Shown: in pieces, positions 1 to 42,300 of the stretch
Layout: the number at the start of each line of letters is the position of its first letter
How positions within the stretch are numbered: the stretch's first letter is position 1
NCBI GenBank assembly: GCA_013152435.1
Contig: JAADGJ010000038.1
Span: 1-42,300, forward strand
DNA length: 42,300 nucleotides
Source: Chloroflexota bacterium
Lineage (GTDB): Bacteria; Chloroflexota; Anaerolineae; DUEN01
Reading direction: 5' to 3'
Made by a program: the position numbers and the translations under genes
Notes under the pieces: model-generated
The model's database searches: none
Told to the model about the DNA's origin: nothing
Seen by the model: only the letters and a program-made list of their open reading frames with translations

Positions 1-97
1 GGTCGTGTGGGTGCCTGGTCCGCAGGAGGATTCCTGATGATTCGCCCCCTTTTCCCCCCTTTTTGTTGTAAACGTATTTCAGGACTTGACAAGGTCT

Positions 98-176
98 CCT
101 CCACACCTCCCCCTGTGGAGCTGGTAGCTAAGGGAGTCCCTCAGACATCTTACCGGTAAATTTTCAAACGCGCTGA
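98..176 (+). repeat. Partial copy (right end) of the MITE-like repeat
   Basis: This stretch resembles the right third of the full repeat at 29182-29443. Both carry a small hairpin with CTCCACA/TGTGGAG arms, then a shared CCTCAGACA segment, a CCGGTAA segment and a terminal TTTTCAAACGCGCTGA-like end. The left two thirds are not seen in the available upstream sequence. It lies between the window edge and ksgA. The rest of 1-215 is pyrimidine-rich sequence in which I recognise no gene and no convincing ksgA promoter; a TTGACA at 86-91 has no matching -10. Confidence 0.6.
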
Positions 177-215
177 CGGCTGGAGCGACGTGAAGTAGTG
201 GGGGAGAGGGTGGGT

Positions 216-1070
216 GTGAACGTACACGAGATTCTGCGGCGGTTCGATCTGCGGCCCCGGAAGGGGATGGGGCAGAACTTCCTGGTCGATGAGGCGCATC
301 TGGACCGCATCGTGGCGGCCGCGGAACTGACCCCCGATGACGTGGTGCTGGAGATCGGCCCGGGTCTGGGCACGCTGACCGTCCGGCTGGCGGAGGTGGC
401 CGGGTTCGTCGTGGCCGTGGAGCTGGACGAACGGATGTTGGCCGTGTTGGAGGAGACGCTGGCCGGACGTTCCAATGTGCGGGTGATCCATGGGGATGTC
501 CTGGCGCTTGATCCCGCTCGCCTCATCGAGGAGGCGACGGCCGAACGTGCCCCCTCGCAGCCCCCAAGCTACAAAGTCGTCGCCAACCTGCCGTACTACA
601 TCACCTCGGCTGCCGTGCGGCACCTTTTGGAGGCACGCGTGCCCCCAGCGTTGCTGGTCCTCACGGTGCAACGAGAGGTGGCGCAGCGTATGGCCGCGCG
701 GCCGCCACATATGAGCCTGCTGGCGGTGAGCGTGCATTTCTATGCGAATGTCGAGATCGTAGATCGGATCCCGGCGGGCGCGTTCTATCCACGTCCTAAG
801 GTCGACTCGGCTGTGGTGCGGTTGCGGCGACGTGTGCAGCCAGCGGTGCCTGTGGAAGATGTGCGCTGGTTCTTTCGTGTAGTGCGGGCAGGCTTTAGTC
901 AGCGGCGCAAGCAGTTGCGTAATGCCCTGGCGGCCGGGCTGCATCGGCCTTCTGCGGAGGTCGCTGCTGCGTTGCAGTCGGTGGACATCGACCCTCGCCG
1001 TCGGGCGGAGACGCTCTCGCTGGAGGAGTGGGGGCGATTGGCGCGAGCATTGGCTCCTTCGACCGATTAG
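216..1070 (+). CDS. ksgA: 16S rRNA adenine dimethyltransferase KsgA/RsmA
   Basis: This enzyme uses S-adenosylmethionine to dimethylate two adjacent adenines near the 3' end of 16S rRNA during 30S maturation. The protein is about 284 residues, normal for the family. Visible motifs are GQNFL (about residues 19-23), the SAM-binding LEIGPGLG (45-52), an acidic AVELD strand end and the catalytic NLPYYI (124-129). The frame is open from a GTG at 198, but GTG 216 has GGAGAGGG five bases upstream and gives the usual short N-terminus before GQNFL, so 216 is preferred. The gene is monocistronic as seen, ending before a repeat and a bidirectional terminator. Family assignment is secure; only the start is uncertain. 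Confidence 0.95.
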   Translation: MNVHEILRRFDLRPRKGMGQNFLVDEAHLDRIVAAAELTPDDVVLEIGPGLGTLTVRLAEVAGFVVAVELDERMLAVLEETLAGRSNVRVIHGDVLALDPARLIEEATAERAPSQPPSYKVVANLPYYITSAAVRHLLEARVPPALLVLTVQREVAQRMAARPPHMSLLAVSVHFYANVEIVDRIPAGAFYPRPKVDSAVVRLRRRVQPAVPVEDVRWFFRVVRAGFSQRRKQLRNALAAGLHRPSAEVAAALQSVDIDPRRRAETLSLEEWGRLARALAPSTD

Positions 1071-1103
1071 GCTGGAGATCATGCGACTCGGCCTTAGAGC
1101 GCG

Positions 1104-1294
1104 TCTGAGAGTGTGTCTGAGAGATGCCGTTACCCCTGCTATGGGGAGGCCTGGAGGGGCGAAGCCTCTCCGGAAAGGGCCCTTCTCCCGCCTTCGACCT
1201 GCCCGGCCGCGGCCTGGGTCCTTCGGGAAGGGCCGAGAAAGGCAGGTGCAGGCCGGAAGAGTGGGTTTCCCGTTGCCTCTGCTATCACGCTCTT
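1104..1294 (+). repeat. MITE-like dispersed repeat, copy A
   Basis: About 190 bp between ksgA and the terminator. It aligns along its length with the copy at 29182-29443: GTGTCTGA-type left end, TGGGGAGGCC, CTTCTCCCGCCTTCGACCTG, CCTTCGGGAAGGGCCGAGAA and GGCAGGTGCAGGCCGGAA blocks. Its right end (TCACGCTCT) is a decayed inverted copy of the left end. It lacks the CTCCACA hairpin module found in the longer copy. Its six-frame translations look protein-like only because the copies resemble each other. Confidence 0.7.
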
Positions 1295-1352
1295 GCATGA
1301 CGCCGGTGGGGGGGCTTGCGGCTGCCCTCGGGCATTCACAAGAGGTGTCTTT

Positions 1353-1391
1353 GAAAGAACCCCGGAACCTCGAAGGTTCCGGGGTTCTTTC
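1353..1391. terminator. Bidirectional intrinsic terminator between ksgA and cysM
   Basis: A perfect 18-bp stem (arms 1353-1370 and 1374-1391) closes a three-base CGA loop. The ends read GAAAGAAC and GTTCTTTC, so both strands present a moderately U-rich 3' side after a GC-rich core. It sits between the 3' ends of the convergent ksgA and cysM genes and can serve both. Confidence 0.8.
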
Positions 1392-1452
1392 GACTGAACG
1401 CCTGGATAGCGGATTTCGGGTAGTCACGTCGCTATCCTGTTGCGCAAACCGC

Positions 1453-2424
1453 CTAGAATTTGAACAGGTCCAGGCTCAAGTACTTCACCCCGCTGTCCGG
1501 CAGGAGCGCCACGATGACGCCTCGTTCTAGCTCATGGCCGACCTGGAGCGCCGCATCCACTGCGGCGGCGGCTGAGAAGCCGACGAAGAGCCCTTCCTCC
1601 TGTGCCAGCCGCCGCGCCATCTCCCGGGCGCGCTCGCTTTCGATATGGATCGTGCGGTCCGGCAGCGTCGGATCGTAGATGCCGGGCACGATGGACGTCG
1701 CCATGTACTTGAGCCCCTCGATGACCTGCAGATCATCGGCCGGTTCCACCGCGATGAGTTGCACCCGGGGGTTGTATGCCCTCAACCGCCGGCCGACCCC
1801 CATGAGCGTGCCCGATGTCCCGACGCCAGCCACGAAGTGGGTCACCCGCCCCCTGGTTTGCTCCCATATCTCGGGCCCGGTCGTGTCGTAGTGGGCCTGC
1901 CAGTTGGCCGGGTTGTTGTATTGATCGGCGTAGAAATACCGCTCGGGCGCCTCGGCCACGATCTGTCGCACCAGTCGAATCGCCCCGTCGGCTCCCTCCA
2001 TGGGGTCGCTTTCGATGACCCGGGCCCCGTAGATGCGGGCGAGCTGGCGGCGTTCCTGGGTGACGTTGGCCGGCATGACCAGCTCCACCTGATACCCCTT
2101 GACCGCCCCGATCATGGCATAGGCGATGCCCGTGTTGCCGCTAGTGGCGTCGATGATGATCTTCTCCGGCGTCAGTCGCCCGTCTCGCTCCGCCTCCTCG
2201 ATGATGCGCAGCGCCGGACGGTCCTTAACGGAGCCGCCCGGGTTGGCCCACTCCGCCTTGACGTACAGCTCGACCGCGGGGGGAAGGTCCCGGGTGATGC
2301 GCGTGAGCCGGAACATGGGCGTGTTGCCGATGTAGTCCAAAATCGTCATGTCGGCGGGGAAGGCCCCTGGCCTACGGCTCATCCCATTCGTTTTGATCCG
2401 CTCCATCACGTGAACTGGTGACAT
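1453..2424 (-). CDS. cysM: CysM-like cysteine synthase, probably sulfur-carrier dependent
   Basis: A fold-type II PLP enzyme of the cysteine synthase family, about 323 residues. The PLP lysine lies in NPGGSVKDRP, followed by the SGNTG phosphate loop (ATSGNTGIAYAM) and a glycine-rich GVGTSGTLMGVG loop. A segment EGLKYM...VPGIYDP resembles the mycobacterial CysM type that uses O-phosphoserine and the thiocarboxylated carrier CysO rather than free sulfide. Context agrees: it is the last gene of an operon with a carrier protein and its activating enzyme, 42 bp after the latter. Start: ATG 2424 preceded by GAGGGAG; a GTG at 2436 is an alternative. The substrate (O-phosphoserine versus O-acetylserine) is inferred, not shown. 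Confidence 0.88.
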   Translation of the reverse strand: MSPVHVMERIKTNGMSRRPGAFPADMTILDYIGNTPMFRLTRITRDLPPAVELYVKAEWANPGGSVKDRPALRIIEEAERDGRLTPEKIIIDATSGNTGIAYAMIGAVKGYQVELVMPANVTQERRQLARIYGARVIESDPMEGADGAIRLVRQIVAEAPERYFYADQYNNPANWQAHYDTTGPEIWEQTRGRVTHFVAGVGTSGTLMGVGRRLRAYNPRVQLIAVEPADDLQVIEGLKYMATSIVPGIYDPTLPDRTIHIESERAREMARRLAQEEGLFVGFSAAAAVDAALQVGHELERGVIVALLPDSGVKYLSLDLFKF

Positions 2425-2466
2425 GGTCTCCCTCACTCTCCTTCGTGAGAAGGGTGTTGTGGTCTG

Positions 2467-4575
2467 CTAGCGGCCATTCCCTGCCGCCGCCGGTTGCCTT
2501 GAGGGGAGCCCACAGAATTGCTCGTAGTCGATCAGCTCGGTTACGGTGGGATGCTCGCCGCAGACGGGGCACTCCTCGTCCCGTCGAATCCTCAGCGTCC
2601 GGAATGTCATGTCCAGCGCGTCGAACATCAGTAGCCGGCCGATCAGCGGTTCGCCGATCTGCAGGATGTATTTGATCGCCTCGATAGCCTGGAGGGACCC
2701 GATGATGCCGGGCAGGACGCCCAGCACGCCCGCCTCGGCACAAGACGGTACCTCACCTGGGGGTGGGGGATCAGGATAGATGCAGCGGTAGCAGGGACCG
2801 CCTTGCGTCGTGTCGTACAGGGTCACCTGTCCCTCGAAAATGAAGATGCTGGCGTCGACCAGCGGCTTCCCCAGCAGCACACAGGCATCGTTCACCAGGT
2901 ACCGGGTGGGGAAGTTGTCCGATCCGTTCAGGATGATGTCGTACTCTTGGAGGATGTCCAGCGCGTTGCTGGAATCCAGGCGCACCCGGTGGGGGATAAC
3001 CTGCACGTCCGGGTTGATCTCCTTGAGCGTGTCGATGGCGGACTCCACCTTGGGGCGGCCGATATCGCTGTGGCCGTGCAGGATCTGGCGCTGTAGGTTG
3101 GACAGGTCGACCTCGTCGAAGTCTACGATGCCGATGGTGCCGACGCCGGCGGCCGCCAGATAGAGCGCCGCCGGTGAGCCCAGCCCTCCTGCGCCGATCA
3201 GTAGTGCCTTCGACTCCAGCAATCTGAGCTGACCCTCCTCGCCGATCTCCGGGATCAGGATATGGCGGCTGTAGCGGGTGCGCTGTTCCTCGTTGAGGAC
3301 GCGAGGGACCACAAAGGGGAGCCCGCTGTTCTTCCACTGCGTGAACCCGCCGGCCATGGAGTAAACGTTTGTGTATCCCATGGCCTTCAGATCACGAGCG
3401 CCCAACAGGGAGCGCACGCCGCCCGCGCAGTAGACGACGATGGGCGCGTCCCGATCTGGCTGGATCTCCTCGATGCGCAGCTCCAGGAAGCCGCGTGGCA
3501 CGAAACGGGCGCCGGGGATATGCCCCTGGACCCACTCGTCCCGCTCCCGGATATCCACCAGCGTCAGGGGCTCTCCCGCATCGAGGCGACGCTTCACCTC
3601 GTATACGTCGAGCTCTGGCACCTGCGCCCGGGCCTGTGCCAGGATCTGATCACGCGTCAGCCGGCCCTGCGGGGTGGCGGCGGGCTCCGCGGTCGTCTCC
3701 GTGGCGGTCGACGTGAGCGGCAGTCCACATGGCCCCACGGGCGCGTCTTCGGTCTGGGCCGTGACGGGCTGGGGTTCCGTGACGCCGTGGCGCCGACTCC
3801 ACTCGGCCCACGAGCCCTCATAATTGCGCGTCTTCTCGAATCCGGCCAGTCGCAACGCCCAGTAGGTGTGAGCGCTGCGGGCCCCCGACTCGCAGTACAC
3901 CACGATCTCCTTGTCCGGCGTGATGCCCGCCTCTGCGAACCGGTGGCGTAGCGTCGTGGCGTCGAGGAACCGCGGCACATCCCCGGTTGTAACGTTGTCC
4001 TCCCAATTCAGGTGGATTGCGCCGGGTAGATGGCCTCGCTCGTATTCCTGAGGCGTTCGCGTGTCCACCAGGATCACGCCCGGGTGTCCCAAATGCGCCT
4101 CGATCCAGTCGATGGTCGCGATCTTGCTCTCGTCTGGCTGGGCGTGATACTCCTTTGGCGAAAGGCGTGGTTCGTCCGTGCTCACCTCGCCTCCGGCCTC
4201 CAGCCAGGCCTGCCATCCTCCGTCCAGCAGATACACTTCCCTCTGGCCCCAGTAGTCCAACAGCCAGGCGATCTGCGCCGCCAGCGGCCCTCCTGAGTCG
4301 TCGTATACCACGACCCGGTCATCCCGGGAGAGCCCAAGCCGGCCGAGGATGGCCTCGCCGGTGGCTTGTGGCACCAGCTTGCCCGGTATGCCATCGATCG
4401 TGGTGAAGAGCTGCCGGGTGTCCAAATGGACCGCTCCCGGGATGTGGCCCCATGGATAGCCGGACTCGATCTGCTCCAGCGTGGGGCGTACGTCGATGAT
4501 CCGCAGATCGGGATCCTTCAGATGCTCCTTTAACCACTCCGCTGTGATCAAGAAACCTTTTGCCTTTTCAGGCAT
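2467..4575 (-). CDS. Triple-rhodanese / MoeB-ThiF E1 fusion protein
   Basis: A 702-residue fusion. Residues about 8-130 form a rhodanese domain with no active cysteine (YDDSGG at the active loop). Residues 150-265 form a second, active one (CESGARS, Cys228); the pair resembles a tandem thiosulfate/mercaptopyruvate sulfurtransferase. After a Thr/Ala/Pro linker a third rhodanese follows (about 320-425, CAGGVRS, Cys383). Residues 430-690 are an E1-like adenylyltransferase: GAGGLGS ATP loop (461-467), zinc pairs CYRC (595-598) and CPVC (669-672), and SCAEAG with Cys612. It should adenylate the C-terminal glycine of the carrier encoded upstream and pass persulfide sulfur to it. In MoeZ/Uba4-type proteins the single rhodanese is C-terminal; here the order is reversed. 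RBS GAGGAGC precedes ATG 4575. Confidence 0.9.
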   Translation of the reverse strand: MPEKAKGFLITAEWLKEHLKDPDLRIIDVRPTLEQIESGYPWGHIPGAVHLDTRQLFTTIDGIPGKLVPQATGEAILGRLGLSRDDRVVVYDDSGGPLAAQIAWLLDYWGQREVYLLDGGWQAWLEAGGEVSTDEPRLSPKEYHAQPDESKIATIDWIEAHLGHPGVILVDTRTPQEYERGHLPGAIHLNWEDNVTTGDVPRFLDATTLRHRFAEAGITPDKEIVVYCESGARSAHTYWALRLAGFEKTRNYEGSWAEWSRRHGVTEPQPVTAQTEDAPVGPCGLPLTSTATETTAEPAATPQGRLTRDQILAQARAQVPELDVYEVKRRLDAGEPLTLVDIRERDEWVQGHIPGARFVPRGFLELRIEEIQPDRDAPIVVYCAGGVRSLLGARDLKAMGYTNVYSMAGGFTQWKNSGLPFVVPRVLNEEQRTRYSRHILIPEIGEEGQLRLLESKALLIGAGGLGSPAALYLAAAGVGTIGIVDFDEVDLSNLQRQILHGHSDIGRPKVESAIDTLKEINPDVQVIPHRVRLDSSNALDILQEYDIILNGSDNFPTRYLVNDACVLLGKPLVDASIFIFEGQVTLYDTTQGGPCYRCIYPDPPPPGEVPSCAEAGVLGVLPGIIGSLQAIEAIKYILQIGEPLIGRLLMFDALDMTFRTLRIRRDEECPVCGEHPTVTELIDYEQFCGLPSRQPAAAGNGR

Positions 4576-4587
4576 GGCTCATGCTCC

Positions 4588-4710
4588 TCATATCTGGTGT
4601 TCTCGCTTCGCTCGATTAGCGCGCCCAATCCAGGCGAGGATCCGTATCGCAACGGCCCGTGCCGTCGCGTCGGCGGCATGGCGCCGGGCCTTCTGTATGT
4701 CTCTCGTCAT
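4588..4710 (-). CDS. 40-residue small ORF coupled to cysO (hypothetical)
   Basis: Not a recognised family. The ATG (4710-4708) overlaps the TGA of the carrier gene as ATGA, and the ORF stops 12 bp before the ATG of the rhodanese/E1 gene, so it fills the gap exactly. The product is 40 residues, rich in Ala and Arg (about 10 Ala, 8 Arg, 2 Lys against 3 acidic), starts MTRDIQKARRHAADATARAV and would form a basic helix; there is no cysteine. Third-position G+C is about two thirds, compatible with coding. No separate RBS is needed if translation is coupled. The position argues for a real gene; an accidental open frame in GC-rich spacer remains possible. Confidence 0.5.
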   Translation of the reverse strand: MTRDIQKARRHAADATARAVAIRILAWIGRANRAKREHQI

Positions 4711-4979
4711 CCGCCGGCCATAGCGGGCACAATGGAGATCTTGTCGCTCTCGGAGACCGGGGTGTTCTTGCCCTGCAAGGTGCGGATCTCGTCCTCGTTC
4801 ACATAGACGCTGAGAAAGCGCTTGATCTCGCCGTTTTCATCCAATAGACGGTCCCGAAAGCCCGGGAATTGCCGCTCCAGGTCCTCGACGATCTCCAGGA
4901 CGGTCTGACCGGATGCCTGGACCCGTGATTGGCCGCCGGTGAGGCGACGTAGTGGAGTCGGAATGTAAACCGTGACCAT
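4707..4979 (-). CDS. cysO: CysO/ThiS/MoaD-type sulfur carrier protein
   Basis: A 90-residue ubiquitin-like beta-grasp protein ending in AMAGG. The exposed C-terminal Gly-Gly is what E1-like enzymes adenylate and convert to a thiocarboxylate. The body (VYIPTPLRRLTGG near the N-terminus, FLSVYVNEDEI and a final ISIVPAMAGG strand) fits the MoaD/CysO group better than ThiS. Its operon partners, a rhodanese/E1 fusion and a CysM-like synthase, point to cysteine synthesis rather than molybdopterin or thiamine, since no moa, moe or thi partners are present. Start ATG 4979 has AGGAGG seven bases upstream. It is the first long gene of the operon and follows a roughly 440-nt leader with an attenuator. 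The CysO role is inferred from context. Confidence 0.9.
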   Translation of the reverse strand: MVTVYIPTPLRRLTGGQSRVQASGQTVLEIVEDLERQFPGFRDRLLDENGEIKRFLSVYVNEDEIRTLQGKNTPVSESDKISIVPAMAGG

Positions 4980-5015
4980 GGTTGTCCTCCTGTGTTGAAA
5001 GTTGGATTCTCGTGC

Positions 5016-5067
5016 AAAGAAAAACGGGACTCATCCTGATAGCGAAAAGCTATGCGATGAGTCCCGC
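5016..5067 (-). terminator. Leader terminator (attenuator) of the cysO operon
   Basis: On the minus strand, CGGGACTCATC (5066-5056) pairs with GATGAGTCCCG (5035-5025); an inner ATAGC/GCTAT stem closes a TTTTC loop. The hairpin is followed at once by TTTTTCTTT (5024-5016). This is a strong intrinsic terminator about 40 nt before the cysO start and downstream of the operon promoter, so it must be bypassed for expression. Its 5' arm is also complementary to 5208-5195. Confidence 0.88.
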
Positions 5068-5194
5068 ACAAACGCTTGGTACGACCGGCCTGATGATGTC
5101 CCGGTGATGGGGCCTTGTCCTGATCGTTGAACGGCCGGAAGAGAGACGTATTGATTTTTATGTATCCATATGCGACACGGGTTTGCCCAAGCTG

Positions 5195-5208
5195 GCGTGA
5201 CTCATCGC
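5195..5208 (-). promoter_or_regulatory. Antiterminator arm of the cysO leader
   Basis: The minus-strand segment 5208-5195 (GCGATGAGTCACGC) is complementary at 13 of 14 positions to 5067-5054, the 5' side of the leader terminator. Pairing would sequester that arm and prevent termination. The same segment can instead fold locally (GGCG/CGCC, 5209-5194). Mutually exclusive pairing of this kind is the hallmark of transcription attenuation. Confidence 0.75.
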
Positions 5209-5399
5209 CTCTGCCGATAGGCGGGGCAACCGCATCGTACACCAGGCTCTTCCCTGGGACGATCGATTGCTCCCGCTATGGACAGATGCACGTAAACGAC
5301 ATCAGCGATTGCCAGCCTTTTGACTGGAGGGCGAAACCCATTCGCATACGTATTCCTTACGGATCTCTTTCCTGGATCTGGGGGGTGTGATGAACACAC
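5202..5399 (-). CDS. Candidate cysteine-containing leader peptide of the cysO operon
   Basis: An open frame in the leader ends at TGA 5204-5202, inside the antiterminator arm. Its last codons read R-C-G-C-P-A-Y-R-Q-R-R, with Cys codons at 5234-5232 and 5228-5226, about eight codons before the stop. A ribosome stalled there would leave the arm free; one reaching the stop would cover it. That is the geometry of trp-type attenuation, with cysteine as signal. Possible starts are GTG 5399 (65 codons, about 19 nt after the predicted transcript start, second codon also Cys) and GTG 5291 (29 residues). Neither has a clear ribosome binding site, so the peptide itself is weakly supported. Confidence 0.3.
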   Translation of the reverse strand: MCSSHPPDPGKRSVRNTYANGFRPPVKRLAIADVVYVHLSIAGAIDRPREEPGVRCGCPAYRQRR

Positions 5400-5424
5400 A
5401 CCCGACGCGCTTCAGACTACCGAC

Positions 5425-5452
5425 ATTATATGCCTTCGGGAGATATTGTCAA
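5425..5452 (-). promoter_or_regulatory. Consensus sigma-70 type promoter of the cysO operon
   Basis: On the minus strand a perfect TTGACA (5452-5447) is separated by 16 bases from a perfect TATAAT (5430-5425). Transcription would start near 5418, giving a leader of about 440 nt before cysO. It lies just downstream (in minus-strand sense) of the end of the UroD-like gene at 5493. Confidence 0.85.
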
Positions 5453-5492
5453 ATCGAGTTGTGGAAATCTCCCAATTGAGATCGTGGCCCTC

Positions 5493-6737
5493 TCACCCAT
5501 ATCGTCCGAACTCGTAGGCGGCCTCCAGCATGGCCTCCACGTTCTCCGGCGGCACATCGGCCATCACGTTGTGCACCTGGTTCCAGACGTATCCTCCGCC
5601 GGGCATGAAGATCTCCAGCCGGCGCCGTACATCCTCTCGCACCTCCTCGGGCGTGCCGTGGGGCAGGATGTGTTGCGTGTCGCAGCCGCCGCCCCAGAAG
5701 GTGAGGTCCCTCCCGAACTCCCGCTTGAGCCGTTCGGGGTCCATGCCCTCCGCGCTGGTCTGGACCGGGTTCAGGATCTCCACCCCGGCCTCGATCAGGT
5801 CGGGGATCAGATCGTAGATGCTGCCGCACGAATGCAGGAAGATATGGGCGTCGCCCTGCTCCCGAGCGTATTGGTAGATGCGCTTGTGGCGTGGCAGGAA
5901 CAGCTCCCGGTACATCTCCGGCGACATCTGCGGCCGGGTCTGCATGCCCAGGTCATCGCCAACGACCAGGACCTGCACATAGCCGCGCACCTTGGGCAAC
6001 AGGCGGCTCAGCGTCTCCAGATGCAACTCGGTGAGGCGATCCAGGAACCGGCCCAGCTTGCGCTTCTCGGCGGCCATGTAGATGTACGTGTTCTCCATGC
6101 CGAAGAGCCACTGGCACCATTCGAACAGGTTGCAGCCGATGGAGAGGGAGATGGCGTAGTCGGTGTTCTCATAGAGATGGCGGGCCACCCGGCCGATCTC
6201 GTCCAGCCACTCGTCGGTGAGAGGGCGGTCGAACGGCGGGGAGGGTAGCGCGGCCCAGATGACCTGCGCCATCTTCTCCTCGAGCGGCTCATAGTTGTCG
6301 AGGCCGTCGGGGCCGGCCAGCGGCCAGTACGCCTGGTCGATGTACAGGGAATCTTTGGGCATCCTCCCGATGACCGTCCCACCAGCGTCTTTGATCACCC
6401 AGGCGCCGTTCTCCCGCTCCGGCTGGAACCAGTCGGGCACCATGGCCGGCGAGCCATCGGGCAGCGTCCAGGGCTTCCATTGCGCGGGCCCCGTCGTCGC
6501 CCGCCCGAGGTCGATCGCATCCACGTGGAATCGCTCCAGGAACCAATCCTCGGGCTGGGCCAATTGCTGCACCAGGTCGTAGACGAACGTCGTCCCCTCT
6601 CCGATGCCCAGATGAGCCTTCAGCCGGTTGTAGGCGATGGCCATGATGCCGGTCGACCGCATGGACCCTTGGTCGATGGGAACCCGATCCGGTTCTTTGT
6701 GGGCGATGGCGGCCAGAACCCGCTCACGGGCGTTCAT
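5493..6737 (-). CDS. Uroporphyrinogen decarboxylase-family protein (methyltransferase-like)
   Basis: A 414-residue TIM-barrel protein of the UroD/MtaA/CmuA superfamily, not a true HemE. It has the HSCG motif (LHSCGSIYDLIPDLIEAG) and a later GGGCDTQ, giving the His-x-Cys...Cys zinc-ligand pattern seen in cobalamin- or methyl-transferring members. No heme genes are nearby, so a methyltransferase or C1-related role is more likely than porphyrin decarboxylation; the substrate is unknown. The reading frame is open to 7013, but ATG 6737 has AAGGAGGAG just upstream and begins with the typical MNARERVLAAI, so the longer start is rejected. Divergent from the ROK kinase gene; monocistronic as seen. Confidence 0.85.
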   Translation of the reverse strand: MNARERVLAAIAHKEPDRVPIDQGSMRSTGIMAIAYNRLKAHLGIGEGTTFVYDLVQQLAQPEDWFLERFHVDAIDLGRATTGPAQWKPWTLPDGSPAMVPDWFQPERENGAWVIKDAGGTVIGRMPKDSLYIDQAYWPLAGPDGLDNYEPLEEKMAQVIWAALPSPPFDRPLTDEWLDEIGRVARHLYENTDYAISLSIGCNLFEWCQWLFGMENTYIYMAAEKRKLGRFLDRLTELHLETLSRLLPKVRGYVQVLVVGDDLGMQTRPQMSPEMYRELFLPRHKRIYQYAREQGDAHIFLHSCGSIYDLIPDLIEAGVEILNPVQTSAEGMDPERLKREFGRDLTFWGGGCDTQHILPHGTPEEVREDVRRRLEIFMPGGGYVWNQVHNVMADVPPENVEAMLEAAYEFGRYG

Positions 6738-6899
6738 TGCCTCCTCCTTGTGGCGTATATGAGACACCCTTATTCTACCATATGACGGCCGTTCGCTCAT
6801 ATCTCGTCCGAGGTTCATATGGGCGCCCGCCACCGTTGAGCTCTCTTCTCTCGAGCCCGGGAGAAGGAGGTCTGGGGGATGAGGGCCGTTGAAGAATGT

Positions 6900-6928
6900 T
6901 TGACAGCGAATCGCCACTGGGATACGAT
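6900..6928 (+). promoter_or_regulatory. Promoter of the ROK kinase gene
   Basis: TTGACA (6900-6905), 17-base spacer, TACGAT (6923-6928; four of six match TATAAT). The start near 6935 is about 30 nt before ATG 6965 and excludes the longer start at 6896. Confidence 0.65.
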
Positions 6929-6964
6929 GCGCCTGTGCGTGATCTCTGGAACATGGAGGGAACC

Positions 6965-7915
6965 ATGGGGGATTGGGTGGTCGGCGTCGACCTGGGGGCG
7001 ACCAAGGTCGCATTGGGGTTGATCGATCCGGCTGATCGGGTAGTGGCGCGGGCGCGCATCCCGACCCGGGCGGAGGATGGTCCCGAGTCGGCCGTGGAGC
7101 GGATCGCTCAACAGATATCGGACTTACAGCGAGAGGTGCCGGATGGCGCCCGAGTCGCCGCCGTGGGCATCTGCACGCCGGGGCCGGTCGATCATGTGAC
7201 GGGGACGATCATCGACCCGCCGAACCTGGGATGGCGGAACGTGTCCTTCCGGCAGATGCTGTCCGACCGTCTGGGCGTGCCCGTGGCCCTGGAGCACGAC
7301 GCCAAGGCGGCCGCGTTGGGCGAGTTTCACTACGGGGCCGGGCGAGGCGAGCGGAGCATGGTCTTCATCGTGGTCGGCACGGGGGTGGGGGCGGCCATCA
7401 TCGCCGATGGGCAGCTCTATCGGGGTCTCCACAACACGGCGGGCGAGGTGGGGCACATCACCCTGGACCCGGACGGCGAGCCCTGTTCCTGTGGCAATCG
7501 GGGATGCGTCGAGACGTATCTCTCCGGCCCCTGGCTGGCCCGGCGCTATCAACGGGCGCTGCAACGAGAGGGCCAGGCCGCCCCTATGGAGGAGCCGATC
7601 ACCGGGGAGACGGTGGCCGCACAGGCTCAGGCGGGCGATCCAGTGGCGGTGCGGGTGCTCGCCAGGGCGGGCGAGACGCTGGGCGCCGCCGTGGCCACGA
7701 TGGCCATGATCCTGGGCATCGATCTGTATGTGATCGGCAGCAGCGTGGCCCGGTGTGGCGATCTGCTGTTGGAGCCCGCTCGCCGGGCCGTGCCGCATCA
7801 TTGCTATCGGTCGGTAGCTGCGCAGGTGCGCATCGTCTGCACCGAGCTGTGGGATGACGCGCCGCTCCTGGGATGCGGCTGGCTGGCCCGACAGGCGCTG
7901 TCCGCCGTGTCCTGA
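6965..7915 (+). CDS. ROK-family sugar kinase (glucokinase-like)
   Basis: A 316-residue ROK (repressor/ORF/kinase) protein that should phosphorylate a hexose or N-acetylhexosamine with ATP. The N-terminal phosphate loop VGVDLGATKVALG is typical, and the C-terminal half has the ROK zinc motif with GHI and CSCGNRGCVETY. There is no N-terminal helix-turn-helix, so it is a kinase, not a repressor. ATG 6965 has GGAGGG four bases upstream. It converges on the glycyl radical enzyme gene, with only 18 bp between the two stop codons. The exact sugar cannot be read from the sequence. Confidence 0.9.
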   Translation: MGDWVVGVDLGATKVALGLIDPADRVVARARIPTRAEDGPESAVERIAQQISDLQREVPDGARVAAVGICTPGPVDHVTGTIIDPPNLGWRNVSFRQMLSDRLGVPVALEHDAKAAALGEFHYGAGRGERSMVFIVVGTGVGAAIIADGQLYRGLHNTAGEVGHITLDPDGEPCSCGNRGCVETYLSGPWLARRYQRALQREGQAAPMEEPITGETVAAQAQAGDPVAVRVLARAGETLGAAVATMAMILGIDLYVIGSSVARCGDLLLEPARRAVPHHCYRSVAAQVRIVCTELWDDAPLLGCGWLARQALSAVS

Positions 7916-7933
7916 CCGGATAGCCGAGCCTGA

Positions 7934-10369
7934 TTATATCTCGGCGAACTCCGTGCGCCGGATGATCTCGTCCTGTAGCTCCCGGTCCAGCTCCGTGAAG
8001 TAGGCGCTGTAGCCGGCCACCCGGACGACCAGGTGGCGGTATTCCTCCGGCTTTGCCTGGGCCTCGCGCAGCGTCTCGCTGGAGATCACGTTGAACTGCA
8101 CGTGCGGGATCCTCAGGCGGCAGAAGGTGCGGAGGAAGGTGATGAACTTCCGCAGCATCGCCTCGCTTTCGAAGAAGGTGGGCAGGAATTTCATGTTCAA
8201 TAGGGTGCCGTTAGAGGCCAGCTCCAGGTTCAGCTTGCTGACGGAGCGGAGGACGGCCGTGGGCCCTCGACGATCCCGCCCGGCCATGGGGGAGAGCCCG
8301 CCGTCGGCCAGTGGGGTCCCGGCGCGTCGACCGTCAGGGGTGGCGCCCACGTTGGCCCCCATGGGCACATGGGCGGAGACGGTGTAGAAGCCGGGTTGAT
8401 AGGTGCCGCCTCGGATCGTCGGATATCGGGCTACCAGATCGCAGTAGCGATCCGCCCATTTCCTCGCCAGATCGTCCACCCGGTCGTCGTCGTTGCCGTA
8501 CTTGGGCACCCGGTGGATGAGGCGCTGGCGCAACGGCTCCCGGCCGGCGAAGTCCTCCCGGAGCGCCGTCAGCAGCTCTTCCGCTGTGAGCCATCCCTCT
8601 TCAAAGATGGCCTGTCGCACGGCGGCCAGGCTGTCGGCCACGTTGGCGATCTGCACGCCCTGCACGCCCGAGAAGTTGTAATGCGCTCCCCCGGCGGTCA
8701 CGTCCACGCCGCGCTCGATGCAGTCCTGAACGACCAGTGAGAGAAAGGGGGAGGGATATACGTCGGCGTGGGTCCGATCGACGATATCACACCCCTTCAC
8801 CATCAGATCGATGAAATGGGCCATCTGCCGGTCGTACGCGGCCTCCAATTCGGCGAAGGAGCGCATCTCGGTCAGGGGTGGGGTCTCCAGTCCGATCTGC
8901 TCGCCCGTCTGCGGGTCCTTGCCGCCGAACAGCGTGAGCTCCAGGACGCGCGTCATGTTGAACATGGCCGCGTCGCTCCAGCCCAGCGCCTTGCCCGGCG
9001 TGGAGAGCTCCACGCACCCGACCACGGCGTAGTTCATCGCGTCCTCGGGGGCGACGCCTCGGCGGATCTGGCCGGGGATGATGACCTCGTCGTTGAAGAC
9101 CTGGGGCATACCGGTGCCCAGGCTGATGACGTACGAGGCGGTCATCAGGAAGTCATCCGGGCTGTTCCGGTGGATGCGGATGGAGAGGTTGGGCTGGGTG
9201 AGCCGCAGGTCCGCCTGGGCCCGCAGGCACATGTAGCTGAGGAAGTTGGTCGCATCCCGGCCGTCCGGTAGTTGCCCGCCCAGGATGACGTTGAAGCCGA
9301 TGGGAAACCCGGCGAAGTATCGGGCGCTGGCGCTGCTGCGCAGCAGGACGACCTCGTTGAACTTGAGCCACAGCGCCTCCAGGAGCTCCTGGGCCTGCGG
9401 CAGGGTCAGCCGGCCGTCCGCCAGATCTTGCTCCAGGTAGGGCAGCAGGTATTGATCAAGGCGCCCGGGCGAGAAGCTGCTGGCGTTCGATTCGACCTGT
9501 AGCAGCGTGAAGAGGAACCAGACCAGCTGCAGGGCGTCCCAGAAGTCACGAGGGGGATGCTCGGAGACCCAGCGGCACGTGTCGGCGATGCGCAAGAGCT
9601 CCTCTCGCCGTTGGCGATCGGGCTCCTGGGCAGCCAGGCTTCGCGCCAGGTTGGCGTAGCGGTTCATGAACTCATGGGCGGCCTGCAGAGCGATGGAGGC
9701 CGCCTCGTAGAAGATCTGCTGCTCCACCGTCTGGGCTTCCAGGCGTTGCCGGGCGGCTTCCACTTTGTCTCGCAGGCCGTTCACCCCGAGTCGCAGCCAT
9801 CCCTCTACATCGGGCAGGATGTGCCCCTGGGCGTGGTCGGTCTGATTCAGGCTAAACGCTTTGCCCTTGACGGCTCGCCTCACGTCGTCTGGCAGCCGGG
9901 CGGCGACGATGTCCTCCAACGTCTTGCCGCGCCAGTAGGGAAAGATCTCCCCTCGCAGTTCCCGGATCTGCTCGGGGCTGATCTGGAACGGGTCTTGCGG
10001 CCGGATAGGCAGGATCTCCAGCTCCTCGTCCAGCCAGTTCACCGCTCCCTCAGGGGCGATGACGCCCATGCGGGGGAGCAGCGACCGGTTGCCCACGATC
10101 AACTCGCCCGGGTAGATGGCGATGCTCATATGGCGCACCAGGTCCAGCAGCATATGGGCGCGTCGGATGGGCATCGGCAGCCCCTCGGTGCGCTTGTAGC
10201 TTTGTGTGGCGTAGCGGGCCCGCTCGATGTCGATCTGGCGCTCCGTCTCCATGATCCGCCGCTTCAGGCGGGCAATACGGTCCGTAGGGCGGGTGGTCCT
10301 CCACTCGTCGGGCGGAAACGCCAGTATTGGGTCCTCTCGAAGTTGGTTCAGCGCAATTGTCCTGTCCAT
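7934..10369 (-). CDS. Glycyl radical enzyme, glycerol/diol dehydratase-like
   Basis: An 811-residue member of the pyruvate formate-lyase superfamily. The thiyl-radical cysteine is Cys452 in GCVELSTPGK, with Glu454 in the C-x-E arrangement of the dehydratase branch; the glycyl radical site is Gly786 in VRVAGYSAYF near the C-terminus. GCVELS-PG is closest, from memory, to the B12-independent glycerol dehydratases rather than to PFL (Cys-Cys) or HypD, so a diol or glycerol dehydratase-like elimination is the best guess. The enzyme is oxygen-sensitive by family and needs a radical-SAM activase, which is not in this window. Start ATG 10369 has GGAAGG upstream; the frame reaches 10411 but no better start is there. 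Own promoter at 10421-10449. Confidence 0.88.
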   Translation of the reverse strand: MDRTIALNQLREDPILAFPPDEWRTTRPTDRIARLKRRIMETERQIDIERARYATQSYKRTEGLPMPIRRAHMLLDLVRHMSIAIYPGELIVGNRSLLPRMGVIAPEGAVNWLDEELEILPIRPQDPFQISPEQIRELRGEIFPYWRGKTLEDIVAARLPDDVRRAVKGKAFSLNQTDHAQGHILPDVEGWLRLGVNGLRDKVEAARQRLEAQTVEQQIFYEAASIALQAAHEFMNRYANLARSLAAQEPDRQRREELLRIADTCRWVSEHPPRDFWDALQLVWFLFTLLQVESNASSFSPGRLDQYLLPYLEQDLADGRLTLPQAQELLEALWLKFNEVVLLRSSASARYFAGFPIGFNVILGGQLPDGRDATNFLSYMCLRAQADLRLTQPNLSIRIHRNSPDDFLMTASYVISLGTGMPQVFNDEVIIPGQIRRGVAPEDAMNYAVVGCVELSTPGKALGWSDAAMFNMTRVLELTLFGGKDPQTGEQIGLETPPLTEMRSFAELEAAYDRQMAHFIDLMVKGCDIVDRTHADVYPSPFLSLVVQDCIERGVDVTAGGAHYNFSGVQGVQIANVADSLAAVRQAIFEEGWLTAEELLTALREDFAGREPLRQRLIHRVPKYGNDDDRVDDLARKWADRYCDLVARYPTIRGGTYQPGFYTVSAHVPMGANVGATPDGRRAGTPLADGGLSPMAGRDRRGPTAVLRSVSKLNLELASNGTLLNMKFLPTFFESEAMLRKFITFLRTFCRLRIPHVQFNVISSETLREAQAKPEEYRHLVVRVAGYSAYFTELDRELQDEIIRRTEFAEI

Positions 10370-10420
10370 CCGGTGCCTTCCTTCGACATAACGGCCGATC
10401 CTGGTAATCACAGTGATCCT

Positions 10421-10449
10421 ATTATATGTTCAAGCGTGAGGTGGAGCAA
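10421..10449 (-). promoter_or_regulatory. Promoter of the glycyl radical enzyme gene
   Basis: Minus strand: TTGCTC (10449-10444), 17-base spacer, perfect TATAAT (10426-10421). The start near 10414 leaves a leader of about 45 nt. It is divergent from the promoter at 10488-10516. Confidence 0.6.
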
Positions 10450-10487
10450 CTTATTGCGCTCTATGCCTGTTCGCTGTGTCACCGCCT

Positions 10488-10516
10488 TTGACACGTCTGA
10501 CGCGTTGCGTTAGCAT
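10488..10516 (+). promoter_or_regulatory. Promoter of the gene at 10672
   Basis: Perfect TTGACA (10488-10493), 17-base spacer and TAGCAT (10511-10516; four of six). The leader to ATG 10672 is about 150 nt, and I see no terminator in it. The 302-bp gap 10370-10671 otherwise holds only the opposing promoter. Confidence 0.6.
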
Positions 10517-10671
10517 GGGGCCGAGTTGCTGTCAGGATAGAAGGGGGTGCGAAGCAGCCCGGTCGGCCGGTGGCTCTCGTGGGGCGGTCCTTCCGGGCTG
10601 TACGATTCGCCCGAAAGCTGGTACGATAGGATGACGTCGGCAGATGAACTCTTACTCATGGAGCGAAGGAT

Positions 10672-11676
10672 ATGGCACATCCTCGATTGACGTTCTTTTG
10701 CGAGCTGGAAGCTGACGCGTTGCAGGAGCTGTTCTCCGGATCGAAGGTGATCAACGATCTAAAGGCCCTGGATGCCAGCGTCAGCCTGGGCATCCTGGAC
10801 CTCTCCTCCGAACGGGCCAAGGTCGTGCGTCGCCTGAACAAGGCAGGCATTCCTGTGATCGCCTGGCTGCTGCTGCCCAAGAGCCAGGGGTATTGGTTCA
10901 ACCAGAACAATGCCTCGCAGGCGGCCGCCCGCTATGTGGCGTTCAAGGCCTGGACAGCCGAGCATGATCTTCGCTGGGCGGGTGTGGGCCTGGATATCGA
11001 GCCGGATTTCCGCGAGGCCCGGCAGTTGGCGGTCAACCGATGGCAGGTGCTGCCCAGGGTGTTGCGGCGGCTCTTCGATCGGGAGAGGCTGCGTCGCGCC
11101 CAGATCGAGTATAGCGCGCTGGTGGCGCAGATTCGGGCGGATGGCTACCATGTGGACAGTTATCTGATCCCGTTCATCATCGACGAGCGGGAGGCGGGCT
11201 CCTCGCTGCTTCAGCGCCTGGGCGGCCTGGTGGATATCCCCGCCGACCGTGAGGTCCTGATGTTGTATACCAGCTACATGCGGCCGCGCGGCCCCGGCTT
11301 CCTCTGGAGCTACGCACGGGATGCCCAGTCGGTGGGCGTGGGGGTTACCGGGGGCGGCGTGGAGTTCGAGGGGGTTACGTTGCCTCCCCCTCTGGACTGG
11401 AGCGAGTTCGCTCGGGATCTCCGTCTGGCCCATCGTTGGACCCACGACATCCATGTGTTCAGCCTGGAGGGATGTGTGCAGCAGGGGTTCCTGACCCGGT
11501 TGCGGGACTTCGATTGGGATCAGCCTGTCGTCCCGCCGTTGGGGATGGCCGAGCAGACGGAGCGGTTTCGCAAGGCGCTACGGGTGGGCTTGTGGGCCAG
11601 TGCCCATCCCTTCACCGTGTTGGGCGGCGTAGCCGGCGTGTTGTGGCTGTTCTCCCGTCGGCGCCGAGATGGATGA
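10672..11676 (+). CDS. Hypothetical TIM-barrel-like protein with C-terminal membrane anchor
   Basis: I do not recognise the family. The 334-residue product has alternating strands and helices and a GVGLDIEPDF segment (about 102-111) that resembles the Asp-x-Glu strand end of glycoside-hydrolase barrels. Another strand, PVIAWLLLP, is followed by Tyr/Trp/Asn-rich sequence, also common in sugar-active barrels. There is no signal peptide. Near the C-terminus a hydrophobic helix (FTVLGGVAGVLWLF) precedes SRRRRDG, so it may be tail-anchored with the catalytic part in the cytoplasm. Spacing before ATG 10672 includes GGAGCGAAGGAT. It converges on the GT2 gene. A hydrolase role is speculation. Confidence 0.75.
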   Translation: MAHPRLTFFCELEADALQELFSGSKVINDLKALDASVSLGILDLSSERAKVVRRLNKAGIPVIAWLLLPKSQGYWFNQNNASQAAARYVAFKAWTAEHDLRWAGVGLDIEPDFREARQLAVNRWQVLPRVLRRLFDRERLRRAQIEYSALVAQIRADGYHVDSYLIPFIIDEREAGSSLLQRLGGLVDIPADREVLMLYTSYMRPRGPGFLWSYARDAQSVGVGVTGGGVEFEGVTLPPPLDWSEFARDLRLAHRWTHDIHVFSLEGCVQQGFLTRLRDFDWDQPVVPPLGMAEQTERFRKALRVGLWASAHPFTVLGGVAGVLWLFSRRRRDG

Positions 11677-11790
11677 GCGCGAGCCGTGTCGGGCGTGGTA
11701 TTGTGAAGGAGCTGGTGATCTTTTCCAGCCCTTGGTGGCTCCTGGGATACTATGAGCTGTGAGCGAGGGGCTTGCCGGTATGCTGAGCGC

Positions 11791-12765
11791 CTACTCCAGC
11801 ACCTCCCGCACCACGTAGATCGGCTTGTCCTGCGCCTCGAAGTAGATGCGTACCATCACCTCGCCCAGCAGCCCCATGCTGATCATCTGCACGCCCAGGA
11901 TGACCAGCAGTACCGACAGCAAAAGCAGCGGCCGGGTGCCGATGTTCTGTCCCAGGGCCAGCTTCTCGAACGTCAGGTAGAGCCCCAGCAGCCCTCCCAG
12001 CCCGGAGAGCACCAGCCCCAATGTGCCGAAGATATGGATAGGGCGAGTGGAGTAGCTGAGCAGGAACCGCACCGTCAGCAGGTCCAGGAATACCTTGACG
12101 GTGCGGGAGATAGTCTTGCGCAGTCCGGCATACTTGGACTGGCCCCGCTCCCGGGCGCGATGGTTCACCGGGACCTCGGCTACGGTGATCCCCACACCGC
12201 TGGCCACCGCCGGGACGAAGCGATGCAGCTCGCCGTACAGCCGGATGTTCTTCACCACATCCCGATGATAGACCTTGAGCGAGCAGCCGTAGTCGTGCAG
12301 ATATACGCCGGTCACCCGGGCGATCAGCCAGTTGGCGATCCGAGACGGGATCTTGCGAGTGAGCAGCGCATCTTGGCGATGCACTCGCCAGCCGCTCACC
12401 ACATCGTATCCCTCCTCCGCCTTGGCGATCAGCCGGGGGATGTCCGCCGGGTCGTTCTGTAAGTCCGCATCCATGGTGACGATCCACTCCCCGCGCGCTC
12501 GCTCGAATCCGGCGGCAAACCCGGCCGTCTGTCCGTAATTGCGCCGAAAGCGGATCACCTTCACGCGAGGATCCCGCTCGTGGATCTCGGCCAGCGCCTG
12601 AAAACTGCCGTCCGTGCTCCCGTCATCGGCGATGATGATCTCGTACGGGCGGCCCATGCTCTCCAGCGCCTTCGTGAGCTGGCGGTACAGCTCGGGGATG
12701 TTCTCCGCCTCGTTGTAGAGCGGGATGACCACGGAGATCTCGGGGGATCGCGTCTCCTCAGGCAC
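11791..12765 (-). CDS. GT2 glycosyltransferase, polyprenyl-phosphate sugar synthase type
   Basis: A 324-residue membrane glycosyltransferase of family 2. The N-terminal catalytic domain shows PLYNEAENI, ADDGSTDGS and MDADLQNDP, the nucleotide-sugar and metal-binding aspartates. Two hydrophobic segments follow at about 240-265 and 275-300, the layout of DPM1/ArnC/GtrB-like enzymes that load a sugar on polyprenyl phosphate. It starts at GTG 12765 with GGAGGG eight bases upstream, three bases after the stop of the flippase-like gene, so the two are co-transcribed and probably act on the same lipid-linked sugar. Donor sugar unknown. Confidence 0.9.
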   Translation of the reverse strand: MPEETRSPEISVVIPLYNEAENIPELYRQLTKALESMGRPYEIIIADDGSTDGSFQALAEIHERDPRVKVIRFRRNYGQTAGFAAGFERARGEWIVTMDADLQNDPADIPRLIAKAEEGYDVVSGWRVHRQDALLTRKIPSRIANWLIARVTGVYLHDYGCSLKVYHRDVVKNIRLYGELHRFVPAVASGVGITVAEVPVNHRARERGQSKYAGLRKTISRTVKVFLDLLTVRFLLSYSTRPIHIFGTLGLVLSGLGGLLGLYLTFEKLALGQNIGTRPLLLLSVLLVILGVQMISMGLLGEVMVRIYFEAQDKPIYVVREVLE

Positions 12766-12768
12766 CGA

Positions 12769-13743
12769 TCATTCCCTCCGGGAAACGGATGTCATGGGCA
12801 CGGGCTCTGATGTGGGCAGGAGATAGAGGAGGCCACCCAGCAGGCCGGAGCCCAGCGTCACCGCGTAGTAAAGCAGGGAAAGCGCCGTGGCGGCCGCTGG
12901 CGCCACACCCGCCTGCCCGAACAGGGCCACATAGCTCAGCTCCCGCACGCCTAACCCTCCCACCGAGGGCAGGAGTAAGGAGAGGGAGATCAACGGCACG
13001 AAGATGAAGAAGTAGGGCAGCGCCACGCTCAGGCCGAGGGAGTGCGCCAGGCAGACGTTGACGCCAATGAGCAGCCCGTCGAAGGCCAGTGAGATGACCA
13101 GAGCCCGCAGGATGGGACGGATCCCATAGGCCGGGATGGCATCCAGCAGCGCCTGTCCGAGCTTGGTATGCGCCAGCCAGGGGATGTGCTGGTGCACCCA
13201 ATCCCGTACGCCCTTTTGTGCCATGAGCGCCAGCGCGATCAGGGCGCCGACCAGCAGCAGCCAGATCAATCCGGCCGTGATGGGGGTGGCCAGCCCGGGG
13301 GCGGCCAGCAGCGCGGCCCCGCCGATCAGCAACAGCGCCAAGATGCCGGAGAAGCGATCGACGAGGACCGAGCCGGCGGCCGCGCCAGGGCGGGATGAGT
13401 ATCGGGCCAGCACGTACGTCTTCACCACGTCGCCGCCGAAGCCGGTGGGAAGCACCGTGTTGAAGAAGCCGCCGATGAAGTACCAACGGGTGAGGATCCC
13501 CAGCGGGACGTGAATGTCGCTGGCGACTAGCAGTCCCTCCCAGCGCCAGGCCCGCAATGCCAGCCCTGCGACGAACAGTGCCCACGCGGCCGCCACCCAG
13601 GCGGGATTGGCCTGCTGTAACTCCGCCAGGATGTGACGCCAGTCTACCCCGCGCAACAACGCCGCCAGCAGGATCACGCTGACGGCGATTTTGATGATCT
13701 GGCTCAGATAGCGTCGCCCACGCGGCGATCTCGGTGTCCCCAA
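12769..13743 (-). CDS. Flippase-like membrane protein (LPG synthase TM region / UPF0104 family)
   Basis: A 324-residue polytopic membrane protein with about eight hydrophobic segments. Family features seen are the N-terminal single helix (IIKIAVSVILLAALL), the GFGGDVVKTYVLARYS motif and the PSVGGLGVRELSYVALFG motif, both typical of the lysylphosphatidylglycerol synthetase transmembrane (AglD-like) family. It lacks the C-terminal aminoacyl-transfer domain of MprF, so it is only the membrane half. Partnership with the GT2 gene three bases downstream suggests a role in lipid-linked sugar handling. The start is TTG 13743 with GGAGAAGGG upstream, about 20 nt from the predicted transcript start. 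Confidence 0.88.
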   Translation of the reverse strand: MGTPRSPRGRRYLSQIIKIAVSVILLAALLRGVDWRHILAELQQANPAWVAAAWALFVAGLALRAWRWEGLLVASDIHVPLGILTRWYFIGGFFNTVLPTGFGGDVVKTYVLARYSSRPGAAAGSVLVDRFSGILALLLIGGAALLAAPGLATPITAGLIWLLLVGALIALALMAQKGVRDWVHQHIPWLAHTKLGQALLDAIPAYGIRPILRALVISLAFDGLLIGVNVCLAHSLGLSVALPYFFIFVPLISLSLLLPSVGGLGVRELSYVALFGQAGVAPAAATALSLLYYAVTLGSGLLGGLLYLLPTSEPVPMTSVSRRE

Positions 13744-13770
13744 CGATCCCTTCTCCTGTGCGATCGCCGC

Positions 13771-13800
13771 ATTCTAGCACAGGGATAGGGGATTGTACAA
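13771..13800 (-). promoter_or_regulatory. Extended -10 promoter of the flippase/GT2 pair
   Basis: Minus strand: TTGTAC (13800-13795), 18-base spacer ending in TGC, then TAGAAT (13776-13771). The TGn before the -10 makes it an extended -10 promoter that tolerates a weak -35. Predicted start near 13764. Confidence 0.55.
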
Positions 13801-13907
13801 TGACGGGGTGGCAGCACTGTTCCGAATCCTGCTGGAGATGGGACGCTGATTTCGCTGGTGCACGCTGATCAATCCCGATTTGCCCACTCGCTGATTCATC
13901 GACTCGC
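13801..13907. repeat. Short degenerate repeats in the gap before the PPOX-fold gene
   Basis: The gap carries several copies of ATCAGCG-type words (minus strand, between about 13847 and 13895) and a tandem GAGCGAGT unit near 13903-13919. No gene or terminator is recognised. Similar low-complexity ATCAGCG strings occur in many bacterial intergenic regions; I infer no function. Confidence 0.35.
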
Positions 13908-14393
13908 TCACTCGCTCACCCGCCACTCCTCCTTGTGTCCGAACCGCACCCGGTTGTCGATCAGCCGGATCCAGCGGGGACGGAGCACGTAGAGGCGGCT
14001 GCGGGCCAGCGGGCCGACGAGCGTGGCGGGTCCCTCCCCGGCGCCCGTGAGCAGCCCGGCCACGAAATCGAAGCGGGCGGCGTAGGTTCGGGTGGCATGG
14101 GCCAGCTCTCGGGCGTCTTTTACCTGCTCGGCCGTGCCCTCGATCTGAAGGCCGGTGATGGATCGCCAATCCTGGCCGTCGGCGTGGATCGTTGCCGCCA
14201 CGCGAGGATCAAGGGACAGATTGCGGGCGTGCCGGGAGTCGGGCTCCGAGAGGAAGTAGAGGTTGAGCCTGTCGTCGGGCGCGTAGAACACGGCGGCGGC
14301 CTGGGGAGCGCCGTCCGGCCCCACCGTCGCCAGCGTCATCGTCGTGTGTACGGCGAGGAACTTGGCGATGCGGTCTCGTAAGGTATCCGGCAT
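13908..14393 (-). CDS. Pyridoxamine 5'-phosphate oxidase-fold flavoprotein
   Basis: A 161-residue split-barrel protein of the PNPOx-like family, which binds FMN, F420 or heme. It shows the usual order: helix (RDRIAKFLAVH), strand TMTLATVGPDGAPQAAAVFY, then LNLYFLSEPDSRHARNL and a VAATIHADG strand. It is too short and lacks the motifs of true PdxH, so the reaction is not assigned. The track of coding continues to TTG 14405, but ATG 14393 with GGGAAG upstream is a better start. It lies 58 bp after ubiX and may be the last gene of that operon. Confidence 0.85.
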   Translation of the reverse strand: MPDTLRDRIAKFLAVHTTMTLATVGPDGAPQAAAVFYAPDDRLNLYFLSEPDSRHARNLSLDPRVAATIHADGQDWRSITGLQIEGTAEQVKDARELAHATRTYAARFDFVAGLLTGAGEGPATLVGPLARSRLYVLRPRWIRLIDNRVRFGHKEEWRVSE

Positions 14394-14451
14394 TTGGCTT
14401 CCCAAAGCTCCGGACGATGGACGATGAACGGAGGATGAAGGTCGTCACACT

Positions 14452-15033
14452 TTATTCACGTGGACCCGCCAGCCCCTGCCAGCGGTGATATAAGCTGTTC
14501 TCGATGCCCAGCCGCGCCAGGATACGCCCCACCGTGTTGTCGATGATCTCGTCCACGCTCTGCGGGCGGGCGTAGAAGGCGGGCACCGGCGGGAAGATCA
14601 CGCACCCGATCTCGGCTGCCTGGACCATGAGCCGCAAGTGTCCCAGATGCAACGGTGCCTCCCGCACCACCAGCAGGACCGGGCGTCCCTCCTTCAGCGT
14701 CACGTCGGCGGCCCGGGCCACCAGATCGGCCGCGTAGGAGTGGGCGATGGCGGACAGCGACTTGATGCTGCACGGCACCACGACCATGCCATGGGTTCGG
14801 TACGATCCGGAGGCGATCGCAGCCCCGACGTCCCGATTGTCGTAGGCGACCTCGGCCAGCGCCTGCACATCGGAGACCTTCCAGCCCGTCTCCTGGGCGA
14901 TGGTGATCTTGGCCGCAGGAGAGAGGATCAGGTGGGTCTCGATCTCATCGGTGGTGGCCAGCATCTCCAGCAGGCGAATGCCGTAGATCACGCCGGAGGC
15001 GCCGGTGATGGCCACGATCAGGCGCTCAGTCAT
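14452..15033 (-). CDS. ubiX: UbiX-like flavin prenyltransferase
   Basis: A 193-residue flavoprotein that attaches a dimethylallyl group to FMN, making the prenyl-FMN cofactor used by UbiD-type decarboxylases. Visible features are AITGASGVIYGIRLLEML at the N-terminus (FMN-phosphate loop), SIKSLSAIAHSYA and the C-terminal PPVPAFYARPQSVDEI. ATG 15033 overlaps the end of the UroD-like gene by 8 bp and has GGGAG upstream; GTG 15054 is a weaker alternative. No ubiD is in the window. Together with the UbiE/MenG gene two positions upstream it suggests quinone biosynthesis, possibly with a prenyl-FMN decarboxylase elsewhere. Confidence 0.93.
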   Translation of the reverse strand: MTERLIVAITGASGVIYGIRLLEMLATTDEIETHLILSPAAKITIAQETGWKVSDVQALAEVAYDNRDVGAAIASGSYRTHGMVVVPCSIKSLSAIAHSYAADLVARAADVTLKEGRPVLLVVREAPLHLGHLRLMVQAAEIGCVIFPPVPAFYARPQSVDEIIDNTVGRILARLGIENSLYHRWQGLAGPRE

Positions 15034-16033
15034 GGGGATACTCCCGGGCTGCACGCACCAGCGCGTGCAAGTTCTCAGGCGGCGTCGCCTTGGGGATCTC
15101 GCATCCGCCGGAGAGGATGATGCCGTAACCGCCCGCCGCCCGGATCGCCGCCTGGCCTGCCTGATATACGGATTCGGGCGTGCCCTCCAGCAGGTATTCG
15201 ACGGTATCCACGTTTCCCTTCAGGCAGACATCATCTCCCAGGCGGCGGCGCGCCAGACCGAGGTCGGCCTCCAGGTTGTAGATGTCAGCGCCCAGGCCGG
15301 CAAAGGAGGGCAGGAGGTGTCTCGTATCACCGCAGGCGTGATACTTCACCTTGACCCCGGCCCGCTGCAGCGCTCGACACACCTGGCTCATATAGGGACG
15401 GCTGAAGGCCTCGTAGAGTTGGGGCGAGATGAGCGAGGCCACCGCATCGCCCGCCCCGATGATGTCGGCGCCGGCGGCCGCCTGGGCCAGCCCGAAGCGG
15501 ATCTCCATCTCCACGGCGAAGGCGAGCATGTCCCGCACGAAGTCGGGCCGATCGATCATGTCCAGCATCGTCTGCTGTAGCCCGTGGAGGACGGTCACCT
15601 CCTGGAAGGGGGACTCGATCCAGCCCAGGATGGCGCGCTGACCGCCCACCCGCTCCCGGAACAGGCGCACGGCCTCGATGCGGTCACGCGTGCGCTCGGA
15701 TCGCTCCGGATCGGGCATCTCCAGCCGGGCCAGGTCGGCCGGATCCCGGATCAGCGGCTCGGTGGCGGAGGGTACACCGTCCTCCGGGAAGTTGCACTTC
15801 GCACCGCAGGCGTGTGCCTCTCGTACCGGATCCGAGCAGACGGTGACGATGTCCAGATCATACTCCTCCGCCGCGGCGCATTGAGCCTCCACCAGAAGCC
15901 TGGCATCCCGGACGTAGCGATCGTACGGGACGCCGATGTGTGCGGCCGCAAAGGTCATCAGCAACGGCCCGGCGGGGATCTCCGTCCCTCGCACTCCATC
16001 GATAGCCGACATCACCCGCTCGTATCCGTTCAT
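15026..16033 (-). CDS. Uroporphyrinogen decarboxylase-family protein (MtaA/CmuA-like)
   Basis: A 335-residue UroD-superfamily barrel. The zinc pattern is complete: HACGDTRHLLP supplies His-x-Cys and a late ILSGGCEIP supplies the third ligand, as in MtaA-type methylcobamide:CoM methyltransferases. A further GNVDTVEYLLEGTPE segment is typical of the family. It is flanked by UbiE and UbiX genes with overlapping or near-overlapping ends, so it is co-transcribed with them, though no link to quinone synthesis is known to me. ATG 16033 has GAGAGGTGA upstream and gives the normal MNGYERVMSAI start; ATG 16048 (ATGA overlap with ubiE) is the alternative. Confidence 0.85.
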   Translation of the reverse strand: MNGYERVMSAIDGVRGTEIPAGPLLMTFAAAHIGVPYDRYVRDARLLVEAQCAAAEEYDLDIVTVCSDPVREAHACGAKCNFPEDGVPSATEPLIRDPADLARLEMPDPERSERTRDRIEAVRLFRERVGGQRAILGWIESPFQEVTVLHGLQQTMLDMIDRPDFVRDMLAFAVEMEIRFGLAQAAAGADIIGAGDAVASLISPQLYEAFSRPYMSQVCRALQRAGVKVKYHACGDTRHLLPSFAGLGADIYNLEADLGLARRRLGDDVCLKGNVDTVEYLLEGTPESVYQAGQAAIRAAGGYGIILSGGCEIPKATPPENLHALVRAAREYPHD

Positions 16034-16044
16034 GGGCTCACCTC

Positions 16045-16764
16045 TCATTTGATTCCCATGTGGATCGCCACCGTCCCCAGCATCAGCCGGCGATAACGCA
16101 CGTGCCGCAGCCCGACGGATTCCATGAGCGCCTTCAGCTCGTCAGGGGCGAGGAACCGCTCGGTGGAGTGGGGCAGGTAGGCATACGCATCCGGTCGTCC
16201 CGTGATCAGCCCGCCGATGAGGGGGACCAGGCGGAAGAAGTAGATCCGATACAAGGCTCCCCACAAGCCGTCGGCCGGTGGGGTGATCTCCAGGCAGATG
16301 ATCCGGCCGCCCGGCCGAGCCACCCGTCGTTGCTCGGCGAAGGTCGCCTCAAGGTCGACCACATTGCGCATGCCAAACCCCGACGTCACCACATCGAACG
16401 TGTCGTCGGGAAACGGCAGCCGACAGGCGTCTCCCCCCACGAAGGCCATGCGGCCGAGGTTTCGCTTGCGCTGTCCCACCCGCATCATCTCGAGGGTGAA
16501 GTCCACGCCGACCACTTGAGCGTCGGGGACCTGACGCAGGGCTTCGTAGCCGATGTCGCCCGTGCCGGTGGCGACGTCCAGAAGGCGGCCGCCCGGCGGC
16601 AGTTGGGCGATCTCGATCACATAGCGGCGCCAGGCTTGATCTCGTCCGCCGGTCATCAGGCGGTTCATGAGGTCATACCGGGCGGCGATGGCGGCGAACA
16701 TGCGGTTGACGTATGTGGCCTTGTCTTCCCCTTCCGGGAAGGGTGGTTGTGAGGACATGTGCAT
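16045..16764 (-). CDS. ubiE: UbiE/MenG quinone C-methyltransferase
   Basis: A 239-residue SAM-dependent methyltransferase. Family signatures are YVNRMFAAIAARYDLMNRLM near the N-terminus, the SAM loop LLDVATGTGDIGYEAL, and TSGFGMRNV, the second UbiE/COQ5 signature. It methylates demethylmenaquinone to menaquinone (or the ubiquinone precursor). An adjacent ubiX gene supports a quinone role, and menaquinone is expected in Chloroflexota, so a MenG function is likely. Start ATG 16764 is preceded by GAAGG; ATG 16758 is possible. It follows the GNAT gene by 57 bp. Confidence 0.93.
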   Translation of the reverse strand: MHMSSQPPFPEGEDKATYVNRMFAAIAARYDLMNRLMTGGRDQAWRRYVIEIAQLPPGGRLLDVATGTGDIGYEALRQVPDAQVVGVDFTLEMMRVGQRKRNLGRMAFVGGDACRLPFPDDTFDVVTSGFGMRNVVDLEATFAEQRRVARPGGRIICLEITPPADGLWGALYRIYFFRLVPLIGGLITGRPDAYAYLPHSTERFLAPDELKALMESVGLRHVRYRRLMLGTVAIHMGIK

Positions 16765-16821
16765 GGCGCCTTCGAGTCGGACGGGTGGAAGCGTCGGATC
16801 GCGGGGCCCGTTTGGCCGGGA

Positions 16822-18030
16822 TCAGAACCAGTCGAGCCCTGCGATGTAGGCCGCCTGGGGCGGAAACAGGACGTTTAGCAACGGCCGGGCGATCTCCGGG
16901 ATGGCCACGTCGGGATCTTCTGCGATATCCTCCACGGATCGAAATCCCAGCACCAGCTGGATCAACCGATCTTGCGGGACGCGGCAGGTGTAGCCTACGG
17001 TGGGGGCCGTCTCCCGCACGACGACGCGGCTGTATCGGCAGAACAGGGCGATGGTTCCCATATCCGTCACCAGATTCACCCGGCCGCGCCAGTCTTGCAT
17101 GGGGGAGCGTAGGAAGCGAGCGCTGAGTTCGTCCTGGATCTTCGTCATCGCCTGCTCCAGGTTGACAAACCGGGCCATCCATCCGCCGGCGGGCGACGTC
17201 CTCTCGATCAGCGTGACCCGGCAGGCTCTGCGCAGCCAACGCACCAGGGGATCGTCCCGAGCTACGTTGATCCGGATCGTCTCCGAGCGGTCCCCGAGGG
17301 AGTCGGCGATATGGCGTATCAGGGCATAGGCAGCTCCAGAGTTGGCGGCTACCAGCTCGATCACCTCGTCGGGACGGTGCTCCGAGACGATGGCGTAGCC
17401 CTGCACCCGTCCCTTGCCGTTGGTCGCTGCCCAGGCGGGGCGGGGAACCTCCAGGAACCAGCGCCAGTGCGCCTTCTGCCGAACGAGCGACCCGGGCCTC
17501 TGTCCCCACGTCGCGTGGTACAGCCTGGCCAGTACAGGGATATCCGCGATCGAGATCTTCCGGATGTCGTAGTCTCCCTTCAGGCCACGGGCTTCCTCGA
17601 CGGGGATCAGCAGGTGGGAATGGGGCCAGATGACCGCGTATCCCAGGCGGTTATAGAAATCCCGAATCCCGTCGAGCAGGGAGATGTCGAACCCCTCCTG
17701 GCGCATGAGGTCCAGGGCATCCTGCAGCAGGGCGGAGGCATGTCCCTGGCCTCGGGCGTCGGGGGCTGTGCAGACGCCTCCAATGCCTCCCATACGCCAC
17801 TCGGCCGACCCAAGTCGCATGGTCCGCTCGATGATCCACAGATGGGATACGATGCGTCCCCCCACCATCCGCACGCGTATCCGTCCCGGTTCATAGCTGG
17901 GGTGAGCGAGCACCCGGCTGATCTTTCGGTCTATGGCCTCATCAGAACCGCCGTTGCTGAAAGCCTCCAATGTCAGTCGGGTTGCCTCGCGTAGCTCGAT
18001 TTCTGAACGGATGCCGCGAGTTTCGATCAT
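16822..18030 (-). CDS. Eis-like GNAT N-acetyltransferase with SCP2-like C-terminal domain
   Basis: A 402-residue protein with the Eis (enhanced intracellular survival) layout: an N-terminal GNAT domain with the acetyl-CoA loop VCTAPDARGQGHASAL (about 86-101) and DFYNRLGY, a second degenerate GNAT domain in the middle and a C-terminal sterol-carrier-like domain (from about 295) ending in LDWF, a free C-terminal carboxylate being used by the family in catalysis. It probably acetylates an amine; the substrate is unknown. ATG 18030 overlaps the TGA of the phosphorylase gene by one base; a TTG at 18033 is also open. Part of the overlapping run from 20086. Confidence 0.85.
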   Translation of the reverse strand: MIETRGIRSEIELREATRLTLEAFSNGGSDEAIDRKISRVLAHPSYEPGRIRVRMVGGRIVSHLWIIERTMRLGSAEWRMGGIGGVCTAPDARGQGHASALLQDALDLMRQEGFDISLLDGIRDFYNRLGYAVIWPHSHLLIPVEEARGLKGDYDIRKISIADIPVLARLYHATWGQRPGSLVRQKAHWRWFLEVPRPAWAATNGKGRVQGYAIVSEHRPDEVIELVAANSGAAYALIRHIADSLGDRSETIRINVARDDPLVRWLRRACRVTLIERTSPAGGWMARFVNLEQAMTKIQDELSARFLRSPMQDWRGRVNLVTDMGTIALFCRYSRVVVRETAPTVGYTCRVPQDRLIQLVLGFRSVEDIAEDPDVAIPEIARPLLNVLFPPQAAYIAGLDWF

Positions 18031-18809
18031 CAACGCTCCACTAGAGGATGGCGGTCTTGTGTTCCCGTACCCGCCTGTTGACAGTCACATGTGGGCTCTC
18101 CCACCAGTGCCAGAGCCACTTGGGGCAATGCCTCCAGAACGATCTTCAGCGTGTTGCGGACGGCTCCCGTCTCGGGCTCGGGGGGCAGGTCTGCCGAGTG
18201 ATCGGTGACGGTGACCAGCCCACCGTAGCATAGGCCCAGCTCCTTGGCCAGGGCGGCCTCGGGGACCAGATTCTGTCCGATCACGTCGCCGCCCCATGCC
18301 CGGTACATCCGGGCTTCCGCTTTCGTCTCCCGGCGAGGGCCGTCCACAGCCAGGTAGGTGCCGCCGTCTATAGCCCCCGGCAGAGCCTCCTGCAGCACGG
18401 AGCGAATCTGGGGACAAAACGCCGGATCCTGTCCGATCCCTCCGATGCCCTGCTCCTCGAACAGGGTGGTCGGCTGATGGTGGGCATGATCGATGTAATC
18501 ATCCACGATCAGCGTGTCCCCGCGATGCAGGAATCGGCTCAGCGCCACGCCCGCATCCCACCCGATCACGCGCTGGACGTCTAGCTGTCGGGCGGCCCAC
18601 ACCGTCGCCCTCGGGTCCAGCCGTGTGGGCAGCCCGAAGTAGGGCTGCACCAGGAGGGCGGGGCCGCCCGGCCGGGATCGCTCCGCAATGGGCCCGATGG
18701 CTCCCCAGGGCGTGTCCACGGTGTGTTCGGCCACCACCGGGCCCAGCGCCTCCAGCGCCGGAGGGGGGATTGTGATGGCTACCAACAGGAGCACCCGTGC
18801 CTCGCTCAT
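18030..18809 (-). CDS. MTAP/PNP-family nucleoside phosphorylase
   Basis: A 259-residue member of the 5'-methylthioadenosine / purine nucleoside phosphorylase family, which cleaves a nucleoside with phosphate to a free base and ribose-1-phosphate. Signatures are VDGPRRETKAEARMYRAWG and the following VPEAALAKELGLCYGGLVTVTDHSAD. The TD after the LVTV strand is the position where Asp favours 6-aminopurines such as methylthioadenosine. The N-terminal phosphate loop is not obviously conserved, so activity is likely but unproven. ATG 18809 overlaps the stop of the oxidoreductase gene as ATGA, and its own stop overlaps the GNAT start: three genes translated in one coupled run. Confidence 0.82.
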   Translation of the reverse strand: MSEARVLLLVAITIPPPALEALGPVVAEHTVDTPWGAIGPIAERSRPGGPALLVQPYFGLPTRLDPRATVWAARQLDVQRVIGWDAGVALSRFLHRGDTLIVDDYIDHAHHQPTTLFEEQGIGGIGQDPAFCPQIRSVLQEALPGAIDGGTYLAVDGPRRETKAEARMYRAWGGDVIGQNLVPEAALAKELGLCYGGLVTVTDHSADLPPEPETGAVRNTLKIVLEALPQVALALVGEPTCDCQQAGTGTQDRHPLVER

Positions 18810-20086
18810 GCCTCCCCCGCGATCACTTCTGCTTCCACTTGCCCGGCGTATTCTGCCATATCCACCACTCGTCCGGTCTGGCGCGCCTCCTCGGCGGCGA
18901 ATGCCATCAGATGGCTCTGCAGCGAGGCCCGAGCCGAGCTGAGCACCTCCCGCCCGGGATTGCGCACCGCCTCCACAAAGGCGTTCATCAGGCCGGTGTC
19001 GCCGCCGCCATGCCCGCCGCCGATGCGTCCTGGCCGGATGACGTCCTCGCGCCCGGTGACGTGATCGTAGAGGATGATCTCGTTCTCCGCCGCGTTCCCT
19101 CGCAGCGTACCACGGGAGCCGTCATATCGCATTGTGCGGCCTTCCTTATGGGAATGGCCGTGCATGGTGAACACGACGGTAACGTCGTTCTCGAACTCCA
19201 TGGCCACGACCTGGTGGTCGACCACGTTGTTGTCACAACGGTAGACGCAACGGCCGTAGGGCCCTTCCTGCAGCGCCTTCAGCCGGGCTTCCATGCTGGT
19301 GTCCAGGGAGATCACGGAGACGGGCCAGCCGGTGTACTCGGTGAGGTAGATGCGCGGCGCGTAGAAGGGACAATCGTTCTCGATGGGGCAGCCGTCCGTG
19401 CACCGCTCCGGGATCTCCGGTCCTACTCGGTCGGGGCGGAAGAGGGTCAGGGAGCCGAAGGAGGAGATGCGCAGGCATCGGGTGCCTAGCGTCCACGCCA
19501 GGATATCCAGATCATGGCAGGATTTCGTCAGGATCATCGGGCTGGAGGTCTGGCTGTTGCGCCAGTTGCCCCGCACGAACGAGTGAGCCATGTGCCAGTA
19601 GACCACGTTCTCCTTGTGCTCAACGGTCATCACGTCGCCCAGGCGCCCGGATTGCACCGCCTCCTGCACCGCGATGAAGAAGGGGGTGTACCGCAGCACG
19701 TGGCAGATCTGGAGGATACGGTCGGCTTTCTCGGCCGCGCGCACCAGGCGCACGCAGTCGTGCGGGGTCGTGGCCATGGGCTTCTCCAGCAGCACGTGGT
19801 ATCCCAGCTCCAGCGCGGGGATCGTAGAGGCCACATGGTCACGATCCATCGTGCAGTTGACCAGCGCGGGCGCCAGCTGGCCCTGGGCGTAGAGGTCCTC
19901 CCAGGAGGCGAATTGACGCTCCGGCGGGATGTTGTGTTGCCTGGCGAAGTGCTCTCTTCGCTCCGCGATGGGCTCGGCAACCGCCACGAATTTGAGTCGG
20001 TGTGGATAGCGGAGCGCGTAGGCCCCGTAGGCTTCGCGTCCCCGATTCCCGGCTCCGACCAGTACCGCTTCGACCGGCTGCGACAT
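18806..20086 (-). CDS. Gfo/Idh/MocA-family oxidoreductase with cysteine motif
   Basis: A 426-residue NAD(P)-dependent dehydrogenase-like protein, typically acting on sugars or cyclitols. The Rossmann loop is VGAGNRGREAYG and the family EKPMA motif follows (LLEKPMATTPHD). In the C-terminal half lies CTDGCPIENDC, followed later by CVYRCDN, a four-or-more-cysteine set suggesting a bound metal or Fe-S site; the paralogue at 32440-33678 has the same arrangement. First gene of an overlapping run with the MTAP-like and GNAT genes. ATG 20086 has AGGAGGAAAGG upstream. The substrate cannot be read from the sequence. Confidence 0.9.
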   Translation of the reverse strand: MSQPVEAVLVGAGNRGREAYGAYALRYPHRLKFVAVAEPIAERREHFARQHNIPPERQFASWEDLYAQGQLAPALVNCTMDRDHVASTIPALELGYHVLLEKPMATTPHDCVRLVRAAEKADRILQICHVLRYTPFFIAVQEAVQSGRLGDVMTVEHKENVVYWHMAHSFVRGNWRNSQTSSPMILTKSCHDLDILAWTLGTRCLRISSFGSLTLFRPDRVGPEIPERCTDGCPIENDCPFYAPRIYLTEYTGWPVSVISLDTSMEARLKALQEGPYGRCVYRCDNNVVDHQVVAMEFENDVTVVFTMHGHSHKEGRTMRYDGSRGTLRGNAAENEIILYDHVTGREDVIRPGRIGGGHGGGDTGLMNAFVEAVRNPGREVLSSARASLQSHLMAFAAEEARQTGRVVDMAEYAGQVEAEVIAGEA

Positions 20087-20203
20087 GTCCTTTCCTCCTG
20101 TGCAACAGAATTATGCACTATAAAGTGGATATCGCGCAACTCCCCAGAATGCCCGGTGGTGTATTCCCACGGGACATATGGGGCTTCATTTGCGAGCGCC
20201 GGC

Positions 20204-20212
20204 ATTATATCA
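20204..20212 (-). promoter_or_regulatory. Extended -10 promoter of the oxidoreductase run
   Basis: Minus strand: TGATATAAT, an extended -10 (TGn before a perfect TATAAT, 20209-20204). The -35 region is weak (GTCGCA at 17 bases). Predicted start near 20197, leaving about 110 nt of leader before ATG 20086. Confidence 0.5.
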
Positions 20213-20248
20213 TATTCCTCTGCAGATGCGACGTTGGTGGCACCGTTT

Positions 20249-20277
20249 TTGACATTTTCTCCTCCCATGCCTATGCT
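20249..20277 (+). promoter_or_regulatory. Promoter of the ChbG-like gene
   Basis: Perfect TTGACA (20249-20254), 17-base spacer, TATGCT (20272-20277; four of six). The start near 20284 leaves about 68 nt before ATG 20352. It is divergent from the oxidoreductase promoter. Confidence 0.65.
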
Positions 20278-20351
20278 TCGGTGGCCTTGGAGGGCCGTTC
20301 GGGCGTGCCCTTTCGAGGTCTGGAGATCATCTTCTGAATGCGGAGGTATCC

Positions 20352-21257
20352 ATGAATCCCTTCTTGGCCCGTTTGGGGTTTTCCCCTGACGATCGTGTGG
20401 TGATCTTCCACGCCGATGATTTGGGGATGTGCCATGCGGCCAACACCGCCTTTGCCGATATCGCGGAGGCGGCTCCGGTGGCCTGCGGCTCGGTGATGAT
20501 GCCCTGTCCCTGGGTCAACGAGACGATCCGATGGGCCCACGCGCATCCGAAGGCGGACGTGGGCATTCACTTGACGTTGACCAGCGAGTGGTCTCTGTAT
20601 CGCTGGCGCCCGCTGTCCACGTGCGATCCTCAGAGCGGCTTGTTGGACCATGAGGGGTACTTCTGGCCCGATGTGGAGAGCCTTCATGCGCACATGCAAC
20701 CTGAGGCCGCTATCATCGAGATGCGCGCTCAGGTCGAGCGGGCGCTGGCGGCGGGACTCGATGTCACCCATATCGATACCCACATGGGGGGGATCGTCCA
20801 TCCGGCCTTGCTGTCCGCCTACGTGGAATTGGGGCTGACGTATCGGGTGCCCGTCATGTTGCCGCGCATCCGGCGCGAGCAGGTGGAGCGGTATGGTTTG
20901 TCGCCGGACGTTGTAGAGGCGATCTCGGAGCTTGTGGAGGCTTTGGAGCGGGATGGACGACTCCCGGTCCTGGATCATTTGACGGATCTGTACGACGTGC
21001 CGGGGGACAGCCGAAAGGAGCGATACAAGTTCTTGGTGAAGGAGCTCCCGCCGGGATTGACCCATCTGATCTATCATGCGGCTCGCCCGGGAGACGAGGT
21101 TCGGGCCATCGCTCCGGAGGATGATTGGAGTGGCCGGGTCGCTGATTGGGAGGTCTTCTCAGATCCCGAGTTCTGGAGCTGGCTGGCGGAGAACGGCATC
21201 CATGTCATCGGGTATCGGACGTTGCGGGACCTCTTGCGCGGGGAGGCCTCCACATGA
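20352..21257 (+). CDS. ChbG/HpnK (YdjC)-family carbohydrate deacetylase
   Basis: A 301-residue metal-dependent deacetylase of the YdjC/ChbG family, which removes acetyl groups from N-acetylated sugars such as chitooligosaccharides. The metal-site motifs are FHADDLGMCHAAN (Asp pair, residues about 20-32), VGIHLTLTSEW and THIDTHMGG, with a late LIYHA strand. Size and motif order match the family. ATG 20352 has GGAGGT six bases upstream. No other chitin or GlcNAc gene is adjacent, although a ROK kinase gene is in the same window. The substrate is inferred only from the family. Confidence 0.9.
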   Translation: MNPFLARLGFSPDDRVVIFHADDLGMCHAANTAFADIAEAAPVACGSVMMPCPWVNETIRWAHAHPKADVGIHLTLTSEWSLYRWRPLSTCDPQSGLLDHEGYFWPDVESLHAHMQPEAAIIEMRAQVERALAAGLDVTHIDTHMGGIVHPALLSAYVELGLTYRVPVMLPRIRREQVERYGLSPDVVEAISELVEALERDGRLPVLDHLTDLYDVPGDSRKERYKFLVKELPPGLTHLIYHAARPGDEVRAIAPEDDWSGRVADWEVFSDPEFWSWLAENGIHVIGYRTLRDLLRGEAST

Positions 21258-21284
21258 TTTTGTCACACACGGCACATGTCCGCG

Positions 21285-21313
21285 TTTTACGCACGGGGCT
21301 TTTATGTTATAAT
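21285..21313 (+). promoter_or_regulatory. Putative promoter of the threonine synthase-like gene
   Basis: Perfect TATAAT (21308-21313) with a weak TTTTAC (21285-21290) 17 bases upstream. Predicted start near 21320, about 17 nt before ATG 21337. Confidence 0.5.
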
Positions 21314-21336
21314 CCGCCCGGCTATCCCTTCTGAGC

Positions 21337-22461
21337 ATGTGTGTACAAATGAAGCTGGTCTGCACCCATTGTGGCGCCCGCGAGTCCTGGCCAGCAGATC
21401 AATGGGCCTGCGCCTGCGGCGGCCCTCGTGAGATGGTCGGTCTCCCCCGCTTCGACCCGAAAGCGATCGATTCCTATCGGCCTGGCTTGTGGCGCTACCA
21501 AGCGATGTTACCCCCGTCGCTCACAAGTGATCCGATCACCCTCGGTGAAGGCTGGACCCCTTTGATCTCCGGCGTGTGGGAAGGGGTGGATCTATATTGG
21601 AAGCTGGAAGGGCTCAACCCGACCGGCTCCTTCAAGGATCGGGGCACCGCCCTGGTGATCAATGACATCGTAGCCCGTGGGGTCGATCGGGTGGTGGAGG
21701 ACTCGTCGGGGAACGCGGGCGCCTCGCTGGCGGCCTATGCCGCCCGGGCGGGTGTAAAGGCCCGTGTGTTCGTCCCGGCGTATGCCAGCCCGGCCAAGCA
21801 GGCCCAGATCGCCGTCTACGGCGCCGAGTTGGTGCCGGTGCCTGGCCCCCGCCTGGAGGCCACGCGGGCGGCTGAGGCCGAGGCTGCCGCGGGCGCTGTG
21901 TACGCCAGTCACGTCTGGCATCCGCTGACGCTGGTCGGGATGGCCACCGCCGCCTGGGAGATCTGGGAGCAGTTGGGGCATCGGGTCCCTGACTGGTTCG
22001 TGACGCCGGTGGGGCAGGGCACGCTGTTGTTGGGCGTTTGGAGGGGGTTCCAGGCCCTGCTCACGGCGGGGGTGAGCGATCGACTGCCCCGCCTGGTGGC
22101 CGCTCAGGCGGAGCGATGCGCGCCTCTGGTGACGGCGATGACGGCCGGGCGCAAGGAGGTGGAGGCTGTTCCGGCCCAATCCACCGTTGCGGAGGGGATC
22201 GCCATCGTGCAGCCGGTGCGGGGCCGGGCATTGCTGGCGGCGCTGCGGGAGAGCGATGGCATCGCGCTGGTGGCGACGGAGACGCAGATCTCGGAGGCGC
22301 AGGAGCGACTGGCCCGTGCGGGCCTCTACGTCGAGCCCACATCGGCGACGGCCGCAGCCGTCCTGCCCCAGATACGCCCCTACGTCACCCCCGGGGAGAT
22401 CGTGGTTGTGGCGCTGACGGGATCTGGGTTGAAGAGCCCGCCCAAGGTGGCATCAGAGTGA
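21337..22461 (+). CDS. Threonine synthase-like PLP enzyme
   Basis: A 374-residue fold-type II PLP protein. An N-terminal zinc-ribbon-like module (CTHCG...CACGG) precedes the core, as in many threonine synthases of archaea and deep-branching bacteria. The PLP lysine is in NPTGSFKDRG and the SSGNAGASLAAYAARAG phosphate loop follows. C-terminal LTGSGLKSP is also typical. It should convert O-phosphohomoserine to threonine, but related lyases and ligases share the fold and no thr or hom gene is adjacent. ATG 21337 and ATG 21349 are both possible starts; neither has a clear ribosome binding site and the leader is very short. It precedes an ABC importer by 80 bp. Confidence 0.82.
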   Translation: MCVQMKLVCTHCGARESWPADQWACACGGPREMVGLPRFDPKAIDSYRPGLWRYQAMLPPSLTSDPITLGEGWTPLISGVWEGVDLYWKLEGLNPTGSFKDRGTALVINDIVARGVDRVVEDSSGNAGASLAAYAARAGVKARVFVPAYASPAKQAQIAVYGAELVPVPGPRLEATRAAEAEAAAGAVYASHVWHPLTLVGMATAAWEIWEQLGHRVPDWFVTPVGQGTLLLGVWRGFQALLTAGVSDRLPRLVAAQAERCAPLVTAMTAGRKEVEAVPAQSTVAEGIAIVQPVRGRALLAALRESDGIALVATETQISEAQERLARAGLYVEPTSATAAAVLPQIRPYVTPGEIVVVALTGSGLKSPPKVASE

Positions 22462-22540
22462 CGGGACCCAGAGCACATGGGTGCGTTCATAATCGTAAAC
22501 GTTGGCCGATAGTCATGCTTCAGGAGGAAAGGAGGCTCTT

Positions 22541-23569
22541 ATGCGGCATGTCTTGTCTCTCATCGGGTTGACATTGGCCCTGGCTGTGCTGGTGAGCGCC
22601 TGTGCGCCGCCTGCCGCCCCTCCCGCTCCGGCGGCGCCTGCTGCGGAGGCTACCCCCACTCCGGAGCCCGCCGAAGCCCCCGCGGAGATGCCCACGCTCA
22701 AGATCGGCACCCAACCCTGGATCGGTTACGGCCCCTGGTGGATCGCCAAAGAGAAAGGCTTCTTTGAGGATCATGGTATTCACGTCGAGCTGGTCGACTT
22801 CGTCACCGACCAGGACCTGAATGCCGCATTGGCCGCGGGCCGCTTTGACGGGGCGAACATCGCCACGCATACCTCGGCGTATTTGATCAACGCCGGTGTG
22901 GACCTGAAGCTGGTCCTGCTAGAGGATGCCTCTTTTGAGGCGGATGCCATCATCGCCGGGCCGGGCATCGAGACCATCGCGGACCTGAAGGGCAAGAAGG
23001 TGGCCTTTGAGGAGGGCACAACCAGCGATCTGCTGCTCAGCTATGCGCTGATGCAGAACGGGATGACCAAGGATGATATCGAGGTCGTGCCCATGCCCGC
23101 CGCCGACGCGGGCGCTGCCGTCGTCGCCGGGCGGGTGGATGTCGCCGTCACGTATGAGCCGTACATCTCCGCCGCTCTGGCCCGGGGTGAGGGGTATCGG
23201 ATCATCTACAGTGCGGCCGTCAAGCCCGGGCTCATCGGCGATTTCCTGGCCTTCCCCAAGAACGTGTTGGATGAGAAGGGCGACCAGGTGCGGGCGATGA
23301 TTCTGGCCTGGCAGGATGCCATGGACTTCCTGGATGAGTATCCGGAGGAAGGGCAACGGATTATCGCCGACGCGGTGGGAAGTGATCTTGAGGAATTCAA
23401 GGTCGCGTGGAAGGGGATCAAGCTGTACGATCTAGAGGAGAACAAGGAACAATTCTCCGGTCCCATCCAGGAGACCTATCGAGAGGTGATGCAGGTCTTG
23501 CTGGCCTCGGGGGCGGTCGAGAGCGTGCCGGATCCGGAGGATGTGTTGGATCCGTCCTATCTGCCGTGA
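22541..23569 (+). CDS. ABC transporter substrate-binding lipoprotein (NMT1/SsuA-like)
   Basis: A 342-residue lipoprotein: signal peptide with lipobox VSAC (Cys21), a long Ala/Pro/Glu linker, then a periplasmic-binding fold of the NMT1/SsuA/TauA type (IGTQPWIGYGPWWIAKEKGFFEDHGI, with ADLKGKKVAFEEGT). This group binds nitrate, sulfonates, taurine, pyrimidine precursors or bicarbonate; the ligand is not readable. ATG 22541 has AGGAGG in GGAGGAAAGGAGG upstream; the frame extends to 22502 without a better start. Followed by a strong hairpin and then the permease and ATPase genes of the same importer. Confidence 0.92.
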   Translation: MRHVLSLIGLTLALAVLVSACAPPAAPPAPAAPAAEATPTPEPAEAPAEMPTLKIGTQPWIGYGPWWIAKEKGFFEDHGIHVELVDFVTDQDLNAALAAGRFDGANIATHTSAYLINAGVDLKLVLLEDASFEADAIIAGPGIETIADLKGKKVAFEEGTTSDLLLSYALMQNGMTKDDIEVVPMPAADAGAAVVAGRVDVAVTYEPYISAALARGEGYRIIYSAAVKPGLIGDFLAFPKNVLDEKGDQVRAMILAWQDAMDFLDEYPEEGQRIIADAVGSDLEEFKVAWKGIKLYDLEENKEQFSGPIQETYREVMQVLLASGAVESVPDPEDVLDPSYLP

Positions 23570-23603
23570 GTGTGCAGGTAGATGTGTAGGAGTGAACACC
23601 GGC

Positions 23604-23639
23604 ATGGAGGGCCAAAGCGGGGCACCTTTGGCCCTCCAT
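23604..23639 (+). other. Perfect hairpin between binding-protein and permease genes
   Basis: Arms 23604-23617 and 23626-23639 pair perfectly over 14 bp around an 8-base loop. There is no T-run after it, so it is not a standard terminator. In ABC operons a hairpin after the binding-protein gene commonly protects the upstream mRNA and lowers downstream expression; that role is inferred. Confidence 0.7.
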
Positions 23640-23655
23640 CCTACATCTCCTGTGG

Positions 23656-24462
23656 ATGGGGGGAGAGGTGTTAAGCGAATTGTTGTTGCTGCGTGAGGAG
23701 ATCCCGCGTCGCCATTATATGGCGATCAGCACGGTATTCCTGATCGCCTTGTTCGTCATCTGGTGCGTATTGACTTACGGCGGACTGGTGAGCCCCATCT
23801 TTCTCCCCACGCCGACGGCTATCCTGGAGGCTGCCGTAGAGGGGGCTCGGGATGGGTCGCTGTGGGCGGATACCTGGGCCAGCATCTATCGCATTATGGT
23901 CGGCTGGCTCATCTCCACGCTGGTGGCGCTGCCTATCGGCGTCCTCATGGGGAACTTCCGCTTCTTTGAGGCCCTCTTCGAGCCACCCATCGATTTCATC
24001 CGGTACATGCCGGCCGTGGCGTTTGTGCCATTGTCCATCTTATGGGCTGGGGTGGGGGATACGCAGAAGTTCGTGATCCTGTTCATCGGCACCTTCTTCC
24101 AGGAGGTACTGATGATCGCAGATAACGTGAAAAACGTGCCTAAGGACCTCATCAACGTATCTTACACCTTTGGCCTGAGCAAGTGGGAGATCCTGGCCCA
24201 GGTGATCACCCCGTATTCCCTGCCGGGGATCGTGGATACGCTGCGCATCACGTTGGGATGGGCCTGGACCTACCTAGTGGTGGCCGAGCTGGTGGCGGCC
24301 TCCTCGGGGCTGGGATACAGCATCATGCGTGCTCAGCGCTATCTCCAGACCGAGCGGATCATCCTGGGGATCATTGTCATCGGGTTGTTGGGCCTGATCA
24401 CGGACTTCTCCTTCAAGTTTCTGTATCGACGTCTGTTCCCGTGGGTGCGAGGGCGTCATTGA
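23656..24462 (+). CDS. ABC transporter permease (SsuC/TauC-like)
   Basis: A 268-residue inner-membrane permease with about six hydrophobic segments and the EAA-type coupling loop (SYTFGLSKWEILAQVITPYSLPGI) near residue 170-195. It matches the nitrate/sulfonate/taurine permease family and pairs with the binding protein and ATPase either side. The first ATG (23656) has no separate ribosome binding site; GGGGGGAGAGG just after it could serve a TTG about 24 bases further in, so the first few residues are uncertain. Its TGA overlaps the ATG of the ATPase gene by one base, indicating coupled translation. Confidence 0.92.
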   Translation: MGGEVLSELLLLREEIPRRHYMAISTVFLIALFVIWCVLTYGGLVSPIFLPTPTAILEAAVEGARDGSLWADTWASIYRIMVGWLISTLVALPIGVLMGNFRFFEALFEPPIDFIRYMPAVAFVPLSILWAGVGDTQKFVILFIGTFFQEVLMIADNVKNVPKDLINVSYTFGLSKWEILAQVITPYSLPGIVDTLRITLGWAWTYLVVAELVAASSGLGYSIMRAQRYLQTERIILGIIVIGLLGLITDFSFKFLYRRLFPWVRGRH

Positions 24463-25259
24463 TGAGTCGTCCCATCAAGCTGCGTGCGCGAGGGGTCAGA
24501 AAGGTCTTCCATCTGGAACAGGGGCCGCTGGTGGCTCTGGATGGGATCTCGTTGGATGTGGCGGCCAACGAGTTCGTGACCATCGTGGGGACGTCCGGAT
24601 GCGGCAAGTCGACGTTCCTGCACCTGGTGGCGGGCTTGATCCCCCTGACGGATGGGATCATCGAGGTGGACGGGCGACGGATCGATGGGCCGGGCGCCGA
24701 TCGGGGGATGGTCTTCCAGTCCTACACGCTCTTCCCATGGTTGAAGGTCCTGGATAACGTGAAGTTCTCGCTGCGCCGGAGGGGGCTGTCCCGGGCGGAA
24801 CAGGAGGAGATCGCCCGGGAGCATTTGCGCCTGGTGGGACTGGAGGACTTCGCCGATGTGTATCCCAATCAGTTGTCCGGTGGTATGCAGCAGCGGGTGG
24901 CGATCGCCCGGGCGCTGGCGTATAATCCATCCATCCTCTTGATGGACGAGCCTTTCGGCGCGTTGGACGCGCAGACCCGGGGGCTGATGCAGGAACTGTT
25001 GTTGCAGGTGTGGGAACAGAGTAAGACCACGATCCTGTTCGTGACCCACGACATCGACGAGGCGATCTTCCTGGCTGACCGGGTGTATGTGATGACGAAT
25101 CGGCCGGGACGCATCAAGCGGGAGATTGATGTGCCGCTGCCGAGGCCCCGATCGTACGCGATCGAGATGTCGCCCGAGTTTATGCAGATCAAGCGGGAGG
25201 TCGTCGAGCTGATTCGTGAGGAGAGCATGAAATCCATTGCGCCTGTGGAGCGTTTGTGA
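24462..25259 (+). CDS. ABC transporter ATP-binding protein (SsuB/TauB-like)
   Basis: A 265-residue ABC ATPase. All motifs are present: Walker A GTSGCGKST, Q-loop MVFQSYTLFPW, signature LSGGMQQRVAIARAL, Walker B ILLMDEPFGALD and the switch histidine in VTHDIDEA. The FQSYTLFPWLKVLDNV region is typical of the nitrate/taurine importer class. ATG 24462 sits in TGATGA, overlapping the permease stop by one base. It energises the importer made with the two preceding genes and ends 69 bp before rnc. Confidence 0.95.
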   Translation: MSRPIKLRARGVRKVFHLEQGPLVALDGISLDVAANEFVTIVGTSGCGKSTFLHLVAGLIPLTDGIIEVDGRRIDGPGADRGMVFQSYTLFPWLKVLDNVKFSLRRRGLSRAEQEEIAREHLRLVGLEDFADVYPNQLSGGMQQRVAIARALAYNPSILLMDEPFGALDAQTRGLMQELLLQVWEQSKTTILFVTHDIDEAIFLADRVYVMTNRPGRIKREIDVPLPRPRSYAIEMSPEFMQIKREVVELIREESMKSIAPVERL

Positions 25260-25328
25260 TAGCATAAGTCGGGGTATATGATGACAAGAGCTTCTATCCC
25301 CCACAAGATGCGTAAGGGGGGACACCCT

Positions 25329-26135
25329 TTGGCGAAAATCACGGAGACTCTGGAACGGTTCGAGTCGCATACGGGCCTGCACTTCAGCGATAAGACGTTG
25401 CTGCAGCGGGCGTTGACCCATCGGTCGTTCCTGAACGAGAGCCCAGATTTCCCTTTGGCCGACAATGAGCGGCTGGAGTTCCTGGGCGATGCCGTGTTGG
25501 ATTTCCTCGTCGCCGAGTTCCTGTATCACAAGTTCCCGGAGCAGCGTGAGGGGCCGCTTACGAATATGCGGGCGGCGCTGGTGCGTCGGGACACGCTGGC
25601 GCGCTTCGCCCGGCGGATCTCGTTGGGCCAATTCCTGCTCATGGGGCGTGGCGAGGTGGAGTCGGGGGGACGGGATCGGCCGGGCACGTTGTGTGCCGCG
25701 TTCGAGGCGCTGGTGGGAGCGCTCTATCTGGATCAGGGCCTGGAGGCCGTCAAGGATTTCCTTCGCCCCTTCATCGAGCCGGAATTGGATCGTGTGCTTC
25801 AGGAGGCGCTGAACAAGGACGCCAAAAGCCGACTCCAGGAATGGAGCCAGGCGCATTTTCAAGCCACGCCCTATTATCGAACGGTGGACGAGCGCGGCCC
25901 CGATCACGCGAAGGAATTCACCGTGCAGGCTCTGATCAACGGCGTGGTATACGGCGAGGGGGAAGGGCGGAGCAAGCAACTGGCCGCTCAGGCTGCAGCC
26001 CAGGCGGCATTGGACACCTTGGCCCGGCTTCAGGCGGAGGGAAAGCTCCCGATCTCGGTGGACGAGGAGCCAGAGGAGGGCGAGCAGGGCGATCGTTCGC
26101 CTGCCGTTGGCTCATCATCGCATCCCAATCCATGA
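25329..26135 (+). CDS. rnc: Ribonuclease III
   Basis: Double-strand-specific RNase for rRNA and mRNA processing. The catalytic domain has the family signature ERLEFLGDAVLDFLVAEFLY and a later GTLCAAFEALVGALYLD with the second acidic cluster; the C-terminal dsRNA-binding domain runs from DAKSRLQEWSQ to about QAALDTL, followed by an acidic tail. The frame opens at ATG 25278, but TTG 25329 has AAGGGGGG eight bases upstream and starts MAKITETLERF, giving the normal length before LTHRS. ATG 25308 is a third choice. Function is secure; the start is not. Confidence 0.95.
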   Translation: MAKITETLERFESHTGLHFSDKTLLQRALTHRSFLNESPDFPLADNERLEFLGDAVLDFLVAEFLYHKFPEQREGPLTNMRAALVRRDTLARFARRISLGQFLLMGRGEVESGGRDRPGTLCAAFEALVGALYLDQGLEAVKDFLRPFIEPELDRVLQEALNKDAKSRLQEWSQAHFQATPYYRTVDERGPDHAKEFTVQALINGVVYGEGEGRSKQLAAQAAAQAALDTLARLQAEGKLPISVDEEPEEGEQGDRSPAVGSSSHPNP

Positions 26136-26449
26136 TCTGACCGTTCCGTGGAATGCGGCATGGGACCTGCAGGGAAAAAATCAGCCCTTTGTCATGCTTG
26201 GGCTGGCAGGGATCGTGTATCCTTAAGTGCGGGAAATTGTTCGCATGGAGGGGCGTTCTTCGGATAGCCACCGAGCCGCTCCATAGGGAAATCTTCCGGG
26301 CTGGGCGTGATGCATCTTCGGGTTGAGTATACCCGGGACCAAAAGGCGATGGACAGCTTCCTGGATGGGTGTTACATTTTTTCTGTATGCTGGAATGATC
26401 GCGCCCACGGGAGATCGATCGTGATCATGAGTGGCCGAGGGATGGTGAT
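26136..26449. other. Gene-free gap after rnc
   Basis: No gene is supported here. A CAGCCC/GGGCTG hairpin (26182-26205) preceded by AAAAAA on the plus strand would act as an intrinsic terminator only for minus-strand transcripts, and no minus-strand gene ends there. I see no clear promoter for the response regulator at 26450. Confidence 0.4.
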
Positions 26450-26896
26450 ATGGCAGATCGTACGTGGAAGATTCTTTATGTAGAGGACCAGACGGAGATG
26501 ATCGACCTCATCCGGCTGGCGTTGCGTCGGCGTCCCATCGAGGTTCTCGGCGCCACCAGCGCGAAAGAGGCGATCGAGTGCGTGCGAGCCGAACGGCCGG
26601 ATCTGGTGTTGCTGGATTTGATGATGCCCGAAGTCGACGGATGGGCCGTTCATCGTGAGATGCGAGAGGATCCGGAGCTGCGTGATATCCCGATCATCAT
26701 CATCACCGCTCGGGGGAGCCTGGAGGAGCGAGAGAAGGGCTTGCAGACTCCTGGGATCGTTGAGTACATCATCAAGCCGTTTTCCCCTTCCGAGTTGCTG
26801 GTGTGCATTGACCGTGTGTTGACGAACCTGGATCGTGAGGCCACGCAGGGAAACGGGGCCTCTGGCCTGAGTGAGGAGGGTCCGAATGGCTCCTAG
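26450..26896 (+). CDS. Stand-alone response regulator receiver protein
   Basis: A 148-residue protein consisting of a single CheY-like receiver. The acidic pair is in LYVEDQTEM, the phosphorylated Asp in LVLLDLMMPEVDGW, the Thr in IIIITARG and the Lys in YIIKPFSP. There is no output domain, so it either signals by protein contact or serves as a phosphate shuttle. The two-component genes at 38964-42300 are possible but unlinked partners. RBS GAGGGATGG precedes ATG 26450. Its last codons overlap the start of the next gene by 11 bp. Confidence 0.93.
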   Translation: MADRTWKILYVEDQTEMIDLIRLALRRRPIEVLGATSAKEAIECVRAERPDLVLLDLMMPEVDGWAVHREMREDPELRDIPIIIITARGSLEEREKGLQTPGIVEYIIKPFSPSELLVCIDRVLTNLDREATQGNGASGLSEEGPNGS

Positions 26897-27353
26897 CACG
26901 TGGCGAGCTGGCCTCATCGGCGCAGCTTTGGGTGCGTTCTTGGGCCTGATCTCCGTCGTGCCTTTGTTGGGATGCCTGGTCGTCCCACTATCCCTGATTC
27001 TCTACGTCGTGATCGGGATTCTGGCCGCGCTCTGGATGCCGGCCCCGCGTGACGCCGGGCCGGGGGCCGGGGCCGGGGCGGCGGCAGGGGCCTTGGCCGG
27101 TTTGGGATATGGGATTGCCAGCATGATCGCCACACCGTTGGCGTATACACTCATGGGAGGGGCGCAGACGGCCATGCGCAGCCTCCCTCCACAGCTTATG
27201 GAGATGTATCGGCAGGCTGGGCTTGACCCCCAGATGTTCTTCTCCCTCCCCATGGTGACTTTGAGCGCGGGGCTATGTTGCATCAGCAATCTCGTCTTCG
27301 CCGCCATCCTGGGGGCGATCGGGGGAGCGATCGCTGCGGCGGCCAGCTCATAG
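26886..27353 (+). CDS. Small hypothetical membrane protein
   Basis: A 155-residue protein with about four hydrophobic segments separated by a Gly/Ala-rich stretch (GPGAGAGAAAGALAGLGYG) and a short amphipathic loop. No family recognised. ATG 26886 lies inside the end of the response regulator gene and has GAGGAGGG five bases upstream; GTG 26871 is less likely. The overlap implies co-expression with the regulator, and it could be its membrane partner, but nothing in the sequence proves that. Followed by a terminator at 27429-27453. Confidence 0.75.
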   Translation: MAPSTWRAGLIGAALGAFLGLISVVPLLGCLVVPLSLILYVVIGILAALWMPAPRDAGPGAGAGAAAGALAGLGYGIASMIATPLAYTLMGGAQTAMRSLPPQLMEMYRQAGLDPQMFFSLPMVTLSAGLCCISNLVFAAILGAIGGAIAAAASS

Positions 27354-27428
27354 CCGTAATCGGGCTTATCGCACGGCCCCATGGGATCGAGATCGGCCTG
27401 GGAGGGATTGTGTGCTCAACGCTTTCGG

Positions 27429-27453
27429 CGCCGAGCGTCGTCGACGCTCGGCG
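27429..27453 (+). terminator. Intrinsic terminator-like hairpin
   Basis: Perfect 11-bp stem CGCCGAGCGTC/GACGCTCGGCG around a GTC loop, followed by ATTTCTATTCC. It lies 76 bp after the small membrane protein gene and before the VWA lipoprotein gene. The U-tract is broken, so efficiency is uncertain. Confidence 0.65.
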
Positions 27454-27567
27454 ATTTCTATTCCAGCGTAGGGCGGGATCCATTGCGTTGGGAACAAACG
27501 GTTTGCGTCGGTCGTCCCTGGAATGAGCCCACACGGCGTTTCTTCCTAAAGAACGAGGAGGTATCTC

Positions 27568-29145
27568 ATGACTGCACGACCCAGTATCCCCCGCCTGCGC
27601 TGGATCATCGTGGCGATGATCGTATTCACCTTTGCCTGCGCCCCGGCCGGGCTGGCTCCCTCCCCCCAGGAGGAGTGGAGAGAGGCTCCTATGGCTACCC
27701 CCGCCGTTATGGCGAAGGAGGCGATGCCCGAGGCGCCGATGTCCACCGGCGGGACGACCCCACCCAATGCTGAGCCCTATGACGCCACCTTCTTTAAGAC
27801 CTATGGGGTGAATCCCTTCATCGATACGGAGGATGAGCATCTTTCCACGTTCGGCATGGATGTGGATACGGCGTCCTATACCGTCGTACGCCGCTACATC
27901 ACCGATGGGAACCTGCCTCCGCCGGAGGCCATCCGGGTGGAGGAGTTCGTCAACTATTTCAAGCACAACTATCCTGAGCCGGAGGAGGGGGCGTTCGCCA
28001 TCCAACTGGATGCGGCGCCGGCTCCCTTCCGCGGCGAGAGATATCGCCTGATGCGTATCGGCCTGCAGGGGCGTCATATCCCTGCGGAGGATCGCAAGGA
28101 CGCCTCGCTGATCTTCGTCATCGACGTGTCGGGCTCCATGTCCCGTGAGAACCGATTGGGGCTGGTAAAGCGGGCTTTGCGCCTGCTGGTGGATGAGCTG
28201 CGCCCAACCGACGAGGTGGGGATCGTCGTCTACGGATCACGAGCCCAGGTCGTCCTGGAACCCACCTCGGCCTCGAACCGGGATGCCATCATCGCTGCCA
28301 TCGAATCGTTGCAGACCGGCGGATCGACCAACGCCGAGGAGGGGCTGCGATTGGGCTATCAGATGGCGGTCCGCACGTTGGCGGAGGACCGGATCACCCG
28401 GGTGATCCTCTGTTCCGATGGCGTGGCGAACGTGGGACGCACGGGCGCTGAGGGGATCCTGGAGGAGATCCGAGGATACGTGGCAGACGGGGTGACCCTC
28501 TCCACGGTGGGCTTTGGTATGGGCAACTACAACGATGTGCTGATGGAGCAGTTGGCGGACAATGGCAACGGCTCGTATGCCTACGTGGATACGCTGGCGG
28601 AGGCCCGACGCATCTTCGTGGAGAACCTGACGGGCACGCTCCAGGTCATCGCTCAGGATGCCAAGGTGCAGGTCGATTTCAATCCGGAGGTGGTGAGCCG
28701 GTTCCGCCTCCTGGGGTATGAGAATCGCCGTTTGCAGGCGGAGGAGTTTCGGGATGACTCCGTGGATGCGGGCGAGGTCGGTGCGGGGCACAGCGTGACG
28801 GCGCTGTACGAGTTCAAGTTGCATGAGGGGGCCGAGGGACGGGTGGCCACCGTGTTCGTACGGTACCAGGATCCGGATACCGGCGAGGTGACAGAGATCC
28901 AGAAGTCGTTGGACACCTCAGACATCCTGCCGACGTTCGAGGAGGCCCCGATCAGCTTCCAGCTGGATGCAGCCGTGGCCGAGTTCGCTGAGGTGTTGCG
29001 GGAGAGCTACTGGGCCCAGAACACCAAGCTCGAGGATGTGCTGGCGCTGGCCCAGCGGGTGAGTGCGGCCATGCCGGACGACGCCGACGTGACGGAGCTC
29101 GTGTACTTGATCTCGCAGGCCAACCGCTTGGCGGCGCAGGAATAG
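27568..29145 (+). CDS. YfbK-like VWA-domain lipoprotein
   Basis: A 525-residue lipoprotein: signal peptide ending at FTFAC (Cys24), a linker, an N-terminal YfbK-type domain (NPFIDTEDEHLSTFGMDVDTASY, about 82-104), a von Willebrand A domain (about 180-350) and a C-terminal DUF3520-like region. The metal-ion site is complete: Asp186-x-Ser188-x-Ser190 (DVSGS), Thr254 and Asp284. Such proteins bind partners outside the membrane through the metal site; the partner is unknown. ATG 27568 has GAGGAGG upstream. Stands alone, with a repeat copy downstream. Confidence 0.9.
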   Translation: MTARPSIPRLRWIIVAMIVFTFACAPAGLAPSPQEEWREAPMATPAVMAKEAMPEAPMSTGGTTPPNAEPYDATFFKTYGVNPFIDTEDEHLSTFGMDVDTASYTVVRRYITDGNLPPPEAIRVEEFVNYFKHNYPEPEEGAFAIQLDAAPAPFRGERYRLMRIGLQGRHIPAEDRKDASLIFVIDVSGSMSRENRLGLVKRALRLLVDELRPTDEVGIVVYGSRAQVVLEPTSASNRDAIIAAIESLQTGGSTNAEEGLRLGYQMAVRTLAEDRITRVILCSDGVANVGRTGAEGILEEIRGYVADGVTLSTVGFGMGNYNDVLMEQLADNGNGSYAYVDTLAEARRIFVENLTGTLQVIAQDAKVQVDFNPEVVSRFRLLGYENRRLQAEEFRDDSVDAGEVGAGHSVTALYEFKLHEGAEGRVATVFVRYQDPDTGEVTEIQKSLDTSDILPTFEEAPISFQLDAAVAEFAEVLRESYWAQNTKLEDVLALAQRVSAAMPDDADVTELVYLISQANRLAAQE

Positions 29146-29170
29146 CCGGGATCTCACCGGCGCAGACAGG

Positions 29171-29455
29171 TGCAACGCGCCTCTGAGGGTGTGTCTGGGA
29201 AATGCCGTTGCTTTTGCTGTGGGGAGGCCCGAAGGGGCGGAACCCCTCCGGAAAAAGCCTTTCTCCCGCCTTCGACCTGCCTGGCCTCGGTCCGAGTCCT
29301 TCGGGAAGGGCCGAGAAAGGCAGGTGCAGGCCGGAAAAGCAGGGTTTCCGCGGAGGGGAAGCCCCTCCACACCTCCCCCTGTGGAGCTGGCAGTCGAAGG
29401 AGACCCTCAGACACCTTGCCGGTAATTTTCAGACACGCTCTGATGGCGCGTTGCA
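29171..29455 (+). repeat. MITE-like repeat, longest copy (B), within a palindromic flank
   Basis: Core 29182-29443 is bounded by imperfect inverted repeats (left TCTGAGGGTGTGTCTG, right CAGACACGCTCTGA). Immediately outside them TGCAACGCGCC (29171-29181) and GGCGCGTTGCA (29445-29455) form a perfect 11-bp inverted repeat. Inside are a CTTCGGGAAG hairpin region and a CTCCACA/TGTGGAG hairpin module that copies A and C lack. No transposase is encoded. The 434-bp gap 29146-29579 holds nothing else I recognise. Confidence 0.72.
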
Positions 29456-29579
29456 TCTGTTCCCTGACGGAGAGATCAGCTGGTCATTTCGGATTGTGGA
29501 ATAGTGATATTGAGAGAGATAGCCCGGGCAGTGCGTCGCTTCGCACGCGGGTCTCTGGGAATCAGGTGAGTTGTCGGAG

Positions 29580-31025
29580 ATGGCCGTGACCTCGTCCAAT
29601 CCCACATACCATTTCCAGGGTCGCTTTACGCCGGACGACAAGGCGCAGGGCGACTATCGGTACCTCTTCTTCGACGTCCCCCCGGGAGTTCATCGTATCG
29701 ACGTCCGGTACGAGTACGAGGGCCGGGAGGGTGGCGGCAACACGATCGATATCGGCCTGTTTGATTCTCGTGGCGGCAATGTGCACGGGTTCCGGGGATG
29801 GAGCGGGGGGGCTCGTGATCGCTTCACGGTGGCCGAACGGGATGCGACGCCCGGGTATCTGCCCGGCCCGCTTCCCGCCGGCCGCTGGTCCGTGATGCTG
29901 GGGCTGTATAGGATCCAGGAAGCCGGGTGTCGATGGCAGGTCGACGTGTGGCTGTGGGACGATCCGGGCCTCGGCCAGGGCTATCCCACGCTCAGCCTGC
30001 CGGAGGTGGCTGGGCTGGAGAGGGGACACGTGGTCCGGCCGGCGATGGGCGGCGAGGACAGCCCTCGCTGGTTCCGCGGTGATTTCCAATCGCATACGTA
30101 CCATAGCGATGCCTCGGGATCTCCGGGCGGATTGGCCGCCGCTGCAAGGGCACGGGGGCTGGACTTCGTGGCCGTCACCGATCACAACACGGTGAGCCAG
30201 GTGCCGCATCTGCGGACCCTCAGCGGGGACGATCTGCTGCTGATCCCGAGCGTGGAGGTGACCACGTATTACGGCCATGCGAATGTGTGGGGGATCGATC
30301 GATGGTTGGACTTCCGCTGCCGCTCTCGGGACGATGTCGCCCGGGTCATTGAGGAGGCCCATCGGCGGGGACGACTATTCTCCGTGAATCATCCCAAGGA
30401 GGGCGGCCCGCCGTGGGAGTACGGCACGGACCTCCCCTTTGACTGCGTGGAGGTGTGGCAGGCCCCTTGGTTCGTGCGGAACTGGGAGTCTCGCCGCTTT
30501 TGGATGCGCCTGTTGGAGCAGGGGCGACGCGTGGTCGCCGTAGGGGGCAGCGATCGGCACCAGCCGCCCTTCCGAGGCGTCCTGGGGTTCTATGAGGTGG
30601 GTACGCCGACGACCTGGGTGTATGCCGAGGCGCTTGCTCAGGAGACGATCCTGGCGGGCGTTCGTGCCGGTCATGTCTTCATCAGCGAGAGCCCCGCCGG
30701 GCCGAGGATCGAGCTGACGGCTGAGGCGGGTGGACACACGGTCATGATGGGAGATGAGCTGCCGTGCAGGGGAGCGTCGGAGGCGCTCGTGCACGCCCGT
30801 GTGCTTGGGGCCTCTGGCAAGGTGCTCTGGTTGCTGACCCGGTCCGGGTTGGCGGAGGCCGTCCCGATCACGAGCGATGGTTTCGAGTATGCAGCGCGGG
30901 TACCCGTCGATGCGGGCTTCGTGCGGGCTGAGATCGTCTACCCTGAGTCGGAGTGGGGCGATCTCCCAGGCGGCGAGCCGAGGATCGCCGCGCTGGGAAA
31001 CCCGATCTATCTGCGTTCTCAGTGA
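29580..31025 (+). CDS. CehA/McbA-type PHP-fold metallohydrolase
   Basis: A 481-residue protein. Residues 1 to about 155 form a beta-rich domain; the rest is a PHP metal-dependent hydrolase domain. Metal ligands are visible in order: FQSHTYHSDAS, VTDHNTVS, a Glu/His strand (PSVEVTTYYGHANVWG), SVNHPKEGG and GGSDRH. The family cleaves ester, phosphate or carbamate bonds (CehA is a carbaryl hydrolase), but most members have unknown substrates. ATG 29580 has AGGTGAG nine bases upstream; TTG 29571 would be too close to it. No signal peptide. Its last 7 bp overlap the 3' end of the convergent sulfatase gene. Confidence 0.88.
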   Translation: MAVTSSNPTYHFQGRFTPDDKAQGDYRYLFFDVPPGVHRIDVRYEYEGREGGGNTIDIGLFDSRGGNVHGFRGWSGGARDRFTVAERDATPGYLPGPLPAGRWSVMLGLYRIQEAGCRWQVDVWLWDDPGLGQGYPTLSLPEVAGLERGHVVRPAMGGEDSPRWFRGDFQSHTYHSDASGSPGGLAAAARARGLDFVAVTDHNTVSQVPHLRTLSGDDLLLIPSVEVTTYYGHANVWGIDRWLDFRCRSRDDVARVIEEAHRRGRLFSVNHPKEGGPPWEYGTDLPFDCVEVWQAPWFVRNWESRRFWMRLLEQGRRVVAVGGSDRHQPPFRGVLGFYEVGTPTTWVYAEALAQETILAGVRAGHVFISESPAGPRIELTAEAGGHTVMMGDELPCRGASEALVHARVLGASGKVLWLLTRSGLAEAVPITSDGFEYAARVPVDAGFVRAEIVYPESEWGDLPGGEPRIAALGNPIYLRSQ

Positions 31026-32383
31026 TCTGAGCTGTTTGCCCTCTCTCGTAATATCTCCTCCAATGGATCCGGGATGCAATGCCCTTTCATCCGCTGTTCC
31101 TGGATCCACTCCTCCATGAAGTGACTGCATTGCTGGACGATCTCAGGACGCTCGTCGCATATGTTTCGCGTCTGATATGGGTCCTCCACCATGTCGTAGA
31201 GTTCCACCGGCGCGAACGGGTATCCGAAATCGTCGTATGTCCGGATCATCAGATGCGTCTTGGTTCGGACGGCCCGCTGAACGGTGTAGAGCCCGTGATC
31301 CCAGACCAGGTATTCCCGATCGAGACCGGGCTTGCCCTGGATATTGTCTTTGAACGAGAGGCCATCCCAGTCAGCGGGGACGGGGATGGCCAGGAGATCA
31401 CATAGCGTGGGCCCGAAGTCCACATTGTATAAGAAGGCGTCCGATCTCTGATGGGCTGCGGAGACGCCGGGCCATCGGATGATCAAAGGGATCCGGTGGA
31501 TGCATTCATCCGCACACACGTGGTCTGAATAGATGCCGTGTTCGCCAAAGGCGTCTCCGTGGTCTCCAGAGATGATGATGACCGCGTCGTCCAGCACGCC
31601 TTGCCGGTCTAACGCGTCCAGGACGATGCCCATGTGGTGGTCCGTGTAGGCGATGGCGGCATCATAGCCGTTGATCATGTGCTCGAAATCCTCGCGGGAG
31701 GATATGGAGCCGGGCATGAGAGGAAATGGGCTCACGCCATCCGGGAATTGTCCCTGTGCCGTGAACGGCCCGTGGATATTCTGATGGGCTTGAATCGTCT
31801 CCTCGTCCGGCCACGGTTGCTCTACGGGGAATTCCCGGAATCGATCCGCCCAGGAGGCGTCCATCTTATAGCATCGGTGTACGTCCCAGTAGTTGATGTG
31901 GAGGAAGTAGTTCTCTCGGGTGGCGTTGTGCTTTAGCCAGTGGAGCACGGCTTCGTTGACCTCCTCCGCCGTCTCCTGGCCGCCCTTCAGATTGGGCGTG
32001 TGATATTCGCTCCACCCATACATGAACCAGAGCGCGTTGTGTCGGTCGGCGAAGTTCGAGAAGCTGATGGTGTCGTATCCGTGTGCCCTCAGATGGCGCA
32101 TTAGCATCTCGTTTTCCGGCTGAGGGCCGCCATAGGGTCTTGTCCTGATGTAAAATCGGGCTCCAGCGCCGTGATTGGAGATCACGCCGTTGCGGATCCC
32201 AAAGCGGCCGGAGGCCCAGGCCGTCCTGGAGGGGAGGCAGGGCGAGCTCGAGCAGTAGTAGTGTTCAAAGCGTATCCCCTGTTGGGCTATGGCGTCGATG
32301 GTGGGAGACGTGGGCCTCCCGTACCCATAACAGCCCAGATGATCCGGCCGCAGACAGTCGATATCGAAATAGATGATCCTCAT
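31019..32383 (-). CDS. Sulfatase (formylglycine-dependent, cytoplasmic)
   Basis: A 454-residue alkaline phosphatase-superfamily sulfatase. The Cys-type activation motif is CLPSR (Cys49 in SSPCLPSRTA), which must be oxidised to formylglycine by an enzyme not seen here. Metal-site residues lie in YFDIDCLRPDH at the N-terminus and ISGDHGDAFGEHG. The protein begins directly with the first catalytic strand and has no signal peptide, so it should act in the cytoplasm on an imported sulfate ester. It is the last gene of the leftward sugar ABC cassette, 56 bp after the Gfo/Idh gene. Phosphonate monoester hydrolase activity is a possible alternative. Confidence 0.9.
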   Translation of the reverse strand: MRIIYFDIDCLRPDHLGCYGYGRPTSPTIDAIAQQGIRFEHYYCSSSPCLPSRTAWASGRFGIRNGVISNHGAGARFYIRTRPYGGPQPENEMLMRHLRAHGYDTISFSNFADRHNALWFMYGWSEYHTPNLKGGQETAEEVNEAVLHWLKHNATRENYFLHINYWDVHRCYKMDASWADRFREFPVEQPWPDEETIQAHQNIHGPFTAQGQFPDGVSPFPLMPGSISSREDFEHMINGYDAAIAYTDHHMGIVLDALDRQGVLDDAVIIISGDHGDAFGEHGIYSDHVCADECIHRIPLIIRWPGVSAAHQRSDAFLYNVDFGPTLCDLLAIPVPADWDGLSFKDNIQGKPGLDREYLVWDHGLYTVQRAVRTKTHLMIRTYDDFGYPFAPVELYDMVEDPYQTRNICDERPEIVQQCSHFMEEWIQEQRMKGHCIPDPLEEILRERANSSDH

Positions 32384-32439
32384 ACCCGCTTCTCTTTCTA
32401 GACCGGGCTCAATCTTTCAGCACAGGACCCGCTCTCTGC

Positions 32440-33678
32440 TCATCCGATCGATCGAAGCTCCTCCCAGCCGGGTATCTCCGCCATCTCTACCGTTCGGTTC
32501 GCATCGGACGCCTGCGTGGCCGCCAGCCCGATGGCCACCGCCACCGAGGCCTCGGCCGGTGGGATCGCACGCGAGGGCTGCCCACGCACGAAGGCGGCGA
32601 AATCGTCCAGCAGGAAGACATCTCCTCCCCCGTGGGAATCGATCTCCGTCCGCCCGGGGGGCAGCAGGGAGATGCGCTCCGCCTGGTCCGGACGATCCAC
32701 CTGGTGGCGGCGCCAGTACAGGATGTCCGTGCTGCTCAGTTGCCCTTCCATCGTCGCCTCGGTCCCCCCGATGCGGACCCGCCGATCGGTGAACGGGGCC
32801 ACCACATTCAGCGTATAGACGGCCAGCGCGTCGTTCTCGAACTCAACCTGGGCGATCCCGTGATCGAAGGTGTCCTTTTCGGAGTTGTACAAGCAGAGGT
32901 CAGGAGGTGGCGCACCTGCCGCCTCACGGATCGCCTCCAACCGTCGTCGGAGCGGCGAGACGTGCCGCGTGTCCCTCAGGTAGGAATCGGGGCACTCCGG
33001 CTCGATCGGGCAGTCGCTGCATCGCTCCCCCGCTTCCGGCTTTGGGACGTAATAGGTCAGGCGGGCGCTGGCGCTGACCCGGACCGGCCAGGCATCGGCC
33101 AGCCAGTACAGCTGATCGAAATCGTGGCAGGCCTTGGTGATCCACAGGCCGCCGCTGTTGCGGCGCAGCCGATTCCACCGGCGGAAGTATGTGCGGCCGC
33201 CGTAATAGAACTCGTCGGTCTGGATGGTGAGCACCCGCCCCACGGCGCCCTCGGCGATCATCTGCCGCATGTGGCTGTACAGCGGGGCAAAGCGGAGATT
33301 GAAGCCGACCATCGTGCGGCCGCCGGCCTCCCGATCGGCCCTGACGATCTTCAGGCAGTCCTCCAGGGTGATGGCCAGCGGCTTCTCCACGTACACATGC
33401 TTTCCTCTCTCCAGCGCGACCACCACCGGCTCCACGTGGTGGCCATCCGGCGTGGCGATCAACACGGCGTCACAGGGCACCTGCCCCAGCGCCTCGGCGG
33501 TGTCCGGGTACACGGGGACACCCGCCAGGCCGTAGTGTTCGGCGACGACCTGCGCCGCCTCCTCCACCCGATCGACCAGGGCTGTCACGCGATAGTCGGA
33601 ATGCCGGGCCAGCTGGCCGACGAACCAGGCCCCGCGATTGCCACCGCAGCCGACGACGATGATGCGAATGGGATCCAT
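32440..33678 (-). CDS. Gfo/Idh/MocA-family oxidoreductase with cysteine motif
   Basis: A 412-residue dehydrogenase-like protein with Rossmann loop VGCGGNRGAW and the YVEKPLAITLEDC motif. It resembles the 18806-20086 protein throughout, including CSDCPIEPEC followed by a lone CLYN cysteine, so both may bind a metal or Fe-S centre. It lies between the two sugar permease genes and the sulfatase, so it probably oxidises the imported sugar. ATG 33678 has AGGAG seven bases upstream; GTG 33681 is open as well. Substrate unknown. Confidence 0.9.
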   Translation of the reverse strand: MDPIRIIVVGCGGNRGAWFVGQLARHSDYRVTALVDRVEEAAQVVAEHYGLAGVPVYPDTAEALGQVPCDAVLIATPDGHHVEPVVVALERGKHVYVEKPLAITLEDCLKIVRADREAGGRTMVGFNLRFAPLYSHMRQMIAEGAVGRVLTIQTDEFYYGGRTYFRRWNRLRRNSGGLWITKACHDFDQLYWLADAWPVRVSASARLTYYVPKPEAGERCSDCPIEPECPDSYLRDTRHVSPLRRRLEAIREAAGAPPPDLCLYNSEKDTFDHGIAQVEFENDALAVYTLNVVAPFTDRRVRIGGTEATMEGQLSSTDILYWRRHQVDRPDQAERISLLPPGRTEIDSHGGGDVFLLDDFAAFVRGQPSRAIPPAEASVAVAIGLAATQASDANRTVEMAEIPGWEELRSIG

Positions 33679-33726
33679 CACGACGCTCCTGTAGTGAAGA
33701 TACGCTCTGAGATCGGCTGGCCCCCT

Positions 33727-34626
33727 CTAGCCCTTCAAGCCCGTGAGGCTGATGCCGCCGAGGATGTAGCGTTGCCCCAGGAAGAAGACGAAAACCAGCG
33801 GCAGTGTGCCCAGCAGACAGGCTGCAAACGTCCGATCCCAATAGAAGTAGTTCTCGTCCCGGAACAACGACAACCCCACGGTGATGGGGTATTTTGTAGA
33901 GTCACTCAAGATCACCAGCGGCCACGTGAAATCGGACCATTGGGAGATGAAGGTGAACAACCCGATCGTCACCAACGCGGGTTGGGCGAGGGGCAGAATG
34001 ATCTGAGCATAGATCCGGAAGCGACTGCATCCATCGATGCGAGCCGCATCTTCCAGCTCCATAGGGATGTTGAGGAAGAACTGGCGCAACATGAAAATCC
34101 CGTAAGCGCTGGCGAAGGCCGGCACCACAACCCCCATTCTCGTGTTTGCCAACCCGAGCTTCCAAACGATCAGGTAGGTGGGGATGAGCAGGACGGAATA
34201 CGGCAACATCATCGTGGCCAATACGGCCATGAACAGCACATTACGCCCTGGAAACTCAACGCGTGCGAAGGCGTACGCAGCCAGCGAGTTTATGAACGTC
34301 TGAATGAGCAGGACCACAGTGGCGTATATCAGGCTGTTCTTGAGGTAGGTGGCGACGCTTCCCGCCCCCCACACGTAGCCGATTGATTCGAAGCTGATCG
34401 TCTTCGGGATCAGGGAGTACGGATCGGCTGTGAACCCTCTCGGCCCCTTCAGCGAGTTGACCAGCATCCAATAATACGGGAAGACCATAATAACAGCAAG
34501 GACAATGAGAATCACATAGAGCCACCCACGGAGCAATGCGTCTCGCATCAGTCTAAGCGCTTCCGCGCTCCATGGAGCTTCGAGGAGATCACGCTGTGAC
34601 AGTTGGAAGGATTCCCTCTGGCTCAT
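33727..34626 (-). CDS. Carbohydrate ABC permease, MalG type
   Basis: A 299-residue permease with six hydrophobic segments and the family coupling loop EDAARIDGCSRFRIYAQIILP. The N-terminal cytoplasmic extension and PYYWMLVNSLK near the first helix are typical of MalG/UgpE-like proteins. It pairs with the MalF-type gene 11 bp upstream and the binding protein at 35895. RBS GGGGAGGGG precedes ATG 34626. No ATPase gene is in the cassette; a shared MsmX-like ATPase elsewhere is likely. Confidence 0.93.
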   Translation of the reverse strand: MSQRESFQLSQRDLLEAPWSAEALRLMRDALLRGWLYVILIVLAVIMVFPYYWMLVNSLKGPRGFTADPYSLIPKTISFESIGYVWGAGSVATYLKNSLIYATVVLLIQTFINSLAAYAFARVEFPGRNVLFMAVLATMMLPYSVLLIPTYLIVWKLGLANTRMGVVVPAFASAYGIFMLRQFFLNIPMELEDAARIDGCSRFRIYAQIILPLAQPALVTIGLFTFISQWSDFTWPLVILSDSTKYPITVGLSLFRDENYFYWDRTFAACLLGTLPLVFVFFLGQRYILGGISLTGLKG

Positions 34627-34637
34627 ATCCCCTCCCC

Positions 34638-35567
34638 TCAGAACAGTTGCTCGGAGCGCGTGGTGCGCATTTGGAACATGACGAGCACGAAGATGACGAT
34701 GAATAGCAGCCAGGATATGGCGGCCGCATATCCCATTCGGAAGTATTGGAATCCGTTCCGGAAGATGAGAAACTGCATGGTCATCGTCGCCGTGCCAGGC
34801 CCGCCCTCCGTCATGACGTATACCTGGGTGAACATCTGAAAGGCTGCTATCGCCAGGGTCACGGTGACGAACAGCGTCACGTTACGCAGAAGCGGCACCG
34901 TCACGTAGACGATCTCCTGCCACCAGTTCGCTCCGTCCACCCTGGCAGCGTCGTAGTAATCCTGTGGGATGTCCGCCAGGCCTGCGAGGTAGATCACGGT
35001 GTAATATCCCACCGCTTGCCAGATGCTCATGACGATGACGGCCGCCATCGCCAGGTTTTCATCAAAGAGCCAATTCGGGCCCGGGATCCCGATGCGGGCG
35101 AGGATCTGATTGATCATGCCCTTGGGGCTATAGAGCCACATCCAGACCAGGGCGATGACCACCATCGGTGTGATAGAGGGCAGAAAGTAAACGGTGCGGA
35201 AGACCCCCCGCCCATGCGTCACCTTGTGTCCCGCCAGGGCCAGGAGGAAGCCTATGACCGTGATGCCAGGTACGACGCCCGCTACGTAGATGGCCGTGTT
35301 CTTCAACGAGATCCAGAACAGCTCATCATCATAGAGGGCTTCCCTGTAATTGTCGAAGCCGACGAAGGGGGTCACTTCAGAGATGACGTCGTAGTTGAAG
35401 AAGCTGAGGTATAGGGAGATGACAATGGAGATGATCGAGAACAGGACGATCAAGATGGTCGCCGGTCCGGCGAAGATGTACCCGGCGATCCATTTGCGGG
35501 GCTGTTTCCACAGGGGAGGGGCGACGTAGATCTCCTCAGATCGCTTCGGATCCGCATTCTGAGCCAT
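34638..35567 (-). CDS. Carbohydrate ABC permease, MalF type
   Basis: A 309-residue permease with six hydrophobic segments, the N-terminal GYIFAGPATILIVLFS helix and the coupling loop YYDAARVDGANWWQEIVYVTVPLL. It is the MalF/UgpA-like half of a sugar importer with the MalG-type gene downstream. ATG 35567 has AGAGGTG upstream. Separated from its binding-protein gene by a 327-bp gap that contains a repeat copy, so the cassette may be transcribed through the repeat. Confidence 0.93.
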   Translation of the reverse strand: MAQNADPKRSEEIYVAPPLWKQPRKWIAGYIFAGPATILIVLFSIISIVISLYLSFFNYDVISEVTPFVGFDNYREALYDDELFWISLKNTAIYVAGVVPGITVIGFLLALAGHKVTHGRGVFRTVYFLPSITPMVVIALVWMWLYSPKGMINQILARIGIPGPNWLFDENLAMAAVIVMSIWQAVGYYTVIYLAGLADIPQDYYDAARVDGANWWQEIVYVTVPLLRNVTLFVTVTLAIAAFQMFTQVYVMTEGGPGTATMTMQFLIFRNGFQYFRMGYAAAISWLLFIVIFVLVMFQMRTTRSEQLF

Positions 35568-35708
35568 TTCATTGCACCTCTGCCCAATAGTAGCCGACTG
35601 CGCCCCTGCCTGAATCCAGAAGCACAGTCGGCTCTGTCGATCCTATTCCATCTGTCCGGTCAGGCTCACGGCGGGAACGTTCGATCATGCCTCGGCGGCC
35701 GTGCGTGG

Positions 35709-35878
35709 GAGCGTGTCTGATCGCAGAAATCCCACTTTCCCGGCCTCGGCCCCTTCCGCAGGGACCTGGGCCGAGGCCGGGCAGGTCAAAGGCGAGAGAT
35801 GAGCTTTGTCCGGAGGGGGGAATCCCCTCCGGACCTCTCCATGGCAGGGGCAGCGGGGTTTCTCGGGCACGCTCTGAG
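35709..35878 (-). repeat. MITE-like dispersed repeat, copy C
   Basis: About 170 bp in the gap between the MalF-type permease and binding-protein genes, in the opposite orientation to copies A and B. Ends are GAGCGTGTCTGA (35709-35720) and GCACGCTCTGAG (35867-35878), an inverted repeat. Read on the minus strand it contains the CGCCTTTGACCTGCCCGGCC block and two long internal stems (GGCCTCGGCC region and a CCGGAGGGG/CCCCTCCGG stem at about 35810-35833). The rest of 35568-35894 holds nothing recognised. Confidence 0.68.
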
Positions 35879-35894
35879 CCCTTCCACATGCGGT

Positions 35895-37289
35895 TTATGA
35901 CTTTTCCAACTCCTTCTGGCGTCGCTGAATGACCTCTTGCACCTTCTTCTCGCCCTCGGCCAGCGCCTCCTCGATGTCCTTTTCGCCCAGGATGACCCGC
36001 TCCAGCTCCGTACCGAGCGCGTCATTGGCCTCCGTGAAGAAGGGGAAGTAGGGATAGACGCCGCCGGCCTCGGCAGCCGGGATCTTGACCTCCAGCTGAG
36101 GATACTTCTTCAGCAGCTGCTGCCAGGCCTCGCTCTCGAAGATGGCCTTCAAGGGCGTGGTGCGCGTGGAAAGCTCGAAGCGCTTGATGACGACCGGAGG
36201 CGTTGTGCAGTATCGCATCAGCTCGAAGGCCCTGTCCGGATACTTCGTCTTCTTAGGCAGCACGAACATGTTCGACCAGGTCGTCGTGCTGGGGCCATCC
36301 CCCATGGGCCCCTGGGGGAAGAGCATGAACCAGTACTCGAATCCCTCAGGCGCGATCCCTTCAAAGTGCGTCGTGGACCAGGTGCCGGCGTAGATCATGC
36401 CCGCCTTGCCCTGCAGGAACAATTGCGTGTCCTGTCGCTCCGGAGAGATGGGGAACGAGACCTGGTGCTTATTCAGGAGATCCAATTGTAGCTGCAGGAC
36501 CTGCTTGCCGCGCTCGTTGTTGAATGTTGGCTGCGTGATCGCATCGTCATGCAGCGCGCCGCCATTACTATACATCCAAGAGGCGAAAGGTTCAATGTAG
36601 CGCATGCTGGTCACCAGGAAACCGGCCTGGACGATCTCGCCGCCCTCGCGCTTGGTAAGCGCTTTGGCCGCCTCTACGAAATCGTCCCATGTCTTGATGT
36701 CTTCGCCGTGCGGGTCCAGGCCCACCTCCTGGGCCAGCTTGCTGTTGATCGCGATGATGCTCGAGTCCGGCCCCTCCCACGGCACCCCGTAATACTTGCC
36801 GTTCTTGGAGCGATATCGGTTGGTGGCCTCCCCGTAGAACTGATCCGGCGCGAGCTCTGGGACCGCGTCGAGGTAATCGTCGAGATCCAACAACACGCCG
36901 CGGTCGTAGAAGTCGCGCGCCCAGATGATGGAGGAGTGCAGGAGATCGGGAGGCGTTCCGGCAGCATAGTCGGCTAGGACTTTCTGGATATACTCCGACC
37001 CGAACGGGACGAATTCGAATTTGAGGGTGACGTCGGGGGCTTCCTGGGCGTAATTCTCGGACAGCCACTCATACCATGCCTTATCGCCGACGGACGCCTC
37101 AGGCGAGTGCCAGCTGCGGTATCGCAGCGTGATGGGCTCCTTGGCAGCGGGCGGTGGGGCTTCGGCCTTCTCCTCGGCGGGGGCTTGCGGGGGCGCAGCG
37201 GGCGCGCAGGCCGCCATGAAGACGGCCGCTGCGGCTACACCAGAGGCCTTCATGAAACGCCGACGGCTTAAAGTCCTTTTCTTGTCCAT
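35895..37289 (-). CDS. Sugar ABC transporter substrate-binding lipoprotein, Tat-exported
   Basis: A 464-residue family 1 extracellular solute-binding protein. The N-terminus has a twin-arginine motif (RRRFMKASG), a hydrophobic stretch and a lipobox MAAC (Cys28), so it is probably a Tat-exported lipoprotein. The mature part has FEFVPFGSEYIQKV, GTPPDLLHS and a C-terminal helix, typical of carbohydrate binders, with many Trp and Tyr. The frame extends to 37409, but ATG 37289 with AGGAGGTCGTG upstream is the clear start. It belongs with the two permeases downstream. The ligand is inferred to be a (sulfated) sugar from context only. Confidence 0.93.
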   Translation of the reverse strand: MDKKRTLSRRRFMKASGVAAAAVFMAACAPAAPPQAPAEEKAEAPPPAAKEPITLRYRSWHSPEASVGDKAWYEWLSENYAQEAPDVTLKFEFVPFGSEYIQKVLADYAAGTPPDLLHSSIIWARDFYDRGVLLDLDDYLDAVPELAPDQFYGEATNRYRSKNGKYYGVPWEGPDSSIIAINSKLAQEVGLDPHGEDIKTWDDFVEAAKALTKREGGEIVQAGFLVTSMRYIEPFASWMYSNGGALHDDAITQPTFNNERGKQVLQLQLDLLNKHQVSFPISPERQDTQLFLQGKAGMIYAGTWSTTHFEGIAPEGFEYWFMLFPQGPMGDGPSTTTWSNMFVLPKKTKYPDRAFELMRYCTTPPVVIKRFELSTRTTPLKAIFESEAWQQLLKKYPQLEVKIPAAEAGGVYPYFPFFTEANDALGTELERVILGEKDIEEALAEGEKKVQEVIQRRQKELEKS

Positions 37290-37595
37290 CACGACCTCCT
37301 TTAATCGGTGAGGCCGGCGGGAAGAGCTTCCCGTCAATGCCTCCTGTGGGGAAACGGATGACGTTCCAGACGTGAGGGCTAACAGGCCATCGCTCCGCAA
37401 TACGATCAAGAGAGAGGGATGTCAGCGCTTTTTGAAGACATGGGGAACGTCGAGTTCTCTCCTCCTCATCACCTCCTCGGATACAGCTTTGTGCTCTATC
37501 TCGCTCCTGGGCTAGGGCCGGAGGGCGTCACGTGTGCTGTGCCGATGCCGAAGGGCCATCATCGGTCGTCCCTTGGGGAGGGAGTCAATGTTGCC
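37290..37595. other. Gap upstream of the sugar-binding protein gene
   Basis: No gene is supported. A 7-2-7 hairpin, CGGGAAG/CTTCCCG (37318-37333), lies about 30 bp before the start codon in the presumed mRNA leader and may be a regulatory site or mRNA structure. I find no convincing minus-strand promoter; transcription may come from the UroD-like gene upstream. Confidence 0.4.
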
Positions 37596-38708
37596 CTAGG
37601 AGAGCGGTAGCCGCCCCTCCTGCCGGATGGTGCGCAAGATGGCGGGGAAGGTCTCCTGCCAGCGGTCGGATGGAACATCCTCGGTGATGCCGATGATGAA
37701 GCGATCCCCAGGCGCTGCCTCGCGCAGCAATTGCCGGGTGGTCTCTTCCACCGTCGAGATAGGGGCCAGGTGCACGGAAGAGGGGAAGTTGATCCAGAGG
37801 ATCTTGTCGGGCCAGACAGCGCGCGCCTCTGCCAGCGTCATATCACTCCCCGGGATGGGCGTAAACGCCTCCACATAATCGATCTTGGAGCGGGCGATCC
37901 CAGGGGCCAGCAGCCTGACGTTGGCGTCGAAGTGGACGCCCAGCAGCTTCCCATGCGCGTGCAGGACCTCCGCCGCTTCGTCATAGTGGGGCAGGATATA
38001 GCGCTCGAATCGCTCCAGCCCCACCACCTCCGGGCTGACGTTGCCTCCGTAATTGGCGATCCGCGCGGGCGATTGGGCGACCAGTGGATAGATCTTGCGC
38101 CGATCCTCCGTCAACGCGTCGTACAGGCGCATCACCCGGTCCCGTCGCTCGGCCCATTCGATGGCGAATTGCTCCATCCCCATCAGCACGTAGATGATCT
38201 CCTGCAGGGGGGAATAGCCGATGTTGGCGCGCATGATGCCGTCATCCCCCATCAATGCCATCCGGGCGGAGAATATCTCGTAGTTGGGACGGTAACGACG
38301 ATCCCGGATCAGGAACTCCAGAGGCTCGTAATCGTTTGGCCCTTTGAAGAGATACTCCTCTCTCCAGTGGGTCCACGGCATGACCTTGTCGAGAGCCGTG
38401 TCGCCCACGGGGACCATCCGGGACACCGCCGTCAACGTGCCCACGGGCGTCCGCAGGATGGTGCGCACCCGCCGCATGCCGTCCTCGCCGGTGAAATGCA
38501 CTTGCTCCTCAGAGACGTTGGGAGTCTCCACCGTATACACCGGCGGCTCACGCTGCACGATGCACAGCCCATCGTCACGCAGGCGTCGCTCTGTCTCGCC
38601 GGTGGGCAAATGTCGCTCATAAATAGTGAACGGGACCATATCCGGGGTCCCGCCCAACAAAGCCGCCTCCACTCGCTCCCGAGGGGACATCCAGATGGAA
38701 GGTGTCAT
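37596..38708 (-). CDS. Uroporphyrinogen decarboxylase-family protein lacking the zinc motif
   Basis: A 370-residue UroD-superfamily barrel with the usual N-terminal MSPRERVEAALLGG segment. Unlike the other two family members in this window it has no His-x-Cys-Gly motif; the equivalent strand reads GVHFDANVRLL and no late Cys motif follows. It therefore probably does not use a zinc-bound thiolate and its reaction is unknown. It lies 307 bp upstream of the sugar-binding protein gene on the same strand and may be the first gene of the cassette. ATG 38708 has AGGGGA just upstream; ATG 38690 is an alternative. Confidence 0.8.
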   Translation of the reverse strand: MTPSIWMSPRERVEAALLGGTPDMVPFTIYERHLPTGETERRLRDDGLCIVQREPPVYTVETPNVSEEQVHFTGEDGMRRVRTILRTPVGTLTAVSRMVPVGDTALDKVMPWTHWREEYLFKGPNDYEPLEFLIRDRRYRPNYEIFSARMALMGDDGIMRANIGYSPLQEIIYVLMGMEQFAIEWAERRDRVMRLYDALTEDRRKIYPLVAQSPARIANYGGNVSPEVVGLERFERYILPHYDEAAEVLHAHGKLLGVHFDANVRLLAPGIARSKIDYVEAFTPIPGSDMTLAEARAVWPDKILWINFPSSVHLAPISTVEETTRQLLREAAPGDRFIIGITEDVPSDRWQETFPAILRTIRQEGRLPLS

Positions 38709-38847
38709 TTTCCCCTATCCGTAGTCGTCCGTGTCGGCTCTATGAGGATAGCCTCTCCGATCCGCCCGCTCGGAGGCCGGCCTGAAGTTGGAACGGCCTT
38801 CCCGATCTGTCGATCATTGAGGACAAATCCTCGTCTTCAATATGTGT

Positions 38848-38877
38848 TTGACGTCCTCATCGTGATTCAACTATAAT
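38848..38877 (+). promoter_or_regulatory. Promoter of the receiver fusion gene
   Basis: TTGACG (38848-38853), 18-base spacer, perfect TATAAT (38872-38877). The start near 38884 leaves about 80 nt before ATG 38964 and lies close to the start of the longer open frame at 38886. Confidence 0.7.
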
Positions 38878-38963
38878 GGATTCCGTTGGGCTGGGTCAAG
38901 GTCCTTTCTGACAACTTTCTGCCAATTTTTGTCACGTGGGTTCCGTGTCGCCGGTGGGGGATC

Positions 38964-40226
38964 ATGGGGGATATCAGCCGGAGCGAATTCATCGATTACG
39001 TGAGGGATGCCCTTACGCACTTGTACGACCCCGTCCATTTGCAGAGCCATCCTCTGGCCGGATACCTGGACGGCGTCCCCGACGCGGACAGGGTGACCCG
39101 CGCGCAAAAACTGCGGCGCCTCCTGATCGAGGCGATTGAGCAGCTCAGCCCGGTCGACGCCACATCTACCTCACCTGACGCCAGCTGCGGCTATAGCGCC
39201 CTGTGCTATCGCTATATCGATGGGCTTGGCCCGGAGGAGATCGCGGGGATCCTGGCCATCAGCCCTCGCCAGGTCTATCGGAAATTGCGTGAAGGGGTCG
39301 AGGCCGTCGCCGCGGTGCTCTGGGATCGACTCCAGATAGACGACCGCACAGAATCTGCAGAGTCTCGCGTCGTCACCCCTACGGATCGCCGCACCCTGGC
39401 CCAGGCGACCGTGGAACAGCTCAACGCTCGCGCCCACCCGGAGGTCCTGGATATCCACGACGTGTTGAAGGGGATCCTGAGCGATCTGAAGCCCTATTGT
39501 GACCAGCTCGGCGCGAGGATCGTCCTGTCCGACCCCTCCGAGTCCCTGCCCGTCTACGCCGACCGGACCATGCTACGACAGGCGCTCATCAATCTGCTCA
39601 CCAGCGGACTTGACCAGACGGGGCAGCGGTCTCTCTTGATCCACATCGAGCGGCGGCTTGGGCAGCTGCATCTGACACTGAGCCGGAAGCCGGGGACGGG
39701 GCGAGGCGTTCCCATCTCCAGAGAGGCCAAGCGCGAGGGGATCGGCTGGGATGTCGCCCTCCAGCTGCTCCGCAGGCAGGGAGGGCAGGTCACCTGTCAG
39801 GAGGATCCGTGGCGGGTTGAGATCCGGATGCCGCTGGCTGGGCCACATCACGTCTTGGTCATCGATGATATGCCGGATATCATCAACCTGTTTCAGCGGT
39901 TCACGAGTCAGTATGCCATTGAGGTCATCGGGGCGGGGACGGCTGTCGAGGCTTTCGAGGTGCTTCAGCAGATCACTCCCTCGTTGATCCTGCTCGACGT
40001 GATGCTTCCTCGCCAGGACGGCTGGGAGATATTGCAGCAATTGAAGACGAATCCAGCCACTGCGCAGATCCCGGTGGTGATCTGCTCCATCCTCAACGAG
40101 CCCGGCCTGGCCACGGCGCTGGGGGCGGATGGCTATCTGCGCAAGCCGGTCAGCCAGGAGGCACTGCGGCTGGAGCTTTCTCTCTGGTTACCTCTGACTC
40201 CGGCGTCGGGCGTAACGCCGTCGTGA
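38964..40226 (+). CDS. HTH-like / degenerate ATPase / receiver fusion regulator
   Basis: A 420-residue protein of three parts. Residues about 1-120 include VRDALTHLYDPVHLQSHPLA and then a sigma-region-4-like helix-turn-helix (YIDGLGPEEIAGILAISPRQVYRKL). Residues about 165-290 resemble a histidine-kinase ATPase domain (RTMLRQALINLLTSGLDQ is an N-box remnant), but the Asn is replaced and the G boxes are eroded, so ATP turnover is doubtful. Residues about 295-410 form a receiver (VLVIDDMPD, phospho-Asp in LILLDVMLPRQDGW, Lys in YLRKPVS). ATG 38964 has GGTGGGGGATC upstream. The last 77 bp overlap the convergent kinase gene. The N-terminal family is, as far as I recall, common in Chloroflexota. 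Confidence 0.82.
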   Translation: MGDISRSEFIDYVRDALTHLYDPVHLQSHPLAGYLDGVPDADRVTRAQKLRRLLIEAIEQLSPVDATSTSPDASCGYSALCYRYIDGLGPEEIAGILAISPRQVYRKLREGVEAVAAVLWDRLQIDDRTESAESRVVTPTDRRTLAQATVEQLNARAHPEVLDIHDVLKGILSDLKPYCDQLGARIVLSDPSESLPVYADRTMLRQALINLLTSGLDQTGQRSLLIHIERRLGQLHLTLSRKPGTGRGVPISREAKREGIGWDVALQLLRRQGGQVTCQEDPWRVEIRMPLAGPHHVLVIDDMPDIINLFQRFTSQYAIEVIGAGTAVEAFEVLQQITPSLILLDVMLPRQDGWEILQQLKTNPATAQIPVVICSILNEPGLATALGADGYLRKPVSQEALRLELSLWLPLTPASGVTPS

Positions 40227-42300
40227 TCGAGCACAGCAGCCGCAGCCATTCGCTGACCGAGAGGGGGGTCGGAATCCTCAGCGTCATCTCGCCGCTCAGG
40301 TTGGCGGCCTGCTCGCCCAACTCCGTGGCTGTCACCACGATCACCGTCATGTCGGCCAGCGTAGAGTCCGCTCGCACCTGCTCCAACACCGCGAGTCCAT
40401 CCATGCCCGGCATCAAGAGGTCCAACAGCATAACCTCCGGTCGCTCGCTGCGCGCGATCTCTAGAGCCATGACGCCGCCGTAGGCCTGGAGCACCTGCAC
40501 ATGCGGGTACTCGGCGCGCACCATGCGTGTCAGCAGGCGCACCATGGCCGGATCATCATCGGCGATGAGAACCTTCGAGAACGGGCGCGAGACCCTGCTC
40601 AAGGCCTGCCGGACGACCTCTCGCGTCACGGGCTTGAGCAGGTAATCGGCCGTCTGCAGTTCCAGCGCCATTTTCGGACGTGTGGGCAAGGGACAGCTGA
40701 TCACCGGCACCTCATCGCACTGGGCCTCTCTCAACAGGGCTTCTGTTCTGCCTTTGTCCCTCGCGTCCACGATCACGGCCGTGGGGCATAGACGCCTGAC
40801 CGTGTCCAGCAGCTCCGCGTCGGAGCGAGCCAGCTCCACCCGGTATCCCTCAAAATGGCGCTGGATCATCGACGCAGCGCTGGGGTCATCATGTCGTATG
40901 ATCAAGATGCGCTCGGCGCCATCGCCAAAGGGCAGCACCTCGTACGCCGGCCGATACGTAGCCGTCTCCCTTGGTGGCGGCGAGATGGGCAGAGAAAAAC
41001 CGAAGGTGCTTCCCCGTCCTACCTCGCTCGTCACCCATATCCGGCCGCCGTGTAGCTCCACAAAGCGCTTGCTGATGGCCAGCCCAAGCCCCGTGCCGCC
41101 GTGTTCTCGCCGGATCGAGTCGTCCACCTGGTAGAACTCCTCAAACATCCTGGGCAAGACGTCCTCCGGGATGCCGGGGCCGGTATCGGTCACCGTCACC
41201 GTCGCCTGGTCCTCTTCTACCGTCAGACGCACGGTGATCCCGTCCTCTTGAGTGAACCGGGCCGCGTTGCTTAGCAGGTTCAGGATCACCTGGCGGATGC
41301 GCGTGATATCCAGCTGAAGATGTACGGGCTCGGTCGGCAACTCGAGTGTCAACCTCAGCCCCTTGGCCTCGACGATCCCCTGGATCATGCGGGTGGCCTC
41401 CTTCACGATCTGCCGGAGATCCCCCTGTTCCTTGTTCAACGGCATGCTGTCGGCTTCGATCTTGCTGAGGTCCAGGACATCGTCGATCAGGTCCGAGAGG
41501 TGTTTGGCGTTGCGGTAGATGGCGTTCAGATCTCCCCGGTAGGCTGGCGGCAGCGGCTGGCCATAGCTCTCCGGGGCGGTGACCATCATCTCGCTGAACC
41601 CGATGATGAGGTTCAGGGGCGTCCGTAGCTCGTGGCTGACGTTCGCGACGAAGCGGGCCTTTGCCTGTTTGGCCTCTTCCGCCTGCTGCCGTGCCCAGGC
41701 GAGTGCCTCATTGGCGCGCCACAGGCGGTGGTACGCGCGGTCCAGATCGTTGAGTACGGTGAGCAGCTTGCTGCGATGCATCTGAGCCTCGCGGGTCTGC
41801 TGTTCGGCGAGTCGGTAGCTCTCGTACATCCATTCCAGGACGATGTAGAAATTACGGGAGAACGCCCAGGCCACCAGGGCGGCGAGGTTCACGGCCAGGA
41901 GGATCCCGGGCGTGAGGAACGTATTCGCGAGGAGGCCACGCAGATTCGGGTAGACGAGCAGCAGCACGAGATCGAAGGCCGCGGCCATAACGAAGCCCAG
42001 CCAGGGATGCATCAGCGCGCCAGCGAGCAGCACGGGAATGGCGTAAAGATAGGCCAGGTCCGCTGACCGCATTAAGATGAGAGCTAAGGTGATGGCTGCG
42101 GTCAGGCTGAACAGGAAACAAGGCATGGCTGGCTTCGGTGAGCGCTGGGAGATCAGATAGGTGATCGCTGCGCAGAACAGCAGGGTCACGAGTACCAGCA
42201 GTGCCTTGATTGCCACCTGTGGCCGTCCGAAGATCGCGACCATCATCCACAGCCAGGTGAAGACCAGGCTGATGGTGAAAAGGTGCCACGCCGTCTGCTG
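40150..42300 (-). CDS. Hybrid sensor histidine kinase, N-terminus outside the window
   Basis: The frame has no stop up to the window edge and reads as a membrane helix (FTISLVFTWLWMMVAIFG), so the ATG at 42246 lies inside a transmembrane segment and the true start is probably beyond 42300. The visible part has about five to six hydrophobic helices, a coiled coil, a HisKA domain (H-box FVANVSHELRTPLN), an ATPase domain (N-box ILNLLSNAARFT, G1 DTGPGIP, G2 GGTGLGLAIS), a weak receiver-like segment (ILIIRHDDP) and a C-terminal receiver (VLIADDDPA, phospho-Asp in VMLLDLLMPGMDG). The last receiver lacks the usual Lys-Pro (IPTPLS instead). No extracellular sensor domain is seen. Tail-to-tail overlap of 77 bp with the regulator gene. 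Confidence 0.92.
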   Translation of the reverse strand, partial: QQTAWHLFTISLVFTWLWMMVAIFGRPQVAIKALLVLVTLLFCAAITYLISQRSPKPAMPCFLFSLTAAITLALILMRSADLAYLYAIPVLLAGALMHPWLGFVMAAAFDLVLLLVYPNLRGLLANTFLTPGILLAVNLAALVAWAFSRNFYIVLEWMYESYRLAEQQTREAQMHRSKLLTVLNDLDRAYHRLWRANEALAWARQQAEEAKQAKARFVANVSHELRTPLNLIIGFSEMMVTAPESYGQPLPPAYRGDLNAIYRNAKHLSDLIDDVLDLSKIEADSMPLNKEQGDLRQIVKEATRMIQGIVEAKGLRLTLELPTEPVHLQLDITRIRQVILNLLSNAARFTQEDGITVRLTVEEDQATVTVTDTGPGIPEDVLPRMFEEFYQVDDSIRREHGGTGLGLAISKRFVELHGGRIWVTSEVGRGSTFGFSLPISPPPRETATYRPAYEVLPFGDGAERILIIRHDDPSAASMIQRHFEGYRVELARSDAELLDTVRRLCPTAVIVDARDKGRTEALLREAQCDEVPVISCPLPTRPKMALELQTADYLLKPVTREVVRQALSRVSRPFSKVLIADDDPAMVRLLTRMVRAEYPHVQVLQAYGGVMALEIARSERPEVMLLDLLMPGMDGLAVLEQVRADSTLADMTVIVVTATELGEQAANLSGEMTLRIPTPLSVSEWLRLLCSITTALRPTPESEVTREKAPAAVPPG

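Follow-up and report, generated by a model that had tools for sequence, protein, structure and literature searches.

In the window (the 42,300-nt stretch of Chloroflexota DNA analyzed here), the promoter of the cysO operon lies approximately 440 nt upstream of cysO, and a strong terminator is located between them. The genes of the operon are on the minus strand. cysO (4707-4979) encodes a ThiS/MoaD-fold sulfur carrier ending in GG (ThiS Pfam match, 2.9e-14), and its best PDB match and closest solved structure is 3dwg_C (6.5e-20), the CysO chain of the M. tuberculosis CysM complex. In the protein encoded by the next gene (2467-4575), an E1-like ThiF/MoeB domain is joined to three rhodanese domains, and the third gene (1453-2436) encodes a CysM-type cysteine synthase (PLP).

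A first-pass annotation had proposed that a transcription attenuator with mutually exclusive hairpins precedes this operon, and the elements it named are confirmed in the sequence. The consensus promoter, TTGACA (5452-5447) and TATAAT (5430-5425) separated by 16 nt on the minus strand, matches the sigma-70 consensus at 12 of 12 positions, where 0.4 sites of at least 9/12 are expected by chance in a 2-kb stretch; the start site probably lies near 5418. The same TTGACA-16-TATAAT promoter precedes the cysO leaders of a congener (L003) and of a distant relative (L023). The intrinsic terminator (5066-5025 plus U-tract) has a folding energy of -26.9 kcal/mol and consists of segment 3 (GCGGGACTCATCGC..., 5067-5049), segment 4 (5043-5025) and a U-tract (5024-5016), with 36 nt between its end and the cysO start codon. 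Segment 3 is also the 3' strand of the antiterminator: positions 5067-5054 (GCGGGACTCATCGC) are complementary at 13 of 14 positions to 5208-5195 (GCGATGAGTCACGC), and this 2:3 duplex is stronger than that of 200/200 shuffles. The whole leader fold, at -175 kcal/mol, outperforms 100/100 dinucleotide shuffles (z -5.1).

A leader ORF with Cys codons and a protector hairpin, which complete the scheme, were absent from that annotation. The ORF (5347-5276, minus strand; 23 codons plus TAG, MRMGFALQSKGWQSLMSFTCICP) reads ATG CGA ATG ... ACG TGC ATC TGT CCA TAG and is preceded, 6 nt ahead of its ATG, by the Shine-Dalgarno sequence AAGGA (5358-5354); the duplex of GTAAGGAA with the anti-SD amounts to -5.1 kcal/mol. 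The putative regulatory codons, TGC ATC TGT (Cys-Ile-Cys, 5290-5282), are separated from the stop by a single Pro codon, so that the two Cys codons almost adjoin it. Segment 1 (GCATCTGTC, 5289-5281), the 5' arm of the protector hairpin, pairs with 5215-5207, with one A-G mismatch in the window helix that counts against the attenuator reading. The first G of the G+C-rich apical part of this hairpin (GCGGGAGC...GCCCCGC, 5276-5222) is also the G of the TAG stop; this part is supported by a consensus fold with compensatory changes. Segment 2 (5215-5195) comprises the protector 3' arm (5215-5207) and the overlapping antiterminator strand (5208-5195), and is followed by a spacer of variable sequence (5194-5068), a candidate timer, which measures 127 nt in the window and 32-154 nt among the listed leaders. 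The sequence elements that characterize a leader-peptide attenuator are present here: between promoter and terminator lies an ORF that has a start codon and a ribosome-binding site, its putative regulatory codons specify the amino acid that the operon makes (Cys; cysO/cysM, cysK), an intrinsic terminator with a mutually exclusive antiterminator precedes the first gene, and a protector hairpin includes the regulatory codons.

A blastn search of the same genome and its family finds the RNA core five times, in the window, in a second copy ahead of cysK in the same genome (L002:866-1877, on contig C123), twice in a congener (L003 and L007) and once in another genus (L004), and each copy directly precedes cysO or cysK. 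A covariance model of these five leaders finds one more before cysO in another family (L023, genome G028); this model, R1, is too narrow, recovering only the original leaders and that of G028 from 396 genomes. A pattern scan of 84,980 species yields 26 matches, of which 3 are real by the covariance model and the others lie in unrelated genomes, and a search of viral contigs gives no match for the leader. The frame and tail of the window ORF recur in L002, L003, L004, L007 and L023, with CIC(P/L) and a stop terminating the leader ORF in 6/6 close homologues, whether before cysO or cysK. The block GTGCATCTGTC..TAG, which is kept in 6/6, is the end of the open frame. The Cys-Ile-Cys tail and stop are constant in the leader peptides of these relatives (MRTGSAIQPRGWQSLTSLTCICP, MRIGIACQRKSWSALTSLTCICL, MHVRTARRRGSWHTLTPLRCICP, MRLRGRRLLTTLTCICL and MRLAVTLFVYQCICP), and the residues N-terminal of the tail vary. 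The presence of the attenuator before both the cysO operon and cysK indicates that the two branches of cysteine synthesis share one control device.

CysO relatives are present in 126 of 249 genomes of the Chloroflexota class of the host, and 50 upstream regions of the best CysO matches were inspected. Of these 50 regions, 34 contain a short ORF whose last ten residues include C.?C; dinucleotide shuffles give a mean of 8.0 (maximum 12), and the reverse strand gives 9. Among cysK upstream regions, the count is 10 of 30 versus 5.25. The 16 cysO regions of the class in which no Cys-tail ORF is found count against the attenuator reading. Six cysO loci of family f33 and genome G130 (L056, L061, L063, L065, L073 and L077) lack both a Cys leader ORF and the terminator layout, so that their control must be different.

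Curation results in a set of 37 leaders (31 cysO and 6 cysK) from 26 genera and 11 families of the class. In the last C-x-C of these leaders, which were selected by the Cys tail and curated by eye so that tail regularity is partly built in, the second Cys codon is TGT in 37/37, the first is TGC in 30 leaders and TGT in the other 7, and between the two stands ATC, TCC, TCG, ACC, ACA, TTG or TTA. Three main tail styles occur, namely TC(I/S)C(P/L/R), TCSC.(G/E/K)R(A/V), and CCTC..RAR or CCICC.RAP. Most leaders have two Cys codons only, which counts against the attenuator reading; others have 3-5. In family f15 (L066, L080, L082, L087 and L092), a -10-like TACACT lies 7-9 nt before the leader ATG and no clear Shine-Dalgarno sequence is seen upstream of it. 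The ORFs of this family may thus be leaderless, a property reported for the polycysteine ORFs of mycobacteria.

Three results are independent of the selection by Cys tail. Outside the class, in the rest of the phylum, 39 regions ahead of cysO contain no Cys-tail ORF. When terminators with a 5' arm that can also pair 60-200 nt upstream are sought regardless of ORFs, the 2:3/3:4 layout is identified at 23 loci (3/200 shuffles show it), and at 21 of the 23 a CxC/CC ORF ends 20-130 nt before the upstream arm. A DNA pattern blind to genes (TGT, stop, CGG, then GCGRTGAG) has 15 matches in 298 genomes, of which 12 are before cysO, 1 is before cysK and 2 are apparently due to chance; the cysK match is a new locus with the leader tail PLTCICL. 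Since the pattern read backward gives about ten scattered matches, the association with genes is significant and the number of matches itself is not.

Per-leader duplex p-values are noisy (p<=0.01 for 2:3 in 15/37), and swap tests were therefore chosen, in which own and exchanged partners are compared among the 34 leaders with all four segments placed, kinship among leaders being ignored. Own partners score 21.9 over the 14 positions of 2:3 versus 16.2 for swapped partners (sd 0.85; 0/2000) and 13.8 versus 11.7 in the 3:4 core (0/2000), and the 1:2 duplex amounts to 11.8 versus 9.6 kcal/mol (0/500). Two-sided changes are evident in the 2:3 core, where one pair is GC in 26 leaders and AT in 4 and another is CG in 32 and GC in 2. 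The cysK leaders of G052 and G017 are a clear example, with segments 2, 3 and 4 reading ATGCAATGAG, CTCATTGCAT and TGCAATGAG, versus GCGATGAG, CTCATCGC and GATGAG in most other leaders. The covariation across 34 leaders, together with the comparison with 200/200 shuffles, indicates that the 2:3 complementarity exceeds chance. The proposal of mutually exclusive 2:3 and 3:4 pairing before the cysO operon is supported by these matched-versus-swapped comparisons, and covariation of the arms in related leaders, the absence of which had been named as grounds for discarding it, is present for 2:3, 3:4 and 1:2.

Switching was modeled on partial transcripts reaching the end of segment 3, either as free RNA or with the stretch under a stalled ribosome removed. 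The modeled P(2:3) exceeds 0.5 in 7/34 leaders as free RNA, in 34/34 when a ribosome occupies the first Cys codon and in 31/34 when it occupies the second; in the window, it changes from 0.02 in free RNA to 1.00 when the first Cys codon is occupied. Shuffling the Cys-codon segment alone raises P(2:3) in 28/34 leaders (Wilcoxon 6e-5) and shuffling a piece of the spacer raises it in 26/34, which indicates that the Cys-codon arm acts along with other elements in keeping segment 2 closed. In the window, P(2:3) changes only from 0.02 to 0.03 when the Cys-codon segment is shuffled. This negligible effect counts against the attenuator reading and suggests that segment 2 of the window is blocked partly by other 5' sequence. 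At equilibrium, P(3:4) in the window is 0.75 with or without the ribosome; because the finished terminator wins either way, the attenuator model needs kinetics.

Given these features of the sequence and its relatives, the leader very probably acts as a ribosome-mediated transcription attenuator whose input is charged tRNA-Cys, and we infer that the regulation is by cysteine. When cysteine is plentiful, the ribosome would complete the leader ORF and leave, and 1:2 would form; segment 3 would then be free to form the 3:4 terminator, and transcription would stop before cysO. If the cell runs short of charged tRNA-Cys, a ribosome stalled on TGC or TGT would cover segment 1 and leave segment 2 open until segment 3 is made. 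The 2:3 antiterminator would then form, and RNA polymerase would go on to transcribe cysO, cysM and the rhodanese-E1 gene between them. Since even a ribosome on the stop codon does not reach as far as segment 2, its release is probably needed for the OFF state, and for this release the spacer of roughly 100 nt (127 nt in the window) may allow time.

The conserved core initially suggested a riboswitch, an idea that was rejected once this core was recognized as the closing part of the open frame. The leader could still act as a riboswitch that binds cysteine, O-acetylserine or some other sulfur metabolite, the short frame lying by chance within its conserved aptamer. A structured core conserved across the closest relatives and the strong leader fold are compatible with this explanation, and no Rfam 15 family matches the leader in the window or in 12 relatives, which leaves space for a new class. 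However, the blocks conserved in the close relatives are accounted for by the codons and their pairing partner, the distant leaders lose this conservation but retain the CxC codons, the stop and the arms of segments 2, 3 and 4, and the Cys codon count rises to 3-5 in other leaders; a riboswitch is thus very unlikely. A T-box that directly reads uncharged tRNA-Cys would also suit the cysteine genes, the alternative terminator and antiterminator, and the UGC triplet present in a stem. Nevertheless, no match to the Rfam T-box model, with its stem I specifier loop and T-box antiterminator, reaches the gathering score in the window or the 12 relatives, none appears in the leader up to E 5, and the antiterminator is a long plain helix in which no sequence for the tRNA acceptor end is seen, which makes a T-box extremely improbable.

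The hairpin at 5066-5025 could instead merely terminate an upstream transcript, with the promoter of cysO below it, as a URO-D-family gene on the same strand ends upstream at 5493. However, a promoter with a perfect match is located downstream of that gene and ahead of the hairpin, a search for promoters below the hairpin found none, and many genomes have the terminator together with segment 2 and the leader ORF, all covarying; this explanation is very unlikely. The evidence as a whole supports a putative sensor that consists of a short ORF ending in Cys codons rather than an aptamer, and a ribosome-mediated mechanism.

The attenuators of the enterobacterial his, trp and leu operons comprise end-product codons and protector, antiterminator and terminator segments, and all four element types are also found in the Chloroflexota leader. 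In the trp attenuator, segment 2 is masked once the ribosome has reached the stop codon. By contrast, segment 2 of the Chloroflexota leaders compared starts some 37-98 nt past the stop codon, behind the G+C-rich hairpin, and the OFF state seems to be set by ribosome release, unlike in trp.

Among cysteine leaders, the uORFC-8-2 motif before cysS in Rhodobacterales (Alphaproteobacteria), a predicted ribosome-mediated transcription attenuator, is similar in that a short ORF has Cys codons inside the first stem and is followed by a terminator and a U run (PMC8632094). Judged by its published description, this motif is set apart by its gene, that of cysteinyl-tRNA synthetase, and its tandem Cys codons at approximately positions 14-15 (PMC8632094), whereas the Chloroflexota leaders precede cysO or cysK and usually have Cys-x-Cys near the stop. 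In Actinobacteria, leader peptides with Cys codons, without terminators, have been predicted upstream of cys operons; these polycysteine ORFs resemble the present ones in being short, in having Cys codons near the stop and in preceding cysteine-biosynthesis operons (PMC1262725). They were later described as cysteine-responsive attenuators (Canestrari 2020, cited in PMC13236596), whose control PMC13236596 calls translational. The possibly leaderless ORFs of some Chloroflexota relatives may be a further likeness. However, a terminator was not found in mycobacteria, whereas the Chloroflexota leader has a full intrinsic terminator, an antiterminator and a protector.

The suggestion that this attenuator is a new control element stands in part. 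The principle of a Cys-codon leader peptide is already known; no Rfam model exists, so that these leaders go unannotated by Rfam, and the Chloroflexota family appears to be undescribed in the literature searched, in which nothing relevant on leader peptides in Chloroflexi/Chloroflexota was found and few subscription papers were covered. As far as the searches reached, this is the first cysteine leader-peptide attenuator family in Chloroflexota, and its terminator, antiterminator and protector all covary. We tentatively propose, with somewhat more doubt than belief, a class-specific family timed by ribosome release, with C-x-C-stop, a G+C-rich hairpin starting from the stop codon, an antiterminator strand beyond the ribosome footprint and a spacer of approximately 100 nt as a clock, which would jointly control the CysO/CysM branch and the CysK branch, the latter beside a Mec-like JAB gene, partly via leaderless ORFs.

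The CysO thiocarboxylate route to cysteine is best known from Mycobacterium tuberculosis. The leader would provide this route with a concrete regulatory input, presumably charged tRNA-Cys, and ties it to cysK via one common device. Upstream of the window leader, a URO-D-family protein (uroporphyrinogen decarboxylase fold) is encoded at 5493-6821 on the minus strand, and its gene is probably unrelated to cysteine. In the distant relative G028, the promoter of the cysO leader is closely preceded by a tRNA gene (L023:1330-1403). A TusA-like gene (MKLDVRGEICPYPMLKAVEAM...) is not seen in the window operon and is located between cysO and the rhodanese gene in the congener (L003, 2326 onward). At L002, the gene order is metallo-beta-lactamase, JAB-domain protein, attenuator and cysK, as at L007 of the congener, and by analogy the JAB-domain gene of L002 possibly encodes a Mec-like CysO-Cys hydrolase.
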